Shown piece by piece: positions 1-64,000 of a stretch of DNA of 64,000 nt (positions are counted from its first letter, which is position 1; each line of letters opens with the position of its first letter). The position numbers and the translations under genes were made by a program. This stretch comes from Sphingomonas sp. HF-S4 (GTDB taxonomy: Bacteria; Pseudomonadota; Alphaproteobacteria; Sphingomonadales; Sphingomonadaceae): assembly GCF_032911445.1 (NCBI RefSeq), contig NZ_JAWJEJ010000002.1, positions 496,001 to 560,000 on the forward strand, written 5' to 3'. The notes beneath the pieces are model-generated. The model was not told where the DNA came from. It saw nothing but the letters and a program-made list of their open reading frames with translations, and did no database searches.

Positions 1-290
1 ATTATGCCGCGTCGAAGGCGGGGATGGTCGGCATGACCAAGTCGATCGCGCGCGGCTATGCGGCGCAGGGCATCCTCGCCTTCGCGATCTGCCCGGGTTT
101 CACGATGACCGGCATGGCCGAGGACTATCTGGCGAGCCGGGGCGGCGACAAGTTGCTCGCCGATATCCCGCTCGGCCGCGTCGCCGATCCCGAGGAAGTC
201 GCCAAGCTCGCGCGTTTCTGCGCGCTGGAGGCGCCGCCGTCGATGACCGGCGCGGTGCTCGACATCAACGGGGCCAGCTATGTCCGTTGA
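1..290 (+). CDS. SDR family oxidoreductase, C-terminal part (5' end outside window)
   Basis: The reading frame is open from base 3 and begins with Tyr-Ala-Ala-Ser-Lys, the YxxxK catalytic pair of short-chain dehydrogenases/reductases, so only the C-terminal ~95 residues are present. A later segment resembles the PG-x-x-x-T loop (CPGFTMTGMA), followed by a typical SDR ending in which the penultimate strand reads GAVLDINGASYV. Family members are NAD(P)-dependent, cytosolic reductases; the substrate cannot be told because the cofactor-binding half is missing. The stop overlaps the start of prmA by 11 bases, suggesting cotranscription. An internal ATG at 24 is not the real start because the catalytic tyrosine lies upstream of it. 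Confidence 0.9.
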   Translation, partial: YAASKAGMVGMTKSIARGYAAQGILAFAICPGFTMTGMAEDYLASRGGDKLLADIPLGRVADPEEVAKLARFCALEAPPSMTGAVLDINGASYVR

Positions 291-1221
291 AGTCGATAGC
301 TGGAAAGTGACGCTGCCGTGCACGCGCGCGGAGGCCGAGGCGATCGACGCGGGCGAGTTCGCGCTCGACGCGGTGCTGATGACCACCGAGGAAGTGGAGG
401 ACGATGTCGAGCGCTGGCGGCTCGACGCCTATATGGAGGCGGAACCCGACGCGGCGATGCTCGACGCGTTGCGCGCGCTGGTGCCGAGCGCGGAAGGGAT
501 CGCGCCGGTCATCGAGGCGCTGACCACCGAGGACTGGGTAAAGATGAGCCAGGAAGGGCTCGAGCCGATCCGCGAGGGGCGCTTCGTCGTGCATACCAGC
601 GCGCATCCGGTCGATGCGCCCGAGGGGGGCCGCGCGTTCCTGATCGATGCCGGGCGCGCGTTCGGGACGGGGCATCATGCGACCACCTCGGGATGTCTCC
701 GGATGCTCGACGCGATGGCGGCGCTCGACTTTGCCAAGGCTATCGACGTGGGGACGGGGACGGGACTGCTGGCGTTTGCCGCGGCGCATCTCTGGCCCGA
801 GGCAAAGATCGTCGCGACCGATATCGATCCGGCGGCGATCGACGTGACGCGGGTCAACGCTGCCGATAATGGCATTGCGGGGCTGGACCTGATCGTCGCC
901 GACGGCGCGCTGAGCGATGCGATCACGGCGCAGGCGCCCTATGACCTCGTCATCGCCAACATCCTCGCCGGACCGCTGGTGTCGATGGCACCCGAGCTGG
1001 CGGCGATCGCGGACGCCGATGCCACGATCGTGCTTGCCGGGCTGCTCGAGACGCAGCGCGCGCAGGTGGTCGCGGCGTTCGAGGCGTGTGGATGTGCGCT
1101 CCAGGAAGTCGATCGCCGCGGCGACTGGACGATCCTGCGGCTGACCGCCGGCGCCGTTCGCTATGTGCCGAGCACCCCGCCCGATCCCAAGGGACGCGAC
1201 GGGTGGGCGCTGGATATTTGA
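280..1221 (+). CDS. prmA: Ribosomal protein L11 methyltransferase
   Basis: 313 residues. PrmA uses S-adenosylmethionine to trimethylate lysines and the N-terminus of ribosomal protein L11 in the cytoplasm. Visible signatures are FGTGHHATT at about residues 128-136, the SAM-binding glycine loop DVGTGTG at about 156-162, the acidic end of strand 2 (ATDIDP) and the NILA motif near 227-230 that replaces NPPY in this family. The N-terminal ~110 residues are the variable substrate-recognition part. The ATG at 280 lies inside the preceding SDR gene. Length and motif order are normal; I see nothing odd. Confidence 0.95.
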   Translation: MSVEVDSWKVTLPCTRAEAEAIDAGEFALDAVLMTTEEVEDDVERWRLDAYMEAEPDAAMLDALRALVPSAEGIAPVIEALTTEDWVKMSQEGLEPIREGRFVVHTSAHPVDAPEGGRAFLIDAGRAFGTGHHATTSGCLRMLDAMAALDFAKAIDVGTGTGLLAFAAAHLWPEAKIVATDIDPAAIDVTRVNAADNGIAGLDLIVADGALSDAITAQAPYDLVIANILAGPLVSMAPELAAIADADATIVLAGLLETQRAQVVAAFEACGCALQEVDRRGDWTILRLTAGAVRYVPSTPPDPKGRDGWALDI

Positions 1222-1227
1222 TACCCC

Positions 1228-1253
1228 GCCATCCCGGCGTTCGCCGGGATGGC
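1228..1253. repeat. Palindromic repeat / bidirectional terminator between prmA and phhA
   Basis: A perfect 12-bp inverted repeat with a 2-base centre (GCCATCCCGGCG-TT-CGCCGGGATGGC written as two arms) sits immediately after prmA and just before the end of convergent phhA. The core CATCCCGGCGTTCGCC is repeated at 37395-37416. No long T-run follows, so it may be a REP-like element that also serves as a transcription barrier. Confidence 0.6.
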
Positions 1254-1258
1254 GGCCT

Positions 1259-2137
1259 TCAGCTTTTCGACCGCGCATATTCCTGCGTGCCGCGCGTGAT
1301 CACGTCGTCGTCCGGCAGGATCTCGGCGATCGGGATGTCGGCCAGCGGCAGGGTCTCTTCGTAGAGGGGCGCGAAGTCGGTCTCGATCGTCGCGCGGAGC
1401 AGTTCGTCGAAGCTCGGGATGACGAAATAATTCTGCTGGAAATCGTCGATCCGATAGTCGGTGCGCATCACCCGCTTCAAGTCGAAGCCGATGCGGTTGG
1501 GGCTCGGATCGTCGAGCGCGAAACGGCTCTCGGCCGAGCTCGAGACGATGCCCGCGCCGTAGATGCGCAGCCCCTCGGCCTCGCGCACCAGCCCGAATTC
1601 GACCGTGTACCAATAGAGCCGGCCGAGCTGCTTCAATGCACCCAGCTCCATCGCGCGGACGCCGCCGCGGCCATAGGCTTCGAGATAGTCGGCGAAGACC
1701 GGATCGGCGAGCATCGGCACATGGCCGAACACGTCGTGAAAGACGTCGGGCTCCTGGAGATAGTCGAGCTGGTCGGGGCGGCGGATGAAGTTGCCCGCGA
1801 CGAAGCGGCGATTGGCCATGTGATCGAAGAACACGTCGTCGGGGACGAGCCCGGGCACCGCGACGACCTGCCAGCCGGTGAGCTTCATCAGCCGCTCGGA
1901 CAGTTCCTCGAAATTGGGAATGCCCGATTCGGAGAGCCTTAGCGCGTCGAGCCCCCTGAGGAACGCCTGCGACGCGCGGCCGGGAAGCAGCCTGGCCTGG
2001 CGCTCGAACAGCGTGTCCCAGGTCGCGTGTTCCTGCGCGGTGTACGCCCGCCAGTTCTGGGGTATCGTCCAGTCGGCCGCGGCGCCCTCGGGCGGGCGTT
2101 CTAGTACGTGGCTGTCGTTGCTCATCGGAACCGGCAT
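1259..2137 (-). CDS. phhA: Phenylalanine 4-monooxygenase
   Basis: 292 residues from ATG at 2137 (alternative ATG at 2125). Non-haem iron, tetrahydrobiopterin-dependent hydroxylase converting phenylalanine to tyrosine in the cytoplasm. The iron-ligand motif HDVFGH is at about residues 134-139, and the third ligand Glu is in WYTVEFG at about 180; this is the bacterial single-domain form with no ACT regulatory domain. It stands alone, with no PhhB (pterin dehydratase) next to it. The start lies only 13 bases from the divergent gene on the plus strand, so each promoter must overlap the other gene or its leader. Confidence 0.95.
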   Translation of the reverse strand: MPVPMSNDSHVLERPPEGAAADWTIPQNWRAYTAQEHATWDTLFERQARLLPGRASQAFLRGLDALRLSESGIPNFEELSERLMKLTGWQVVAVPGLVPDDVFFDHMANRRFVAGNFIRRPDQLDYLQEPDVFHDVFGHVPMLADPVFADYLEAYGRGGVRAMELGALKQLGRLYWYTVEFGLVREAEGLRIYGAGIVSSSAESRFALDDPSPNRIGFDLKRVMRTDYRIDDFQQNYFVIPSFDELLRATIETDFAPLYEETLPLADIPIAEILPDDDVITRGTQEYARSKS

Positions 2138-2150
2138 AGCATTGTTGCAA

Positions 2151-2783
2151 ATGATACGAAATGGCTTGGTGCGGGCGCTGCTGGGGTTGGGCGCCGTGCT
2201 GCTATGCTATGGCGTCGCAGCGCTGGTGGGAAGCGCGATCCTGGTCAACCGCGGATGGACGCCGCCGGCGCAGGGGGTGACGATCTATGTCGCCGACAAT
2301 GGCATCCATACCGATCTGGTGCTGCCAGCGCGCGACTTTGCCGATCTGGTCCGGGCCGAACATTTCGCCGATCCGCGCCAGGCGGCGCAGCCGATGCGGA
2401 TGTTCGGCTGGGGCGATCGCGACTTCTATCTCAACACCCCGCGCTGGCGCGACGTTAACCCGATCCGCGTGCTGGGCGCGCTGGCCGGGGCGGGGAAGAC
2501 GGTGCTCCATGTCACGGCGAGCCCAGTGCCGGAAGCGGGGCCCAAGCTGCGGGCGCTGCGGCTGCGTCCGCAAGAATATGCGCGGCTGGTCGCCTATGTC
2601 CGCGCCACCTTCGCGGGCGCGCCGGTGCGCGGTTATGGCGCGCACGACGCCTTTTATGCGGCGCGCGGCGGTTACAGTGCGTTGGGGACGTGCAACGAGT
2701 GGAGCGCGGGTGGTCTGCGCGCTGCCGGTGTGCGGATGGGGGCATGGACGCCCTTCGCTTTTGGAGTGATGCGATGGCTTTGA
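2151..2783 (+). CDS. TIGR02117-family (DUF2459) membrane-anchored protein
   Basis: 210 residues if translation begins at the ATG at 2151; the open frame runs further upstream but only antisense to phhA. An N-terminal hydrophobic segment (about residues 7-27) is followed by a soluble domain with IYVADNGIHTDLVLP and RMFGWGDRDFYLNTP, the conserved patches of the TIGR02117/DUF2459 family, and a C-terminal CNEWSA(G) stretch also conserved there. The family has no proven function. The last ten bases overlap the start of the downstream hydrolase, so the two are probably cotranscribed. No clear Shine-Dalgarno precedes 2151. Confidence 0.8.
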   Translation: MIRNGLVRALLGLGAVLLCYGVAALVGSAILVNRGWTPPAQGVTIYVADNGIHTDLVLPARDFADLVRAEHFADPRQAAQPMRMFGWGDRDFYLNTPRWRDVNPIRVLGALAGAGKTVLHVTASPVPEAGPKLRALRLRPQEYARLVAYVRATFAGAPVRGYGAHDAFYAARGGYSALGTCNEWSAGGLRAAGVRMGAWTPFAFGVMRWL

Positions 2784-3517
2784 AGCTGGCGACCCCGAGT
2801 TCGGCGAGCGTCCCGCCGCCGCGGCTGGCGCTGCTTTCCGAATGGCCGCGCGCCGCCTGGGGGCTGGGACGGCTGATCGCGCAGTGGAAGACGCTCGACG
2901 ATGTGCCCAAGGGCGACGGGCGGCCGGTGATCCTGCTGCCCGGGCTGGTCAATTCGGACCGGTCCAACTTCGTGATGCGGCGCTATCTCCAGCGGCTCGG
3001 CTATCGCGCCGAGGGCTGGCAACTCGGGCGCAATCTGGGCGTGCGCGCGATCGGGCAGGATGGCGAGCGGCTGATGGCGCGGATTGCGGCGCTGCACGCC
3101 GAGACCGGGCAGAAGGTGACGCTGATCGGGGTGTCGCTCGGCGGGATCATGGCACGGATCGCGGCGCACCGGCATCCCGAACTGGTGCGCGAGGTCATCA
3201 CCATCAGCTCGCCCTTTGCCGGGCCGCCGACCTGCACCAATGTCTGGCGGCCGTTCGAGGTGCTGACTGGCGAGAAGATCGGCGACCCGGCAGTGAGCGC
3301 GCGGCTGGAAGAAGCGGCAAAGCCGCTGCCGGTGCCCGCGACGTCGATCTGGAGCCGCAGCGACGGGCTGGTCAACGGGTTGATCTGCCGCGAGCCCGAG
3401 GGCGCGGAGGGCCGGGCGATCGAAGTCAGCAGCAGCCATTTATGGGTGCAGATGAAGCCCGAGGTGCTGCGCGCGGTGGCGCAGGTGCTGGGTCAGTCCG
3501 GATCGCCGGCGCGATAG
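2774..3517 (+). CDS. Alpha/beta hydrolase (lipase/esterase-like)
   Basis: 247 residues from ATG at 2774, which overlaps the previous stop; an upstream in-frame ATG at 2744 lies inside the preceding gene. The alpha/beta-hydrolase layout is complete: HG-like loop LLPGLVNSD near 54-62, nucleophile elbow GVSLGG with Ser121, acid Asp197 in SRSDGL and catalytic His222 in SSHLW. Such proteins hydrolyse esters or lipids; the substrate is unknown. There is no signal peptide, so it is probably cytosolic, although the neighbour is membrane-anchored. Confidence 0.8.
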   Translation: MALKLATPSSASVPPPRLALLSEWPRAAWGLGRLIAQWKTLDDVPKGDGRPVILLPGLVNSDRSNFVMRRYLQRLGYRAEGWQLGRNLGVRAIGQDGERLMARIAALHAETGQKVTLIGVSLGGIMARIAAHRHPELVREVITISSPFAGPPTCTNVWRPFEVLTGEKIGDPAVSARLEEAAKPLPVPATSIWSRSDGLVNGLICREPEGAEGRAIEVSSSHLWVQMKPEVLRAVAQVLGQSGSPAR

Positions 3518-3777
3518 CCGTCATAGGGGCCGCATTTGTCGGGGTTCTTGCGGCATTCCTTCTCGCGCTTGCGGCGCTCCTTGCCCTCGCGTGCTTCCTT
3601 CTCACGCATCTTCTTGCCGTAGTTGCGGTCGGCCTCTTCCTGGCTGGTGGTCGACCAGTCGACGACCTGGCTGCCGGCCTTGACCGGGAGCGTGGCGACG
3701 TCCCACGCGGTCTTGGCGATGCAGCCGCCGGCAAGCAGGGGCAGCGTGGCGACAATCGGGAGAAGCAACTTGCGCAT
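3493..3777 (-). CDS. Small putative lipoprotein, function unknown
   Basis: 94 residues. The N-terminus is a lipoprotein signal, LPLLAGGC with lipidation Cys at about 19, followed by a short segment (AWDVATLPVKAG) and then a highly charged Lys/Arg/Glu-rich tail ending KNPDKCGPYDGYRAGD. The charged tail looks helical. It is read convergently with the hydrolase gene and overlaps its 3' end by 25 bases. Five bases separate it from the upstream phosphodiesterase lipoprotein on the same strand, so the two probably form an operon of envelope proteins. I do not recognise a family. Confidence 0.7.
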   Translation of the reverse strand: MRKLLLPIVATLPLLAGGCIAKTAWDVATLPVKAGSQVVDWSTTSQEEADRNYGKKMREKEAREGKERRKREKECRKNPDKCGPYDGYRAGDPD

Positions 3778-3782
3778 GAGCT

Positions 3783-4820
3783 TTACCTTGGCTGGGGCGC
3801 CGGCACCGAAGCGGCGCGCGCGGATACGGCAGCATATGGGTAGTCGCTGAACACGCCGTCTACGCCAAGTCCGATAAAATACGCGATTTCCTCGGTAAGT
3901 CGCCCGTGCCCGGCCGGGCCGCCGGTGGCGCGATAGGCGGGCAGCAGGAAGTAATTCTCGGCGCGGAAGGTCCAGGGATGGACTTTCAAGCCCGCGGCAT
4001 GGGCGTCGGCGACGAGGGATGTGTCGGGGAGCATCGCGCGTTCGGGGCCGATCCCGGCGGCATAATCGGCGATGCGCTTAAGCCCCTCGGGCGTTGCCAT
4101 CGCGGCATCGCTCGGTTCGGTGCCATCGGCGGGGGCGCCGCTGGCGGCCATCAGCTGGATGAGCGGCACGCGCGTCATGCCCTTGAGCTTCTTGAGGTTG
4201 GCGACTTCGAACGACTGGATGAACACCGGCGCGTCGGCGTGGTCCCAGCCGGCCTCGCGCAGCTTGGCGACGAGCGTCGCTTCGAGCGGCAGGCCGATCG
4301 AGGCGAAATAGCTCGGATGCTTGGTTTCGGGATAGATGCCGACGCGGCGCTTGGCGGCCTTGGCGAGCGCGATGATCTCTTCGAGCGTCGGGATCTCGGC
4401 CTGACCGTCATATTTGGTGTTGCCGGGGCGAAGCTGCGGAAGGCGCTCCTTGGCGCGCAGCGTCTTGAGTTCGGCGAGCGTGAAATCCTCGGTGAACCAG
4501 CCGGTGACCTTGGCGCCGTCGATCGTCTTGGTCGTTTTCCGCGCGGCGAATTCGGGATGCGCGGCGACGTCGGTGGTGCCCGAGATCTCGTTCTCGTGCC
4601 GCGCGACGAGTTCGCCGTCCTTGGTCGGGACCAGATCGGGCTCGATGAAGTCGGCGCCTTGCTCGATCGCGAGGCTGTAGGCGAGCAAGGTATGCTCGGG
4701 GCGTTCGCCGCTGGCGCCGCGATGCGCGATGACGATCGGTCTTGCTGCCATGCCGGCCTCCTGGACGTGTGCGCAGCCCTGTGCCAGCAGCATTGCCGCG
4801 AGCGCCAACGATCTTTTCAC
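3783..4820 (-). CDS. glpQ: Glycerophosphodiester phosphodiesterase, lipoprotein
   Basis: 345 residues from a GTG at 4820 (an upstream in-frame GTG at 4832 is possible; 4820 gives the cleaner signal peptide). LLAQGC makes it a predicted lipoprotein with Cys16. The GDPD domain follows at once: HRGASGERPEHT with catalytic His33, IEPDLV with metal ligands Glu60 and Asp62, and a second histidine in RHENE at about 75. The enzyme releases alcohols from glycerophosphodiesters in the periplasm, giving glycerol-3-phosphate. Length and start-to-end motif order fit periplasmic GlpQ. No transporter for glycerol phosphate is seen nearby. Confidence 0.9.
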   Translation of the reverse strand: MKRSLALAAMLLAQGCAHVQEAGMAARPIVIAHRGASGERPEHTLLAYSLAIEQGADFIEPDLVPTKDGELVARHENEISGTTDVAAHPEFAARKTTKTIDGAKVTGWFTEDFTLAELKTLRAKERLPQLRPGNTKYDGQAEIPTLEEIIALAKAAKRRVGIYPETKHPSYFASIGLPLEATLVAKLREAGWDHADAPVFIQSFEVANLKKLKGMTRVPLIQLMAASGAPADGTEPSDAAMATPEGLKRIADYAAGIGPERAMLPDTSLVADAHAAGLKVHPWTFRAENYFLLPAYRATGGPAGHGRLTEEIAYFIGLGVDGVFSDYPYAAVSARAASVPAPQPR

Positions 4821-4876
4821 GAAACTTTCCACGGGCCAGGCGTTATCGAGTGGTTGTGACGGTAGCGAGGCGGAGC

Positions 4877-5791
4877 TTGGCGGAAAACGACGTGGTATTG
4901 GCCGCTGCCCGCGATTGGCACGGCGCGCGGATGGCGCTGGCTACGGTCGTGTCGACCTGGGGCTCGGCGCCGCGGCCGCGCGGCAGCCATATGCTGGTGC
5001 ACGCCGATGGGCGGTTCGAGGGATCGGTTTCGGGCGGGTGCGTCGAGACCGATATCCTTGCCACCGCCGCCGAGGTGATCGCCGGGGCGCCGGCGGTGGT
5101 GAAGACCTATGGCGTCGCCGATGCCGCCGCTTGGGAAGTCGGGTTGCCGTGCGGCGGGCAGATCGCGGTGCTGGTGCAGCCGGTGTCGACCGGGGGATTT
5201 CCGCCCGAATTGTTCGACGCGATCGAGGCGGCGCAGGCTGCAGGTACGCCACTCGATGTCGCGACCGACCTCGGCACTGGCCAGAGCATTGCCGGAAGCG
5301 AGGGCGATTTCGTCAATCGCTACGATCCGCCGCGGCGGCTGCTGATCGTCGGCGCGGTGCAGATTGCGCAGCGGCTCGCCGGGCTGGCGCGCGAGCTGGG
5401 GATCGTCACCTATGTGATCGATCCGCGCGGGCGATTTCTTACCGAGGAGCGCTTTCCCGGAGTGACGCTCGACGATCGCTGGCCCGACGAGGCGGTGACG
5501 GCGCTCAAGCCCGATCCGGCGACCGCGGTGGTCACGCTGAGCCACGATGCCAAGATCGACGATGCCGCGCTGATCGCCGCGCTGGCGCACCCCACCGGCT
5601 ATGTCGCGGCGCTGGGATCGCGCAAGAGCCATGCCGCGCGGCTCGATCGGTTGCGCGCGGCGGGGATTGCCGAAACCGATCTGGGCCGTATCGAGGGTCC
5701 GGCCGGGATGCGTATCGGCGCGATCGGCCCGGCCGAGATCGCGTTGTCGATCGCCGCGGCGATGGTGAGGAGTTTTCATGCTGACACCTGA
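4877..5791 (+). CDS. XdhC/CoxI family molybdenum-hydroxylase maturation protein
   Basis: About 304 residues from TTG at 4877, which has GAGG six bases upstream; in-frame GTGs at 4850 and 4856 are alternatives. The N-terminal XdhC/CoxI domain shows GSAPRPRGSHM (about 29-39) and GSVSGGCVE (about 49-57); the C-terminal Rossmann-like XdhC_C domain contains LLIVGAVQIAQRL and ALGSRKSHAARLDRL. XdhC proteins bind molybdenum cofactor and promote its sulfuration before insertion into xanthine-dehydrogenase-type enzymes. The 14-base overlap with the next gene implies coupling. A candidate client enzyme is encoded at 31184-33424. Confidence 0.88.
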   Translation: MAENDVVLAAARDWHGARMALATVVSTWGSAPRPRGSHMLVHADGRFEGSVSGGCVETDILATAAEVIAGAPAVVKTYGVADAAAWEVGLPCGGQIAVLVQPVSTGGFPPELFDAIEAAQAAGTPLDVATDLGTGQSIAGSEGDFVNRYDPPRRLLIVGAVQIAQRLAGLARELGIVTYVIDPRGRFLTEERFPGVTLDDRWPDEAVTALKPDPATAVVTLSHDAKIDDAALIAALAHPTGYVAALGSRKSHAARLDRLRAAGIAETDLGRIEGPAGMRIGAIGPAEIALSIAAAMVRSFHADT

Positions 5792-6371
5792 ACGGACCGC
5801 ACTGGTGCTGCTCGCCGCGGGGCATTCGCACCGGTTCGAGGGCGATAAATTGAGCGAGCCGTTCCTCGACAAGCCGCTCGCCTATCACGTCGTCACGGCG
5901 CTGGAGAATGTGCCGTTTCTGACGCGCATCGCCGTGGTCTCGAACACCGGGCTCGATTTCGGTGCGCTGGGCTATCAGGTCGAGCCCAATCCCGATCCGT
6001 CGCTCGGGCAGGCGCGGTCGCTGTGCCACGGGGTGACGGTCGCGAAGGAAGCGGGCGCAGAGGCGGTGCTGGTCGCGCTGGCCGACATGCCGCGGGTGAC
6101 GGCGGCGCATGTCTATCGGATGTTCGATGCCGCCGACGGAGCGGGGACGATCGTCGCGTCGAGCGACGGGGTGCAGCCGCGCCCGCCGGCGCTGTTCGGC
6201 AGGAACATGTTCGACGATCTGCTCGACCTCGAGGGCGATGAGGGCGCGCGGCAGTTGATCAAGCGCGGGCACCATGTCGTGACGAGCCCGGCGGAGTTGG
6301 TCGATGTCGATACGCGGGCGGACCTGGAGAAGCTGCGCAAGCTCTACGGGCTGGAGAGCGACGGGAAGTAA
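5778..6371 (+). CDS. MobA-like NTP transferase (MocA/cytidylyltransferase type)
   Basis: 197 residues. The nucleotide-binding signature LLAAGHSHRFEGDK (about 11-24) is a variant of LAAGxSxRxGxxK with an extra residue before the lysine, and LADMP (about 101-105) is the metal-binding motif of this fold. In the MocA branch the enzyme joins CMP to molybdopterin for xanthine-dehydrogenase-type enzymes. Pairing with XdhC by a 14-base overlap supports that role over a sugar nucleotidyltransferase. Cytosolic; substrate inferred from context. Confidence 0.8.
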   Translation: MLTPERTALVLLAAGHSHRFEGDKLSEPFLDKPLAYHVVTALENVPFLTRIAVVSNTGLDFGALGYQVEPNPDPSLGQARSLCHGVTVAKEAGAEAVLVALADMPRVTAAHVYRMFDAADGAGTIVASSDGVQPRPPALFGRNMFDDLLDLEGDEGARQLIKRGHHVVTSPAELVDVDTRADLEKLRKLYGLESDGK

Positions 6372-6395
6372 TCCTCCCCGTCCCGGGAAGGATTT
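6370..6395. terminator. Hairpin between convergent nucleotidyltransferase and permease genes
   Basis: AATCCT-C-CCCG and CGGG-A-AGGATT pair over ten positions with one mismatch and a three-base loop. It begins just before the stop of the plus-strand gene and reaches the stop of the minus-strand permease gene, so it can serve both transcripts; TTTA follows on the plus strand. Confidence 0.55.
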
Positions 6396-7599
6396 ATTCG
6401 TGCCGCAATGCGTCGATCGGGTTGAGGCTCGCGGCACGCCTGGCCGGGAAATAGCCGAACACCACGCCGATCAGCGCCGAGATCGCGAAGGCGACGAAGT
6501 TGATCTGCGGCTCGAACATGAACTCGACCTTCATCAGCGGCGCCAGCCCGAGCACCACGCCCTGCGCGACGAGCAGCCCGACCAGCCCGCCCAGGCACGA
6601 CAGCACCACCGCCTCCATCAGGAACTGCATCAGCACTTCGCTCGCCACCGCGCCGATCGCGAGGCGGATGCCGATCTCGCGGGTGCGCTCGGTGACCGAC
6701 ACCAGCATGATGTTCATGATCCCGATGCCGCCGACGACCAGACTGATGCCCGCCACCGCGGTGACGATCTGGGTGAGCAGCGTGGTGATCCCGGTCAGCG
6801 TCGCGCTGATCTGGGCGGTGTCGAAGATGTTGAAATCGTCATCCTTGCCGCCGGTGATCCGGCGGCGCTCGCGCAGCACCTGCTTCAAGGATTCCTGGAC
6901 CTGGGCGCCGTCATAGGCCGGGTCGGTGCCGACCAGCATCAGCCGGATGTCGCGATTGCCGGTGAAGCGGCGCTGGACCTGCTTGATCGGCATGATGATC
7001 GTATCGTCCTGATCGCCGAAGCCGCCCTGGCCGCGCGTGCTGAGCGTGCCGATCACGTCGCACGAGATGCCGTTGACGCGGATCCGCTCGCCCACTGCCT
7101 CGCCGCCGCGGAACAGGTTGGTGCGGATCGTGTTGCCGATGATGCACACGCCCTTGCCGGCCTGTTCCTCGAGCCGCGTGAAGGTACGGCCGGAGGCCAG
7201 GGGCCAGGGCTGGACCTTGAAGAAATCGTCGGTGGTGCCGTTGATCGTGGTCGACCAGTTCGCGCCCTGGTAGATCACCGTCGCGGTCGACTGCGCCTGC
7301 GGCGCGACTGCAGTCACCCCGGCGACCTGGCGCGCGATCGCCTCGACATCGCCCTCTTCGAAATCGGGCGGGCGCGGGCCGCCGCCGCCGCGGCCGAAGC
7401 CCTGGCCGGGGCGGACCTGGAGGATGTTGGTGCCGAGGCTGGCGACCTGCTGCTGCGCGGCCTTGGTCGTGGCGTTGCCGAGCGTGACCATCGCGACCAC
7501 CGCGGCGACACCGATGATGATGCCGAGCGTCGTCAGGAACGAACGCAATTTGTGGCGGAAGATCGATCGGATCGCGAGGATGAAGGTGGTGCCGAACAT
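6394..7599 (-). CDS. ABC transporter permease, MacB type
   Basis: 401 residues. One N-terminal membrane helix, a large periplasmic domain (about residues 45-270) and three C-terminal helices match the MacB_PCD-FtsX architecture without a fused ATPase. The end reads GIVFGYFPARRAASLNPIDALRHE-like, the usual C-terminal signature (GxxPAxxAaxldPieaLR). Acts with the ATPase and adaptor encoded directly upstream as a tripartite pump that moves substrates from the periplasm to TolC-type channels. Its ATG shares one base with the stop of the ATPase gene (TGATG). Confidence 0.92.
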   Translation of the reverse strand: MFGTTFILAIRSIFRHKLRSFLTTLGIIIGVAAVVAMVTLGNATTKAAQQQVASLGTNILQVRPGQGFGRGGGGPRPPDFEEGDVEAIARQVAGVTAVAPQAQSTATVIYQGANWSTTINGTTDDFFKVQPWPLASGRTFTRLEEQAGKGVCIIGNTIRTNLFRGGEAVGERIRVNGISCDVIGTLSTRGQGGFGDQDDTIIMPIKQVQRRFTGNRDIRLMLVGTDPAYDGAQVQESLKQVLRERRRITGGKDDDFNIFDTAQISATLTGITTLLTQIVTAVAGISLVVGGIGIMNIMLVSVTERTREIGIRLAIGAVASEVLMQFLMEAVVLSCLGGLVGLLVAQGVVLGLAPLMKVEFMFEPQINFVAFAISALIGVVFGYFPARRAASLNPIDALRHE

Positions 7600-8318
7600 C
7601 AGGCCACCACCTCACCCTGCGCATGGTTCTCGATCCGCTCGACCAGCCCGTCCTTGAAGTGGATGATCGTCCGCGCGAAGGCGGCCATGTCGGGCTCGTG
7701 CGTGACCATCAGGACGGTGATGCCGCTGGTCCGGTTGAGCTCGGTCAGGAACTTCATGATCTCGACCGAGCGCTCCGAATCGAGATTGCCGGTGGGCTCG
7801 TCGGCGAGAAGCACGTCGGGGTTGGTGACGATCGCGCGGGCGATCGCCACGCGCTGCTGCTGGCCGCCGGAAAGTTCGGCGGGAGTATGGTCCCACCACT
7901 CCTTGAGCCCGACCTTGTCGAGCGCGGCCATCGCCGCCTCGCGCCGCGCCTTCTTGGGATCGCCGCGATAGAGCAGGGGCAGCTCGACATTTTCGAGCGC
8001 CGAGGTGCGCGCGAGCAGGTTGAAGCCCTGGAAAACGAAGCCGAGATATTTCCGCCGGAGCAGTGCGCGCTCGTCACGGCCGAGGCGCTCGACATGGACG
8101 CCCTTGAACTGGAACTCGCCGCCCGAAGGCACGTCGAGGCAGCCGAGGATGTTCATCGTCGTCGACTTGCCCGAGCCCGAAGGGCCCATCACCGCGACAA
8201 AATCGCCCGCCTGGATGTCGAGGTCCACGCCCTTCAGCGCCTGGAACGCCGTCGGGCCCTCGCCATAGACCTTGGTGACACCGCGCAGGCGGATGATCGG
8301 CGCGTCACTGGCCGCCAC
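7599..8318 (-). CDS. ABC transporter ATP-binding protein, MacB/LolD type
   Basis: 239 residues from GTG at 8318, chosen because GGAGG lies five bases upstream and the longer open frame (to 8405) would be antisense-free but buried in the adaptor gene. Walker A GPSGSGKS is at 45-52, the Q-loop in FVFQGFN near 95-100, signature LSGGQQQR at 149-156, Walker B VLLADE at 169-174 and the switch His in VMVTHE. It energises the permease encoded after it. It overlaps the adaptor gene by 14 bases. Confidence 0.93.
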   Translation of the reverse strand: MAASDAPIIRLRGVTKVYGEGPTAFQALKGVDLDIQAGDFVAVMGPSGSGKSTTMNILGCLDVPSGGEFQFKGVHVERLGRDERALLRRKYLGFVFQGFNLLARTSALENVELPLLYRGDPKKARREAAMAALDKVGLKEWWDHTPAELSGGQQQRVAIARAIVTNPDVLLADEPTGNLDSERSVEIMKFLTELNRTSGITVLMVTHEPDMAAFARTIIHFKDGLVERIENHAQGEVVA

Positions 8319-9723
8319 GCTGGCCTCCGGCTCCGCCGCCCTGGCCACCGCCCTGACGCCTTTGGCCGCCCCCCTGGCGCTGCTGTCCGGTGCTGCCGGC
8401 GGCAAGCTGGCCGGTGACCACCTTCATGCCGGGCTTGAGATCGCCGCCGGTGATCTCGGTGACGGTGCCGTTGGTGTCGCCGATCGTGACCTTCACGGCC
8501 TGGGGCTGGTTTTCCGCATCGAGGACATAGACCGTCTGGCCCGCCCCGCGCGCGATGGTGGCGGACTTCTGCGCCTGGTTGCCGCGGCGTCCGCGCGGCG
8601 GGGCGAGCGCGCCGGTGATGCCGCCCTGGCCGCCGCTCGCAGCCTGGGCCGGGTCGCTCGGCTTGAAGCGCAGCGCCGCATTGGGGACGAGCAGCACGTT
8701 GGGCTTGGCCTTGGTGATGATCTCGGCGGTCGCGGTCATCCCGGGGCGAAGTTGCTGGTCGGCATTGGCGACGCTCAGGGTCGCAGCATAAGAGACGACC
8801 TGCGACTGGGTGGTCGTGCTCGTCGTCCCGCTCGACGACGAACTCGCCTGCGCCGACAGGTTCGAGCCGAGATCGACGCGGGTGATCGTCGCCGGAAAGG
8901 TCTTGCCGGGGAACGCGTCGACGGTGAAGCTGGCGAGCTGGCCTTCCTTGACCGAGCCGACATCGGCCTCGTCGATCGCGACCTGCAGCTCCATCGCCGA
9001 CAGATCCTCGGCGATGACGAACAGGGTCGGCGTGTTGAACGAGGCGGCGACGGTCTGGCCGGCGTCGATCTGGCGGGCGAGGACGACGCCGTTGACCGGC
9101 GAGCGGATGACGGCCTTGTAGCGACGGGTCTCGTTCGACGAGAGCGCGGCGCGGGCGGCGACGACATTGGCTTGCGCGGCCTTGAGCGCGGCGTTGGCGC
9201 GCTGGACGGCGGCACGCGCCTGTTCCATCTCGACCTTGGCGGGGACGCGTCCACCCGAGAGCCGGCTGACTTCCTCAAGCCGATTGAGCTGGGCCTGCGA
9301 CTCGGCAACGGTGGCCTGGGCCTGGGCGACCTGCGCCTGCTGCGCGTTGAGCTGGGCCTTGCCCTGGGTGATGTCGTCGTCGAGCTGCGACACGTCGAGC
9401 ACCGCGAGCGGCTGGCCCTTTACGACGCGATCGTTGACGTCGACGGTGACGGTCTCGACAAGGCCCGAAAGTTCGGAGCCGACCTGTACCTGGTTGGTCG
9501 GCGCCAGCTTGCCGGTCGCCGAGACGCTGACCGTCAGATTGCCGCGCTCGGCCTCGTCCGTGGCATATTCGGTCGCCGTCGAACCGCCGAAGCAGCGCGA
9601 GACGAGCAGCCCGAGCAACACCACGACCACGCCGATGACGATCCATTTGAGCCAACGCCGCCACCACGGCCGCGCGGGCGTGCCGAGGAATTCGTTGAGG
9701 TTCGAATTGGGATCAGTTGCCAT
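8305..9723 (-). CDS. Periplasmic adaptor subunit, MacA/HlyD type
   Basis: 472 residues. One N-terminal membrane anchor (WIVIGVVVVLLGLLVSRCFG, about 28-47), then biotinyl-lipoyl-like half motifs (GKLAPTNQVQVGSELSGLVE), an alpha-hairpin rich in Ala/Gln (about 125-210), the second lipoyl half (RSPVNGVVLARQIDAGQ) and beta-barrel domains. It bridges the inner-membrane ABC pump to the outer-membrane channel. The last ~35 residues are almost only Gly, Gln and Arg, a low-complexity tail that runs over the ATPase start. It overlaps the channel gene by 11 bases. Confidence 0.92.
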   Translation of the reverse strand: MATDPNSNLNEFLGTPARPWWRRWLKWIVIGVVVVLLGLLVSRCFGGSTATEYATDEAERGNLTVSVSATGKLAPTNQVQVGSELSGLVETVTVDVNDRVVKGQPLAVLDVSQLDDDITQGKAQLNAQQAQVAQAQATVAESQAQLNRLEEVSRLSGGRVPAKVEMEQARAAVQRANAALKAAQANVVAARAALSSNETRRYKAVIRSPVNGVVLARQIDAGQTVAASFNTPTLFVIAEDLSAMELQVAIDEADVGSVKEGQLASFTVDAFPGKTFPATITRVDLGSNLSAQASSSSSGTTSTTTQSQVVSYAATLSVANADQQLRPGMTATAEIITKAKPNVLLVPNAALRFKPSDPAQAASGGQGGITGALAPPRGRRGNQAQKSATIARGAGQTVYVLDAENQPQAVKVTIGDTNGTVTEITGGDLKPGMKVVTGQLAAGSTGQQRQGGGQRRQGGGQGGGAGGQRGGQ

Positions 9724-11203
9724 CCGCGGTGCCGCCTGTGGTCGATTGGGCCCGATCGGGGGCCGTGGGAGTGACGCTGCTGTCCCAGCCGCCGCCGAGC
9801 GCCTGGTAGAGCTGGATCAGCGCGGTCGACTGATCGGACTGCGCGCCGACCAGCCCGTTGCGGGCCGAAAGCAATGCGCTCTCGGCCTGGTTGAGCGTGG
9901 TGAAATCGGTGAGGCCCGAGCGATATTGCAGCCGCGCGAGCAACGCCTGGTTGTCCGACGCTTCGAGCGCGGTGCGGAACTCGGCCTCGCGGCGCTGGGC
10001 TGCCTGGAGCGCGAAGATCGCATTCTCGATATCCTCGAGCCCGGCAAGCACGGTTTGCTTGTACGAAAGGAACGCGCCGTCGGCCGCGGCCTGCGCCGAG
10101 CGGACCTGGCTGCGGCTACGGCCGGCGTCGAAGATCGTCTGGGCGATATTGGCGAACAGCCGGCCGGTGATGACGTCGAAAATCGAGTCGAGCGCGCTGC
10201 TGCCGCCGTTGATGCTGCCGCCGATCGACAGCGAAGGATAAAGCGCGGCTTCGGCGACGCCGATGCGTGCGGTGGCCGCAGCGAGGTTGCGCTCGGCGAC
10301 GCGGATGTCGGGGCGCTGGCGCAGCGCCTCGGCCGGGATGCCGGCGGCGACTTGCGCCGGGCCGCGCGGGATCGGCTTGGCCGCTTCGAGCTCGGTCTTG
10401 AGCGCGCCGGGCGCCTGGCCGGTCAGCACGCCGAGCCGCGAGACGAATCCGTTGTAATTGGCTTCAAGCGTCGGGATTGTCGCCGCGGTCTGCGCACGCT
10501 GGGCACGCGCCTGTTCCTGATCGATCGTCGAAACCAGCCCGGCCTGGACGCGCCACTGCGCAATCTCGACATTGTCCTGCTGGAGCGCGAGCGAGTTGCG
10601 CGCATTCGCAAGCTGCGCCTGCGCGGCGCGGGCGAGCACGTAGTTGCGCGCGGTCTCCGCCTCGATCGAGATCAGGACCGCGGCATAATCGAAGCCCGAC
10701 GATTCATAGGCCGCACGCGACGCCTCGACGCCGCGGCGGACTCCACCGAACAGATCGACCTGGTAGCTGGCGTCGCCACCGATCGAGAAGCTGGTCCGTC
10801 CGCCCTGTGAAAAGGACGTGACGGTGCCGTCGGGGAGGGTCGTGGTGGTGGTGCCCCCGCGCAGTGAATCGGTGCGCGAGGCACCGCCCGACACGCCGAG
10901 GCTGGGCAGCAGCGAGGCACGCTGCTGGATCAGCGATTCGCGCGCCTGGCGCAGCCGCGTGATCGCCTGGGCGATGTCGAGGTTCGCGGCCTGGGCGCGC
11001 TGGACCAAGGAGGCGAGCTGGGGATCGTCGAACTTCTCCCACCAGCGGGTGAGGTCTTCGCGGGCGCGCTGGTCGGCAGGGACCGAATAGGCGTCGGGCA
11101 CGCCGAGCTCGGGCGCGGTGCGCGGCCGATAGTCCGGCCCCGCGGCGCAGGCGGCGAGCGGCAGTGCGAGGACGAGCGTCAGGGCTATCGGGCGTCTGGC
11201 CAT
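9713..11203 (-). CDS. Outer-membrane efflux channel, NodT/OprM family
   Basis: 496 residues. Lipoprotein signal LPLAACAAGPDYRPR with Cys19, and two tandem outer-membrane efflux protein (OEP) repeats; the PDYRP and GLVSTIDQEQARAQ segments are typical of the NodT subfamily. Forms the trimeric outer-membrane tunnel for the pump encoded downstream. First gene of a four-gene minus-strand operon whose members all overlap (channel, adaptor, ATPase, permease), so the pump is likely made as one unit. The promoter should lie in 11204-11373. Confidence 0.93.
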   Translation of the reverse strand: MARRPIALTLVLALPLAACAAGPDYRPRTAPELGVPDAYSVPADQRAREDLTRWWEKFDDPQLASLVQRAQAANLDIAQAITRLRQARESLIQQRASLLPSLGVSGGASRTDSLRGGTTTTTLPDGTVTSFSQGGRTSFSIGGDASYQVDLFGGVRRGVEASRAAYESSGFDYAAVLISIEAETARNYVLARAAQAQLANARNSLALQQDNVEIAQWRVQAGLVSTIDQEQARAQRAQTAATIPTLEANYNGFVSRLGVLTGQAPGALKTELEAAKPIPRGPAQVAAGIPAEALRQRPDIRVAERNLAAATARIGVAEAALYPSLSIGGSINGGSSALDSIFDVITGRLFANIAQTIFDAGRSRSQVRSAQAAADGAFLSYKQTVLAGLEDIENAIFALQAAQRREAEFRTALEASDNQALLARLQYRSGLTDFTTLNQAESALLSARNGLVGAQSDQSTALIQLYQALGGGWDSSVTPTAPDRAQSTTGGTADGN

Positions 11204-11248
11204 GGCTGCCTAGATGGTCGGTAGCCGGGATCGGTTCCACCGAAATTA

Positions 11249-11266
11249 TGTCGCAGATTGTCGCAG
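11249..11266. promoter_or_regulatory. Direct repeat TGTCGCAG upstream of the efflux operon
   Basis: Two copies of TGTCGCAG start at 11249 and 11259, exactly ten bases (one helical turn) apart, 46-63 bases upstream of the outer-membrane channel start. The spacing is what a tandem-binding regulator would need. No regulator gene is adjacent; the acs gene starts 108 bases away on the other strand, so the repeat could serve either. Confidence 0.35.
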
Positions 11267-11373
11267 CCCTAGAAAAACTGCCGCTTGGAGCGGCGACGTA
11301 ACGGATTCTGCGACTTGCGCGCGGCGCGCGGTTGGGGACAAGGGGAGCGCATAAGAACGGGAGCGGAGCGATA

Positions 11374-13311
<1,938 letters not shown>

Positions 13312-13407
13312 TTGCAAGGTTGCAATTATTGCAACCGTCCGCCGGAAACATTGCATTTGCGGGAAATCCCACGGCGACCCAGATGCGTCCTATGCTGCAT
13401 TGCAGCA
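13312..13407 (+). promoter_or_regulatory. Cluster of TTGCAA-type palindromes, probable PhaR boxes
   Basis: Immediately after the acs stop are TTGCAA (13312-13317), TTGCAATTATTGCAA (13320-13334), CATTGCATTTGC (13349-13360) and the 15-bp palindrome TGCTGCATTGCAGCA (13393-13407). TGCA-rich dyads of this kind are the known DNA target of PhaR, the PHB-responsive repressor. The last palindrome, with two extra flanking bases (17 in all), is identical to the one ahead of the phasin gene at 19619-19635. Binding is inferred. Confidence 0.65.
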
Positions 13408-13430
13408 AGAACCTTCCAAAGGATTGCCCG

Positions 13431-13481
13431 ATGTTCTCGTTAATTGCGCTATTCGTGGCGCGGCGTCGCAACGTTGCCTGA
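13431..13481 (+). CDS. Candidate 16-residue micropeptide MFSLIALFVARRRNVA
   Basis: A tiny open frame begins at ATG 13431, with AAGGA seven bases upstream, and encodes a hydrophobic segment followed by three arginines (MFSLIALFVARRRNVA). It lies 23 bases after a palindrome that is identical to the one before the phasin gene, where the spacing to the start is 20 bases, and a strong terminator follows nine bases after its stop. The unit therefore looks like a complete small transcript controlled like the phasin. It could instead be a non-coding RNA in which the frame is accidental. I do not recognise the peptide. Confidence 0.45.
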   Translation: MFSLIALFVARRRNVA

Positions 13482-13489
13482 AGCAAAGA

Positions 13490-13515
13490 GGGGGAGCGGA
13501 AACGCTCCCCCTTTT
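13490..13515 (+). terminator. Rho-independent terminator of the small unit after acs
   Basis: A perfect 9-bp stem (GGGGGAGCG with CGCTCCCCC) closes a GAAA tetraloop and is followed by TTTT on the plus strand. It separates the small unit from the convergent peptide-transporter gene ending at 13529. Confidence 0.85.
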
Positions 13516-13528
13516 CGTATCCGGCGAC

Positions 13529-15322
13529 TTACTGGACGCCGTGCATCCACTTCTTGAGCGGCCAGCTGAGCAACAGCAGGAGCACGCCCAGGCCGATCGC
13601 CCAGTACGAGATCAGCGTGAAGACGTGGACATAGACGTCGAGGCTGACCTTCAGGTTGGTGACCTGGCCACCGACGGTCTCGACGCTGGCGACCTGCGCG
13701 ATCATCCCCGCGACATATTGCGCGACCGAGATCGACAAGAACCACACGCCCATCATCAGCCCGACGACACGCGCGATCGACAGCTTGGTGATCATGCTGA
13801 GACCGACCGGCGAGATGCAGAGCTCGGCGAAGCTATGGACGAAATAGAGCCCGGCGAGCCACCAGATGCCGACCTGGAACCCGGCATCAGCGAACTGCGC
13901 GCCCCAGACCAGCAGCAGGAAGCCGCCCGCGACGCCGATCAGCGCGATGCCGAACTTGACCGGGATCGACGGCTCGAGCCCGCGCTTGGCCAGCGACGTC
14001 CACAGGATCGACATGAACGGTGCGAGCAGCACGATGAAGGCGGCGTTGAAGAACTGGGTCTGCGGCGCGGTGATACTGAACAGCCCGAACACCGACAGGT
14101 CGGTATTGCGATCGGCGAACAGCGTCAGCGACGAGCCCGCCTGCTCGAACAGCGTCCAGAAGACGACGTTGAACACGATCAGCGTCATCGCCGCGAGCAT
14201 CATCTGGAATTCCTGGCGGCTGCCCGAGAGGAACGACCAGATCAGGATGCCGGGGACCGAGAGCGCGAAGGTGCCGAACAGGAACTTGCCCATGATCGGC
14301 AGCGACGCGATGTAGCCGAGGATCCCCGAGCCGGGCTCGGGCTCGACCGAGTTCATCAGGTTGACGTAGAGGAAATAGAAGACCGGGACGATCAGCAGCG
14401 CGCCGGCATAGATGAACCATTGCTGCCGCTCGACTTCGGGCCGTGCGGGCGGCTCGCCATAGCCGGCGAGCGTGTTGCCGTTGAACTGGATCAGCGACCA
14501 CGACACCATCATGCCGATCGCAGCGAGGCCGAAGCCCGCCCACCAGCCGAACAGCACCGCGAGCAGCGGGCATAGGATCTGCGAAAACAAGGATCCGATG
14601 TTGATGCCCATGTAGAAGATCGTGAAGCCGGCGTCGCGCCGGCGGTCGCCGACTTCGTAGAGCTCGCCGACCATCGTCGAGATGTTAGGCTTGAAGAAGC
14701 CGTTGCCGGTCGAGACCATCGACAGGCCGATCAGCATGATCATCACGTAGAGCGGGCTGCGATCGGCGTCGGATTCGAAGTTGCCCTTGGCGACTTTGCG
14801 CGCGAGCTGGCCGTTCTCGAGCAGGTCGACTGTGCCGTCCTCATTGCCCTTGATCTCGAGCTTCCGGGTACCGTCGACGACGTAGCGGACCTGCTTGTCG
14901 CCGGCCTGCTCGATCGAGACTTCGTAGCGCTGGCCATCGATCTTGGCGTGGGGCTGCGCGGTGGGGCCGCCGAAGCACAGGATGAGATAGCCGAGCGACA
15001 TCACGATAGCGCCGAACTTGACCGCGCGCTTCGAGCCGAGGAACTGGTCGGCCAGATAGCCGCCGACCAGCGGGGTGAGGTACACCAGCGCGGTGAACCC
15101 GCCATAGATGCCCGTCGCCTGGCGATCGCCGAACATGAAATGCTGGGTTAGGTAGAGCGTCAGCAGCGCCCGCATGCCGTAGAAGCCGAACCGCTCCCAC
15201 ATCTCGGTGGTGAACATCCGCGCGAGCTGGCGGGGATGACCGAACCAGGTCTTCTCCGCGGCCGGATTGACGCGGGTGATATCGGGTTCTGCCGGGCTGT
15301 CGGCGGTGGGGCTTTCTACCAT
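13529..15322 (-). CDS. Proton-dependent oligopeptide (POT/PTR2) transporter
   Basis: 597 residues. The N-terminus carries the POT signature ExxERFxYYG-like as TEMWERFGFYGMRALL, and the following GGFTALVYLTPLVGGYLAD(Q) matches the PTR2 signature. Fourteen or so membrane segments can be placed, interrupted by a hydrophilic insert of about 70 residues (about 125-190) that is typical of the longer bacterial POT forms. Imports di- and tripeptides with protons across the inner membrane. Read convergently with acs. The last residues (KKWMHGVQ) are cytoplasmic. Confidence 0.9.
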   Translation of the reverse strand: MVESPTADSPAEPDITRVNPAAEKTWFGHPRQLARMFTTEMWERFGFYGMRALLTLYLTQHFMFGDRQATGIYGGFTALVYLTPLVGGYLADQFLGSKRAVKFGAIVMSLGYLILCFGGPTAQPHAKIDGQRYEVSIEQAGDKQVRYVVDGTRKLEIKGNEDGTVDLLENGQLARKVAKGNFESDADRSPLYVMIMLIGLSMVSTGNGFFKPNISTMVGELYEVGDRRRDAGFTIFYMGINIGSLFSQILCPLLAVLFGWWAGFGLAAIGMMVSWSLIQFNGNTLAGYGEPPARPEVERQQWFIYAGALLIVPVFYFLYVNLMNSVEPEPGSGILGYIASLPIMGKFLFGTFALSVPGILIWSFLSGSRQEFQMMLAAMTLIVFNVVFWTLFEQAGSSLTLFADRNTDLSVFGLFSITAPQTQFFNAAFIVLLAPFMSILWTSLAKRGLEPSIPVKFGIALIGVAGGFLLLVWGAQFADAGFQVGIWWLAGLYFVHSFAELCISPVGLSMITKLSIARVVGLMMGVWFLSISVAQYVAGMIAQVASVETVGGQVTNLKVSLDVYVHVFTLISYWAIGLGVLLLLLSWPLKKWMHGVQ

Positions 15323-15462
15323 GCGTGAATTGCTTTCAAATGGGGTTCCGGGAGCGGGCCCGGCGCATGGGCGGCCAAACTAGACGGAATGAAGCCGCTG
15401 TAAAGGCGCGCGTATTTTTGTTGCGCCGCACGCATATTGGCGGGCGCGGCCGGCCACCCTAG

Positions 15463-16068
15463 ATGGCGGGGATGTTCAACGATCGCACTACGCCGCTAAG
15501 CCTTCTCCAGACTCGCCGATCGGGCAAGCCGCGCGACATGGTCGCGCCCGGGCCGAGCCCGGAGCAGCTGCACGAGATGGTCGCGATCGCGGCGCGGACG
15601 CCGGATCATGGCAAGCTCGCGCCGTGGCGGTTCGTGATCGTTCCCGACGACGCGCGGCCGGCGCTGGCGAAGAAGCTGGTCGAGATCCAGCGTGCCGAGA
15701 AGCCCGACTGTAGTGCGCGGGACGACGAGGCGGCGGCGCAGTTCGTCACGCAGGCGCCGGCCTTGGTGGTGGTGCTTTCGGCGCCGGTGATTCCGCATAA
15801 GATTCCCCTGTGGGAGCAGGAATTGTCGGCCGGGGCGGCGTGCATGAACCTGCTCCATGCCGCGCATGCGATGGGGTTCGTCGGCGGATGGCTGACCGGC
15901 TGGGCGGCTTATTCGAACGCAGTGCGCGACCTTTTTGGCGATGTTTCGCAGCGAATTGCCGGGTTTGTGTTCATCGGCACGCCCGGGCGCGAACTCGAGG
16001 AGCGGCCGCGCGGCGAACTGTCCGAAATCGTACATCAGTGGAATCCCGGGTATGGACCTGATCGCTAA
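15463..16068 (+). CDS. Nitroreductase family protein (YdjA-like)
   Basis: 201 residues from ATG at 15463, or 198 from ATG at 15472. The fold markers are the FMN-binding N-terminus LLQTRRSGKPRDMVAPGPS, ARTPDHGKLAPWRFV near 45-60 and the C-terminal GTPGRELEERPRGELSEIV. The short length and the TPDHG-x-L-x-PWRF segment match the compact YdjA branch of FMN-dependent NAD(P)H oxidoreductases. Substrate unknown. Three bases separate it from the longest form of the next, GntR-type gene. Confidence 0.85.
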   Translation: MAGMFNDRTTPLSLLQTRRSGKPRDMVAPGPSPEQLHEMVAIAARTPDHGKLAPWRFVIVPDDARPALAKKLVEIQRAEKPDCSARDDEAAAQFVTQAPALVVVLSAPVIPHKIPLWEQELSAGAACMNLLHAAHAMGFVGGWLTGWAAYSNAVRDLFGDVSQRIAGFVFIGTPGRELEERPRGELSEIVHQWNPGYGPDR

Positions 16069-16086
16069 TCGGTGTATTATCGCAGC

Positions 16087-16443
16087 ATGACAGCGCTCGA
16101 GCACGACGATTCACCCGTGTACCTCAAGCTTCGCGCCACCATCGCTGCGGCGATATTGCGCGGCGAATATCGCGCGGGGGACCAGCTCCCTTCGGTCCGG
16201 GCGCTCGCCGCCGAGCATGGCGCCAATCCGCTGACCGTCGCCAAGGCGTATCAGAGCTTCCAGGACGACGATTATGTCGAGGTGCGCCGCGGCGTCGGCA
16301 TGTTCGTGCTACCCGGTGCGGTCGAGCGGCTGCGCGTCGCCGAGCGCGAGCGCTTCCTGAAGGGGCATTGGCCGCGGGTGCGTGAGCATATCGCGCTGCT
16401 CGGGCTCGACGTGCGCGAGCTGCTGGACAGCGAACTGGCCTGA
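16087..16443 (+). CDS. GntR family transcriptional regulator, short YtrA type
   Basis: 118 residues from ATG at 16087 (an in-frame ATG at 16072 adds five residues). The winged helix-turn-helix is complete: VYLKLRATIAAAILRGEYR, QLPSVRALAAEHGANPLTV and VEVRRGVGMFVL. The C-terminal part is only ~45 residues and helical, too short for a ligand-binding domain, as in the YtrA subfamily, which usually controls linked ABC transporter genes. No ABC genes are adjacent; the nitroreductase gene just upstream is the likely partner. Target unknown. Confidence 0.85.
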   Translation: MTALEHDDSPVYLKLRATIAAAILRGEYRAGDQLPSVRALAAEHGANPLTVAKAYQSFQDDDYVEVRRGVGMFVLPGAVERLRVAERERFLKGHWPRVREHIALLGLDVRELLDSELA

Positions 16444-16465
16444 CGGGGCGGGCGAACCCGCCCCG
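16444..16465. terminator. Hairpin between gntR-type gene and alaC
   Basis: A perfect 9-bp stem CGGGGCGGG/CCCGCCCCG with loop CGAA directly follows the plus-strand stop and lies ten bases from the convergent alaC stop. There is no strong T-run on either side. Confidence 0.55.
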
Positions 16466-16474
16466 CTGAACGAA

Positions 16475-17683
16475 TTACCCCGCGTTGGCGCTGGGCGTGT
16501 TGACGCCCATCGACTGGAGATATTTCCGCACGTTGCGCGCGGCCTGTCGCAGGCGCTGCTCGTTCTCGACCATCGCGATGCGGACATAGCCTTCGCCATT
16601 CTCGCCATAGCCGACGCCGGGTGCGACTGCGACCTTGGCATGACTGAGCAGCTGCTTCGAGAATTCGAGGGAGCCCAGATGCGCGAGCGCCGGCGGCAGC
16701 GGCGCCCAGGCGAACATCGAGGCGGGCGGCGAGGGGATGTCCCAGCCGGCGCGGCCGAAGCTCTCGACCATGACGTCGCGGCGCTTGTGATAGAGCTGGC
16801 GGTTCTTCTCGACGATATCCTGCGGGCCGTTCAATGCGGCGCAGGCGGCCGCCTGGACGGGGGTGAAGGCGCCGTAGTCGAGGTACGACTTCACGCGCGT
16901 CATCGCCGCGATCAGATGCTTGTTGCCGACCGCGAAGCCGATCCGCCAGCCGGCCATCGAATAGGTCTTGCTGAGCGAGGTGAACTCGATCGCGACGTCC
17001 TTGGCGCCCTTGACCTGGAGGATCGAAGGCGTCGGATTGCCGTCATAATAGAGCTCGGAATAGGCAAGGTCGGAGATGATCCAGACCTTGTTCTCCTTCG
17101 CCCAGGCGACGAGGCGCTCGTAGAAGGCGAGGTCGACGGCCTCGGCGGTGGGGTTCGACGGGTAGTTCACCACCAGGATGCTCGGGCGCGGAACGGTGAA
17201 GTTCATCGCGCGCTCGAGGCTCTCGAAATAGTGATCGTCGGGAGTGGTCGGCACCGCGCGGATCGTCGCCCCGGCGATGATGAAGCCGAAGGTGTGGATC
17301 GGGTAGGACGGGTTGGGCGCGAGCACGACGTCGCCCGGCGCGGTGATCGCGGTGGCGAGGCTGGCGAGCCCTTCCTTCGATCCCATCGTCACGACGACTT
17401 CGGTCTCGGGATCGAGATCGACGCCGAAGCGGCGGCCATAATAGTTCGCCTGGGCGCGGCGGAGGCCGGGAATGCCCTTGGACTGCGAATAGCCGTGCGC
17501 GTCGGGCTTGGACGCGACTTCGCACAGCTTCTCGATGACGTGAGCCGGCGGAGGCAGATCGGGATTGCCCATGCCGAGATCGATGATGTCCTCGCCTGCC
17601 GCACGCGCCGCTGCCCGCATGCCGTTGACTTCGGCGATGACGTAGGGCGGCAGCCGCTTCATGCGGTAGAACTCTTCGGACAT
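16475..17683 (-). CDS. alaC: Alanine-synthesising PLP aminotransferase, AlaC type
   Basis: 402 residues from ATG at 17683. Fold-type I aminotransferase: NPSYPIH (about 124-130), the NYPSNPT substrate segment (173-179), ISDLAYSE (204-211), the PLP lysine at 239 in SLSKTYSMAGWRIGF, and the C-terminal Arg in RIAMVENE. The opening MSEEFYRMKRLPPYVIAEV and overall pattern are those of AlaC (glutamate-pyruvate aminotransferase), closely related to LL-diaminopimelate aminotransferases. The open frame upstream of 17683 is not needed and carries the phaC leader. Confidence 0.88.
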   Translation of the reverse strand: MSEEFYRMKRLPPYVIAEVNGMRAAARAAGEDIIDLGMGNPDLPPPAHVIEKLCEVASKPDAHGYSQSKGIPGLRRAQANYYGRRFGVDLDPETEVVVTMGSKEGLASLATAITAPGDVVLAPNPSYPIHTFGFIIAGATIRAVPTTPDDHYFESLERAMNFTVPRPSILVVNYPSNPTAEAVDLAFYERLVAWAKENKVWIISDLAYSELYYDGNPTPSILQVKGAKDVAIEFTSLSKTYSMAGWRIGFAVGNKHLIAAMTRVKSYLDYGAFTPVQAAACAALNGPQDIVEKNRQLYHKRRDVMVESFGRAGWDIPSPPASMFAWAPLPPALAHLGSLEFSKQLLSHAKVAVAPGVGYGENGEGYVRIAMVENEQRLRQAARNVRKYLQSMGVNTPSANAG

Positions 17684-17746
17684 TCCCACTTCTCTCTTCG
17701 GGTTTGGGCGCTGCATTGCGCCGTGGGGCGTTCCTACGCCATTCCT

Positions 17747-17771
17747 GCCAACTCGGGAATGACGAGTTGGC
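17747..17771. repeat. Inverted repeat upstream of phaC
   Basis: GCCAACTC and GAGTTGGC pair over 8 bp around a nine-base centre, between divergent alaC and phaC and 46 bases upstream of the phaC start. A half PhaR-like word CTGCATTGC lies nearby at 17711-17719. It may be an operator or simply an intergenic palindrome. Confidence 0.4.
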
Positions 17772-17816
17772 TTGTCGGCGCTAAAGCGTCGATACGCGCT
17801 GCCGGAGAGGAACTGC

Positions 17817-19538
17817 ATGGCCGACACCACGACTCCGCTGCCCAGCCTGGAAGACCTGCAGCACTGGACCTGGGTGCTGGGCAAGGCGCAGCAGATGATG
17901 CTCGAGCACGGCTTCGACCTGATGGGCCAGATGCCCGCGGCGCCGGGGATGGACCCGACAGGCGCGCTGCGCGCGAGCGCCAATTTCTGGGCCGATACGA
18001 TGCAGCTGTGGCAGCGCTTCCTCGATCCCGCCAACGCGACGCCGTTCGAAGAGACCCCGGAGCAGGCGCGCGACAAGCGCTTCAAGGCGCCGCAATGGCG
18101 CGAAGAGCCGGTGTTCGACTTCCTGCGCCAGAGCTATTTCATGATCGCCGATCACATGCTGAAGGGCGTCGATGCGCTGGAAGGCATGGATCCCCGCCAG
18201 AGGGACCAGATCCGCTTCGCGACCAAGGGCTTCATCGACGCGGTGAGCCCGACCAACTTCCCCGCGACCAATCCGCAGGTGCTCGAGAAGATCGTCGAGA
18301 CCAAGGGCGAGAGCCTGCTCAAGGGCCTGCAGCACATGCTGGGTGACATCGCCAAGGGGCAGATGACCCAGACCGCAGAGGGCGCGTTCGAGCTGGGCAA
18401 GAACCTGGCGATGACCCCGGGCAAGGTGGTCAAGCGCACGCCACTCTATGAGCTGATCCAGTACGCGCCCACGACCAAGCAGGTCCACGCCACGCCGCTG
18501 ATCATCTTCCCGCCATGGATCAACCGCTTCTACATCCTCGACCTCACGCCCGAGAAGAGCTTCATCGCCTGGGCAGTGGCGCAGGGGCTGACCGTGTTCG
18601 TGGTGTCGTGGAAGTCGGCCGATGCGAGCATGAAGGACGTCGTCTGGGACGATTATGTCGAGCGCGGCCAGATCGATGCGATCGACACGGTGCGCGACCT
18701 GCTCGGCGTCGAGGGCGTGCATGCGATCGGCTATTGCGTGGCGGGGACGACGCTGGCGGCGACGCTCGCCGTGCTGGCGGCACGCGGGGAGAGCGCGAAG
18801 GTCACGAGCGCGACCTTCTTCACCGCGCAGGTCGATTTCAGCGAGGCCGGCGACCTGACGATGTTCGTCGACGACGACCAGCTCGCGCTGATCAAGTCGC
18901 TGGGCGGGGAGGGATTCCTCGACGGGCGCTACATGGCCGCGACGTTCAACCTGCTGCGCGGGCGCGATCTGATCTGGAACTACGTCACCAACAATTACCT
19001 GATGGGGCAGGATTATGCCCCGTTCGACCTGCTCCACTGGAATTCGGACGTCACCAACCTGCCGGCGACCTGGCATCTGAGCTACCTGACCGACCTGTAC
19101 CGCGACAACAAGCTGGCGGTGCCGGGCGCGCTGACCATCGACGGCACGCCGATCGACCTGGGGAGGGTGATGACGCCGACCTATGTCCAGGCCGGGCGCG
19201 AGGACCATATCGCGCCGGCGGCGAGCGTGTGGAAGATCACCCACCACTTCAAGGGACCGATCAAGTTCGTTCTCGCCGGATCGGGTCACATCGCCGGCGT
19301 GGTCAATCCGCCCGCGGCGGGGAAATACCAATATTGGGTCAACGATTCGAAGGTCGAGACGCTTGCCGAGTTCATGGCGGGCGCCAACGAGACCAAGGGA
19401 AGCTGGTGGCCGGACTGGGTGGAATGGATCGAGGACGTCGATAGCGCCAAAGTGGATGCAAAAGGCGCACGCGTGCCTGGCAGGGGCAAGCTCAAGGCGA
19501 TCGAGGATGCGCCGGGAAGCTACGTTCGCACCCGCTGA
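17817..19538 (+). CDS. phaC: Class I poly(3-hydroxyalkanoate) synthase
   Basis: 573 residues from ATG at 17817, with GGAGAGG seven bases upstream. Polymerises 3-hydroxybutyryl-CoA on the granule surface. The lipase-like box GYCVAG puts the catalytic Cys at 307, with Asp463 (GREDHI) and His491 (GSGHIAG) completing the triad at spacings like those of class I enzymes. The PWINRFYILDL segment is conserved in the family. The phasin gene follows 116 bases later; phaB is at 34.5 kb and phaA is not in the window, so the pathway is split on the chromosome. Confidence 0.97.
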   Translation: MADTTTPLPSLEDLQHWTWVLGKAQQMMLEHGFDLMGQMPAAPGMDPTGALRASANFWADTMQLWQRFLDPANATPFEETPEQARDKRFKAPQWREEPVFDFLRQSYFMIADHMLKGVDALEGMDPRQRDQIRFATKGFIDAVSPTNFPATNPQVLEKIVETKGESLLKGLQHMLGDIAKGQMTQTAEGAFELGKNLAMTPGKVVKRTPLYELIQYAPTTKQVHATPLIIFPPWINRFYILDLTPEKSFIAWAVAQGLTVFVVSWKSADASMKDVVWDDYVERGQIDAIDTVRDLLGVEGVHAIGYCVAGTTLAATLAVLAARGESAKVTSATFFTAQVDFSEAGDLTMFVDDDQLALIKSLGGEGFLDGRYMAATFNLLRGRDLIWNYVTNNYLMGQDYAPFDLLHWNSDVTNLPATWHLSYLTDLYRDNKLAVPGALTIDGTPIDLGRVMTPTYVQAGREDHIAPAASVWKITHHFKGPIKFVLAGSGHIAGVVNPPAAGKYQYWVNDSKVETLAEFMAGANETKGSWWPDWVEWIEDVDSAKVDAKGARVPGRGKLKAIEDAPGSYVRTR

Positions 19539-19570
19539 CAAGCAACATTCCGTAACGTAAAAGACATCAT

Positions 19571-19635
19571 TGTGCAGTGCACAAAAATGCTATTGCAATG
19601 CATGCAACAGCTCCTTACATGCTGCATTGCAGCAA
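19571..19635 (+). promoter_or_regulatory. Three PhaR-type palindromes before the phasin gene
   Basis: TGTGCAGTGCACA (19571-19583), TTGCAATGCATGCAA (19593-19607) and ATGCTGCATTGCAGCAA (19619-19635) lie in series, ending 19 bases before the phasin ATG. TGCA-core dyads before phasin genes are the classic PhaR operators, where the repressor leaves when PHB granules form. The third palindrome matches 13392-13408 base for base over 17 positions. Confidence 0.75.
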
Positions 19636-19654
19636 TAGTCAGGGGACGATTCGC

Positions 19655-20422
19655 ATGGCCACCAAGGGACCAAAAGCGCCGGCAAAGCCCGTCGCCGTAC
19701 CGCCCGCGGCGCGCGCCAAGAAGCCGGCCGCGCCCAAGACTGTGGCTGTTGCTCCCAAGGCTGAGAAGCCCGCGCCGACCGCAATCATCGAAGCAGCAGC
19801 TCCGGTGAACGAGGCCGGACCGGCCCCGGTCGTGGAAGCAGCGTCGCAGGAAGTAGTCGAAACCGTCGAAGCCGCGGCAGAGCAGGCACAAGCCGCCGTC
19901 GCGGAAACCGTCAACGAAGCCGAGGTCGCCGTCGCGGCGGTTTCGGAACCCATCGTCAAGGAAACCATCACCATGGCTACCAATTTCGAAAACACCGCCA
20001 CTGCCAACACCGCCAAGGCACAGGCCCTGTTCAGCGATTTCAACGATCGCACCAAGGCTGCCGTCGAGAAGTCGACCAAGCTGGTCGAAGAAGCCGGCGA
20101 GTTCGCCAAGGGCAACCTCGAGGCCGTCGTCGAGTCGGGCCGCATCGCTGCCAAGGGCTTCGAGAGCCTGGGCCAGGACGCTGCCGAATATGGCCGCAAG
20201 TCTTTCGAGAACGCCACCTCGGCGATGAAGACCCTCGCGACCGTCAAGTCGCCGACCGAGTTCTTCAAGCTGCAGAGCGACTTCGTTCGCGGCGCGTTCG
20301 ACGCCTATGTCGCCGAAGCATCGAAGAACACCGAAGCCGTGATCAAGCTCGCCGGCGACGCCGCGCAGCCGATCTCGAACCGCTTCGCGGTCGCCGTCGA
20401 AAAGGTGAAGACCGCCGCCTGA
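19655..20422 (+). CDS. phaP: Phasin family protein with long Ala/Pro/Lys-rich N-terminus
   Basis: 255 residues from ATG at 19655 with AGGGGA eight bases upstream; the open frame begins earlier, inside the operator region. Residues 1-105 are low-complexity Ala, Pro, Val, Lys and Glu. The phasin domain follows (about 115-250), an amphipathic helical coat with ALFSDFNDRTKAAVEKSTKLVEE and FFKLQSDFVRGAFDAYVAE-like patterns. Phasins cover PHB granules. The Lys/Ala/Pro part recalls PhaF-type DNA-binding extensions, here N- rather than C-terminal. An internal ATG at 19976 begins exactly at the domain boundary and could give a short form. Confidence 0.88.
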   Translation: MATKGPKAPAKPVAVPPAARAKKPAAPKTVAVAPKAEKPAPTAIIEAAAPVNEAGPAPVVEAASQEVVETVEAAAEQAQAAVAETVNEAEVAVAAVSEPIVKETITMATNFENTATANTAKAQALFSDFNDRTKAAVEKSTKLVEEAGEFAKGNLEAVVESGRIAAKGFESLGQDAAEYGRKSFENATSAMKTLATVKSPTEFFKLQSDFVRGAFDAYVAEASKNTEAVIKLAGDAAQPISNRFAVAVEKVKTAA

Positions 20423-20455
20423 ACGCACGCAGCGTTCGAGTGACCGCGTAGAACG

Positions 20456-20484
20456 GGGCGGCTGCCGAAAGGCGGCCGCCCTTT
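20456..20484 (+). terminator. Terminator of the phasin gene
   Basis: GGGCGGCTGCC and GGCGGCCGCCC form an 11-bp stem with one T-G pair around GAAA, followed by TTT. It sits 34 bases after the phasin stop. Confidence 0.8.
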
Positions 20485-20573
20485 CGCTTTCCGGCGGTGC
20501 GTGCGCTTTTTGAAGCTTAACGGGACGGCTGTGGCCTTGCTTCGCCCCTGCCGAACCCATATTTTCGAGCGTC

Positions 20574-20933
20574 ATGGCCGAAATCAGCAAAAATATCCGG
20601 ATGGCCGAGGACGGCGACGACGACACCGGCACGCGCGATCCCGCGGTCGGGCTGGCGACGCGCACCCGCACGCGCACCAAGAAGCCGACGCCGTACCGCG
20701 TCCTCATGCTCAACGACGACTACACGCCGATGGAGTTCGTCGTTTTGTGCCTCCAGCGCTTCTTCCGAATGAGCATGGAGGAGGCGACCCAGGTGATGCT
20801 TCACGTCCACCAGCGCGGCGTGGGGGTGTGCGGGGTGTTCAGCTACGAGGTCGCCGAGACCAAGGTGAGCCAGGTGATCGACTTCGCCCGGCAGAACCAG
20901 CATCCGCTCCAGTGCACGCTGGAGAAGGCGTAA
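20574..20933 (+). CDS. clpS: ATP-dependent Clp protease adaptor ClpS
   Basis: 119 residues. ClpS delivers N-degron substrates to ClpAP. The N-terminal ~35 residues are flexible; the core begins [20 protein letters not shown], containing the NDD-x-T-x-MEFV pocket residues that read the destabilising N-terminal amino acid, followed by the histidine-bearing [16 protein letters not shown]. Length and motifs are normal. ClpA is not next to it. Confidence 0.95.
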
Positions 20934-20960
20934 GCGGGGCTTTCCCGACGTTAAAGCATC

Positions 20961-21043
20961 CATGTGCTCCGGCGAAGGCCGGAGCGCTGGGTAACCGGGC
21001 GCATCGCGGGCCGCCAGGGCTCCGGCCTTCGCCGGAGCACATG
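20961..21043. repeat. REP-like pair: 25-bp perfect inverted repeat, each arm itself a hairpin
   Basis: Bases 20961-20985 and 21019-21043 are exact reverse complements over 25 bases with 33 bases between them. Each arm is itself an 8-bp stem GCTCCGGC/GCCGGAGC around a GAAG or CTTC loop. The same hairpin occurs once more at 46344-46367. The arrangement is like a REP doublet (BIME), placed between convergent clpS and the regulator gene. Confidence 0.8.
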
Positions 21044-21057
21044 AGTTCTTTGGCCTG

Positions 21058-21819
21058 CTAGCTCCGCGGCTTGGGCAGCCAGCTGAGATCCAGCCCGACA
21101 TAGCGATTGACGAAATTCGCCGCGCGCGTGAGCGCCGGCTCGTCCTTCAAGGTGACCCTGCCGCCTTCCCGCCCGATCAGGCCGGTTTCCTCGAGCTGGC
21201 GCAGCATGCGGTTGACATGGACCGCCGTGAGCCCGGTGGCGTCGCCGATCTCCTCCTGAGTCAGTCCGAGCAGGAAGGCGTTGTCGATGCTTTTGTCGGT
21301 CGCGCGCAGCCGGCTGCGCAGTTCGAGCAGCAGCGCGGCGACGCGCGCCCTGGCGCTGGTGCGGCCGAGCGCGGCAAGCCGATCGGTCAGGGCGACGCGC
21401 TCGATCTGCGAATAGACCAGGATCAGCGCCGAGAGCCGCGGATGCCCGGTCATGATATCGGCGAGCGCGGCGCGGTCGAACGGCGAGACGACGCAGTCGG
21501 AAAGCGCGGCAAGCGTCTCGGGCGCCTCCTGATAGATCGCGCTGGAGATGCCGAGGATGTCGCCGGGAAAGAGGAAGCGGAGGATCTGGCGGCTGCCGTC
21601 GTCGAGCAGCACATAGCTCATCATCAGCCCCTTGCGGAGGATGAACAGTTCGTTGCACGCCTCGTTCTCGCGCTGAAGCACCGCCCCGCGGCGCACATGC
21701 CGCTGGCGTTCCTCCAGGTTGTCGAGCGCGGCACTCTCACCGGGGGTGAGCGCGACCAGCTCGTTCAATATGTCCGCGAAACAACTACCCGACACGCAAT
21801 CGTATTCCCCCCGAGCCAC
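21058..21819 (-). CDS. Crp/Fnr family transcriptional regulator
   Basis: About 253 residues from GTG at 21819; TTG at 21825 and GTG at 21795 are alternatives. The N-terminal cyclic-nucleotide-type beta barrel ([24 protein letters not shown]...[10 protein letters not shown]) is followed by a dimerisation helix and a Crp-type helix-turn-helix, [29 protein letters not shown], with the E-x-x-D/N...VxRxL pattern. Only a few cysteines occur at the N-terminus (CVSGSC), not the four of true FNR, so oxygen sensing through a 4Fe-4S cluster is doubtful. It is divergent from murA. An FNR-type dyad lies at 23213-23228. Confidence 0.88.
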
Positions 21820-21919
21820 GTGCAAAGCAGTGCCGCGGAATCAATGCATTAAAGTCGATCAATCCCGCCCACGGTCCGGCGCGCTTGCGCGTGCGCCCGG
21901 AGCGGCTAGAAGCTCGGAC

Positions 21920-23203
21920 ATGGACCGTATCCTTATCCGCGGCGGAAACCGCCTCTCCGGCAAAATCGCCATTTCGGGCGCAAAAAACGCGGCGCTCACA
22001 CTGATGCCGTGCGCGCTGCTGACCGACGAGCCGCTGACGCTGCGCAACCTGCCGCGCCTCGCCGATGTCGACAGCTTCGGACATCTGCTCAACGAACTCG
22101 GCGCCTCGACTGCGATCGAGGGGACGCGGCCCAATGATTTCGGCCGGGTGCTGACGACGCGCGCGGGCAAGCTGACCTCGACCGTCGCGCCCTATGACAT
22201 CGTGCGGAAGATGCGCGCGTCGATCCTGGTGCTCGGGCCGCTGCTCGGCCGCGCCGGCGAGGCGACGGTGTCGCTGCCCGGCGGCTGCGCGATCGGCAAC
22301 CGGCCGATCGACCTGCACCTCAAGGCGCTGCAGGCGATGGGCGCCGAGATCGAAGTCGCCGCGGGCTATGTTAAGGCCTCGGCACCCGGCGGGCGGCTCA
22401 CCGGAGGCCGCTTCAGCTTCCCGGTGGTGTCGGTCGGCGCGACCGAGAATGCGCTGATGGCGGCGGTGACCTGCAAGGGCACGACCGTGCTCGACAATGC
22501 CGCGCGCGAGCCCGAGATCGTCGATCTCTGCAACCTGCTCGTCGCGATGGGGGCGCAGATCAGCGGCATCGGCACCGAGCGGCTGGAGATCGAAGGCAGG
22601 GATCGCCTGCACGGCGCGACCTATGCCGTGATGCCCGACCGGATCGAGGCGGGCAGCTATGCCTGCGCCGCGGCGATCACCGGCGGCGATGTCGAGCTGG
22701 TCGGCGCGGCGGCGAACGACATGCGCGCGACGCTCGACGCGCTCACCCAGGCCGGCGTGACCGTCGAGGAAACGAAGACGGGCATCCGCATCGCCGCCGA
22801 GGGCAAGCTCAAGCCGCTGACCTTGTCGACCGCCCCGTTCCCGGGTTTCGCCACCGACATGCAGGCGCAGTTCATGGCGATGCAGCTGGTCGCCGAGGGC
22901 GCCAGCGTGTTCACCGAGACGATCTTCGAGAACCGCTACATGCACGTTCCCGAACTGGCGCGGATGGGCGCGCATATCGATGTTCGTGGGCGCACCGCGG
23001 TGGTGCACGGCCCGGCCAAGCTGGTCGGCGCGCCGGTGATGGCGACCGACCTGCGCGCGTCGATGAGCCTGATCATCGCCGGCCTCGTCGCAGAGGGAGA
23101 GACGCAGGTCAGCCGGGTCTATCATCTCGATCGCGGCTATGAGCGGCTCGAGGAGAAGCTCCAGGGCGTCGGCGCCGATATCGAGCGTGTCGGCGACGGT
23201 TGA
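21920..23203 (+). CDS. murA: UDP-N-acetylglucosamine 1-carboxyvinyltransferase
   Basis: 427 residues from ATG at 21920. First committed step of peptidoglycan precursor synthesis: enolpyruvyl transfer from PEP to UDP-GlcNAc. The start [19 protein letters not shown] holds the Lys22-Asn23 pair, and [11 protein letters not shown] carries the catalytic, fosfomycin-reactive Cys at about 123. The EPSP-synthase-like repeats and the YEKLxxKLxxxGAxIERV ending are present. Normal length. Confidence 0.97.
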
Positions 23204-23212
23204 GGAAATCGT

Positions 23213-23228
23213 ACTGATCCAAATCAGT
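23213..23228. promoter_or_regulatory. FNR/FixK-type dyad ACTGAT-CCAA-ATCAGT
   Basis: A perfect 6-bp inverted repeat with a four-base centre contains TGATnnnnATCA, the core recognised by FNR and FixK/Dnr-type Crp-family regulators. It lies ten bases after the murA stop and 78 bases before the start of the di-iron oxidase-like gene, a position suitable for activation. A Crp/Fnr-type regulator gene lies 1.4 kb upstream. Confidence 0.5.
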
Positions 23229-23306
23229 TAGCCCACGGCACGGCCACAATCGCGGAACTCTCCCATCGCCTTGCCGGTTTAACGGCCCGGCAGGAGAGCA
23301 ATCCAA

Positions 23307-24203
23307 ATGGCTACACGTCTTCGCGACTTCGCACACGATGCGGGGTCGCAATTCCTTACCGACAGCTTCCAGCGCGGGCTGGCGCATTGGAACCGCGAGC
23401 GGCTCGAACCCGGCTTCCCCGAGGCAGAATGGAGCCGGACCTTCGAGCGCGATGTGAAGATGCAGCGGCTCGAGGGTGCATTCCTCGAGGAGCTGCGCGC
23501 CGAGGTGATCGACGAGGCGGCCGCGGCACCGACCGATGTCGCGGGCTTCATCGACTGGTTCGAAGGGCTGAAGGCGCGGGGCCCCGGCCAGGGCGATCCG
23601 CTGTTCCCCTGGCTCGCCGAGGAGGCGGACCGGGATCAGCTTCGATGGTTCTTCGAGCAGGAGGCCGCGGGCGAAGCCGGGTTCGACGATCTGGTGGCAA
23701 TGACCCAGGTCAAGCTGCCGGTGCGTCCCAAGCTGGAGCTCGCCCGGAATTACTGGGACGAGATGGGCCACGGCACGGCCAAGGGGATGCACGGGCCGAT
23801 GCTCGATGCGCTGGTCGAGACGCTGCAGGTCGATCCGGTGATCGAGAACACCGTGTGGGAAAGCCTGTGCCTTGCCAATGCGATGACCGCGATGGCGACC
23901 AGCCGGCGCTATGCCTGGCATTCGGTGGGTGCGCTCGGCGTGGTCGAGCTCACCGCGCCGGGGCGTTCGGCGATGGTTGCCGAGGGACTCAAGCGCGTTG
24001 GGCTCAGTCCCAAGGAAGCGCGCTACTTCACGCTGCACGCGGTGCTCGACATCAAGCATAGCGAGGACTGGAACCGCGAGGCGATCCGTCCGGCAGTCGA
24101 GGAAGACCCGCGCCGCGCGACCGCAATGGCCGAGGGTGCGCTGATCCGATTGAAGTGCGGCGAGCGTTGCTTCGAGGCGTATCGCGCGCGGCTTTGGGGC
24201 TGA
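23307..24203 (+). CDS. Heme-oxygenase-like di-iron protein (iron-containing redox enzyme family)
   Basis: 298 residues, no signal peptide, largely helical. The metal-ligand pattern of heme-oxygenase-like diiron oxidases/oxygenases can be followed: acidic residues in FFEQEA (117, 119), DEMGH giving E152-x2-H155, Glu214 in VVELTAPG, and H244-x3-D248-x2-H251 in TLHAVLDIKHSEDW. Known relatives perform decarboxylation, N-oxygenation or para-aminobenzoate formation; nothing here fixes the substrate. It stands alone after murA, with an FNR-type dyad upstream. I am fairly sure of the fold but not of the reaction. Confidence 0.75.
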   Translation: MATRLRDFAHDAGSQFLTDSFQRGLAHWNRERLEPGFPEAEWSRTFERDVKMQRLEGAFLEELRAEVIDEAAAAPTDVAGFIDWFEGLKARGPGQGDPLFPWLAEEADRDQLRWFFEQEAAGEAGFDDLVAMTQVKLPVRPKLELARNYWDEMGHGTAKGMHGPMLDALVETLQVDPVIENTVWESLCLANAMTAMATSRRYAWHSVGALGVVELTAPGRSAMVAEGLKRVGLSPKEARYFTLHAVLDIKHSEDWNREAIRPAVEEDPRRATAMAEGALIRLKCGERCFEAYRARLWG

Positions 24204-24264
24204 CGCAAACGGACATCGCGCGGTAACATCTCCCGGCCACGGGCGTGGCAGTTCGGAGATGAAG

Positions 24265-26016
24265 ATGCGCGGTTTGATCGGATTGGTGGCGGCGGCGATG
24301 CTCGCGGGATGCGCGGGGCAGGTCGCCGGACCGGGAGCGGTGCCCGCATCCGCGCCGGTGTCGGTCCAGATCATCGCGTTCAACGATTTTCACGGCAATC
24401 TCGAAGCCGGCAAGCTCGCGGTCGATATCCCGGGCGATACGCCGACGCGCGTCCCCGCGGGCGGCGCGGCCTATTTCGCCTCGGCGGTCGCCAAGCTGCG
24501 CGAGGGGCAGGCCAACAGCATCACCGTCTCGGCAGGCGACATGATCAGCGCGAGTCCCTTGGTCTCTTCGATGTTCCTCGACGAGCCGACGATCCACGCG
24601 ATGAACCTGGTCGGCGTCGACTTCAACGCAGTCGGCAACCACGAGTTCGACCGGGGCCAGAAGGAGCTTCACCGGCTCCAGGACGGCGGCTGCGAGCAGA
24701 ACACCAAGCACAAGCCCTGCGCGGTCGAGCCCTTCCCCGGCGCGCGCTTCGGCTATCTCGCCGCCAATGTGGTCAAGGCGGGCGGCGAGACGCTTTTCCC
24801 CAGCTACGGCATGCGCAGCTTCGGCAGCGGCGCGAGCCAGGTGAAGGTCGCCTTCATCGGGATGACGCTCAAGGGAACGTCGACCCTGGTGATGGCGAGC
24901 GGGATCGAGGGGCTGAAATTCGAGGACGAGGCCGACACGGTCAACGCGCTGGTGCCGAGGCTCAAGGCAGAGGGCGCCGATGCGATCGTCGTGCTGATCC
25001 ACCAGGGCGGCTATTCGAAGGCGGCGTTCGACGCGAACAGCTGTGACGGGATGACCGGCGACATCTTCCCGATCCTCGAGCGGCTCGATCCGCGCGTGGA
25101 TCTTGTCGTGTCGGGGCACACGCACAATGCCTATGTCTGCGACTATGGCAGCATCGACGCGAACCGCCCGCTGCTGCTGACCAGCGCGGGCTATGGCGGC
25201 ACGTTGCTCACCGACATCCGGCTCGACATCGATCCGGTGGCGGGGCGCGTCGTCGCCAAGCGCGCGAACAATGTGATGATCCAGGGCGAGGCGTTCACCA
25301 GCGCCAAGGGGCCGGTGCCGATCAGCGAGCGCTATGCGCGCTATGTGCCCGAGCCCCGCGTGGCGGCGCTGGTCGCGCGCTATGCCGCGGCCGCGAAACG
25401 CTACGAGGAGCGGCCGATCGGGCGGATGACTGCCCCGGCGCCGCGCGCGGACGGCTTGCAGGAGCAGGTGCTCGGCAATCTGGTCGCCGACGCGCAGCTT
25501 GCCGCGACCGCCGCGCCGGCAAATGGCGGGGCGGAGATCGCACTGATGAACGCCGGCAGCGTTCGCGCCGCGCTCACCCCTCGCGCAGACGGCACGATCA
25601 CCTTCGGCGACATCTATGCGGCCCAGCCCTTCGGCAACGTGATGGTGATCAAGCGGATGACCGGCAGGCAGCTGCGGGCGGTGCTCGAGCAGCAGTTCGA
25701 CGAGAACAAGGCGGGGGGGCGCAATCTGCTGCTGGTCTCGCGCGGGTTTGGCTTCGGCTACGATCTCGGCAAGCCGGTGGGGCAGCGCGTGATCGATCCC
25801 AGGCTGAACGGCGCGCCGCTTGTCGACGAGCGGGTGTATCGCGTGGTGATGAGCAACTTCCTGGGCAATGGCGGCGACGGGTTCAGCACGCTGATCGGGC
25901 ATGACGAGATGCTGACCGCGATCAGCGACCTCGACGCGCTCGAAGCCTATTTCGCGCGCGGGCCGGTAACGCCGCCGGCGACCGATCGCACGCGCGACGT
26001 GACGCTGCGGAACTAG
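24265..26016 (+). CDS. Bifunctional metallophosphatase/5'-nucleotidase lipoprotein
   Basis: 583 residues from ATG at 24265 (GGAG six bases upstream; ATG 24259 also in frame). Predicted lipoprotein, MLAGC with Cys16. Calcineurin-like phosphatase domain: IIAFNDFHGN (about 38-45), SAGDM, GNHEFD (about 124-129) and SGHTH; C-terminal 5_nucleotid_C domain with NAGSVRA, FGDIYAAQPFGN and FLGNGGDGFS. UshA-like enzymes hydrolyse nucleotides and nucleotide sugars in the periplasm to recover nucleosides and phosphate. Single gene, convergent with the next. Confidence 0.92.
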   Translation: MRGLIGLVAAAMLAGCAGQVAGPGAVPASAPVSVQIIAFNDFHGNLEAGKLAVDIPGDTPTRVPAGGAAYFASAVAKLREGQANSITVSAGDMISASPLVSSMFLDEPTIHAMNLVGVDFNAVGNHEFDRGQKELHRLQDGGCEQNTKHKPCAVEPFPGARFGYLAANVVKAGGETLFPSYGMRSFGSGASQVKVAFIGMTLKGTSTLVMASGIEGLKFEDEADTVNALVPRLKAEGADAIVVLIHQGGYSKAAFDANSCDGMTGDIFPILERLDPRVDLVVSGHTHNAYVCDYGSIDANRPLLLTSAGYGGTLLTDIRLDIDPVAGRVVAKRANNVMIQGEAFTSAKGPVPISERYARYVPEPRVAALVARYAAAAKRYEERPIGRMTAPAPRADGLQEQVLGNLVADAQLAATAAPANGGAEIALMNAGSVRAALTPRADGTITFGDIYAAQPFGNVMVIKRMTGRQLRAVLEQQFDENKAGGRNLLLVSRGFGFGYDLGKPVGQRVIDPRLNGAPLVDERVYRVVMSNFLGNGGDGFSTLIGHDEMLTAISDLDALEAYFARGPVTPPATDRTRDVTLRN

Positions 26017-26045
26017 CGAGGGCGGCTGAACGCGCGGGTGCGCCT

Positions 26046-26075
26046 AGCCCCTCCCCTTGAGGGGAGGGGGCTTTG
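26046..26075. terminator. Bidirectional hairpin after the nucleotidase gene
   Basis: CCCCTCCCC and GGGGAGGGG pair perfectly over 9 bp around TTGA, with CTTT following on the plus strand. It lies between convergent stops at 26016 and 26118. A similar CCCTCCCC...GAGAGGGG element occurs at 30160-30183. Confidence 0.6.
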
Positions 26076-26117
26076 ACAGTCCATGAATGGCGAACGTCAC
26101 CCTCATCTGGCGGGAAG

Positions 26118-27434
26118 TCACACCGTCTTCAGCGCTTCCTCGAAATCGGCGATCAGATCATCCGCGTCCTCGACGCCGATCGAGATGCGGACGAGATTGT
26201 CCGAGATGCCGAGTGCGTCCTTGCGGGCCTGCGGCACCGACAGATGCGTCATGCCTGCGGGATGGCTGGCAAGCGTCTCGGTGCCGCCGAGGGACACCGC
26301 GAGCTTTGCGATCTTGAGCGCGTCGAGGAAGGCGAACGCCTCCGTCTCGCCGCCCTTGAGATAAAGCGAGAAGGTCGAGCCCGCGCCGGTGCAGTGGCGC
26401 CTGTAGATGTCGGCCTGGCGCGCGTCTTCGCCGCGCTCGAGGAAGCCGAGATAGCCGACCTTCTCGACCTTGGGGTGGCCGGCCAGGAATTCGCAGACCT
26501 TGGCGGCATTCTCGCCCGCGCGGCTCATCCGAAGCTCGAGCGTCTCGAGCGAGCGCAGTAGCATCCAGGCGGTGTTGGGATCGCAGATGGTGCCGATGGT
26601 GTTGCGCATCAGCCGGATCGTGTTGATGTGCTCCTTCGATCCAAGCACCCCGCCCGCGACGAGATCCGAATGGCCGCCGGCATATTTGGTCAGCGAATAG
26701 ACGACGATGTCGGCGCCCTGCTTGAGCGGCTGCGCCCAGAGCGGGCCGAGGAAGGTGTTGTCGATCGCGATCGGCGGCTTGGCACCGGTGAAGATCGCGT
26801 CGCGGCTGGCGGCGACGGCCTCGACATCGACCAGCGCGTTGGTCGGGTTGGCGGGGCTTTCGAGATAGATCAGCGCGACGTCGCCGCTGCTCTGCGCCTC
26901 ACGCATCACCGCGTCGATCTCCTCGCGGGTGGCGCCCGCGGGGAAATCGAGCCACTTAACGCCGAAGCGGCCGAGGATGCGCCCTATCAGCGTCTCGGTC
27001 GCGGCATAGAGCGGGCCCGAATGGACGATCGTGTCGCCCGGCTTGACCATCGACAGGAACAGGGTGGCGATCGCCGACATGCCCGACGAGAAGGCCAGCG
27101 CATCCTCGGCCTCTTCCCAGATGGCGAGGCGATCCTCGAGGATTTCCTGGTTGGGGCCGTTGAAACGCGAATAGACCAGCCCCTCGGCGCCGCCCGGGCG
27201 CTTGCCGGTGACACCCTCGAAATGGCGCTTGCCGGCCGCGGCATTGGGGAAGACGAAGGTCGAGGTCAGGAAGATCGGCGGCTTGAGCGAGCCTTCGGAG
27301 AGCACCGGATCATAGCCGTGCCCCATCATCATCGTCGATGGCCTGAGCTTCCGGCTGCCGACCTTGTCGACGCTCGGCTTGGGGCGGCGGCGCGGGGAGG
27401 CGCCGGTCAGCTCGGCTTCGGTTTCGTCGGTCAT
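26118..27434 (-). CDS. Cystathionine gamma-synthase/methionine gamma-lyase family PLP enzyme
   Basis: 438 residues from ATG at 27434, which has GGAG at the right distance; TTG at 27446 overlaps that site. Cys/Met metabolism PLP enzyme: YSRFNGPNQEILEDRLA, SSGMSAIATL, IAIDNTFLGP with the PLP-pyridine Asp and the Schiff-base Lys in YSLTKYAGGHSD. The N-terminal ~45 residues are an extra basic stretch. The family catalyses gamma- or beta-replacement/elimination on cystathionine, homoserine esters or methionine; the exact reaction cannot be decided from sequence alone. Confidence 0.88.
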   Translation of the reverse strand: MTDETEAELTGASPRRRPKPSVDKVGSRKLRPSTMMMGHGYDPVLSEGSLKPPIFLTSTFVFPNAAAGKRHFEGVTGKRPGGAEGLVYSRFNGPNQEILEDRLAIWEEAEDALAFSSGMSAIATLFLSMVKPGDTIVHSGPLYAATETLIGRILGRFGVKWLDFPAGATREEIDAVMREAQSSGDVALIYLESPANPTNALVDVEAVAASRDAIFTGAKPPIAIDNTFLGPLWAQPLKQGADIVVYSLTKYAGGHSDLVAGGVLGSKEHINTIRLMRNTIGTICDPNTAWMLLRSLETLELRMSRAGENAAKVCEFLAGHPKVEKVGYLGFLERGEDARQADIYRRHCTGAGSTFSLYLKGGETEAFAFLDALKIAKLAVSLGGTETLASHPAGMTHLSVPQARKDALGISDNLVRISIGVEDADDLIADFEEALKTV

Positions 27435-27484
27435 CGGGCTCTCCAAATTCTGTTGGTTGACCGCTCCCTAGCCGAAGAGCCGTA

Positions 27485-28249
27485 TCAACTGATACCAATT
27501 ATCGCGATCTGCCGGCCATAATCCGGCTCCCCGCGATGCGTGGCGCGGCGGAAGCTGTAGAAACGGCTCTCGTCGGAATAGGTGTCGAGCCCCAGCGCCT
27601 CGACGGTGCGGATACCGGCCGAAGCGAGGCGATGCGCGACATAGGCTTCGAGGTCGAACTGAAAATGGCCGGCCCGGCCATCGGCGAAGAAGCGTTCGTT
27701 GGCAGGATCGGCGTCGGCGAAGCGGCGGAAGAAGCCGTCATCGACTTCGTAGCTGGCGCGCGCGATGCACGGGCCGACCGCGGCGGCGATGCGCTCGCGC
27801 CTGGCGCCCAGCGTCTCCATCAGCGCGATCGTCGAATCGGTGACGCCGCCGATCGCGCCCTTCCACCCGGCGTGCGCGGCGCCGACGACGCCGGCCTCCC
27901 TGTCGGCAAGCAGCACCGGCGCGCAATCGGCGGTGAGGATGCCGAGCGCGAGGCCGGGGCGGTCGGTGACCACCGCGTCGGCGCGCGGGCGCAGACGCTC
28001 CTCGAACGGCTCAATCACCGCGACGGCATCGGCCGAATGGACCTGGTAGAGCGTCACAAGACGCGCGCCGGGCAGCACCGCATCGCCGGCGCGGCGGCGG
28101 TTCTCGGCGATCGCTGACGGGTCGTCGGTCGAGCCGGTGCCGACATTGAGCCCGGCAACCACCCCCGTCGAGACGCCGCCGCGGCGCCCGAGAAAGCCAT
28201 GGTCGACGCCGTCGAGCGCGCGGGCTCGGACGATTTCGACCTCGCTCAC
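27485..28249 (-). CDS. pgeF: Peptidoglycan editing factor PgeF (laccase-domain protein)
   Basis: 254 residues from GTG at 28249, which overlaps the stop of the GNAT gene by four bases (GTGA). Multicopper-oxidase-like YfiH/PgeF fold: LYQVHSADAV, TADCAPVLLAD and GAAHAGWKGAIGG provide the His-Cys-His zinc/catalytic set, and VGPCIARASYEV follows. PgeF hydrolyses wrongly incorporated L-Ser from UDP-MurNAc in cell-wall precursors; older annotations call it polyphenol oxidase. It is third in a four-base-overlap chain with the methyltransferase and GNAT genes. Confidence 0.92.
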   Translation of the reverse strand: MSEVEIVRARALDGVDHGFLGRRGGVSTGVVAGLNVGTGSTDDPSAIAENRRRAGDAVLPGARLVTLYQVHSADAVAVIEPFEERLRPRADAVVTDRPGLALGILTADCAPVLLADREAGVVGAAHAGWKGAIGGVTDSTIALMETLGARRERIAAAVGPCIARASYEVDDGFFRRFADADPANERFFADGRAGHFQFDLEAYVAHRLASAGIRTVEALGLDTYSDESRFYSFRRATHRGEPDYGRQIAIIGIS

Positions 28250-28752
28250 AGCGTCAGGCTCATCAGTCGGTCCTCGTCTGCATGATCGCCGACCATGAAC
28301 GTGTAGGGGCCGCGATCGACGAAGCCGTAGCGCTCGTAGAAGCGCTTGGCACGGTGGTTGTCGACAAAGACGCTGAGCACGATGCGGGCGAAGTCCTGTG
28401 TGCGCGCCGTTTCCAGCGCCCAGGTCATCAGCGACTGGGCGGCGCCGCTGCCCTTGCCGCGCTCGGCGAGGTAGAGCTGGTGCAGTTCGATCGCGGGCGG
28501 ACCAGGTTCGATCGGAAGCGTGACCTGGCCGATCGCGCAATAGCCGACCAGGCCGTCGCCGTCCTCCGCGAGACGGAAGAGATTGCCGGGCTTCGCATAT
28601 TCGTGCGTCCAGGCCTCGGGGGTGAACTTGCCGAGGAAGGCAGCGAGATTCTCGGCGCTGTATAGGTGGCCGAAGGTCGCGACGAAGCTCTCACGGAACA
28701 GCGCGTCGATCGCCGGGAGATCGGCCGGGGTGGCGTGGCGATAGTCGATCAT
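28246..28752 (-). CDS. GNAT family N-acetyltransferase
   Basis: 168 residues. The acetyl-CoA-binding segment YLAERGKGSGAAQSLMTWALE (Q/R-x-x-G-x-G/A variant) and the downstream LSVFVDNHRAKRFYERYGFV are typical of GNAT enzymes. Acceptor unknown. Its ATG overlaps the stop of the upstream methyltransferase gene by four bases and its stop overlaps pgeF, so it belongs to one transcript. Cytosolic. Confidence 0.88.
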   Translation of the reverse strand: MIDYRHATPADLPAIDALFRESFVATFGHLYSAENLAAFLGKFTPEAWTHEYAKPGNLFRLAEDGDGLVGYCAIGQVTLPIEPGPPAIELHQLYLAERGKGSGAAQSLMTWALETARTQDFARIVLSVFVDNHRAKRFYERYGFVDRGPYTFMVGDHADEDRLMSLTL

Positions 28753-29849
28753 GCGAACCCCGCCGGCACCGGCCAGCCCGGCGCAGTCAACGCGACGACC
28801 TTGAACAGATCGCCCATCTGCTCGGGATCGGCCAGGCGATCGCGGTCGGCGGCGAGCGCTTCGGCGCGCTCAGGCGCGGCGGCGGCGAGCGCCTCGGTCC
28901 GCGCATCGATGCCGAGCGCCTGGAGGAACGCGCCCTGCGTCACCGGGCCATGGACGATCAGCCCCTCGGCCTCGGCCGCCTCCTTGAGCGTGGCGAAATC
29001 GACATGCGCGGTGAGATCTGCCTCCCCCGGCATCTCGAACGGGTTGACATATTGGTGGCCGCGCACCGCCTGGAGCGTGTCGCCGATCGCCGGGCCTTCA
29101 TAGCCATAGTCGATCACCAGCGCGGCGCCGCCCTGCTCGACCAGCCGCGCGGCGAGGTTGCGCAGTATCGCGACGCTGGCCGGCGAGGTCTCGAGGACCG
29201 AGCCGGGTGCAGCGTCGAGCAGCGGGCGTGGGATGATCATATCGAAGCTGCGGTCGCCGGCGATCGGCAGGAACAGCGTGTCCTGGCAGGCGACCAGCCG
29301 CTCGCGCCAGCCCTCCTGCGTGGCGATGAGCTGGCGGATCGGCAGCGCGTCGAAGAATTCGTTGGCGACGACCAGCAACGGCGCGTCGTCGGGCAGGCCA
29401 ATGAGGTCGAGATGCCATTCGGCCGTCGGCACGCGCTCGGCCTGGAGGCCGCGCAGCACCGGGCTGTTCTCGACGAAATCGACCGGGGGCTCGAACCCGG
29501 CCTTCGCCATCGCGCGCAGCGCATCGGCGGCGAGGGTGCCGCGGCCGGGGCCGAACTCGACATAGCGCGCGGCCGGGCGGCCGGCACGGTCCCACAGGTC
29601 GGCGAGCCACAGCCCGATCAGTTCGCCGAACATCTGGCTGATCTCGGGCGCAGTGGTGAAGTCGCCGCGCGCGCCCAGCGGATCGCGCGTGGCGTAGTAA
29701 TGCGTGTTGGCTGCGCCCATGAACTGCGAGAGCGGGATCGGCCCGGCGAGCGTGATCGCGCGGGCGAGGCGCTCGGCGAGCGCGGGTTCGGCGGCGTTGT
29801 CGGCACGCGGGCTGGATGGAGCGGCGAGGGGATGATCGGGATCGGTCAC
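28749..29849 (-). CDS. SAM-dependent methyltransferase, NDUFAF7/MidA family
   Basis: 366 residues. Family marks are GPIPLSQFMGAANTHYYATRDPLG, FTTAPEISQMFGE, the SAM loop EFGPGRGTLAADALRA and VANEFFDALPIRQL. NDUFAF7 methylates an arginine of complex I subunit NDUFS2 in mitochondria; the alphaproteobacterial member probably does the same for NuoD. First gene of the methyltransferase-GNAT-pgeF operon. Confidence 0.9.
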   Translation of the reverse strand: MTDPDHPLAAPSSPRADNAAEPALAERLARAITLAGPIPLSQFMGAANTHYYATRDPLGARGDFTTAPEISQMFGELIGLWLADLWDRAGRPAARYVEFGPGRGTLAADALRAMAKAGFEPPVDFVENSPVLRGLQAERVPTAEWHLDLIGLPDDAPLLVVANEFFDALPIRQLIATQEGWRERLVACQDTLFLPIAGDRSFDMIIPRPLLDAAPGSVLETSPASVAILRNLAARLVEQGGAALVIDYGYEGPAIGDTLQAVRGHQYVNPFEMPGEADLTAHVDFATLKEAAEAEGLIVHGPVTQGAFLQALGIDARTEALAAAAPERAEALAADRDRLADPEQMGDLFKVVALTAPGWPVPAGFA

Positions 29850-29923
29850 GCGGCGTCTCTAACGCGTCGGGCTGCGCGCGTCATCTTTCGGAGCCCGGCG
29901 CGCGCTTGCGCGTTGTGCACGCG

Positions 29924-30148
29924 ATGGAAGATGCGCAGGATTTGGTGGCCGCGGTGCGCGCGGCGGCGGCGCGGCACCGCCTCGCCTGGGGCGAACTGGT
30001 CCCGTCGCTGCACGAGATCAACCACGACGCCGAGCCGGCCGAAGAGGCTGCCTATGCCGAGATGGAAGCCGCCAAGCAGCGGCTGCGCGACCATATCTGC
30101 GACCTGTATGGGATCAGCCCGGCCGAATTGTGCAGCCTGACGCGGTAA
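29924..30148 (+). CDS. Small acidic/helical protein of unknown function
   Basis: 74 residues from ATG at 29924 (GTG at 29915 is also in frame). The sequence is helical, rich in Ala and charged residues, with PSLHEINHDAEPAEEAAYAEME in the middle and a C-terminal DLYGISPAELCSLTR. No signal peptide, membrane segment or known motif. It is divergent from the methyltransferase operon and convergent with lgt. The codon use fits a real gene of this genome. Function not recognised. Confidence 0.55.
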   Translation: MEDAQDLVAAVRAAAARHRLAWGELVPSLHEINHDAEPAEEAAYAEMEAAKQRLRDHICDLYGISPAELCSLTR

Positions 30149-30159
30149 GTGTGGTCAAA

Positions 30160-30183
30160 CCCTCCCCAAGAGGAGAGGGGCTT
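30160..30183. repeat. CCCTCCCC/GAGAGGGG palindrome before the end of lgt
   Basis: An imperfect inverted repeat of the same look as 26046-26075 lies between the small gene and convergent lgt. It probably acts as a weak bidirectional terminator. Confidence 0.35.
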
Positions 30184-30187
30184 CGGA

Positions 30188-31072
30188 TTACGCGACGCTC
30201 TGCGATCCCGCGATCGACTCCACCCGCTGGCGGCGGCCCTTGGCGGTGGCGATCAGATAGGCGCCGCCGACGATCATCGGGATGCACAGCCACTGGCCCA
30301 TGTGGAGGCCGGTTGCGTCGACCAGCCAGACGAGCTGGGCGTCGGGCTCGCGGAAGAATTCGACGAGGAAGCGGCACAGGCCATAGCCGAGCACGAACAC
30401 CCCGACGAGCTTGCCGGGGGCATAGCGCGAATCGGTGCGCCAGAAGAGGAACCAGAGGATCGCGAACAGCAGCACGCCTTCGAGCCCGGCCTCGTAAAGC
30501 TGGCTCGGATGGCGCGCAGGCTCCGGAAGGCCGGTTTGCACCGTGTTGCGGAACACGATCGACCAGGGGAGGTCGGCGGGCTTGCCCCACAGCTCGCCGT
30601 TCACGAAATTGGCGAGGCGGCCGAAGAACAGCCCGAAGGGCACGACGCAGGCGACATAATCGTGGATACGCAGCCAGTTTAGCCCGTTGCGCCGTGCGAG
30701 GACGATGATTGCGATCGTCGTGCCGATCACGCCGCCGTGGAACGACATGCCGCCATCCCACAGCCGGACGATCTGGAGCGGCGATTCCCAGATCATCTCG
30801 GGCGCGTAGAACAGGACATAGCCGAGCCGGCCGCCCAGGATGATGCCGAGCGTGGCGTAGAAGACGAGGTCGTCGGCATGGCGCCGCGCCATCGGCGCAC
30901 CGGGCTGGGCGAGCAGCTTGAGCAGATACCACCAGCCCACCAGGATCCCGGCGATATAGGCCAGCGAATACCATTTGATCTGAAAGAAACCGAGATTGAG
31001 CGCCACCGGGCTCAGCCCGAGATCCTTGAACTGGATATGGTCGCCCGCGGCGGCGAGGAGATGGAGCAGCAC
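30188..31072 (-). CDS. lgt: Phosphatidylglycerol-prolipoprotein diacylglyceryl transferase
   Basis: 294 residues from GTG at 31072. Lgt adds diacylglycerol to the lipobox cysteine of prolipoproteins in the inner membrane. Seven membrane segments can be drawn, with the family signature [14 protein letters not shown] and the HPSQLYEA motif, plus an early [10 protein letters not shown]. Many predicted lipoproteins in this window are its substrates. It is not followed by thyA as in enterics. Confidence 0.95.
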
Positions 31073-31183
31073 GTGTCGTCGTTCCCCGGCAATCGTTCGT
31101 CGGCTTGCGATAGAGCAGCCTCGGCGCAAACCCAAGTCCGCAAGTGGCTGGCGCGGGGCGATGCTGCGCGATAGAGCGTTGCG

Positions 31184-33424
31184 ATGGCGGTGAAACCCAA
31201 TTCGCGCACCAGGATCGATCGGCGCACGCTGCTGATCGGCGGCGGCGTCGGCGCGGGGCTGGTCGTCGCCTGGGCGGTGCTGCCGCGCACCTATCTCCCC
31301 AATCTCACCGCGGCGCCCGGCGAGAGCCTGTTCGGCGCATGGATCAAGATCGGCAAGGACGGCCATGTCTCGGTCGCGGTGCCGCAATGCGAGGAAGGGC
31401 AGGGCATCTATACCGCGTTCGCTCAGATCGTCGCCGACGAGCTGGGCGCCGACTGGAAGATGGTGGGCGTCGAGCCCGCACCGTTCAATCCGCTTTACGC
31501 AAACCAGCTCGGCGCGCTCGAGCTGCTTGGGAGCGCGCTTGGTCCGCTGCCCGATACGCTACGCGAACGCTATGTGCGGCGGACCGGGCTGGTGCTCACC
31601 GGCGCATCGAGCTCGATCCGCAATTTCGAGGACACGCTGCGCCATGCCGGCGCGGCGGCGCGCACGCTGCTGTGCAAGGCGGCGGCGGCGCGCTGGGGCG
31701 TCGACTGGCAGGCATGCGGAACGTTCAACGGTCTCGTGTTCCAGGGCAGCCAGAAGCTCGGCTTCGGCGCGCTGGCCGAGGAAGCTGCGGCGCAGAGCCT
31801 GCCCGACGACGTGCCGCTGCGCACCGACGAAGGCACCCGGCTACACGGCCAGCCGCTGCCGCGGCTCGACGCGCCCTCCAAGGTGGACGGCAGCGCGGCC
31901 TATGCCGCCGATATCCGCCTGCCCGACATGGTATATGCCGCGATCCGCCAGGGGCCGGTGGGCGAGACCAGGCTCGCCAGGGTCGATCGTGCCGCTGCGG
32001 ATAAGGTGCCGGGGATGCTCGCAGTAATGACAAGCGACGATTGGGTCGCGGCGGTAGCGAACAATTGGTGGGCGGCGGACCGCGCGATCGATGCGATGCG
32101 ACCGCGGTTCGAGACGCCCGAGCCGGTGGTCAACAGCGACACGATCGAGCAGGCGCTGAGCAGCGCATTCGAGGGCAAGGGCACGCGCGTCGCCGAGGCA
32201 GGTGACCTCGCGGCGCAGTTCCGCGGCGCGCAGCTCGTCGGGGCGGAATATCGCGTCGGGCTGGCGCTCCACGCCCCCCTCGAGCCGATGACCGCGACCG
32301 CGGTACATCGTGACGGGCGGGTGACCTTGTGGCTACCCACCCAGGCGCCGGGGCTGGCGCGGGCGGCGGCGGCGCGGGCGGCGGGGCTCGGCGAAAGTGA
32401 CGTGATCGTCCATCCGACGATGGCGGGGGGATCGTTCGGCGCGAAGCTCGAGACCGATGCCGCGGCGCAGGCGGCGGTGATCGCAATGCGGATCGGGCGG
32501 CCGGTGCAAGTCACCTGGCCGCGCGGCGAGGATTTCCGGCGCGACCGTTTCCGCCCGGCGGCGGCGGGACGGATGCACGCGCGGCTGGACGCGAAGGGCC
32601 GGCTGACCGGCTGGCTCGCCAAGATCGCCGCGCCATCCACCGGGCGCGAACTGGCCGCGCGGCTGCTCCACGGCGACGCGCTGCCGAGTGCCGGGCTAGC
32701 GATCGGCGGTGGCGATCCGAGCGCGGTGGCCGGGGCGGCGCCCTTCTACGCGATTCCCAATTTCGCCGTCGATCACCACCCCGCCGAGATCGGGGTGCCG
32801 ACCGGCTATTGGCGCTCGGGCGCGCATAGCTACACGGCGTTCTTCACCGAGAGCTTCCTCGACGAGCTCGCGCATGTCGCCGAGCAGGACGCACTGTCGT
32901 TCCGTATGGCGATGCTTGGGAGCCAGCTGCGGCTTGCACGCTGCCTGCAGACCGCGGCGCAGCTCGGCGGCTGGCAGGGCGGCCAGCCGGGGAGTGGGCA
33001 GGGCATCGCCTGCCACAGCTTCCGCGGATCGCATATCGCGGTGCTCGCCGAGGCGCAGCTGACCAGCGACCGGCGCGTCAAGGTCGAGCGGCTGGTCGCG
33101 GCGGTCGATTGCGGGCGGGTGGTCAATCCCGACCTGGTGATGCAGCAGGTCGAGGGTGGGCTGCTGTTCGGGATGGCGGGTGCGGTCGGCTGCTCGACCG
33201 GGTTCAGCGAGAATGTCGCCGATGTGCGCGACATCACCGACTTGCGACTGCCGACGCTCGCCGACTGCCCCGACATCACCGTCGAGATCATCCATAGCGG
33301 CGCCGAGCCCGGCGGGGTGAGCGAGCTTGCCGTGCCGCCGGTGGCGCCCGCGATCGCCAACGCGCTCCAGGCCGCCACTGGGGTGCGCTTCCGCCGGCTG
33401 CCCCTCCTTTCGGAAATCGAATGA
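31184..33424 (+). CDS. Tat-exported molybdopterin-binding subunit of an isoquinoline 1-oxidoreductase/aldehyde dehydrogenase-type enzyme
   Basis: 746 residues. N-terminal twin-arginine signal ([22 protein letters not shown], about 12-34). Then the IorB-type large subunit: aldehyde-oxidase a/b hammerhead with [18 protein letters not shown], molybdopterin-binding domains with GGSFGAKLE and [14 protein letters not shown] loops, and C-terminal [20 protein letters not shown] bearing the catalytic Glu. Family members hydroxylate heterocycles or oxidise aldehydes in the periplasm and need a small 2Fe-2S subunit (IorA) and c-type cytochrome; neither is encoded next to it. The stop overlaps hemH by four bases. 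XdhC and MocA-like helpers are at 4.9-6.4 kb. Confidence 0.88.
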
Positions 33425-34428
33425 CCCAGCCTCTAGACCACCCGGCAGTCCCGACCGCTAAAGTCGGGGTGCTGCTGACCAATCTCGGTACGCCCGACGC
33501 CGCCGACGCCGGGGCGGTGCGGCGCTATCTCGCCGAATTCCTGTCCGATCCGCGGGTGATCGAGATCCCGCGGCTCGTATGGAAGCCGATCCTGCACGGC
33601 ATCATCCTGCGCACGCGGCCGGCCAAGTCGGCGCATGCCTACAGCCAAGTGTGGACCGAGGACGGCTCGCCGCTCGCCGCGATCACCAAGGCGCAGGCCG
33701 CGGCGTTGCAGGGGGCGTTCGGGCCCGACGTGATCGTCGATTATGCGATGCGCTATGGCCGACCGGCGCTGGGCGAGCGGCTGCGCGCGCTGAAGGAAGC
33801 CGGGTGCGAGCGCATCCTGGTCGCGCCGCTCTATCCGCAATATTGCGCGGCGACGACGGCGACGGCCAACGATGCCGCCTTTGCCGAACTCGCCTTGATG
33901 CGCTGGCAGCCCGCACTGCGGACGCTGCCGCCATATTACGATGCGCCCGAGCATATCGACGCGCTCAAGCAATCGGTCGAGGCATCGCTTGCCGGGCTCG
34001 ATTTCGAGCCGCAGGCAGTGCTGGCGAGCTTCCATGGCATGCCGCAGCGGACGCTCGAGTTCGGCGATCCCTATCATTGCCACTGCCGGAAGACCGCGCG
34101 GCTGCTGGGCGCAGCTCTCGGGCGCGAGCTGACGATCACATTCCAGTCGCGCTTCGGCCGGGCGAAGTGGCTTGAGCCGGCAACCGACAAAGTGCTGGAA
34201 AGCCTGCCGGGCAAAGGCGTGAAGCGCATTGCGATCGTCGCACCGGGCTTCTCGGCCGATTGCGTCGAAACCTTGGAAGAGCTGGCGATCCGCGGACGCG
34301 AGACCTTCGTTGCCGCGGGCGGCACGCATTTCGCGGTCCTGCCCTGCCTCAATGCGAGCGCCGTAGGGATCGAGATGCTTCGTAAGATATTGTGGCGAGA
34401 GCTTGCAGGCTGGGCAGACGCTGCCTAG
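33421..34428 (+). CDS. hemH: Ferrochelatase
   Basis: 335 residues. Inserts Fe2+ into protoporphyrin IX, last step of haem synthesis. VGVLLTNLGTPDAAD opens the fold; the iron-site histidine is in LASFHGMPQRTLEFGDPYHCHCRKTA and the catalytic Glu in CVETLEELAIRGRE. Overlaps the upstream oxidoreductase gene (ATGA), an unusual partner that may reflect joint expression only. Confidence 0.96.
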   Translation: MTQPLDHPAVPTAKVGVLLTNLGTPDAADAGAVRRYLAEFLSDPRVIEIPRLVWKPILHGIILRTRPAKSAHAYSQVWTEDGSPLAAITKAQAAALQGAFGPDVIVDYAMRYGRPALGERLRALKEAGCERILVAPLYPQYCAATTATANDAAFAELALMRWQPALRTLPPYYDAPEHIDALKQSVEASLAGLDFEPQAVLASFHGMPQRTLEFGDPYHCHCRKTARLLGAALGRELTITFQSRFGRAKWLEPATDKVLESLPGKGVKRIAIVAPGFSADCVETLEELAIRGRETFVAAGGTHFAVLPCLNASAVGIEMLRKILWRELAGWADAA

Positions 34429-34461
34429 CGTTGTCAGAACAACCAAGGAGAGGATGGCGAC

Positions 34462-35184
34462 ATGGCACGCGTAGCGATCGTGACGGGTGGAACGCGCGGT
34501 ATCGGCGAGGCGATCAGCCTGGCGCTTAAAGAGGCCGGCATGACAGTCGCCGCCAACTATGCCGGCAACGACGAGAAGGCGCAGGCCTTTACCGAGCGGA
34601 CCGGGATCAAGGCGTACAAGTGGGACGTCGGCGATTTCGATGCGTGCGCGGCGGGCGTGGCGCAGGTCGAGGCCGAGCTCGGTCCGGTCGACGTCGTGGT
34701 CAACAATGCCGGCGTGACGCGCGATGGCACGATCCTCAAGATGAGCCGCGACATGTGGGAGGACGTGATCCGCATCAACCTGGGCGGGTGCTTCAACATG
34801 GCGCACGCCACTTTCCCCGGCATGCGCAGCCGGAAATGGGGGCGGATCGTCAATATCGGCTCGATCAACGGCCAGGCGGGCCAATACGGCCAGGTCAACT
34901 ATGCCGCGGCGAAGAGCGGCATCCACGGCTTCACCAAGGCGCTGGCGCAGGAAGGCGCGCGTGCAGGCGTGACCGTAAATGCGATCGCGCCGGGCTATAT
35001 CGACACCGACATGGTCGCCGCGGTGCCCGCCGACGTGCTCGAGAAGATTGTTGCCAAGATTCCCGTCGGGCGTCTGGGCCAGGCAAGCGAGATCGCGCGC
35101 GGCGTGGCGTTCCTGTGTTCTGAAGAGGCTGGGTTCGTCACCGGATCGACGCTGTCGATCAACGGCGGGCAGCATATGTACTGA
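34462..35184 (+). CDS. phaB: Acetoacetyl-CoA reductase
   Basis: 240 residues, with AGGAGA eight-ten bases upstream of the ATG. NADPH-dependent SDR producing (R)-3-hydroxybutyryl-CoA for PHB. GGTRGIGEAIS is the cofactor loop, NNAGVTRDGTILKM the NNAG segment, and the catalytic set is Ser (IGSINGQAGQYGQ) with YAAAK. The VNYAAAKSGIHGFTKALA segment and the C-terminal GSTLSINGGQHMY are characteristic of PhaB rather than FabG. It lies 15 kb from phaC and no PhaR-type palindrome precedes it. Confidence 0.93.
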   Translation: MARVAIVTGGTRGIGEAISLALKEAGMTVAANYAGNDEKAQAFTERTGIKAYKWDVGDFDACAAGVAQVEAELGPVDVVVNNAGVTRDGTILKMSRDMWEDVIRINLGGCFNMAHATFPGMRSRKWGRIVNIGSINGQAGQYGQVNYAAAKSGIHGFTKALAQEGARAGVTVNAIAPGYIDTDMVAAVPADVLEKIVAKIPVGRLGQASEIARGVAFLCSEEAGFVTGSTLSINGGQHMY

Positions 35185-35188
35185 CGGC

Positions 35189-35222
35189 AAATTCCTCCCC
35201 CGTTTAGCGAGGGAGGAATTTT
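35189..35222 (+). terminator. Terminator of phaB
   Basis: AAATTCCTCCC and GGGAGGAATTT form an 11-bp stem, ending in TTTT, five bases after the phaB stop. Confidence 0.85.
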
Positions 35223-35240
35223 GGCTGTCAAAACGAAAAC

Positions 35241-35268
35241 GGGCCGGCTCCCGGAAGGGAGCCGGCCC
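35241..35268. repeat. Strong hairpin downstream of phaB
   Basis: A perfect 12-bp stem GGGCCGGCTCCC/GGGAGCCGGCCC with loop GGAA lies 20 bases beyond the phaB terminator. On the minus strand it is followed by GTTTTCGTTTT, so it could stop antisense transcription; it is either a second terminator or a repeat element. Confidence 0.6.
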
Positions 35269-35406
35269 TCGACCCTCGATACGCAACGCGAGGAGATCGA
35301 AACGCTATTACAAATGCCGGTATAGCTGCGCCGGCTTGGCACTTTCCTGAACGTGCCGTTATCTGAGGTTCATCTTTCCCCGCTGGCCCCAAGGCGCGGA
35401 GTGGCT

Positions 35407-36429
35407 ATGACCGGGCGAATGCGTTTCGCTCTTCCGCTTTCCGTGCTGCTGATGTTGTCACCGACCGCTTCGGGGATCGAGCCGCGCGCCGTTCTGGGCG
35501 ATCCAACCGAGATTTTCGCGACGCGGGTGCCGCTCGATCGGACCGATCCGGCGCGGACGCGGCTGGGCGCGCTGACCTATCTCGGCGGGGTGAAGCTGAC
35601 GAGCCGCGATCCCGCATTCGGCGGTTTCTCGTCGATGCGCGTGGTCGGGGACGAATTCACGCTGCTCAGCGACGGCGGCAACGTCGTGCGGTTCCGCATG
35701 GGGGCCGATTTCCGCCCGTTCAACATACGCTTCTCCGACCTGTCGGGGCCAGGAACCGGACTCATCAAGCGCCACCGCGATTCCGAATCGCTGACCTGGG
35801 ATCCGGCGAGCGGACGGACCTGGGTGGGGTTCGAGAACCGCAACGCGATCTGGCGCTATGATGCCGATCTCGCGCAGCCGCAGCGGATCGCGCATCCTGC
35901 GGCGATGGCCGACTGGCCGATCGCGGGCGGGCCCGAGGCAATGGTGCGGCTGCGCGATGGCGCCTTCCTGGTTTTCGGAGAGACCGCGCGGCCGAAGGGC
36001 AGGCCCAACGCGCGGATCGTGCTGCGTTTCGCTGGCGATCCGACCGAGAAGGGGAGGCCGCCCGAGCGGCTCGCTTATGTGCCGCCGGCGAACTACGACC
36101 CCACCGACGCCGCCGAGTTGCCCGATGGGCGACTGCTGGTGCTCAATCGCCGGCTGTCGCTAAGCGGCCTGTTCACCGCGAAGCTGGAGTTGGTCGATCT
36201 GCGCGTGCTCGCCGGCAGTGTGGTGCGGGGCCGCGAGCTGGCGAGCTTCGAGCGCCCGGTGCAGCACGACAATTTCGAGGCGCTGGCAGTGACGCGCGAA
36301 GGCGCCGACACGATCGTGTGGATCGCAGCGGACGACAATGGCGAGTTCTGGGAAGACTCGCTGCTGCTCAAGTTCCGGCTGGAATTCAGGCAAGCGAAAA
36401 GCCCGCCTCCCGCGAAGGGAACGGGCTGA
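35407..36429 (+). CDS. Secreted esterase-like/phytase-like protein
   Basis: 340 residues from ATG at 35407 (ATG 35419 and GTG 35401 also possible). Signal peptide MRFALPLSVLLMLSPTASG, then a domain of the 'phytase-like/esterase-like activity of phytase' family: LGALTYLGGVKLTSRDPAFGGFSS, FTLLSDGGNVVRF, ESLTWDPASGRTWVGFEN, and NFEALAVTREG. Such six-bladed propeller proteins act in the periplasm; true phytase activity is unproven. Its last codons contain the rpmB terminator on the other strand. Confidence 0.8.
   Translation: MTGRMRFALPLSVLLMLSPTASGIEPRAVLGDPTEIFATRVPLDRTDPARTRLGALTYLGGVKLTSRDPAFGGFSSMRVVGDEFTLLSDGGNVVRFRMGADFRPFNIRFSDLSGPGTGLIKRHRDSESLTWDPASGRTWVGFENRNAIWRYDADLAQPQRIAHPAAMADWPIAGGPEAMVRLRDGAFLVFGETARPKGRPNARIVLRFAGDPTEKGRPPERLAYVPPANYDPTDAAELPDGRLLVLNRRLSLSGLFTAKLELVDLRVLAGSVVRGRELASFERPVQHDNFEALAVTREGADTIVWIAADDNGEFWEDSLLLKFRLEFRQAKSPPPAKGTG
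36397..36426 (-). terminator. Terminator of rpmB, inside the end of the neighbouring gene
   Basis: Read on the minus strand, GCCCG-T-TCCC pairs with GGGA-GG-CGGGC around a five-base loop, then TTTT follows. It starts 25 bases after the rpmB stop and is embedded in the last codons of the convergent phytase-like gene. Confidence 0.65.
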
Positions 36430-36450
36430 CGCTTCAAACCGAACGGGCTG

Positions 36451-36750
36451 TTAGGCCGCGGTCTTCTCGGCCGTCGACGCCTTGCGCACTTCGCGCTTGA
36501 GGCGGCGCGCACGCAGCGACAGATCGTCGTCGCTTGCCTTGAGCAGCCAATTGTCGAGGCCGCCATTGTGCTCGACCGAGCGCAGGCCGTGCGTCGAAAC
36601 GCGCAGGCGGATGCTGCGGCCCAGCGAATCCGAGATCAGCGTGACGTTCTGCAGGTTGGGCAGAAACGTACGCTTGGTCTTGTTATTGGCGTGGGAGACG
36701 TTGTGTCCCACCTGCCGGCCCTTGCCGGTCAGCTCGCAAATGCGCGACAT
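36451..36750 (-). CDS. rpmB: 50S ribosomal protein L28
   Basis: 99 residues from ATG at 36750; the longer open frame upstream is not coding. [29 protein letters not shown] is the family's N-terminus, with the long C-terminal extension ending STAEKTAA that is usual in alphaproteobacteria. Only one cysteine near the start, so the zinc-binding form is not present. Stands alone, without rpmG. Confidence 0.96.
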
Positions 36751-36913
36751 CGCTTTAAATCCTGGTTCTTGGCATACGCCGGAAAGGCCGCGCCGATAGC
36801 GGGTATGGCCGGGGGCGTCAACCGATTCCCCAATCAAAGCGGTGGGCCGACGCAACCCGCATGGCGGTTGCGGCGTTATTACGCAAACGATTCGAGTTCG
36901 GGAGACAAAGGCG

Positions 36914-37201
36914 ATGCGTGCAATACTCGTGCTGATCGGGCTGCTGGCCCTGGGCGTAGTGGCGGCGATGGCAACCGGCATGTTGACGATCAACCAACAG
37001 ACTGGCGGCAGCCTGCCCACGGTGAGCGTGCAGGGCGGCGAACTGCCTAAGGTCAGCGCGGAGACAGGCAGCGTCGGGATCGGCAACACCGCCAAGACCG
37101 TCGAGGTGCCGACCGTCGAGATGAAGAAGGCCACCGTGGTGCTGCCGACGATCGACGTGAAGCAGGCGCCGGCCGCGTCGCCCACGCCCGCCGCGAAGTA
37201 A
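36914..37201 (+). CDS. Small membrane-anchored or secreted protein, unknown
   Basis: 95 residues from ATG at 36914 (GGAGACAAAGG upstream). A hydrophobic N-terminal segment ([20 protein letters not shown], about 3-22) is followed by a repetitive Val/Thr/Pro-rich part with recurring LPTVx[15 protein letters not shown] and LPTIDVKQ units, ending in Ala/Pro. The stop overlaps the start of the next gene by one base. No family recognised; the repeats suggest an extended periplasmic strand. Confidence 0.65.
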
Positions 37202-37383
37202 TGCAGGCCGGGCGAATCGCCGCGGCGGTGCTGCTGCCCCCGCTTGGGGCGTATCTGGCGCGCGGACCGGGGCGGGAGTTCCTGATCAGTTGCGGCCTAA
37301 CCGTGCTCGGGTTCCTGCCGGGCGTGGCGTTCGCGCTGTGGACCGTGCTGCGCGACGAGCGGCGAGTGGTTGCGGTGGCCTGA
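37201..37383 (+). CDS. YqaE/Pmp3 family small membrane protein
   Basis: 60 residues. The pattern [12 protein letters not shown]...[21 protein letters not shown] follows the Pmp3/YqaE signature (LPPxGVxLxxG, NxxLTxLGxxPGxxHAxxV), with two membrane segments. Relatives in yeast and plants stabilise membrane potential under salt stress; in bacteria they are stress-induced small membrane proteins. ATG overlaps the previous TAA (TAATG), so the two small genes are coupled. Confidence 0.8.
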
Positions 37384-37394
37384 CTTTATCTCTT

Positions 37395-37416
37395 CATCCC
37401 GGCGTTCGCCGGGATG
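37395..37416. repeat. Palindrome CATCCCGGCG-TT-CGCCGGGATG, copy 2
   Basis: Twelve bases after the YqaE-like gene is a perfect 10-bp inverted repeat identical in core to 1230-1251. It is placed before tadA on the same strand. Confidence 0.6.
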
Positions 37417-37448
37417 ACGGAATAGGGCAGGCGCGGTAGATCATCGCC

Positions 37449-37901
37449 ATGTTCCCGCTCCCCGAACCGATGCGCCGGGCGCTCGATGCCGCGCGTGCCG
37501 CGGCACTGGCGGGCGAAGTGCCAGTCGGCGCGGTGGTGATCCACGACGGCAAGGCGATCGCCACCAGCGCCAATGCGCCGCGCACGCTCCACGACCCGAC
37601 CGCGCATGCCGAGATGCTGGCGATCCGTGAGGCGGCGCGCATCCTGGGCCGCGAGCGCCTGGAGGATTGCGACCTGTGGGTTACGCTTGAGCCATGCGCG
37701 ATGTGCGCGGGGGCAATTGCGCACGCCCGGATCGCCCGGCTCTATTACGGGGCGAGCGATCCCAAGGGTGGCGCGGTCGAGCATGGCCCAAGGTTCTTCG
37801 CGCAGCCGACCTGCCACCACCGGCCCGAACTCTATTCGGGGATTGGCGAAGACGAGGCAGGCGCGCTGTTGCGCGATTTCTTCAGGGAGCGGCGCGCCTA
37901 G
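37449..37901 (+). CDS. tadA: tRNA adenosine(34) deaminase
   Basis: 150 residues. The zinc site is complete: HAEMLAIREA (His and catalytic Glu) and PCAMCAGAI (two Cys). TadA converts A34 to inosine in the tRNA-Arg anticodon; the ARIARLYYGASDPKGGAVEHG segment is characteristic of TadA over cytosine deaminases. Single gene, convergent with the OmpA-family gene. Confidence 0.93.
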   Translation: MFPLPEPMRRALDAARAAALAGEVPVGAVVIHDGKAIATSANAPRTLHDPTAHAEMLAIREAARILGRERLEDCDLWVTLEPCAMCAGAIAHARIARLYYGASDPKGGAVEHGPRFFAQPTCHHRPELYSGIGEDEAGALLRDFFRERRA

Positions 37902-37913
37902 TCCCAAACGCCG

Positions 37914-37994
37914 TTCGTGCTGAGCCTGTCGAAGCACCGTTCTTCTCCCAGCGGAGGAAAGAAGAGCGACCCTTCGACAGGAGGCGGGCTCAGC
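37914..37994. repeat. Intergenic repeat with GTGCTGAGCCTGTCGAAGCAC and its partner
   Basis: Between tadA and the convergent OmpA-family gene lies TGCTGAGCCTGTCGAAGCAC, 36 bases of spacer, then CCCTTCGACAGG and GGGCTCAGCCC in reverse orientation. The CTTCGACAGG word and its complement form a long interrupted inverted repeat of a kind widespread in sphingomonad genomes. It may fold as a terminator for both genes. Confidence 0.5.
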
Positions 37995-38667
37995 CCAGAT
38001 CCTGCTGGGTAATCGGCACGAGCTTGATCTCGACGCGGCGGTTGGCGGCCTTGCCCTCCTCGGTGTCGTTGCTCGCGATCGGCTGGGTCTTGCCGAAACC
38101 GCGCGTGCCGATGCGGGCGCTCTGGACGCCATGTGACGAGAGATAGTCGGCGACCGAACCCGCGCGGCGTTGCGACAAGGTGAGATTGTAGCTGTCGCTG
38201 CCGGTCGAATCGGTGTGGCCGTACACGTCGACATAGGTCTGGTTGTATTGGCGCAGCACGTCGGCAACCTGATCGAGGGTGTTGCGGAATTGCGGCTGAA
38301 TGCTCGATTCGTTGGTCGCGAAGGTGATCCCCGAAGGCATGTTGAGCACCAGATCGTCGCCCTGGCGGATGACGCGGACGTCGGTCCCCGCGGTGCGGCG
38401 GCGGAGTTCCTGCTCCTGACGGTCCATATAGGTGCCGATGCCTGCGCCGGCGAGGCCGCCGATGCCTGCGCCGATGATCTTCTCGGTGCGATCGTTGCGA
38501 CCGCCGACGAGGTCGCCGAGCAGGTAGCCGCCGACCACGCCGGCGCCGGCGCCGATCGCGGCGCGCGAGACGCGCTTCTCGCCGGTCACCGGATCGGTGA
38601 CGCAGGCTGCGGTGAGGGTGGTCGCGGCAAGCGCGGCGGCGATGAGCGCCTTGCGGGCGATGGTCAT
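37990..38667 (-). CDS. OmpA family lipoprotein with glycine zipper
   Basis: 225 residues from ATG at 38667, preceded by an excellent AGGAGG. Lipoprotein signal ending TAAC (Cys22), a Gly-rich zipper segment (GAGAGVVGGYLLGDLVGG...GAGIGGLAGAGIGTYM, about 38-82) and a C-terminal OmpA peptidoglycan-binding domain with VDVYGHTDSTGSDSYN, LSQRRAGSVADYL and NRRVEI. It tethers the outer membrane to peptidoglycan. Resembles YiaD-type proteins. Confidence 0.92.
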   Translation of the reverse strand: MTIARKALIAAALAATTLTAACVTDPVTGEKRVSRAAIGAGAGVVGGYLLGDLVGGRNDRTEKIIGAGIGGLAGAGIGTYMDRQEQELRRRTAGTDVRVIRQGDDLVLNMPSGITFATNESSIQPQFRNTLDQVADVLRQYNQTYVDVYGHTDSTGSDSYNLTLSQRRAGSVADYLSSHGVQSARIGTRGFGKTQPIASNDTEEGKAANRRVEIKLVPITQQDLG

Positions 38668-38800
38668 AATTCCTCCTGAAATTGCGGACCCTGATGTTGG
38701 GAAACCGGTTTTGTCGCCGCCTTGTTCCGGTTGCGCACTGAACTTCGACTTAACAGCGGTTGTTAAGCGTGGCCGAGTGCGGATATGGAGGACGTCGCCC

Positions 38801-40096
38801 ATGCCCGCACCCTTTCCCTGGATCGACGTGGCGATCATCCTCGTGCTGATCGCCGTAAATGGCCTCTTTGCTATGTCGGAGCTGGCAATCGTCTCCGCCC
38901 GGCCCGCCCGGCTGGAGGCGCTCGCGCGGACGAACCGCGGCGCCAGGACCGCGATGCTGCTCGCCTCGGATCCCGGCAAGTTTCTCTCTACCGTGCAGAT
39001 CGGCATCACGCTGATCGGCATCGTCGCGGGTGCCTATTCGGGCGCGAGCCTCGGCACGCCGACGGCGCAGCGGTTCGAGATCTGGCTTGGCCTCTCGCCC
39101 GAGACCGCCGCGACGGTGGGCCTCACGCTGGTGATCGCGCTGACCACCTATGCCTCGCTGATCGTTGGCGAGCTGGTGCCCAAGCAGTTCGCGCTGCGCT
39201 CGCCCGAGCCGATCGCCGCGGTGATGGCGATTCCGATGCTGTGGCTCAGCCGGATCACGGCGCCGGTGGTGTGGCTGCTCGACAAGTCGAGCGCGCTCGT
39301 TTTCCAGATCGTCGGGCTCAATCGCGAATCGGAGAACCGGGTCACTGCCGAGGAGCTCCATTTGCTCGTCGCCGAGGCATCGAAGTCGGGGGTGATCGAG
39401 GAGCATGAGCGCTCGATCATCTCGGGCGTGGTGCGCCTGGCCGATCGCCCGGTGCGCGAAGTGATGACGCCGCGCACCGATGTCGACTGGCTCGACGTCG
39501 ATCTCGACGCCGACGGCATCCGTGACGCGTTGCTCGCGACGCAGCATACCCGGCTGCCGGTGGCGGAAGGCTCGGTCGATTCGGTGATCGGGGTGGTCCA
39601 GGCGCGCGACATCGCGGCGGCGCTGTTCCGCGGCGAGACGCTCGACCTGCGTCGGCTGATGCGCGCCGCGCCGGTGCTCCCCGACCAGGTCGATGCGATG
39701 GACGCGCTCGGCGCGCTGCGCCGTGCCGACGTGCCGATGGGCCTCGTCCATGACGAATACGGCCATTTCGAAGGCATCGTCACCCCGGCCAACCTGCTCG
39801 CGGCGATTGCCGGCGACTTCGCGTCGGACGCCGATCCGGGCGACACGCCGAGCCTGATCGTTCGCGAGGACGGATCGTTGCTCGTCTCCGGGCAGATGCC
39901 CGCCGACGCGCTCGCCGACCGGCTCGGCATCGATCTGCCCGAGGATCGCGACTACGCGACCGTCGCGGGGCTTGCACTGGCAGTGCTCAAGCACCTGCCC
40001 GAGGAGGGCGAAGTGTTCGCCGTGCAGGGCTGGCGCTTCGAGATCGTCGACATGGACGGGCGGAAGATCGACAAGCTGCTGGTGCGCGAGGGGTAG
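38801..40096 (+). CDS. Hemolysin-family CNNM/CBS/CorC-HlyC transporter-like protein
   Basis: 431 residues from ATG at 38801. N-terminal CNNM (DUF21) membrane domain with AVNGLFAMSELAIVSARPARL and LSTVQIGITLIGIVAGAYSGAS, paired CBS domains (VREVMTPRTDVDWLDVDL, VPMGLVHDEYGHFEGIVTPANLL) and a C-terminal CorC_HlyC domain (ALADRLGIDLPED...). Family members act in magnesium or cobalt efflux, or membrane integrity; haemolysis is only historical. The divergent OmpA gene shares its upstream region. Confidence 0.9.
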   Translation: MPAPFPWIDVAIILVLIAVNGLFAMSELAIVSARPARLEALARTNRGARTAMLLASDPGKFLSTVQIGITLIGIVAGAYSGASLGTPTAQRFEIWLGLSPETAATVGLTLVIALTTYASLIVGELVPKQFALRSPEPIAAVMAIPMLWLSRITAPVVWLLDKSSALVFQIVGLNRESENRVTAEELHLLVAEASKSGVIEEHERSIISGVVRLADRPVREVMTPRTDVDWLDVDLDADGIRDALLATQHTRLPVAEGSVDSVIGVVQARDIAAALFRGETLDLRRLMRAAPVLPDQVDAMDALGALRRADVPMGLVHDEYGHFEGIVTPANLLAAIAGDFASDADPGDTPSLIVREDGSLLVSGQMPADALADRLGIDLPEDRDYATVAGLALAVLKHLPEEGEVFAVQGWRFEIVDMDGRKIDKLLVREG

Positions 40097-40134
40097 ATCT
40101 AAAGCGCCTCTACTTCACGAGGGGCTAGTGGAAC

Positions 40135-40797
40135 TCAGAGCTTGCCGAACACCGCCTCGTACCCCGCCTGGTCGCCGCGGGCGAGGAAGCCGGCCTGTTC
40201 GATCCAGCGGTCGCGCTGCATGCGCCCCTGGAAGGTGCCGAGCTGGGCGTCGAGCACGCTCGCTTCTTCGGGTGACAGCGCGGCGATCTGGGCGAAGCTG
40301 GTGATCCCCAGCGCATTGAGCCGCTCGGCGAGCTTGGGGCCGACGCCCTTCATCCGGGTGAGCTGGTCCTCGCCGGTGTCGGCGGGTGCGGGCTCGGAAG
40401 CCGCGAGCGTGGCGGGCGAGGCGTCGAGCGGCGCGGCGGCGGCAATCGGCTCATCGGCCAGCGGCGCGGGTTCGGCAGGCTCGGGCGTCGCCGGAGGCGC
40501 CATTACCGGCACGTCGGCGATTGGTGGTGGCGAGGGGGCTACCGGTGGGGGGGGCGAGGCAACCGAGGGCGGCGCGACCTCGCGGAGTTCGGCCGCTGGC
40601 GTTACGTGTTCGGCGATCTCGCCGCGTTCCTCAAGCTCGGCACGCGCCTGCGCGCGCTTCTTGGCCAGCCGCGTGCCCCAGGCGAGGACGAACAGCGCGA
40701 ACAGGACGCCGAGCCCGATCAGCACGAACGACGCCGTGAGCCACACCGGCCCGCCATCGACGATCGGACCCCCGGTCTGCCAAGCCGTATCGTTCAT
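40135..40797 (-). CDS. Membrane-anchored helix-hairpin-helix protein
   Basis: 220 residues from ATG at 40797. One membrane segment (WLTASFVLIGLGVLFALFVLAWG, about 19-41), a charged stretch, a long Pro/Ala-rich linker (about 70-145) and a C-terminal HhH region LTRMKGVGPKLAERLNALGITSFAQIAALSP with GTFQGRMQRDRWIEQA after it. The C-terminal part closely resembles the tails found on NuoE or L21 proteins in alphaproteobacteria. A DNA-binding or protein-docking role is possible; not known. Convergent with the CNNM gene. Confidence 0.75.
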   Translation of the reverse strand: MNDTAWQTGGPIVDGGPVWLTASFVLIGLGVLFALFVLAWGTRLAKKRAQARAELEERGEIAEHVTPAAELREVAPPSVASPPPPVAPSPPPIADVPVMAPPATPEPAEPAPLADEPIAAAAPLDASPATLAASEPAPADTGEDQLTRMKGVGPKLAERLNALGITSFAQIAALSPEEASVLDAQLGTFQGRMQRDRWIEQAGFLARGDQAGYEAVFGKL

Positions 40798-40873
40798 ATT
40801 TTCCGCTCCCGACGCCATGCAGTCACACGCAATCGCAACTGCATAGCGAAGGATTCCGCAGCGTCCAGCATGC

Positions 40874-42652
40874 TCAGTCGCCTGAAGGACGGCTGCCGCG
40901 GCCGTTGTCGGCCAGCCGCACCAGCCGCGTGAACTCGCTGCGCCAGTAATTGTCCGAGCTGCCCGCGAGCGCGGCGATGTCGGCATAGTTGTAGCTGCCG
41001 AGATATTTGTCGCCGCGCAGCCGCTGGCCGAACGCCGCGACCGAAGTGACGAACGCCATGTCGCCGCGCGGCGCCTGCGCGCTGCGCAGCAGGCCGGCGG
41101 GGACAGGTCGCTCGATCAGCTTCGAGGCATCCTGGCCGGGCAGCTTGTAGCGCAGGCGGCCATGCGCGAGCTCGTTGCCGGTCGAGGCGGGTGCAGCGGG
41201 GCGGTTGGCCTCGTAGCGGCGCTCGGGGAGCCAGCCGGCCGCGCCGGCTGGCACGATTTCGTAGAGCGCCGTGACCTGGTGCCCCGCGCCGATATCGCCG
41301 GCGTCGATCGCGTCGTTGGCGAAGTCCTCCTCGGCGAGCGCACGGTTCTCATAGCCAATCAGGCGGTACTGGCTGACCTGGGCGGGATTGAACTCGACCT
41401 GGACCTTGACGTCCTTGGCGATGGTGAACAGCGTCGCACTCAATTCGTCGTCGAGCACCTTCTGCGCTTCCATCGCGCTGTCGATATAGGCGTAGTTGCC
41501 GTTGCCGAGATCGGCGATGCGCTCCATCAGCGCCTCGTTGTAATTGCCCGTGCCGAAGCCGAGCGTGGTCAGCGTGATCCCGTCGTCGCGGTTTTTCCGG
41601 ACCAGCGCCTCGAGCGCCTTGTTGTCGCTGACCCCGACGTTGAAATCGCCGTCAGTGGCGAGGAAGATGCGGTTGATTCCGCCTTGGACATAGGTTGCAC
41701 GGGCGATCGAGTACGCGAGTTCGATGCCCCGTCCGCCCGCAGTCGAGCCGCCTGATTCGAGGCAGTCGAGCGCAGCCTTCACATAGTTCTTGTTGTTGGT
41801 CGGCTCGAGCACGGTGCCCGCGGCGCCGGCATAGGCGACGATCGACACGCGGTCGCCGGGCGCGAGGCGGTCGGCGAGCAGCGTCAGCGCCTTCTTGACC
41901 AAAGGCAGCTTGTCCTGGCTCGACATCGATCCCGACACGTCGACGAGGAATACCAGGTTCGCGGGAGGACGGCCCCTGGCATTCACGTCATAGCCGCGCA
42001 GCCCGATGCGGAGCAGCCGCGTATCCGGATTCCACGGCGTCTTCGCCACGTCGGTGGTGATGCTGAACGGCGCGTCGCGCGATCCCGGGCGCGGATAATC
42101 GTAGCGGAAATAGTTGATCATTTCCTCGGTGCGCACTGCTGCGGCGGGGACATCCTGCCCCTTGGTCAGGAAGCGGCGGACATTGGCATAGGCGCCAGTG
42201 TCGACATCGACCGAGAAGGTGGAGACGGGCGCTGCCGCGACTTGCTGGATCGAGGCGACTTCCTTGCCTTCGTAGCGCTCGGTGTTGCTGGGCGCGCCAT
42301 AGGGGGCGGGGCGGCTGGGAAAGCGACCGATATCCGATGCAGTGACCACGCGCTTCGCGGTGACGGCCATCTCCTGCGGCGGAGGCGCCGGCGCGTAAGC
42401 GACGGGCGGCGCGGGCATCGGTGGTGGCGGTGCGATCGGCGCGGGCGGGGGTGGCGGGGGTGGCGGCGCCAGATACACCGGCGGCGGCGCGCCGCCCGAC
42501 TTGCGGCGTGTCTCGGCGTCGGCCTGCATCTGGATGCAGCGCACCGGCGAGTGGCGATCCTGCGCAGCAGGAACCACCCGAGGAAGCTGCGGCGGGGCGG
42601 CGGAGGTGAGCAGGACGGCCGAACAGCCGAGCATCAGTGCGCTACGTGCCAT
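40874..42652 (-). CDS. von Willebrand factor A domain protein (YfbK-like)
   Basis: 592 residues from ATG at 42652. Signal peptide (LGCSAVLLTSAAP), a proline-rich low-complexity part with runs of PPPPPPP (about 50-90), then vWF_A N-terminal region (PVSTFSVDVDTGAYANVRRFL), VWA domain with MIDAS FLVDVSGSMSSQ and FLATDGDFNVG, and the C-terminal DUF3520 domain (YEIVPAG to SDNYWRSEFTRLV). Exported, probably periplasmic or outer-membrane; function unknown. A strong operator-like dyad is 74 bases upstream of the start. Confidence 0.9.
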   Translation of the reverse strand: MARSALMLGCSAVLLTSAAPPQLPRVVPAAQDRHSPVRCIQMQADAETRRKSGGAPPPVYLAPPPPPPPPAPIAPPPPMPAPPVAYAPAPPPQEMAVTAKRVVTASDIGRFPSRPAPYGAPSNTERYEGKEVASIQQVAAAPVSTFSVDVDTGAYANVRRFLTKGQDVPAAAVRTEEMINYFRYDYPRPGSRDAPFSITTDVAKTPWNPDTRLLRIGLRGYDVNARGRPPANLVFLVDVSGSMSSQDKLPLVKKALTLLADRLAPGDRVSIVAYAGAAGTVLEPTNNKNYVKAALDCLESGGSTAGGRGIELAYSIARATYVQGGINRIFLATDGDFNVGVSDNKALEALVRKNRDDGITLTTLGFGTGNYNEALMERIADLGNGNYAYIDSAMEAQKVLDDELSATLFTIAKDVKVQVEFNPAQVSQYRLIGYENRALAEEDFANDAIDAGDIGAGHQVTALYEIVPAGAAGWLPERRYEANRPAAPASTGNELAHGRLRYKLPGQDASKLIERPVPAGLLRSAQAPRGDMAFVTSVAAFGQRLRGDKYLGSYNYADIAALAGSSDNYWRSEFTRLVRLADNGRGSRPSGD

Positions 42653-42725
42653 GTGAGTCTCCCCAAGTGCCGGCCGCTTGCGGGCCGCTGCGATCAATCT
42701 TGCGCGCCTGCGATGACCCGCAGAT

Positions 42726-42746
42726 GAATGATATCCTGTATCATTC
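42726..42746. promoter_or_regulatory. Dyad GAATGATA-TCCTG-TATCATTC upstream of the VWA gene
   Basis: A perfect 8-bp inverted repeat with a five-base centre lies 74-94 bases upstream of the VWA start and 18 bases from the permease terminator. The AATGATA/TATCATT arms recall Fur-family boxes but with different spacing. It is A+T-rich in a G+C-rich region, so it probably overlaps the VWA promoter. Confidence 0.45.
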
Positions 42747-42763
42747 CCCGGCCAACAAAAAGG

Positions 42764-42790
42764 GCCGGAGGATCGCTCCCCCGGCCCGTT
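42764..42790 (-). terminator. Terminator of the amino-acid permease gene
   Basis: On the minus strand GGGCCGGGGG pairs with CCTCCGGCCC (ten pairs, one G-T) around AGCGAT and is followed by TTTTTG. It starts 22 bases after the permease stop. Confidence 0.75.
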
Positions 42791-42811
42791 TCGAAACGAT
42801 CGCTTCGATCC

Positions 42812-44353
42812 TCAGCGCGTGCCGGGAACCGGCGGATCGAGATCCTCATAGGCTTCGTGCTCGGAGACATCGATGATGCCCCGGCCGACATGGCTGCGGC
42901 TGCGGCTGTAGCCGAAATAGACGAGCAGGCCGATCGCCGCCCAGATCAGGAACAGGATGATGCTCTTGTGATCGAGGCTGATGAACAGATAGGCGCAGCC
43001 CAGGATCGCGATCGGCGCGGTGACGAACACCGCCGGGGTGCGGAACGGCCGCTTGCGGGTCGGATCCTTCTTGCGGATCACCATCACCGCGATCGAGACC
43101 GCGGCGAACGCGAACAGCGTGCCCGAATTCGAGATGTTGGCGAGCTGGCCGACCGGGAAGAACGCTGCGAACAGCGCTACCGCCACGCCGGTGATGATCG
43201 TGATCACGTGTGGCGTGTTGAACTTGGGATGGATCTTCGAGAATGCCTGGGGAAGCAGGCCGTCGCGGCTCATCACGAAGAAGATGCGGGTCTGGCCGAA
43301 CATCATCATCAGGATGACCGAAGGCAGCGCGAGCCCGGCGGCGAGGCCGAGCAGGTTGCCGATCTGCGGCCAGCCGATCTCGCGCAGCGTGAACGCCAGC
43401 GCTTCCTTCGAGCAGACCACGTCCTTCATGCCCTCGGCAGCGCGCGCGGCGCACTGTGCGGCGAGATCGCGGCTGCCGGGCTCGAGCACCGCGCCGGCGG
43501 CATCGACCACCGGCTGGGTGGAGAGACCAGGCGCGCCGATCACGCCGGCGGCGACGAGGATATAGAAGATCGTGCAGATGCCGAGCGAGCCGATCAGGCC
43601 GATCGGCATGTTGCGCTGCGGGTTCTTGGTTTCCTCGGCCGCGGTCGAGACGGCGTCGAAGCCGACATAGGCGAAGAAGATCGACGCCGCCGCCATCGAG
43701 ATGCCGACGAAGCCAGTCGGCGCGAAGGGCGAGAACTGTGCACTGTTCATCACCGGTACGGCCAGCACGATGAACAGGGTAAGCGCGGCGACCTTGATCG
43801 CGACGAGGATCGCATTGATCGTCGCGCTCTCCTTGGTGCCGATCACCAGCAGCCAGGTTACCAGGCCCGCGATCGCCATTGCCGGCAGGTTGATCAGCCC
43901 GCCGTCGAATGGCCCGAGCACCAGCGTATCGGGTATGGTGACGCCGAAGCTGTGTTCTATCAGCCCGACGACATAGCCCGACCAGCCGACCGACACCGCG
44001 CCCGCGGCGACAGCATATTCGAGGATCAGCGCCCAGCCGACCATCCAGGCGATCAGCTCGCCCATCACGGCGTAGCTATAGGTGTAGGCCGAGCCCGAGA
44101 CCGGGACCATCGCGGCCATTTCGGCATAGCAGAGCGCGGCAAAGGCGCAGACCACGCCGGCGATGATGAAAGAGACCATCATGCCCGGGCCGGCTTTCTG
44201 CGCGGCCTCGGCGGTGAGAACGAAGATGCCGGTGCCGATGACGGCGCCGATGCCGAGCATGGTGAGCTGGAATGCGCCGAGCGACCGGTGGAGCGATTTC
44301 TTCTCCGCTGTCGCCAAAATGGCATCGAGTGGCTTAACGCGCCCGAATATCAT
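42812..44353 (-). CDS. APC superfamily amino-acid permease (CAT/YfnA-like)
   Basis: 513 residues from ATG at 44353. LGAFQLTMLGIGAVIGTGIFVLT is the APC first-helix signature (GxGIGTGIF) and FFAYVGFDAVSTAAEETKNPQRNMP the conserved sixth-helix/loop motif. About 12-13 membrane helices, with an extra hydrophilic insert of about 45 residues containing two cysteines (QCAARAAEGMKDVVCSKE). Imports an amino acid, cationic by family tendency. Confidence 0.92.
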   Translation of the reverse strand: MIFGRVKPLDAILATAEKKSLHRSLGAFQLTMLGIGAVIGTGIFVLTAEAAQKAGPGMMVSFIIAGVVCAFAALCYAEMAAMVPVSGSAYTYSYAVMGELIAWMVGWALILEYAVAAGAVSVGWSGYVVGLIEHSFGVTIPDTLVLGPFDGGLINLPAMAIAGLVTWLLVIGTKESATINAILVAIKVAALTLFIVLAVPVMNSAQFSPFAPTGFVGISMAAASIFFAYVGFDAVSTAAEETKNPQRNMPIGLIGSLGICTIFYILVAAGVIGAPGLSTQPVVDAAGAVLEPGSRDLAAQCAARAAEGMKDVVCSKEALAFTLREIGWPQIGNLLGLAAGLALPSVILMMMFGQTRIFFVMSRDGLLPQAFSKIHPKFNTPHVITIITGVAVALFAAFFPVGQLANISNSGTLFAFAAVSIAVMVIRKKDPTRKRPFRTPAVFVTAPIAILGCAYLFISLDHKSIILFLIWAAIGLLVYFGYSRSRSHVGRGIIDVSEHEAYEDLDPPVPGTR

Positions 44354-44515
44354 TGAGTGGTCCCCTTCGCGGCGCCGGTTCGCGCCGCCCCATGTTTGGA
44401 AAGGCGCGAGCCTAGCCGCTAATCGGGGAGGCGCAATCCCTGTCGTGTTCGAATCGCCGCATTGCAATGTGATGCGTAGTGGTCGAGGGGCCGAGGCACG
44501 GCCAGCGGAGATCCC

Positions 44516-45397
44516 ATGCAAACAGCCCAACCCTTGCGCGGGGCGCTGCTCGCCGCGACGAGCCTGATGCTGTTTGCGTGCATGGATACCACCACCAAAT
44601 ATCTGGCGACGCGCTATGACGTTCCGTTGATCGTCGCGTGCCGCTACCTGGTGAACCTGCTGCTGATGCTTGCGCTGGTCGCGCCGTCCTATGGCAGGGC
44701 GATCATGCAAACCCAGCGGACCGGACTGGTGATTGTGCGCGCGCTGGCGCTGGCCGCGACGTCGCTGCTGATGGGACTGGCGCTGCAAACTATCTCGGTC
44801 GCGGAAGCAACGGCGATCAACTTCCTTGCGCCGTTGCTGGTGGTGGTCGCCGCGGGGCCGTTGCTGGGTGAGCGGATCGGCGCGGTCGGTTGGGTTGCGG
44901 CGCTGATGGGTTTTGCCGGCGTGCTGCTCATCGCGCGGCCCGGCGGCGGGCTGGCGATGACGGGCGCGTTGCTCGCCTTTGCCTGTGTGGGCCTCAATGT
45001 GACCTACCAGCTGCTGTCGCGGGTGCTGGCGCGCAGCGAATCGACGATCGCGATGCTGTTCTACTCAGCGCTCGTAGGCAGCATCCTCTTTGGATTGATC
45101 GGGCCCTGGTTCTGGGCCGGGCGTGTGCCGTCCTGGATCGAGGCACTGCTGTTCCTGAGCCTCGGCGTCTATGGCGGGCTGGGCCATTATCTCTACACCG
45201 CCGCCTTTCGCTATGCGCCCGCCTCGCTGCTTGCGACGATCAACTACGCCCAGCTCCTGTGGGCGGGGCTGCTCGGCTGGCTGGTGTTCGGCTATATTCC
45301 GGACGGCATCGCCCTTGTCGGGATGCTGGTGATCTGCGTGTCGGGCGTGATGGTCGCGCTGGCGACGCGGCGCGCACCGGCAAAGCGCGAGGTCTAG
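44516..45397 (+). CDS. DMT superfamily EamA-type exporter
   Basis: 293 residues. Ten membrane helices in two EamA repeats: first repeat TTTKYLATRYDVPLIVACRYLVN...ISVAEATAINFLAPLLVVVAA, second LLSRVLARSESTIAMLFYSALVG...APASLLATINYAQLLWAGLLGWLVFG. Likely metabolite or drug exporter; substrate unknown. A CATTGCAATG palindrome lies at 44460-44469, 47 bases before the start. Ends four bases inside the convergent HIT gene. Confidence 0.9.
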   Translation: MQTAQPLRGALLAATSLMLFACMDTTTKYLATRYDVPLIVACRYLVNLLLMLALVAPSYGRAIMQTQRTGLVIVRALALAATSLLMGLALQTISVAEATAINFLAPLLVVVAAGPLLGERIGAVGWVAALMGFAGVLLIARPGGGLAMTGALLAFACVGLNVTYQLLSRVLARSESTIAMLFYSALVGSILFGLIGPWFWAGRVPSWIEALLFLSLGVYGGLGHYLYTAAFRYAPASLLATINYAQLLWAGLLGWLVFGYIPDGIALVGMLVICVSGVMVALATRRAPAKREV

Positions 45398-45771
45398 CGC
45401 GCCAGCATCTGGCCGAGCGGGCGCCCGGCGAAGATGTGGACGTGGAGGTGCGGCACTTCCTGGTGCCCGTCCTGACCGACATTGGCGAGCAGCCGATACC
45501 CAGGTTCGACCATGCCGGCCTCGCGCGCGACGTGGCCGACGGCGCGTACAAAGCCGGCGATCTCCGCATCGGGAGCCTTGGCAGCGAAATCGTCCCAGGA
45601 AACGTAGGATCCCTTGGGAATTACCAGGATATGCTGCGGCGCCTGGGGGTTGATGTCGTGGAAGGCGAGGGCGTGATCGTCCTCGTACACCCGCTTCGAC
45701 GGGATCTCGCCGCGCAAGATCTTGGCGAAGATATTCTGGTCGTCATAAGGCTGGGTGGCGTCAATCGGCAT
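45394..45771 (-). CDS. Histidine triad (HIT) family protein
   Basis: 125 residues from ATG at 45771 (ATG 45789 also in frame). HLHVHIF carries the HxHxH triad near the C-terminus; NIFAKILRGEIPSKRVYED and HDINPQAPQHILVIPK are conserved in the Hint/HinT branch, which hydrolyses adenosine phosphoramidates. It overlaps hisE by 11 bases and is the last gene of the his cluster, a common arrangement in sphingomonads. Confidence 0.92.
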   Translation of the reverse strand: MPIDATQPYDDQNIFAKILRGEIPSKRVYEDDHALAFHDINPQAPQHILVIPKGSYVSWDDFAAKAPDAEIAGFVRAVGHVAREAGMVEPGYRLLANVGQDGHQEVPHLHVHIFAGRPLGQMLAR

Positions 45772-46081
45772 GGCGGCTGGCTTTCTCATCGATGCCCGAC
45801 ACGCCTTCGCGGCGGGCGAGTTCGGCGCGGACGTCGTCGAGGCTGAGCCCCGCGTCGGCGAGCAGCACGGCGAGGTGGAAGACCAGGTCGGCGGCTTCGC
45901 TGACGATCCCGGGCTTGTCGTCCTCGATCGCGGCGATCACCGTCTCGACGGCCTCCTCGCCGAGCTTCTGCGCGATCTTGGCGCGGCCGCGCGCGGTGAG
46001 CTTGGCGACATAGGAGGCGGACGGGTCGCCGCTGCGGCGTTCGCGGATTACGGCTTCGAGTGCGTTGAATGTGTCGGCCAT
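45761..46081 (-). CDS. hisE: Phosphoribosyl-ATP pyrophosphatase
   Basis: 106 residues. Second step of histidine synthesis. MazG-like helical fold with SYVAKLTARGRAKIAQKLGEEAVETVIAA and the metal-binding EExxE/D pattern, then EAADLVFHLAVLLADAG. Stand-alone HisE, not fused to HisI; hisI is not in the window. Confidence 0.95.
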   Translation of the reverse strand: MADTFNALEAVIRERRSGDPSASYVAKLTARGRAKIAQKLGEEAVETVIAAIEDDKPGIVSEAADLVFHLAVLLADAGLSLDDVRAELARREGVSGIDEKASRHAD

Positions 46082-46112
46082 GCGCTCCGGCTGCGGGAGC
46101 GGCGCGGCGCTG

Positions 46113-46298
46113 TCAATCCTCGGCGTTGCGGCGGAAGCGGGCGCGCAGGCGGTTACGGACGAACCAGATGCCGAACGCGGCGCAGGCGAACAATGCGAGG
46201 TCGGAAAGCTCGGGCATCGAGCGCGTTCCGGCGACGCCGCTATGCGCCGCGGCGAAGGCGGGGGTGGCGATCATCAGGGCGAGCGCGAGGCGGAACAT
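46113..46298 (-). CDS. Small exported protein with PEP-CTERM-like C-terminus
   Basis: 61 residues. A signal peptide (RLALALMIATPAFAAAHS) is followed at once by MPELSDLALFACAAFGIWFVRNRLRARFRR: a Pro-Glu word, a hydrophobic helix and an Arg-rich end, which is the layout of PEP-CTERM sorting signals (here PELSD rather than PEP). With so little mature protein the whole product would be a small two-segment membrane protein. It lies between hisF and hisE in the same direction. Confidence 0.6.
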   Translation of the reverse strand: MFRLALALMIATPAFAAAHSGVAGTRSMPELSDLALFACAAFGIWFVRNRLRARFRRNAED

Positions 46299-46343
46299 GT
46301 GTCGCTTCTAGCGCGGCGATGTTGGGGAAGGGTTAAACGCGCC

Positions 46344-46367
46344 GTGCTCCGGCCTTCGCCGGAGCAC
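46344..46367. repeat. Palindrome GTGCTCCGGC-CTTC-GCCGGAGCAC, third copy
   Basis: A perfect 10-bp stem with a CTTC loop lies just downstream of the hisF stop. It is the same element as the two arms at 20961-21043, so it is a dispersed REP-like repeat rather than a hisF-specific terminator. Confidence 0.7.
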
Positions 46368-46370
46368 GAG

Positions 46371-47132
46371 TCAGCGTCGGACCGGAATTCCGGCGGCCGC
46401 AAGCGCAGCATGGGCGTCGGCGATAGTCGCTTCGCCGAAATGGAAGATCGAAGCCGCCAGCACCGCGCTGGCATGGCCCTCGCGAATGCCCTCGACGAGA
46501 TGCTGCAGTCCGCCGACGCCGCCCGACGCCACCACCGGCACCGTTACCTGGTCGGCGACCGTGCGGATGAAGTCGAGGTCATAGCCGTCGCGCGTGCCGT
46601 CGCGGTCCATCGAGGTGAGCAGCAGTTCGCCCGCGCCGAGCTCGGCGAGCTTGAGTGCGTGTTCGACCGCGTCGATGCCGGTCTCGCGGCGGCCGCCATG
46701 CGTGAAGACTTCCCAGCGACCTTCGGCGACCTTTCGGGCATCGACCGAGGCGACGACGCATTGGCTGCCCATTCGCTCGGCGATCTCGGCGACGACTTCG
46801 GGGCGCGACACTGCGGCGCTGTTCACAGCGACCTTGTCGGCACCAGCGAGGAGCAGTGCGCGGGCATCCTCGACGCTGCGTACCCCGCCGCCCACGGTGA
46901 GCGGCATGAAGCACACTTCGGCAGTGCGGCGGACGACGTCGAGGATCGTCCCGCGCGCCTCGTGGCTGGCGGTGATGTCGAGGAAGCAGAGCTCGTCGGC
47001 GCCTGCGGCGTCATAGGCGCGCGCCTGCTCGACCGGATCGCCGGCGTCGCGCAATTCGACGAAGTTGACGCCCTTGACGACGCGGCCATTGGCCACGTCG
47101 AGGCAGGGGATCACGCGAGCGCGGACGGTCAT
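46371..47132 (-). CDS. hisF: Imidazole glycerol phosphate synthase cyclase subunit
   Basis: 253 residues, (beta/alpha)8 barrel. [17 protein letters not shown] holds the catalytic Asp11, and [10 protein letters not shown] the second-half Asp130. With HisH it makes IGP and AICAR. Ends [21 protein letters not shown]. In most relatives hisF follows hisA directly; here a foreign-looking gene lies between. Confidence 0.96.
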
Positions 47133-47271
47133 GCTGTGCGTTCCTGAAAAGTAGGCCTGAACTCAAGAATCAAACACACTCTGCGTCCTGGTGACGAAAT
47201 TCGCCGTTGCTTGCGGAGATCTTGAGGCATCTTGTGTTACCCATTAAAGCAGCATCACCTATGGGGAGGGA

Positions 47272-47550
47272 ATGATGCGAAACAAAAGAACGATTCCGCA
47301 GATACGTGATCGTCTTCGTGAGCTTGCTGATGAGCATGGCATCGATGAGTTGCATGATCTCGCCGATGAAACTTATCGGCAGTCTCCTTTCAGGCGGGCT
47401 AGAAACAAGAGTGCGGCTCTTACACCTGGGCTCGCCGAAAAAATAAGAAAATTTGTCGATAAACATCCGAATTGGCACCAGCGTGACGTTGCTCAAAGAT
47501 TTAATGTCAATCCGGGGCGCGTATCGGAGGCTATAAACAACCTCGTCTAG
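47272..47550 (+). CDS. Small helix-turn-helix-like protein inserted in the his operon
   Basis: 92 residues from ATG at 47272 (or 47275), with GGGGAGGG just upstream. It is visibly A+T-richer than its neighbours, with codons such as AAA, GAT, CTT and TTA that they avoid. The C-terminal half LAEKIRKFVDKHPNWHQRDVAQRFNVNPGRVSEAI reads as a helix-turn-helix (HQRDVAQRFNVNPGRVSEAI), as in phage or mobile-element regulators. It runs against the his operon and shares four bases (CTAG) with the hisA stop. Function unknown; likely acquired. Confidence 0.7.
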   Translation: MMRNKRTIPQIRDRLRELADEHGIDELHDLADETYRQSPFRRARNKSAALTPGLAEKIRKFVDKHPNWHQRDVAQRFNVNPGRVSEAINNLV

Positions 47551-48299
47551 CGGCGGCTGGTATTGATCCGATTGGCCACCTCAATCGCCTCGCGCAGGTC
47601 GAGCCGGCCGTCGTACAGTGCGCGCCCCGTGATTACGCCTTCGATCCCGTCGGTGACATGCCCCTTGAGCGCATGGATGTCGCCGATGTCGGTGACGCCG
47701 CCGCTGGCGATCACCGGGATCGATACCGCGCGGGCAAGCGCCACGGTCGCCTCGACGTTGCACCCCTTGAGCAGCCCGTCGCGACCGACATCGGTGAAGA
47801 GCAGCGCTGCGACTCCGACATCCTCGAAGCGGCGGGCGAGATCCTCGACGCGGACGGTCGAGACATCGGCCCAGCCGCGCGTTGCGACCAAGCCGTCACG
47901 CGCATCGACCGCGACGACGATGCGTCCCGGATTGTCGTGCGCGGCTTCGCGCACCAGCTCGGGATTCTCCAGCGCGGCGGTTCCGATCACGACCCGCGTA
48001 ACGCCGAGATCGAGCCAGCGCTCGATCGATTCGCGAGTGCGGATGCCGCCGCCCAGCTGGATCTTGCCGCCGAATCGCTCAAGGATGCCGGCGACCGCGG
48101 CGCCGTTGACCGACTCCCCCGCAAACGCGCCGTCGAGATCGACGACGTGGAGCCATTCCGAGCCCGCATTCTCGAAGATCTCGGCCTGGGCGGCGGGATC
48201 GTCGCCATAGATGGTGGCGCGGTCCATATCGCCTTCGGCGAGGCGGACGACCTGGCCGCCTTTGAGATCGATGGCCGGGAAGACGATCAGGGACGCCAT
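47547..48299 (-). CDS. hisA: Phosphoribosylformimino-5-aminoimidazole carboxamide ribotide isomerase
   Basis: 250 residues. FPAIDLKGGQVVRLAEGD has the catalytic Asp8 and DGLVATRGW the second Asp; TDVGRDGLLKGCN matches the phosphate-binding half-barrel. Start overlaps hisH by 13 bases. Confidence 0.96.
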   Translation of the reverse strand: MASLIVFPAIDLKGGQVVRLAEGDMDRATIYGDDPAAQAEIFENAGSEWLHVVDLDGAFAGESVNGAAVAGILERFGGKIQLGGGIRTRESIERWLDLGVTRVVIGTAALENPELVREAAHDNPGRIVVAVDARDGLVATRGWADVSTVRVEDLARRFEDVGVAALLFTDVGRDGLLKGCNVEATVALARAVSIPVIASGGVTDIGDIHALKGHVTDGIEGVITGRALYDGRLDLREAIEVANRINTSRR

Positions 48300-48889
48300 G
48301 CGAGAAATCTCTCCAGCAGCGCGATGCCGTAGCGCTGGCTCTTTTCGGGGTGGAACTGGACGCCGGCCAGATTGTCGCGGCCGATCGCCGCGGTAACCTG
48401 GCCGCCATGCTGCGTAGTCGCCAGCACGGAATCGCCTTCGAAGGCGAAGCTGTGGAGGAAATAGGCCTCGCCGACTTCGATCAGCGGGTGCTCGGCGGCG
48501 GGAATGACGTCGTTCCAGCCCATATGCGGCACGCGGACGCCGGGGGCGGGCGGCAGATGACGGACCGTGCCGGGGATCCAGCCGAGTCCGGCATGGCTGC
48601 CGAGTTCCTCGCCGGTGGTGGCCATCAATTGCATGCCGACGCAGACGCCGAGAAACGGCGCGGCTTCGCGCAGCACGCGCGCTTCGAGCGCCTCGATCAT
48701 CCCGTCGATGCCGCGCAGCCCCGCCGCGCAGGCGCCGAACGCGCCGACGCCCGGCAGCACGATGCGATCAGCCTTGGCGACGGCATCGGGATCGGCGGTG
48801 ATCGCCAGTCCCTGCGCACCTGCGGCCTTAAGCGCGTTGTGGACCGAATGGAGGTTGCCCGCGCCGTAATCGATCAGCGCAACGCTCAC
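48287..48889 (-). CDS. hisH: Imidazole glycerol phosphate synthase glutaminase subunit
   Basis: 200 residues from GTG at 48889; longer open frames upstream lie inside yciI and hisB. Class I glutamine amidotransferase: GVCVGMQLM with the nucleophile Cys, and GVQFHPEKSQ with the His-Glu of the triad. DYGAGNLHSVHNALKAAGA opens the family. Supplies ammonia to HisF. GTGA overlap with yciI upstream. Confidence 0.95.
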   Translation of the reverse strand: MSVALIDYGAGNLHSVHNALKAAGAQGLAITADPDAVAKADRIVLPGVGAFGACAAGLRGIDGMIEALEARVLREAAPFLGVCVGMQLMATTGEELGSHAGLGWIPGTVRHLPPAPGVRVPHMGWNDVIPAAEHPLIEVGEAYFLHSFAFEGDSVLATTQHGGQVTAAIGRDNLAGVQFHPEKSQRYGIALLERFLAWRP

Positions 48890-49161
48890 GGCAGCAGCGA
48901 CTCGAGCCCCGGCGCGGCCATGCTGGGGGTAAACTCGACGAAGGTGTTCTCCGCCACCCCGGCCAGCCGGTACGGATCCTGCGCCGCCCAGGCCTCGACT
49001 TCGCTGCGGTCGCCGCGCGCGATCAGCACCCCGCCGGTGTCGGGCTGGCGGCCTGCGGTGACCAGCCGGCCCTCGGCCAGCGCTTCGCGCAGCCAGGCGA
49101 CATGCGCGTCGCGGTGCGGCGTCACGTCGCCGGTGTAGCGGAGCAGCACGATGATCATCAC
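48886..49161 (-). CDS. YciI-like protein
   Basis: 91 residues from GTG at 49161 or ATG at 49158. Dimeric alpha-beta barrel YciI fold: [36 protein letters not shown] with the conserved R/H pair, and [18 protein letters not shown]. No enzyme activity is firmly known. It is wedged between hisB and hisH with four-base overlaps on both sides, so it must be cotranslated with the pathway. Confidence 0.88.
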
Positions 49162-49745
49162 AGTACGCCCTTGGTGCTGGGGATTGCGTCGGCCTTGCGC
49201 GGGTCGATCTCGATCGCCTCGCGCAGCGCGCGGGCGAGGCCCTTGAACATGGCTTCGGCGATATGGTGGTTGTTGCTGCCGTAGAGCGTCTCGACATGCA
49301 GCGTCACGCCCGCGGTCTGCGCGAAGCTGTGGAACCAGTGTTCGAACATCTCGGTGTCCATCTCGCCAAGGCGCTTCTGGCTGAACTCGGTCTTCCAGAC
49401 GAGGAACGGGCGGCCGGAGATGTCGATCGCGACGCGCGCGAGCGTCTCGTCCATCGGCGAGAGCGCATCGGCGTAGCGGCGGATGCCCTTCTTATCGCCA
49501 AGGGCTTTTGCAATCGCCTCGCCGATCGCGAGCCCGGTGTCCTCGACGGTGTGGTGCTGGTCGATATGCAGGTCGCCGACGGTCTTGATGTCCATGTCGA
49601 TCAGCGAATGGCGGCTCAATTGCTCGAGCATGTGATCGAAGAAGCCGATGCCGGTCGAAACCGCATAGGCGCCGGTGCCGTCGAGGTTGAGCGTGACGTC
49701 GACCGAAGTCTCGCTCGTCTTGCGGCTGATCGTGGCGGTGCGCAT
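49158..49745 (-). CDS. hisB: Imidazoleglycerol-phosphate dehydratase
   Basis: 195 residues, monofunctional. [16 protein letters not shown] and [16 protein letters not shown], then [37 protein letters not shown] hold the manganese-binding histidines and glutamates. First gene of the hisB-yciI-hisH-hisA cluster. The promoter should lie in 49746-49846, shared with divergent sspB. Confidence 0.96.
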
Positions 49746-49846
49746 GCCGCCCCCATAGCGCCCGCGGGCGTCCTGGCAAATTAGCGTTGCTTGGGGGCAA
49801 GCAGCATGTGCTTGACCCGTGGGCGTCAGGCGCTACCCAAAGACTC

Positions 49847-50326
49847 ATGACTGGTACCGTGCCCGACAGCCTGATTCCCTATGACGAGATCGTCCAGGAG
49901 GCGCTGCGCGCCGTGGTCGGCCGCGTGCTGGGTTCGGTGGCCGCGACCCAGGCTTTGCCGGGTGCGCACCATTTCTACATCACCTTCAAGACGCATGCGC
50001 CGGGCGTCGACATCCCGCAGCGGCTGATCGAGCGCTTCCCCGACGAGATGACGATCGTCCTCCAGCACCGCTTCTGGGATCTCAAGGTCGACGACAGCAA
50101 ATTCTCGGTTGGCCTGAGTTTCAACCAGGTGCCGGCAATGCTCAACATCCCGTTCTCGGCGATCACCGGCTTCCACGATCCTGCGGTGAATTTCGAGCTG
50201 CGCTTCCAGGCGAGTGAAGCCGAGCCGCCCGAGCCGCACGACGAGGCCGAGAATGACGGCCCGACGATTACCCCGGCCGACGACGGCTCGAACGTCGTCT
50301 CGGTGGACTTCAAGCGGAAGAAGTAA
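49847..50326 (+). CDS. sspB: ClpXP adaptor SspB, alphaproteobacterial type
   Basis: 159 residues from ATG at 49847. SspB brings ssrA-tagged peptides to ClpXP. The folded part (residues ~8-125) shows the alphaproteobacterial consensus IPYDEIVQEALRAVVGRVL, HHFYITFKTHAPGVDIP, MTIVLQHRFWDLKV and FSVGLSFNQVPAMLNIPFSAITGFHDP; an acidic linker and the C-terminal VVSVDFKRKK ClpX-binding tail follow. Confidence 0.93.
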   Translation: MTGTVPDSLIPYDEIVQEALRAVVGRVLGSVAATQALPGAHHFYITFKTHAPGVDIPQRLIERFPDEMTIVLQHRFWDLKVDDSKFSVGLSFNQVPAMLNIPFSAITGFHDPAVNFELRFQASEAEPPEPHDEAENDGPTITPADDGSNVVSVDFKRKK

Positions 50327-50396
50327 TCCGTCCGGGGGACGATTACTCCGCCGGAGGCAGGCCTGAGGCGGACTGCCCGACGCAATCCGTGAGCGC

Positions 50397-51134
50397 CTAG
50401 AACGAAATCCGCGCCCGACCGATCACTCGGTCGCCGCTGTGGCGCGCGTCGGCGAAGCGCGAGAGGCCGGGGCGGTTCTCGATATCGGTGCCGACATAAT
50501 CGATCCCGAAGGTGATCGGGAAGCTGTTATATTCCAGCCCGATCCGCCAGTCGCTGTAGGTGCCGGTAGGCCGCAGCCGCGCGGCGCGGAGGGGATCGTC
50601 GGTGTTGCCCGAGCTGCGTCCGATCGACGCCGAGGCGCTGAGCGGCGTCATCGGCACGCCGGCATTGGCGCCGGCATAGAGATAGAGGTTGCTCCCGCCG
50701 ATCGCCGACTGGTCGGGCGCATAGACCGCGCCGGCATTCACTTGGACCGGGCCTAGGCTGTAGCTGCCGCTGCCGCCCAGCTCGACATAGTCCATCTTGC
50801 TACGCGCGCCGGCGAAGATATGGCCGGTGACGTGCCCGCGCACGCGGAACGGGCCGAGATCGGTCACCGCGCCCAGCTCCAGATCGCCGACCACTTCGGC
50901 GCCGTCGTGGCGCACCGAATCGCGCACCGTCGCCACCCGCGCTGAGGCTTCGAGCGGGCCGACGGGGACGAGCAGGTCGGCGGAGGTGGCGATCCGCCCC
51001 TCGCTCCAGCTCAGGCCCCGGCGGCTCTCGTCGGTCGCGGCTTCGATCCCGCCGCTCAGCTTTTGGGCATGCGCCGGCGTGGCAGCGAGGCCGGTGAACA
51101 GAATCGTCGTGAACAGGATCGTACGCATCTTCAT
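50397..51134 (-). CDS. TorF family putative porin
   Basis: 245 residues with a signal peptide ending AHAQ. The barrel begins LSGGIEAATDESRRGLSWSEG and consists of short alternating strands ending in aromatic or Gly residues; the last residue is Phe (RARISF), as for outer-membrane barrels. Fits the Gcw_chp/TorF family, function uncertain. Its ATG overlaps the stop of the upstream gene (ATGA). Confidence 0.75.
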   Translation of the reverse strand: MKMRTILFTTILFTGLAATPAHAQKLSGGIEAATDESRRGLSWSEGRIATSADLLVPVGPLEASARVATVRDSVRHDGAEVVGDLELGAVTDLGPFRVRGHVTGHIFAGARSKMDYVELGGSGSYSLGPVQVNAGAVYAPDQSAIGGSNLYLYAGANAGVPMTPLSASASIGRSSGNTDDPLRAARLRPTGTYSDWRIGLEYNSFPITFGIDYVGTDIENRPGLSRFADARHSGDRVIGRARISF

Positions 51135-51571
51135 CCTTGTCGGTTGCCGTCCAGTCGCTCGAGTTCGGCCTGGAGCACGGCTTCGTCCTCGCGGGCCAGC
51201 GCCACCACCTGATCGTGGATCTCGTGCGTGCGGCGGGCGACTTCGGCCGCGATAGCGCTCTGCCCGTCATTGCACCAGCCCGCGCGGCGCCCCTCGACCA
51301 CGCCATCGCGGGTGATCTGGCGGCTGAGGCTCGCCCCCGATCCATGGACCGCGCTGCGCTCGACATGCACGTCGGCGCGCCAGGTACAGGCCAGGGTAGA
51401 GGGCGTGCCGGGCTTGGCCGAGCTGCCGATCTGCTTGTGGCGTACTGCGACGCGCATCTTGTAGGTCGCCTCTATCGCGCCCTTGGGATGTTCGATGCGG
51501 GTGCGGTGCTCAATTGCGGGGAAAGCGGGGTCCAGCGCAGCCGCCAGCCCCAGAGCCAATATTATGCTCAT
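51131..51571 (-). CDS. Secreted protein of unknown function
   Basis: 146 residues from ATG at 51571. An N-terminal hydrophobic segment (SIILALGLAAALDPA) is followed by a beta-rich stretch EHRTRIEHPKGAIEATYKMRVAVRH, two cysteines (CTW, WCND) and a C-terminal charged helix ending LERLDGNRQG. Coupled by four bases to the TorF-like porin gene, so it probably works with that protein. No family recognised. Confidence 0.6.
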   Translation of the reverse strand: MSIILALGLAAALDPAFPAIEHRTRIEHPKGAIEATYKMRVAVRHKQIGSSAKPGTPSTLACTWRADVHVERSAVHGSGASLSRQITRDGVVEGRRAGWCNDGQSAIAAEVARRTHEIHDQVVALAREDEAVLQAELERLDGNRQG

Positions 51572-51734
51572 CTGTCGTCTCCTTGCGGTTGCCCCAGCCC
51601 ATGCTGGCCGGTGACAAGAGTCGAATGGGGACGAGTTGCAAAACGCGCAACCGGGCGGAAACACTTCCTTACGCCCGCGCTGGAAACCGCGCCGCACACT
51701 CGCTAGGGCTCGCCGCAACCAGATGGAGGATAGC

Positions 51735-53123
<1,389 letters not shown>

Positions 53124-53168
53124 CCCCGGGCTGCAGCGACCCCGTCCGGGCACACGCCCGGATGCGGG

Positions 53169-53372
53169 TCACTCCCCGAATTTGACGCCGGGCTTCGCGG
53201 TGGGGCGCGGCTTCGGCCTGGACGGTGCGGGCCCTTGGGGCGCGGCCTCGTTGATCGACTTTCCAGCCGGCGTGCTCGTCGGCGTTGCGGTGGGCTTCGG
53301 CTGGTGCGGCGTGCCGGGGGCAGCCTGCGAAAGCGTGAACGCCGCCATCGTCAAAGCGAAGAGCGAGACCAT
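53169..53372 (-). CDS. Small exported Pro/Thr/Lys-rich protein
   Basis: 67 residues from ATG at 53372. A signal peptide (SLFALTMAAFTLSQAAP) and a ~45-residue mature part of Pro, Lys, Thr, Ala (KPTATPTSTPAGK...RPKPRPTAKPG). No fold expected. Convergent with fumC. Could be a genuine periplasmic linker-like peptide or poorly conserved ORF. Confidence 0.5.
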   Translation of the reverse strand: MVSLFALTMAAFTLSQAAPGTPHQPKPTATPTSTPAGKSINEAAPQGPAPSRPKPRPTAKPGVKFGE

Positions 53373-53548
53373 GCGAATTCTCCCCTGATTATCCTGTCTT
53401 GCCGCAGAAGCGGCGCGCTGCGCTGAATGCTGACTTAACCGCCGCCTGGAAGATAGTGGCACAGCGACGGGGATCATCCGAGTCCGCCGGGGAACAACTA
53501 CCCAATTCAACCGCTTACCCGCTGGCTCACGCAAGCGAGGAAAATTCC

Positions 53549-53740
53549 ATGATCGGCAACGCAATCGCCGCCTTTATCGGCCACAAGATCGACGCCAGCG
53601 ACGGCGAGGGCGGCACGCTCGGCGCGGTCGCCGGAGTCGCGGTGTGGAAGATCGCCAAGAGCGTCGTCCCCGCCGCGCTGGTGCTCGGCGCGATTGCCTA
53701 TGGCGTGCATCGCTTCGCCAATTCCGAGACCGCATTATGA
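53549..53740 (+). CDS. Small glycine-rich protein, first of a tandem pair
   Basis: 63 residues from ATG at 53549 with GCGAGG upstream. Starts MIGNAIAAFIGHKIDASDGEGGTLGAV and ends with a hydrophobic helix (VVPAALVLGAIAYGVHRF). The first ~25 residues match the next gene (see 53737). Overlaps it by four bases (ATGA). Probably membrane-associated; function unknown. Confidence 0.65.
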   Translation: MIGNAIAAFIGHKIDASDGEGGTLGAVAGVAVWKIAKSVVPAALVLGAIAYGVHRFANSETAL

Positions 53741-53934
53741 TCCGCAACCTGATCGGCGCCTTTATCGGCAACCGGATCGACCGGCGCGACGGCAGGGGCG
53801 GCGTCAAGGGCGCCGCGATCGGCTATGTCGCGCAGCGGGCGATCACCCGGATGGGCGTGCCGGGGATGGTCCTCGCCGGCGGCTATGGCCTGTGGAAGAT
53901 GCGTTCGGATCGCCGGAAGCAGCGCAAGGCGTGA
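53737..53934 (+). CDS. Small glycine-rich protein, second of a tandem pair
   Basis: 65 residues. MIRNLIGAFIGNRIDRRDGRGGVKGAA repeats the pattern MI-x-N-x-I-x-AFIG-x-x-ID-x-x-DG-x-GG of the upstream gene, then a second hydrophobic part (GVPGMVLAGGYGLW) and a basic tail KMRSDRRKQRKA. The two are paralogues from a tandem duplication, differing in charge: the first acidic, the second strongly basic. Function unknown; gmk follows 36 bases later. Confidence 0.7.
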   Translation: MIRNLIGAFIGNRIDRRDGRGGVKGAAIGYVAQRAITRMGVPGMVLAGGYGLWKMRSDRRKQRKA

Positions 53935-53970
53935 CTTGACGGGGGGCGAGTCCGCACGCCAGTAGCGCCC

Positions 53971-54621
53971 ATGCCCCATCGCACCGAGAACGATCCGCAC
54001 AAATTCCGCCGCCGCGGCGTCCTCTTCGTCCTGTCCTCGCCCTCGGGGGCAGGCAAGTCGACGATCGCGCGGAAGCTGCTCGCGGCGGACTCGTTCCTCG
54101 AAATGTCGGTGTCGTACACCACCCGGCCGATGCGCCCGGGCGAAGTGGACGGCGTCGACTATCATTTCGTCGACCTCGAGAAATTCCGCGAGATGGTCGC
54201 GAACAACGAGTTCCTCGAATGGGCGCACGTGTTCGACCATCGCTACGGCACTCCGCGCGAGGGGGTGAACAAGATCCTCGCTGCCGGCCGCGACGTGCTG
54301 TTCGACATCGACTGGCAGGGCGCGCAGCAGCTGTTCCAACTCGCCGGCGGCGACGTGGTCCGCGCGTTCATCCTGCCGCCATCGCTCAAGATCCTGCACG
54401 AGCGGCTGCTCAAGCGCGCCACCGACTCGGTCGAAGTGATCGACGCCCGCATGGCCCGCGCCACCGCCGAGGTCAGCCACTGGGACGGCTATGACTATGT
54501 GCTGGTCAACGACGAAGTCGAGCAGTGCTTCGGATCGGTCCACACGATCATCAAGGCCGAACGCCTGCGCCGCTCGCGCCAGACCGGGCTGATCGGCTTC
54601 ATCCGCGGGCTGAACAAATAG
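53971..54621 (+). CDS. gmk: Guanylate kinase
   Basis: 216 residues. P-loop LSSPSGAGKSTIA near 18-30, the GMP site SYTTRPMRPGEVDGVDYHFV and EWAHVFDHRYGTP, then IDWQGAQQL. Phosphorylates GMP to GDP. Last core gene before the A+T-rich accessory stretch. Confidence 0.96.
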   Translation: MPHRTENDPHKFRRRGVLFVLSSPSGAGKSTIARKLLAADSFLEMSVSYTTRPMRPGEVDGVDYHFVDLEKFREMVANNEFLEWAHVFDHRYGTPREGVNKILAAGRDVLFDIDWQGAQQLFQLAGGDVVRAFILPPSLKILHERLLKRATDSVEVIDARMARATAEVSHWDGYDYVLVNDEVEQCFGSVHTIIKAERLRRSRQTGLIGFIRGLNK

Positions 54622-54649
54622 GGCGGCCGCCCAAAGCAAACCGCTCGCG

Positions 54650-54922
54650 TCAAAGCTCGAAATCCTCGTCCTCTTCGGAGCGCGATATACCAAGAGACTC
54701 GGGCAACGCGGCTACGAAGGTCTCGATATCTCCTTTGTACGTTGGTGCGATTAGACGAAAGCTGGCGGCCAACGCTGTTCGCGACGTTTCATCAAGCGCT
54801 TGCAAATCTCCGGCAAGTTGCTCGAGTGCCTCGATGGAAAAATCCTCGTCTAAAATATCCGGGGAAGAGTACTCCAGAAAGATAACAACATTGGCAATTG
54901 CCCGTGCTATTTGGTCCATCAT
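54650..54922 (-). CDS. Acidic small protein, candidate immunity protein
   Basis: 90 residues from ATG at 54922 or 54919. Helical, strongly acidic at the end (RSEEDEDFEL), with IANVVIFLEYSSPDILDEDFSIEALEQLAGDLQAL. A+T-richer than gmk. It is downstream of, and shares four bases (ATGA) with, the candidate toxin gene; small acidic proteins in that place are usually cognate immunity proteins. No family recognised, so the role rests on position, size and charge. Confidence 0.55.
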   Translation of the reverse strand: MMDQIARAIANVVIFLEYSSPDILDEDFSIEALEQLAGDLQALDETSRTALAASFRLIAPTYKGDIETFVAALPESLGISRSEEDEDFEL

Positions 54923-55866
54923 GGCTCAAATACCTCGACATGAATATTTGATATCTTCAATTGTTTAAGCAATTTTAATGCTCGCCTTTTTTGGAGTTTG
55001 GTCGGGACCTGCCAAATGGCGGTCATGCCATTGCGCTTCAGCGCTGCCGATTGACGCAATGCTTGGTCTTTAGCCTTTCGGCTCATATAAATAGACCACT
55101 TCCGGTCAATCAATCTTATCTTAGTCGGTGCTTTTGCCGAAACTGTGGTCGCTACTTTGCCGTTACGGACAATCGACGAGATTTTGGACCCGATCGCCCC
55201 GGGCGCGATTGCCACCCCAACGCTGGCGGTGCCCCGTCCCAACGCATAGCCGATCTCGTACGGCGAAGCATTGGCGATAGCGTGTCGTGTTTTCTTAAGG
55301 TGAACATAGGCTGGCGTATCTTCGGCCTCGATCGCATCGTCGATCTTCCGCGCCAGCCCGATCCCGATATTTTGCGCGCTGGTGACCGGGTTTGTTGTGG
55401 CCAGCGAATAGAGCCCGGTGACCACGTCTTTTCCGACATCGTAAACTCCTACGACTGCCCCGCCGGCTGCTTCGCTAGCCTTGCGGAGTAAGTCGGCAGG
55501 AGGTGGCTTCAAGTCTTGCAGATAACGCTGATACTGCTCTTCGATGGCTCTTCGGCGTTCGCGCTTATGCCCGTATTTGGCTAACTCCGCAGTCCTCCAT
55601 GCGTCCGCCTCCTCCTTGGTCGAAATGGATGGCAGGCGAGGGTCTTCGACGTAACTGAATTTCGGAACCTTTCGGCCAGGGCTATCTCCTTGCCGTGGGC
55701 TGCCAGGATCATAGTACTCACCAGACCCGCTGAAGGTAAATCGACCGTCATTCGGGTCATGCCAGGGGTTGAACTTGACCTCGGGTTGGTCGCCAAGCGT
55801 CGGTCGCCTGCCGGTGCGCAACCAGACGCCAAAGCTGCGCCGTCGCTGTTCTGCTGCAATGTCCAT
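54919..55866 (-). CDS. Candidate polymorphic-type toxin with FNPWHDPNDGRFT motif
   Basis: 315 residues from ATG at 55866; the frame stays open to 56106, but in intergenic repeat sequence. Residues ~30-55 hold KFNPWHDPNDGRFTFSGSG, a motif shared by phage head/morphogenesis proteins and conflict-system effectors. A charged helical stretch, an Ala/Gly/Ile-rich middle (VVGVYDVGKDVVTGLYSLATT to VGVAIAPGAIGSKISS) and a basic C-terminal domain KIRLIDRKWSIYMSRKAKDQALRQSAALKRNGMTAIWQVP...ISNIHVEVFEP follow. The end resembles a small nuclease-fold domain. No secretion signal, and codon use differs from core genes. Toxin function is inference. Confidence 0.55.
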   Translation of the reverse strand: MDIAAEQRRRSFGVWLRTGRRPTLGDQPEVKFNPWHDPNDGRFTFSGSGEYYDPGSPRQGDSPGRKVPKFSYVEDPRLPSISTKEEADAWRTAELAKYGHKRERRRAIEEQYQRYLQDLKPPPADLLRKASEAAGGAVVGVYDVGKDVVTGLYSLATTNPVTSAQNIGIGLARKIDDAIEAEDTPAYVHLKKTRHAIANASPYEIGYALGRGTASVGVAIAPGAIGSKISSIVRNGKVATTVSAKAPTKIRLIDRKWSIYMSRKAKDQALRQSAALKRNGMTAIWQVPTKLQKRRALKLLKQLKISNIHVEVFEP

Positions 55867-56306
55867 GTGGAGCCCCGCTGCTCGAGGGCGAGAACATTTG
55901 AGCAACATTTTCCTACAAGTCAATCGCCGATCCCAGACGGCGGCAGCGTCGTGGCCAGGCGGGTGAAGTTGACGAAGTTGACTCGAAAGCGGGTTTTGGA
56001 GCGTCGCTTGACTCGCTAACCTATTGATTTTCAAAGGGTCGCGTTCCGGCGCGGTTGACTCGGAGTCAAGCGGCGCGCCCGCAAGCATGGGCAATCGAGC
56101 GGCCATGCGCGCATCGGGCGCGCCGAATTGACACCCGGGTCACGCGATCGGGCAGGTTCCGGCGGCGAGCGGGCTGTGCGAGAACAGGCTCGGCTTTGGC
56201 GGGGCGCGCCTTGGTGCTGGTCGGGTCGACGGGGTCAAAGAGCAGCCGTCGAGGGACGGCGCGGCGATCCCAGCAAATGAAATCCTACATTGCAAGGGCG
56301 CCCGGC
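55867..56306. other. Intergenic region upstream of the toxin-like gene with TTGACTCG repeats
   Basis: No convincing gene. TTGACTCG occurs three times in the same orientation, at 55978-55985, 56008-56015 and 56055-56062; the last is half of a perfect palindrome TTGACTC-G-GAGTCAA (56055-56069). AAGTTGACGAAGTTGAC at 55967-55983 is a short tandem repeat. The right part (56100-56300) is G+C-rich and featureless to me. The segment probably contains the promoter of the minus-strand toxin-like gene. No tRNA or att site was recognised. Confidence 0.6.
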
Positions 56307-56894
56307 CTATTCGGCGATCGCGACTTCGCCGGCGCGGAGCCAGCCGGTGACGGTCTTTTCACCGGCAAAGGCGACGCGCAGCCAGCCGGCGCGGCGCTCG
56401 AGGATGGCGACCGCGTCGCCATCGACAACATAGGGGGCCTTGGCGGCCGCGCCCGGGCTGGGGCGCAGCACCGCGCGCCGGGCGGTGACCAAGGCGACGC
56501 CGGTCCAGCCCTTGGCAGCCTTGCCGAGATCGGCCTTGAACGGCTGGCCGACCATGTCGCCGCTGGTGTTGAGGCAGCCGCCGTGATTTTCCTGGAGCAT
56601 CAGCGAAGCCTCGGTGCCGCGGAACGCCAGGCTGCCCTTGATCGGTTGCTCGCCGGGATACCAGGTGCGCACTTGTCCGCGGCCGTTGCTCAGCGTGCCG
56701 CGCAGCAGGAAGATGCAAGTGAACTGCGGCGCCGCCTCGCTGCCATTGCCGACGCGGCCTTCGGAGAACACCCCCGAGACGGTGTTGCCGGTCACCGCTA
56801 GGGTGAGTTGCTCGTAGCGCCCGGAGGTCTGGGCCGATGCGGCGACGGGGAGGGTGAGTGCGAGTGTCGCGAGTAGGGTGCGCATGAGGGTCAT
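56307..56894 (-). CDS. Secreted protein with C-terminal SH3-like domain
   Basis: 195 residues from ATG at 56894 (or 56885). Signal peptide TLALTLPVAASAQ, an N-terminal part with QLTLAVTGNTVSGVFSEGRVGNG and two cysteines (FTCIF, GGCLN), and a C-terminal bacterial SH3-like stretch VTARRAVLRPSPGAAAKAPYVVDGDAVAILERRAGWLRVAF...TGWLRAGEV. Ordinary base composition, unlike the genes on either side. Probably periplasmic and cell-wall-binding; function unknown. Confidence 0.7.
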   Translation of the reverse strand: MTLMRTLLATLALTLPVAASAQTSGRYEQLTLAVTGNTVSGVFSEGRVGNGSEAAPQFTCIFLLRGTLSNGRGQVRTWYPGEQPIKGSLAFRGTEASLMLQENHGGCLNTSGDMVGQPFKADLGKAAKGWTGVALVTARRAVLRPSPGAAAKAPYVVDGDAVAILERRAGWLRVAFAGEKTVTGWLRAGEVAIAE

Positions 56895-57067
56895 CTCTAG
56901 ACGATTTGAATGATGCTTCTTCGAAGGCGACGCAGCAGGTCTGAAGCCTTCGCTAGACCCCTAGGTTACTGCTCCAATTTGGGGCAGGACATCAAGCCTT
57001 CGGAAGCTCTGCTTTCGCTGTAATGCCCAAGCGTGTAGGAGGACGATCCAATAAAGATGGAGAGGCT

Positions 57068-57538
57068 ATGACGAAGCGTTGGTTAGGCCTGAATGCCTCC
57101 AAGGACTCGGTGAGCGTGGTCGATGCAGAAATACCTGACAAGGGCCCCGTTGTCATACTCTCAGACGATACTTGGAAAGTGCAGAAGGGAGACCGAGCTA
57201 CCGCGTATAGTTTCCTTCACCAGCAATGTGCGGACTACGTAAAAGAGAACGGAATTGACGCTGTTGTTGTTAAGGCGAGTGCCGTTACGGGTCAGGGATC
57301 GGCCAAACTCGGTCTTCTCACCAGCGCAGAGGTTCGCGGGGTCGTGATGGCCGCTGCCGGTTCGCATTGCAAAGTTAAAGCGCTCTCAAAGGCTGCGATT
57401 AGCAAAACTTATGGCGAGCGGAAGGTCGATGAGTACTGCGCGGACGATGCATTTTGGGCAGCGCAAACCAAGGGGCAACCTCTCCGGAAGATGAGCCGTG
57501 AAACCGCAATGCTCCTAATTGCCGCTAGGAACGCATAG
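57068..57538 (+). CDS. RNase H/RuvC-fold-like protein (DUF3010-like), partner of the kinase
   Basis: 156 residues from ATG at 57068, with GGAGAGG just upstream; an in-frame ATG at 57023 is possible. RWLGLNASKDSVSVVDAEI forms strands 1-2 of an RNase H-like fold, GIDAVVVKASAVTG strand 4, LTSAEVRGVV and the Lys/Asp/Trp-rich DEYCADDAFWAAQ the later helices. The first acidic catalytic position seems replaced by Asn (GLN), so nuclease activity is doubtful. A+T-richer than core genes. TAGTG overlap couples it to the kinase gene. The fold is a judgement from pattern. Confidence 0.6.
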   Translation: MTKRWLGLNASKDSVSVVDAEIPDKGPVVILSDDTWKVQKGDRATAYSFLHQQCADYVKENGIDAVVVKASAVTGQGSAKLGLLTSAEVRGVVMAAAGSHCKVKALSKAAISKTYGERKVDEYCADDAFWAAQTKGQPLRKMSRETAMLLIAARNA

Positions 57539-58569
57539 TGGCCGGTTTCATCTCCAAGTTGACAATTGGCGCCAAACTTGGCGAGGGCCATTTCGGTGAA
57601 GTATTCAAGGGCACAGATCCCACCCACGGCGATGTGGCGGTCAAGATAATTCGCTTCGATCCCGCCGAATATACTGCTGCTTCATGGGCGCAATTCAAGC
57701 AGGACCTGTCGGAGGCGAAGAATCTCGCCAAGGCGGCTCATCGAAATGTGGTCCAAGTATATCACGTCGTCGAGGCGCCCGATGGGCTGAGTGTGAACAT
57801 CTGCATGGCTTACTGCCCCGGAGGCGCGCTTCAGAAGCCGTTCGAAATTGGGCCGATGACCCTCGTGGATGTTCGCAAAGTTGGTACGGAAGTGTCGATA
57901 GGCTTGGCTGCCATGCATACACGCGGCATGATTCATCGGGACATCAAGCCAGCCAATATTTTGCGCGACCGTATTGGGGTGGCGCAGTTAAGTGATTTCG
58001 GGCTCGTAACCGATAATATAGTTTTGGGGTACGCCTCCGATCAGGGATACTCCGACCACATCGCTTATGAAGTTTGGCACGGTAAGGGCACTAGTGTTAA
58101 ATCGGATATTTGGGCGCTCGGAATGACGCTATATCGCCTATTGCATGGGAAGACTTGGTACGATGCGTCCCCAAGCCCCCGATACGTGACTAAGCAAGGT
58201 GGCTTTGCGAAATCCCTAAAGTGGCTGCCACATATTCCAAAGCCTTGGCGCCGTGTAATCCGAAAAATGCTGAACGACGATTCGTCGGCGCGGTATCAGA
58301 GCGTGGCTGCGGTGCTTCGCGGGCTAGCTAATTTGCCTACTACACCTGTTTGGACTCCAAGCGTAATGGCGAAACTTGTACGCTGGGTACAATTGAAGGG
58401 CACTAGGAAGATAGTCGTCGAGTGGAAAAGACACTCACCGCGTAATCATGAGTGGCGTGCATGGAGCGAACCACTCGGAGCGGGCCAGAGCAAGACGCTA
58501 GGCGGATCGACTGCTGCCTTATCCGCGAGCCAGGCTGCTCGAGAACTTGAAGAATTTTTCAATATCTAA
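57538..58569 (+). CDS. Eukaryotic-type serine/threonine protein kinase
   Basis: 343 residues from GTG at 57538. Kinase domain ~7-270: Gly loop IGAKLGEGHFGEVFKG, VAVKIIRF with the ATP lysine, catalytic loop MIHRDIKPANIL, DFGLVTD, then SDIWALGMTLYRLLHGKTWY. The activation segment lacks the usual APE, reading AYEVWHGKG. The C-terminal ~75 residues (VQLKGTRKIVVEWKRHSPRNHEW...ARELEEFF) form a separate basic domain with no membrane segment, unlike PASTA kinases. Translation is coupled to the RNase H-like protein. Codon use differs from core genes; likely horizontally acquired. Confidence 0.88.
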   Translation: MAGFISKLTIGAKLGEGHFGEVFKGTDPTHGDVAVKIIRFDPAEYTAASWAQFKQDLSEAKNLAKAAHRNVVQVYHVVEAPDGLSVNICMAYCPGGALQKPFEIGPMTLVDVRKVGTEVSIGLAAMHTRGMIHRDIKPANILRDRIGVAQLSDFGLVTDNIVLGYASDQGYSDHIAYEVWHGKGTSVKSDIWALGMTLYRLLHGKTWYDASPSPRYVTKQGGFAKSLKWLPHIPKPWRRVIRKMLNDDSSARYQSVAAVLRGLANLPTTPVWTPSVMAKLVRWVQLKGTRKIVVEWKRHSPRNHEWRAWSEPLGAGQSKTLGGSTAALSASQAARELEEFFNI

Positions 58570-58787
58570 TGCGGACGGACTCGTCGAGGCAGCAAATAGG
58601 ATTCTGAAAAATCCGAGTCAATAAGCGGCCGAAGCCCAAACCGCTGGATCGCAATCGCGCGCCGCTCGTCACTGCAGCTTTTGCAATAAGCCTTATCGGC
58701 GATCACGCCTTGGCTTGGTCGCCAAAGGCGATTGCAGTTCCGACATCGCGGCTGGCTCAGTGTCCGGTTGGGCGACTTGCGGCTCAT
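58566..58787 (-). CDS. Small zinc-ribbon protein
   Basis: 73 residues from ATG at 58787, with GAGGAG three bases upstream. CRNCNRLW and YCKSCSDERR give a CxxC...CxxC zinc ribbon (about residues 16-43), followed by a basic part and IQRFGLRPLIDSDFSESYLLPRRVRPH. It overlaps the kinase gene by four bases tail to tail. A larger open frame upstream is antisense to ATP12 and not coding. Function unknown; it may belong to the same accessory block. Confidence 0.65.
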   Translation of the reverse strand: MSRKSPNRTLSQPRCRNCNRLWRPSQGVIADKAYCKSCSDERRAIAIQRFGLRPLIDSDFSESYLLPRRVRPH

Positions 58788-58873
58788 ATGCTCCTCGCCA
58801 TATGTATACAAAGCTGTGAACAAACCGTGAATCACTGGCGCATGATTGTCAAGGGCCGGCTCCCTGGTCTTAC

Positions 58874-59554
58874 TTAAACCAGCCGCAGAAATCTCACCCC
58901 CGCATCGAAATCCCCCCGCCGCGCCTCGCGCGCTTGCGTCGCGAGCACGTCCTCGCCCCATTGCTCGGCCTGCCAGTCCTCGTCGACATGGGCGGCCTGC
59001 CAGATGGCTTCGGGGGTGGCGGCGTCCTCGGCCAGCGCGAGGGCGGCGACCAGCGAGCCGCCGATCGTGACGATGGGCGAGAGCGCGGCGAGGCGGAATG
59101 GGTCGAGCGCGGTCACGGCGTCGCGCAGCCGGGCGATCGTCGCTTCGGGCTGGGGGACGTGCATCACGCCGGTCGCCAATTCGAAATGCACGTCGTAGCG
59201 CCCGCGCGCCCAATCGAGCAGCGGATCCCAGATCGCGGCCTGGCGATCGACCAAAGCGGCGGGCTCGGCGGCGCGGTAATAGAGCAGGTCGCTCTCGCCA
59301 TAGGCGGCGAGCCCGGCGGCGAAGCGCGCGGGATCGGGGGCGACGCGGTCGATCGCGGCGTTGGCGAGGCCGGTGAGCGGCATCGCGCGCGGGTCGATCG
59401 TGTCGCCGGCGGCGCGCCATTCCTCGGCGATCGCTTCGGCCAGCGCGCGCGTCGGCACGTCGAGCGGGGCGCGGCCGGGGGTGCGCACGGGCTTGCCGTC
59501 GAGGGCGATGCCGTTGCCCGGCTCGACGGTCACGTCCTTCCAGAATCGTCTCAC
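58874..59554 (-). CDS. ATP12 family F1-ATPase assembly chaperone
   Basis: 226 residues from GTG at 59554, with a four-base overlap with the preceding gene. RRFWKDVTVEPGNGIALDGKPVRTPGRAPLDVPTRALAEAIAEEW is the conserved N-terminal half; LLYYRAAEPAALVDRQAAIWDPLLDWARGRYD follows. ATP12 helps assemble the F1 alpha subunit in mitochondria and alphaproteobacteria. Last gene of a minus-strand operon. Confidence 0.93.
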   Translation of the reverse strand: MRRFWKDVTVEPGNGIALDGKPVRTPGRAPLDVPTRALAEAIAEEWRAAGDTIDPRAMPLTGLANAAIDRVAPDPARFAAGLAAYGESDLLYYRAAEPAALVDRQAAIWDPLLDWARGRYDVHFELATGVMHVPQPEATIARLRDAVTALDPFRLAALSPIVTIGGSLVAALALAEDAATPEAIWQAAHVDEDWQAEQWGEDVLATQAREARRGDFDAGVRFLRLV

Positions 59555-59772
59555 GGCTGCTCCGGGGTCCGCCAGCGCCGCGCCATCGCGCGCGGCACGA
59601 CCGCCATGAGGTACAGCGCCGACAAAAGGATCGCGCCGCCGAGGATGCTGCCCTCCCAATTGTTCGAGCGGCCGGCGATGAGCAGCCCGAGCACCGCGCC
59701 GGCGGTGGCGACGAGGTTGACGCCGACGATCATGTAATAGCGCTTCTGCGCGAGGCGGTCGGCTTCGGTCAT
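59551..59772 (-). CDS. Small two-helix membrane protein
   Basis: 73 residues. Two membrane segments (YYMIVGVNLVATAGAVLGLLIAG and ILGGAILLSALYLMAVVP) and a basic end RAMARRWRTPEQP. Four-base overlaps with genes on both sides (ATGA upstream, GTGA downstream), so tightly coupled to the phosphatase and ATP12 genes. Function unknown. Confidence 0.75.
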   Translation of the reverse strand: MTEADRLAQKRYYMIVGVNLVATAGAVLGLLIAGRSNNWEGSILGGAILLSALYLMAVVPRAMARRWRTPEQP

Positions 59773-60428
59773 AGGGCCTCCAGATGCGCGGGCAGCGCGG
59801 CGGCATGCTCCACGACATGCCCGGCGCCCGCCTCGCGCAATTCATGCATGGTGTGGTAGCCCCATGCAACACCCACGGCATGCGCGCCGGCCGCGCGCGC
59901 CATCGCCATGTCGAAGCTGGTGTCGCCGATCATCGCGGTGCTCTCGGGGCTGGCGCCGGCCTCGGCCATCGCCGCCTCGATCATCGAGGGGTGCGGCTTG
60001 GAGGGGTGGCGGTCTGCAGTCTGGAGCGTGACGAAGCGGTGGGCGAGGCCGTGATGTTCGAGGATGAGCGCAAGGCCGCGATCGGACTTGCCGGTGGCGA
60101 TGCCGAGCAGCCAGCCATTGGCGTCGAGCGTCTCGATCGCGTCGGCGACGCCGTCGAACAGGGGCTCGGGATCGAGTGCGCCGTTCGAGCGCATCGCGTG
60201 GAAGGCGCGCTTATAGTCCTCGGCGAGCAGCGCGTGCTGGCGTGCTTCGGCCTCTGGCAGGAGCTGGGCGATGGCGGGGACGAGGCTGAGGCCGACGATC
60301 CGGCGGATCGCCTCGCGCGGGGGCGGATCGAGCCGGGCGGTGGCGAAGCAATCCTCCATCGCGCGGCAGATATTGGCCTGGCTGTCGACCAGGGTACCGT
60401 CGCAGTCGAACAGGGCTAGGCGGTTCAT
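59769..60428 (-). CDS. HAD-IA family hydrolase (Gph-like phosphatase)
   Basis: 219 residues from ATG at 60428. LALFDCDGTLVDSQ with the nucleophile Asp, ATGKSDRGL (motif II), KPHP with the motif III Lys, and GDTSFDMAMARAAG (motif IV). Helical cap between. Likely phosphoglycolate phosphatase or a nucleotidase; substrate not certain. Confidence 0.9.
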   Translation of the reverse strand: MNRLALFDCDGTLVDSQANICRAMEDCFATARLDPPPREAIRRIVGLSLVPAIAQLLPEAEARQHALLAEDYKRAFHAMRSNGALDPEPLFDGVADAIETLDANGWLLGIATGKSDRGLALILEHHGLAHRFVTLQTADRHPSKPHPSMIEAAMAEAGASPESTAMIGDTSFDMAMARAAGAHAVGVAWGYHTMHELREAGAGHVVEHAAALPAHLEAL

Positions 60429-60570
60429 CGATCCTCCCCGGCAGGGGGAGGTGGCGCACGCAGCGCGACGGAGGGGGCGTGCTCCGCAACGAGGCCCGTG
60501 TGGCACGCCCCCTCCACCAGCCTGCGGCTGGTCCCCCTCCCCGTGCCGGGGGGGATCGAGAAGGGCGCCC
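60429..60570. repeat. Intergenic palindromic repeat block between rluA-type and HAD genes
   Basis: No gene. The block holds CCTCCCCGGCAGGGGGAGG at its left, GGAGGGGGCGTGCTCC with GGCACGCCCCCTCC in reverse orientation, and ACCAGCCTGCGGCTGGT, ending CCCCCTCCCCGTGCCGGGGGGG. These nested inverted repeats are a mobile-like or structural intergenic element of the CCTCCCC type, similar in parts to 26046-26075. Confidence 0.6.
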
Positions 60571-61701
60571 TCACTTCTTCGGTTTCGCGGGCTTTGCGGG
60601 CTTGGCCGGCTTCGCCTCGCCGCGGCCGCGGCGTTCGCCGCGGCGTTCCTTCCGGACACCCTTGGCGTGGGCGCGGGCCTGGGCCTTTTTCTGCTCGCGG
60701 CTCATCGGCGGGCGGTCGTCGAGCGCGTCGGTGTTGCCGAGCGCGAGGTCGAAGCCGAGCGTGTGCATCGATTCGGCGAAGTGCTTGGGCAGTTCGGCGG
60801 TGACGTCGATCTTGCCTTCGTCGGGATGATCGATGCGGATGCGGCGGGCGTGGAGGTGCATTTTCCGGGAGATACCGCCGCTCAGGAACGCTTCCTGGAG
60901 GCCGTATTTGCCGTCGCCGACGATCGGGTGGCCGATCGCCGCCATGTGGACGCGCAGCTGGTGGGTGCGGCCGGTGAGCGGCTGGAGCTCGACCCAGGCG
61001 GTGCGGTTGCCCGCCTGCTCGATCACGCGATAGCGCGTGCGGCTGGGGGCGCCTTCCTTCATGTCGACGTGCATCTTCTCGCCGCCGGTGCCGGGCTGCT
61101 TGGCGATCGGTAGCTCGATCAGCCCGTCCTCGACTTCGGGGACGCCCATGACGAGCGCCCAATAGAGCTTCTTGGCGCTGCGGCCCGAGAAGTGCTTCGA
61201 GAAGAAGGCGGCGGCGCGGCTGGTGCGCGCGAGGAGGAGCGCGCCCGACGTGTCCTTGTCGAGGCGGTGGACGAGCTTGGGCCGGCTCTCGGCGTCGAAC
61301 TGGAGCGCATCGAGCAGGCCGTCGACATGCTCGAAGGTCTTGGTGCCGCCCTGGGTGGCGAGGCCGGGGGGCTTGTTGAGCACGATGGCCTGTGAATCCT
61401 GGTGGATCACCATTTCGCGGGCGAAGGCGGTCTGGTCGTCGCTGAGCGGCGGGCGGTTCGACTTGGGCTTGGCGGCGCTCGGCTTGGCGGGCTCGGCCGG
61501 GGGGACGCGGATCGTCTGGCCGGTGGCGATGCGGTCGCCGGGGTCGGCGCGGGCGCCGTCGACGCGGAGCTGGCCGGTGCGTGCCCAGCGCGAGACCAGG
61601 TTGAAGCTGGTGTCGGGCAGATGCCGCTTGAACCAGCGATCGAGGCGGATGCCGTCGTCGTCGGCGGCGACGATGAACTGGCGGACGTCGGTGCCGGTCA
61701 T
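60571..61701 (-). CDS. RluA family 23S rRNA pseudouridine synthase with basic C-terminus
   Basis: 376 residues from ATG at 61701, sharing four bases (ATGA) with the crcB stop. S4-like domain at residues ~15-70 (IRLDRWFKRHLPDTSFNLVSRWARTGQLRVDG), catalytic domain with KPPGLATQGG and HRLDKDTSGALLLA (active-site Asp), PLTGRTHQLRVHMAAIGHPIVGD. The last ~60 residues are a Lys/Arg/Pro/Ala-rich tail ending in KPAKPAKPAKPKK. Between RluC and RluD types. Confidence 0.92.
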   Translation of the reverse strand: MTGTDVRQFIVAADDDGIRLDRWFKRHLPDTSFNLVSRWARTGQLRVDGARADPGDRIATGQTIRVPPAEPAKPSAAKPKSNRPPLSDDQTAFAREMVIHQDSQAIVLNKPPGLATQGGTKTFEHVDGLLDALQFDAESRPKLVHRLDKDTSGALLLARTSRAAAFFSKHFSGRSAKKLYWALVMGVPEVEDGLIELPIAKQPGTGGEKMHVDMKEGAPSRTRYRVIEQAGNRTAWVELQPLTGRTHQLRVHMAAIGHPIVGDGKYGLQEAFLSGGISRKMHLHARRIRIDHPDEGKIDVTAELPKHFAESMHTLGFDLALGNTDALDDRPPMSREQKKAQARAHAKGVRKERRGERRGRGEAKPAKPAKPAKPKK

Positions 61702-62075
61702 GCCGCGGCCCTCGCGAGCTGGAGGCCGATCGCCAGCGCGACCAGCGCGCCGAGCACCGAAGCGAGGATGTAGCCGAGCGCCTGGAGCCAGTCGCCGCGC
61801 TCGAGCATCAGCATCGCGTCGAGCGAGAAGGCCGAGAAGGTGGTGAAGCCGCCGAGCACGCCGACGCCGAGGAGCAGCCGCCACTGTTCGCCGCTCTGGC
61901 CGAACTTGACGAGCCCGCCGGCGAGCGCACCCATCAGCAGCCCGCCGATCAGGTTCACGGCGAGCGTGCCCCAGGGATAGTCCGGGCCGAACGCGGCGAG
62001 CGTCGCGCGTCCGACGAGGTGTCGCGCGCCGGAGCCGAAGGCGCCGCCGAGCATGACGAGAAGGAGATTGGGCAT
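61698..62075 (-). CDS. crcB: Fluoride exporter CrcB/Fluc
   Basis: 125 residues, four helices. GGAFGSGARHLVGRA, WGTLAVNLIGGLLMGAL and GGFTTFSAFSLDAM are the conserved Fluc marks, including the phenylalanines of the fluoride path. There is no room for a fluoride riboswitch: the next gene ends 43 bases upstream of its start. Confidence 0.93.
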   Translation of the reverse strand: MPNLLLVMLGGAFGSGARHLVGRATLAAFGPDYPWGTLAVNLIGGLLMGALAGGLVKFGQSGEQWRLLLGVGVLGGFTTFSAFSLDAMLMLERGDWLQALGYILASVLGALVALAIGLQLARAAA

Positions 62076-62118
62076 CGGCAGCCGGTAGCGCGGAATGCCG
62101 CTCAGGGGAACCGCGCTG

Positions 62119-62853
62119 TTAGCGGCCGTTGTTGGCGACCAGGTCGATATCGGTGCCGCCGTCGCGGCGCGCGGTGAGGAATAGGACATAGGCGCCGTCG
62201 TCGCGGGCGCGGGTGCCGCCGAGGACGTGCTGCGCGCCGTCGAGCTGGTGCTCGGCGCTGTACCCGGCGCGGACGGCCTTGGTGTAATAATAGTCGAGCA
62301 TCGCCTGGAGCGGCTGGGGAGTCGAGAAGCTCGCGACGCGCAGCGCGCACGCGCCTTCGGCGCCGGCGGCCTCGATGACGCGCGCCTGGGGGTGGAGCGG
62401 CAGGTCGGCGGGGAGGCGGTTTGCCCAGGCGGCGGAATATTTGAGTGCGCCGGCACACCCCTTGATCCGGGCGTTGGACTGGCGCGCGGCGATGCCGCCG
62501 AGCGTGACCGATTCGCGCGCGGCGGTGCATTCGGGGCACGGCTTGCCGGCAACCGGGGCGGGGGCCTTGAGCAGCCCGGCGGTGTCGGCCTTGCTGCCGT
62601 TGGCGGCAACCGCGTCGCTGGGCAGGCCGCCCGATTGCGGGCCGTTCGGCGGGCGGATCGCGTCGCCATTGGCCTGGCGGCCGAGCTGGGGGTCGACCAT
62701 GATCTGGTCCTGCAGCGCGCTGGTGATCGCCGGATCGGCGGCGTTGCCGAGTTCGGCGTCGCTCATCACGTTGTTGCCCTGATCCGCAGCGCCGCAGCCC
62801 GCAAGCGCGAGCGGCAGGAAGACGAACAGGATGAAACCGAGTGTGCGGACCAT
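62119..62853 (-). CDS. Putative lipoprotein, unknown function
   Basis: 244 residues from ATG at 62853. Lipobox LALAGC with Cys19. The mature part has DPAITSALQDQIMVDPQL, a CPEC pair in PVAGKPCPECTAARES, and a C-terminal domain LDYYYTKAVRAGYSAEHQLDGAQHVLGGT...TDIDLVANNG. No enzymatic motif seen. 43 bases upstream of crcB in the same direction. Confidence 0.7.
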   Translation of the reverse strand: MVRTLGFILFVFLPLALAGCGAADQGNNVMSDAELGNAADPAITSALQDQIMVDPQLGRQANGDAIRPPNGPQSGGLPSDAVAANGSKADTAGLLKAPAPVAGKPCPECTAARESVTLGGIAARQSNARIKGCAGALKYSAAWANRLPADLPLHPQARVIEAAGAEGACALRVASFSTPQPLQAMLDYYYTKAVRAGYSAEHQLDGAQHVLGGTRARDDGAYVLFLTARRDGGTDIDLVANNGR

Positions 62854-62963
62854 GCGCGGGGCGCTCCTTTGGCCGCACCCTGCGCGCGGCACGGTTAAGG
62901 AAGCGTTGGGCGTGCCATGCGTTCTATCTTGCCAACACACCCCCGGTGCCCCATGTTGCCGGC

Positions 62964-63191
62964 ATGCTCAATATCGTCTCGATCCTGATCGGCCTGTTCG
63001 CACTGCTGTTCGCGATGGTCGGCATCATCCCGTTCCCGCTGGTTCCGCTACTCAACTGGATCGCCTTTCCGATCGCGCTGGTCGGCGCGGTGATCGGGAT
63101 GCTGTCGAGCAGCAATACGGGGCGCAACCTCAATTTCGTGATCCTGGCGATCAGCGGATTTCGGCTCTTCCTGACGGGCGGGCTGATCTAA
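62964..63191 (+). CDS. Small hydrophobic membrane protein
   Basis: 75 residues from ATG at 62964. Two or three hydrophobic stretches (IVSILIGLFALLFAMVGIIPF, WIAFPIALVGAVIGML, NFVILAISGFRLFLTGGLI). No family recognised with certainty; could be a DUF-type inner-membrane protein. Divergent from the lipoprotein gene. Confidence 0.65.
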   Translation: MLNIVSILIGLFALLFAMVGIIPFPLVPLLNWIAFPIALVGAVIGMLSSSNTGRNLNFVILAISGFRLFLTGGLI

Positions 63192-63198
63192 ACGAAAA

Positions 63199-63222
63199 GG
63201 CCCGACGCTTTCGCGCCGGGCC
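63199..63222 (-). terminator. Terminator of the glycine-zipper protein gene
   Basis: GGCCCGACGC and GCGCCGGGCC pair with one mismatch around TTTC. On the minus strand CCTTTTCG follows, so it fits the gene ending at 63250; on the plus strand it follows the small membrane-protein stop by eight bases and may serve both. Confidence 0.65.
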
Positions 63223-63249
63223 CTCTCTCGTCTGCGTGGCAGCACTAGC

Positions 63250-63816
63250 TTAGCGGCAGCGCACGTTGCCGCGGTCGACCGACGAGCCGAGCGCCGCACC
63301 GGCGGCTGCACCGAGCAGCGTGCCCAGCGTCGCGTTGCGGCCGTTCGACAGCGTGTTGCCGAGCAGGCCACCGGCGACGCCACCGACGATCAGGCCGGTC
63401 GTGCCGTCGTTGCGGCGGCAGTAATAGCGCCCGTCGTTACCGCGATAGATGCGGTCGTTCCGGCCGAGGCGGCGCTCCTGATAATAGCGGCCGTCGCGGT
63501 AATAATTCTCGGCATAATAGGCGTTCTGGCCGCGCTCGAAGCGATTGTGGTCATAGTTGCGGAACTGGCGCCAGTCGCGGTTGCGGTTTTCGCGGCGGTC
63601 GCTGCGATACTCGCGCTGCGCCTGCTGGAGGTCGCGGCGGCATTCGCGCATCTCGCGATCATATTCGCGGCGACTTTCGGCGCGGCGCAACTCGCGGTTG
63701 CAGTCGCGCTGGGCGTCGCGGACGTTCTCACGATATTCCTGGCGGGGGGTCTGCGCCATTGCCGGCAGCGCGGGGAGCGCGACCGCGGCAATCGCGGCGG
63801 CAAAGAGGATACGCAT
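63250..63816 (-). CDS. Secreted Arg/Tyr-rich protein with glycine zipper
   Basis: 188 residues from ATG at 63816. Signal peptide LPALPAMAQT, then a very charged region with many Arg-Arg, Arg-Glu and Tyr (REYRENVRDAQRDCNRELRR...), tyrosine-rich NAYYAENYYRDGRYYQERRLG, and C-terminal glycine-zipper LIVGGVAGGLLGNTLS...LGTLLGAAAGAALG of the 17 kDa surface antigen/2TM type. Likely outer-membrane-associated. Ends with VRCR. Confidence 0.7.
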   Translation of the reverse strand: MRILFAAAIAAVALPALPAMAQTPRQEYRENVRDAQRDCNRELRRAESRREYDREMRECRRDLQQAQREYRSDRRENRNRDWRQFRNYDHNRFERGQNAYYAENYYRDGRYYQERRLGRNDRIYRGNDGRYYCRRNDGTTGLIVGGVAGGLLGNTLSNGRNATLGTLLGAAAGAALGSSVDRGNVRCR

Positions 63817-63916
63817 GGGGTTCGACTTCCTGTCGTTATAGATGCGCCACCAACGAGCCGCCTGCACAGGGGTTGCGTGAATGCGAAACTACCCCGCGTT
63901 CACGCGATCGACAGGA

Positions 63917-64000
63917 TCAGATGCGGGTGTCGCCGGGATAGGCGAACAGAAGGTCGCTGCCCGCGTCGGCATGGAGTTCGCACGCGCCTTCGAGCGTGAC
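63917..64000 (-). CDS. 3' end of an unidentified gene (5' part outside window)
   Basis: A frame open from the window edge ends at 63917-63919 (TGA), giving 27 residues, VTLEGACELHADAGSDLLFAYPGDTRI when read in two halves of under 20. Base composition fits a core gene. Too short to name. Confidence 0.55.
   Translation of the reverse strand, partial: VTLEGACELHADAGSDLLFAYPGDTRI

Follow-up and report, generated by a model that had tools for sequence, protein, structure and literature searches.

A sphingomonad micropeptide family with a predicted PhaR-type PHB-storage switch

Comparison of the short unit that follows acs in Sphingomonas sp. HF-S4 with its relatives indicates that it is a member of a previously unstudied sphingomonad micropeptide family carrying a PHB-storage switch, and that cells probably make a helper peptide of 16-50 residues during PHB storage. 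No such micropeptide was found in the open-access literature that was searched.

Layout of the Unit

In the window, by which we mean the whole 64,000-nucleotide stretch of DNA that was analyzed, the micropeptide unit lies between acs and a convergent POT-type gene; the phasin gene and PhaC, both assigned by Pfam, lie about 6 kb beyond the unit. The features are:

11374..13311, plus strand: acs, upstream neighbor and bystander
13320..13334, unstranded: dyad TTGCAATTATTGCAA (TTGC-N7-GCAA), proposed activator site, centered near -65 if transcription starts at 13392
13357..13362, plus strand: proposed -35 element TTGCGG within TTGCATTTGC (13351-13360); GCANTTG hardly varies across 67 aligned modules
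13380..13385, plus strand: proposed -10 element CAGATG, separated by 17 bp from the -35 hexamer, with CAnAT-type spacing in relatives
13392..13408, unstranded: 17-bp palindrome ATGCTGCATTGCAGCAA across the predicted start of transcription, proposed as PhaR operator
13418..13423, plus strand: ribosome-binding site AAAGGA, recognized by sequence and purine-rich at the same place in aligned relatives
13431..13481, plus strand: micropeptide gene MFSLIALFVARRRNVA, 16 codons and TGA, with 82 homologous peptides and a clade pN/pS of 0.24
13489..13512, unstranded: terminator hairpin of 10 bp, then a plus-strand T tract, found by consensus scan, hairpin script and fold
13529..15322, minus strand: POT-type transporter gene, convergent neighbor and bystander, named from a reading of its sequence
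19619..19635, unstranded: second, identical copy of the palindrome, ahead of the phasin gene (19655-20422, Phasin_2), found by sequence match and PhaR matrix

The original prediction of a 16-codon open reading frame (ORF) with a ribosome-binding site agrees with the ATG at 13431 and the plausible site at 13418-13423, and the 17-bp palindrome ATGCTGCATTGCAGCAA at 13392-13408 is, as was claimed, the same as the copy at 19619-19635, a match beyond chance. Between palindrome and ATG there are 22 bases in the micropeptide unit and 19 at the phasin gene (ATG 19655), the earlier values of 23 and 20 having been counted to the ATG itself. The strong terminator that had been described is present as a hairpin with a T tract but starts 7 bases past the stop codon, not nine; the consensus scan reported this hairpin solely for the minus strand, so termination of the convergent POT gene may be another of its roles. 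The statement that the unit holds no ORF of annotated size is true of the window's form but not of the family, as homologues of 44-45 aa appear in Sphingomonas records under the name "hypothetical protein". Among the 121 congeners searched, the closest acs is that of G125 (93%).

The Palindrome as a Candidate PhaR Operator

The 15-bp core of the palindrome, TGCTGCANTGCAGCA, occurs three times in the 4.44-Mb genome and was found in 44 of the 121 genomes of the genus sample, compared with 0 of 121 for a reversed control pattern. Of eight genes behind such 15-mers in congeners that were run against Pfam, six were placed (a phasin, two PHB-esterases, a sugar transferase and two MFS transporters) and the other two matched no family. 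A symmetric PhaR matrix was built from 15 S. meliloti sites in fragments that the source tabulates as efficiently bound, with the exoH sites omitted; its best three sites in the 64-kb window were at 19567 (29.3) and 19617 (25.3), both in the phasin promoter, and at 13390 (24.8), in the micropeptide unit, the fourth scoring 14.3. The operator box is consistent with both published PhaR motifs, namely the R. sphaeroides site CTGCNNNGCAG, which is fitted by CTGCATTGCAG of the micropeptide operator, and the S. meliloti core YGCRNYGCR (PMC12542648); the same source describes the titration of PhaR away from phasin promoters by PHB in other species.

A PhaR gene is present in the genome (PF07879 match at G000:C2:874228, 110.5 bits against a cut-off of 25), and PhaR was detected in 291 of 295 congeners, the remaining four being at most 83% complete; G020 (79% complete) is the module-bearing genome in which none was detected. 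All six relatives that were found by the peptide pattern only, with the palindrome not used, carry the box. Three members (G017, G182 and G313) have a different dyad at the operator place and three more score just below 10 with the matrix, and the share of members left with a higher score, 76 of 82, is biased upward because the operator was part of the models that picked up most modules. The position of the operator over the predicted start is a repressor's place. Taken together, these observations suggest that the micropeptide gene is very probably under PhaR control.

Several other sites of this type were seen. The fourth matrix site, at 15416-15436, lies between the POT gene and a nitroreductase-like ORF (15463-16068, plus strand), so the POT gene may also be PhaR-controlled, and a fifth lies at 57451-57471 (12.1). 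The third genomic 15-mer (L044 1501-1515; G000:C1:386198) stands 77 bases before a Bac_transf sugar-transferase gene of exopolysaccharide type, a pairing that recurs in L075, L078, L088 and L090. In many congeners the palindrome is followed by a small ORF (some 97-122 aa) whose core resembles ATYNR...LAPH, for example at L050 1536-1886, which had no Pfam match; similar ORFs were found in L048, L057, L059, L062, L066, L072, L073, L079, L080 and L086. Additionally, a near-identical palindrome, CCGCTGCGCCGCAGCAAAG, overlaps a possible 15-codon ORF (MSYSAAPQQSLAARP) in five congeners (L283, L285, L286, L287 and L289).

Occurrence of the Family and Its Neighborhoods

Relatives were first detected by scanning 16 regions downstream of acs, fetched for synteny, with a peptide pattern, which placed the family in 7 of the 16 (six of them new), all seven with the box. 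Blastn with this region as query recovered from 61 genomes only itself and one 33-base match because the spacers diverge, and plasmid records held no match to the unit. At E<=1.6e-11, sequence models built from 11 and later from 67 modules matched 75 of 295 congeners, with a single copy in 74 of these 75 and two in G020 (76 matches in all). A family-level search of 397 genomes added two clear matches (G663 and G616) and two weaker ones that we read as family (G600 and G487); eight further family-level matches with E from 7e-5 to 7.4e-4 and some weak genus matches were left out of the counts. A DNA pattern run over 84,980 species genomes yielded 94 stretches, and among the 80 listed 73 belong to the family (Sphingomonas, Sphingobium, Novosphingobium and MAGs) and seven are chance matches that were excluded (L303, L307, L317, L324, L327, L335 and L356); because the pattern required the box and the L4-type and R12 codons, it informs on occurrence and not on those residues. 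Model matches L216, L218, L219, L220, L224 and L225 were excluded as non-family and L223 (G147) for its in-frame stop, and second matches in G317, G096, G066, G009, G250, G129 and G110 are different palindromes that lack the peptide. Of the resulting 82 peptides, 75 come from congeners and four from other genera, and three are weak congener matches. G020, the sole genome with two strong module matches (L204 and L217), is a 79% assembly in which mixing is possible.

The conservation in relatives that the original prediction proposed to examine was found, with ORF, operator and unit retained among related sphingomonads. A clear module is present in only 75 of 295 congeners although nearly all have PhaR; PHB storage can therefore do without it. 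A protein search returned 21 proteins, of which those with names are hypothetical; two long members were without a fitting NCBIfam family, and Pfam, for the 68 of 82 members long enough to be scanned, gave one chance match (WDCP, E 0.028) and no Phasin. The small arginine-rich DUF1127 proteins are a look-alike of the micropeptide, an identity that was dropped as no Pfam match to it appeared among the 68 scanned members.

As in the window, a POT gene is the downstream ORF in 30 of 75 modules, and the remaining modules occupy more than 12 other settings by automatic choice of flanking ORFs. The module stands directly after acs in only 2 of the 30 acs loci examined. At Sphingobium loci, genes identified by reading their sequence as dnaK, dnaJ, a permease and an acyl-CoA dehydrogenase are often present, and no PHB gene was recognized beside the Sphingobium or Novosphingobium modules. 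Because the unit is intact in unrelated neighborhoods, acs and the POT gene are bystanders, and the position after acs is incidental.

Peptide Sequence and Selection

The 82 peptides fall into 14 of 15-19 aa and 68 of 27-49 aa. M1 and R12 are present in all 82, L4 in 81 and F2 in 69; the earlier description "hydrophobic, then RRR" suits the window's peptide, whereas the family as a whole is characterized by some ten hydrophobic residues together with an invariant R12. For the 11 members computed, the mean hydrophobicity of residues 1-11 is 0.56-0.77 and the helical moment 0.03-0.26, so that the helix is not amphipathic and the peptide not phasin-like. An AlphaFold model of a 44-aa homologue, a single helix over residues 4-38 with a mean pLDDT of 69, was too weak for use.

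Within seven clades, which cover 57 of the 75 peptides then collected (the other 18 lying outside them), pN/pS over codons 2-13 ranged from 0.00 to 0.27, with 0.24 in the window's clade (7 genomes), compared with 0.53 across all 75. Third positions hold most variable columns in five clades (9 of 15 in the window's clade and 9 of 9 in clade A); given the kinship among pairs and genomes, these figures and the pN/pS values are effect sizes and not exact tests. The low values within clades argue that the peptide is made and that an RNA-only role is unlikely, and we regard translation of the 16-codon ORF as highly likely on this comparative evidence. The micropeptide reading of the original prediction is thus borne out by mainly synonymous changes within clades, a kept operator, a unit that is intact elsewhere and a wide occurrence. 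Two genomes depart from an open frame, G212 with ACG in place of the start ATG and G147 with its in-frame stop. In G017, G182 and G313 (L279, L282 and L291), short GTG-start peptides of MFSLIVQ type follow a kept -35 and -10 and a GCCGC..GCGGC-type dyad at the operator place, a possible repressor change.

The longer peptides share a distinctive end. AA is C-terminal in 66 of 68 of them compared with 13 among 312 other ORFs from the loci retrieved, [AV]N[DE] occurs in 45 of 68 versus 4 of 312, and the AA is often preceded by AAND or AANE; the window's peptide ends in NVA, without a degron-like tail. The tmRNA tag of the source genome is ANDNEALAIAA, and a published table of degrons lists AANDENYALAA as well as DPNEQVNAA of CtrA, the CtrA element being entered as N-terminal (PMC8138137). 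The likeness of the tail to ssrA-type tags is suggestive, and a role as a ClpXP degron is possible, although we consider it doubtful.

Promoter and Upstream Dyad

A consensus scan of the window found no sigma-70 consensus promoter, and the promoter proposed here rests on comparison with relatives. Of the 109 distinct modules, 108 could be anchored on the -35 element (G230 could not), and a CAnAT-type -10 was found in 96 of the 108, placed 20 nt after the TTG of the -35 in 94 of the 96. The TTGCAA dyad noticed upstream in the original prediction is present at 13320-13334 and conserved among related promoters; the full dyad and its fixed distance are new beyond that prediction. At this distance (two adjacent offsets), at least 7 of the 8 positions of TTGC-N7-GCAA match in 77 of 108 promoters versus 17 of 5000 background segments, with all 8 matching in 45 promoters, 7 in 32, 6 in 27 and 5 in 4, and the region lies outside both sequence models and the DNA pattern used to find modules. 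The dyad contains T-N11-A, centered near -65 counted from the predicted start, and LysR-type recognition sites are described as having a T-N11-A box, often near -65 (PMC8407307). An activator is likely to act through this dyad, and dimeric activators other than the LysR type are possible. TTGC-N7-GCAA also occurs in the phasin promoter (window 19593-19607), but at -35, and likewise in three of the seven congener phasin promoters matched by script.

Proposed Mechanism and Alternatives

We propose that in the absence of PHB, PhaR would occupy 13392-13408 over the predicted start and repress the micropeptide and phasin genes together, and that when PHB is formed PhaR would be drawn to the granules and the micropeptide gene transcribed, probably assisted by an activator bound at 13320-13334. 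A stretch of some ten hydrophobic residues before the invariant arginine is short for spanning a bilayer, so the peptide would most likely insert in a monolayer or single leaflet, that is, the PHB-granule surface or the inner membrane. The long forms may be short-lived through their ClpXP-degron-like tail, which the window's form does not have. Sequence evidence establishes the gene family, selection on its peptide, the match of the operator, the cohesion of the unit and the conserved dyad, and on it rest the predictions of PhaR binding, an activator, cellular location and turnover. Taken as a whole, this explanation of a PhaR-repressed hydrophobic micropeptide at the granule or membrane surface seems to us evenly balanced between right and wrong, and action at that surface, considered by itself, is a tentative assignment just short of even. 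An extended version, which we think improbable, is a self-limiting granule micropeptide in which relief from PhaR yields an MFSLIALY...R surface plug whose ssrA-like tail recruits ClpXP as a timed proteolytic signal; ClpXP would then be drawn to the peptide or the granule, and the short-form clade, which includes the window's form, would be uncoupled from turnover.

An alternative in which the gene and its PhaR control are the same but the peptide binds a protein partner (PhaR, PhaC, a phasin or a membrane enzyme) instead of a surface is unlikely, though the best placed of the alternatives to be taken seriously. Many known bacterial micropeptides bind one partner, and the near-constant R12 and L4 among variable adjacent positions fit a specific contact; no partner is indicated, however, as neighbors vary among clades. 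Recognition of the palindrome by another regulator with a similar preference is quite improbable: PhaR binding is predicted, three members have a different dyad at the operator place and the lowest-ranked matrix sites reveal a loose motif, but the box is common to phasin and PHB-esterase genes and fits both published PhaR motifs. A type-I-toxin-like peptide would also be small, hydrophobic and basic, yet the single copy in 74 of the 75 clearly matching congeners (G020 having two) and genomic places that are stable within clades leave this very unlikely.

The small-RNA reading of the original prediction was not supported, and we judge it highly unlikely that the unit is a PhaR-regulon RNA like MmgR of S. 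meliloti with an incidental ORF. PhaR represses mmgR, a 77-nt RNA (PMC12542648; PMC8401924), and the unit is likewise short, has a terminator and folds better than shuffles as a predicted transcript (z -3.46). That fold, however, amounts to the operator dyad and the terminator, and a consensus fold of 67 modules gave seven pairs, five in the operator dyad and otherwise a 2-bp helix; one pair is changed on both sides in five sequences, as a symmetric protein site would be. Rfam, searched over 12900-13800 with E up to 1, returned four matches, all below gathering score and none to MmgR/ar8, changes within clades fall mainly at synonymous third positions, and a strict script found terminators after only 19 of 82 ORFs, although most genomes of the window's clade have a clear one. 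The reading as a leader peptide or attenuator for the following gene, suggested by a short ORF with a ribosome-binding site and then a hairpin, was dropped for gene orientation and has a negligible probability: the next gene is convergent in the window and in the 30 of 75 POT-type loci, and downstream genes vary elsewhere.

A micropeptide that can be as short as 15-16 residues would be a new kind of product among PHB-switch genes, and a 16-codon gene below usual annotation limits was established here by comparison where plain blastn failed. The family alignment, the promoter anatomy, the invariant arginine and the occurrence of both long and short forms in nature provide material for testing, and if the degron reading is true, carbon storage would be linked to regulated proteolysis.

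Comparison with Known Systems

The S. meliloti PhaR (AniA) regulon includes phaP1, phaP2, phaZ and exo genes (PMC12542648), with which the unit shares a YGCRNYGCR or CTGCNNNGCAG-type operator at the promoter, common to the phasin gene; here the product is a micropeptide and the regulation is predicted. Like mmgR (alpha-r8), for which AniA/PhaR is the repressor and NtrC the activator (PMC8401924), the unit would be tiny and PhaR-repressed with an additional positive regulator, but it encodes a conserved peptide, has the TTGC-N7-GCAA dyad and gives no Rfam match above gathering score. The dyad resembles those of LysR-type promoters in its T-N11-A near -65 (PMC8407307), and differs in being known from sequence with a predicted start. 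Phasins (Phasin_2) have the same palindrome and likely the same timing, whereas the micropeptides are 15-49 aa long, have no Phasin match and form no amphipathic helix. Finally, the long forms recall the ssrA tag and other C-terminal ClpXP degrons in ending with AA, often after AAND or AANE, whereas their tail is gene-encoded, variable in spacing and absent from the window's form.
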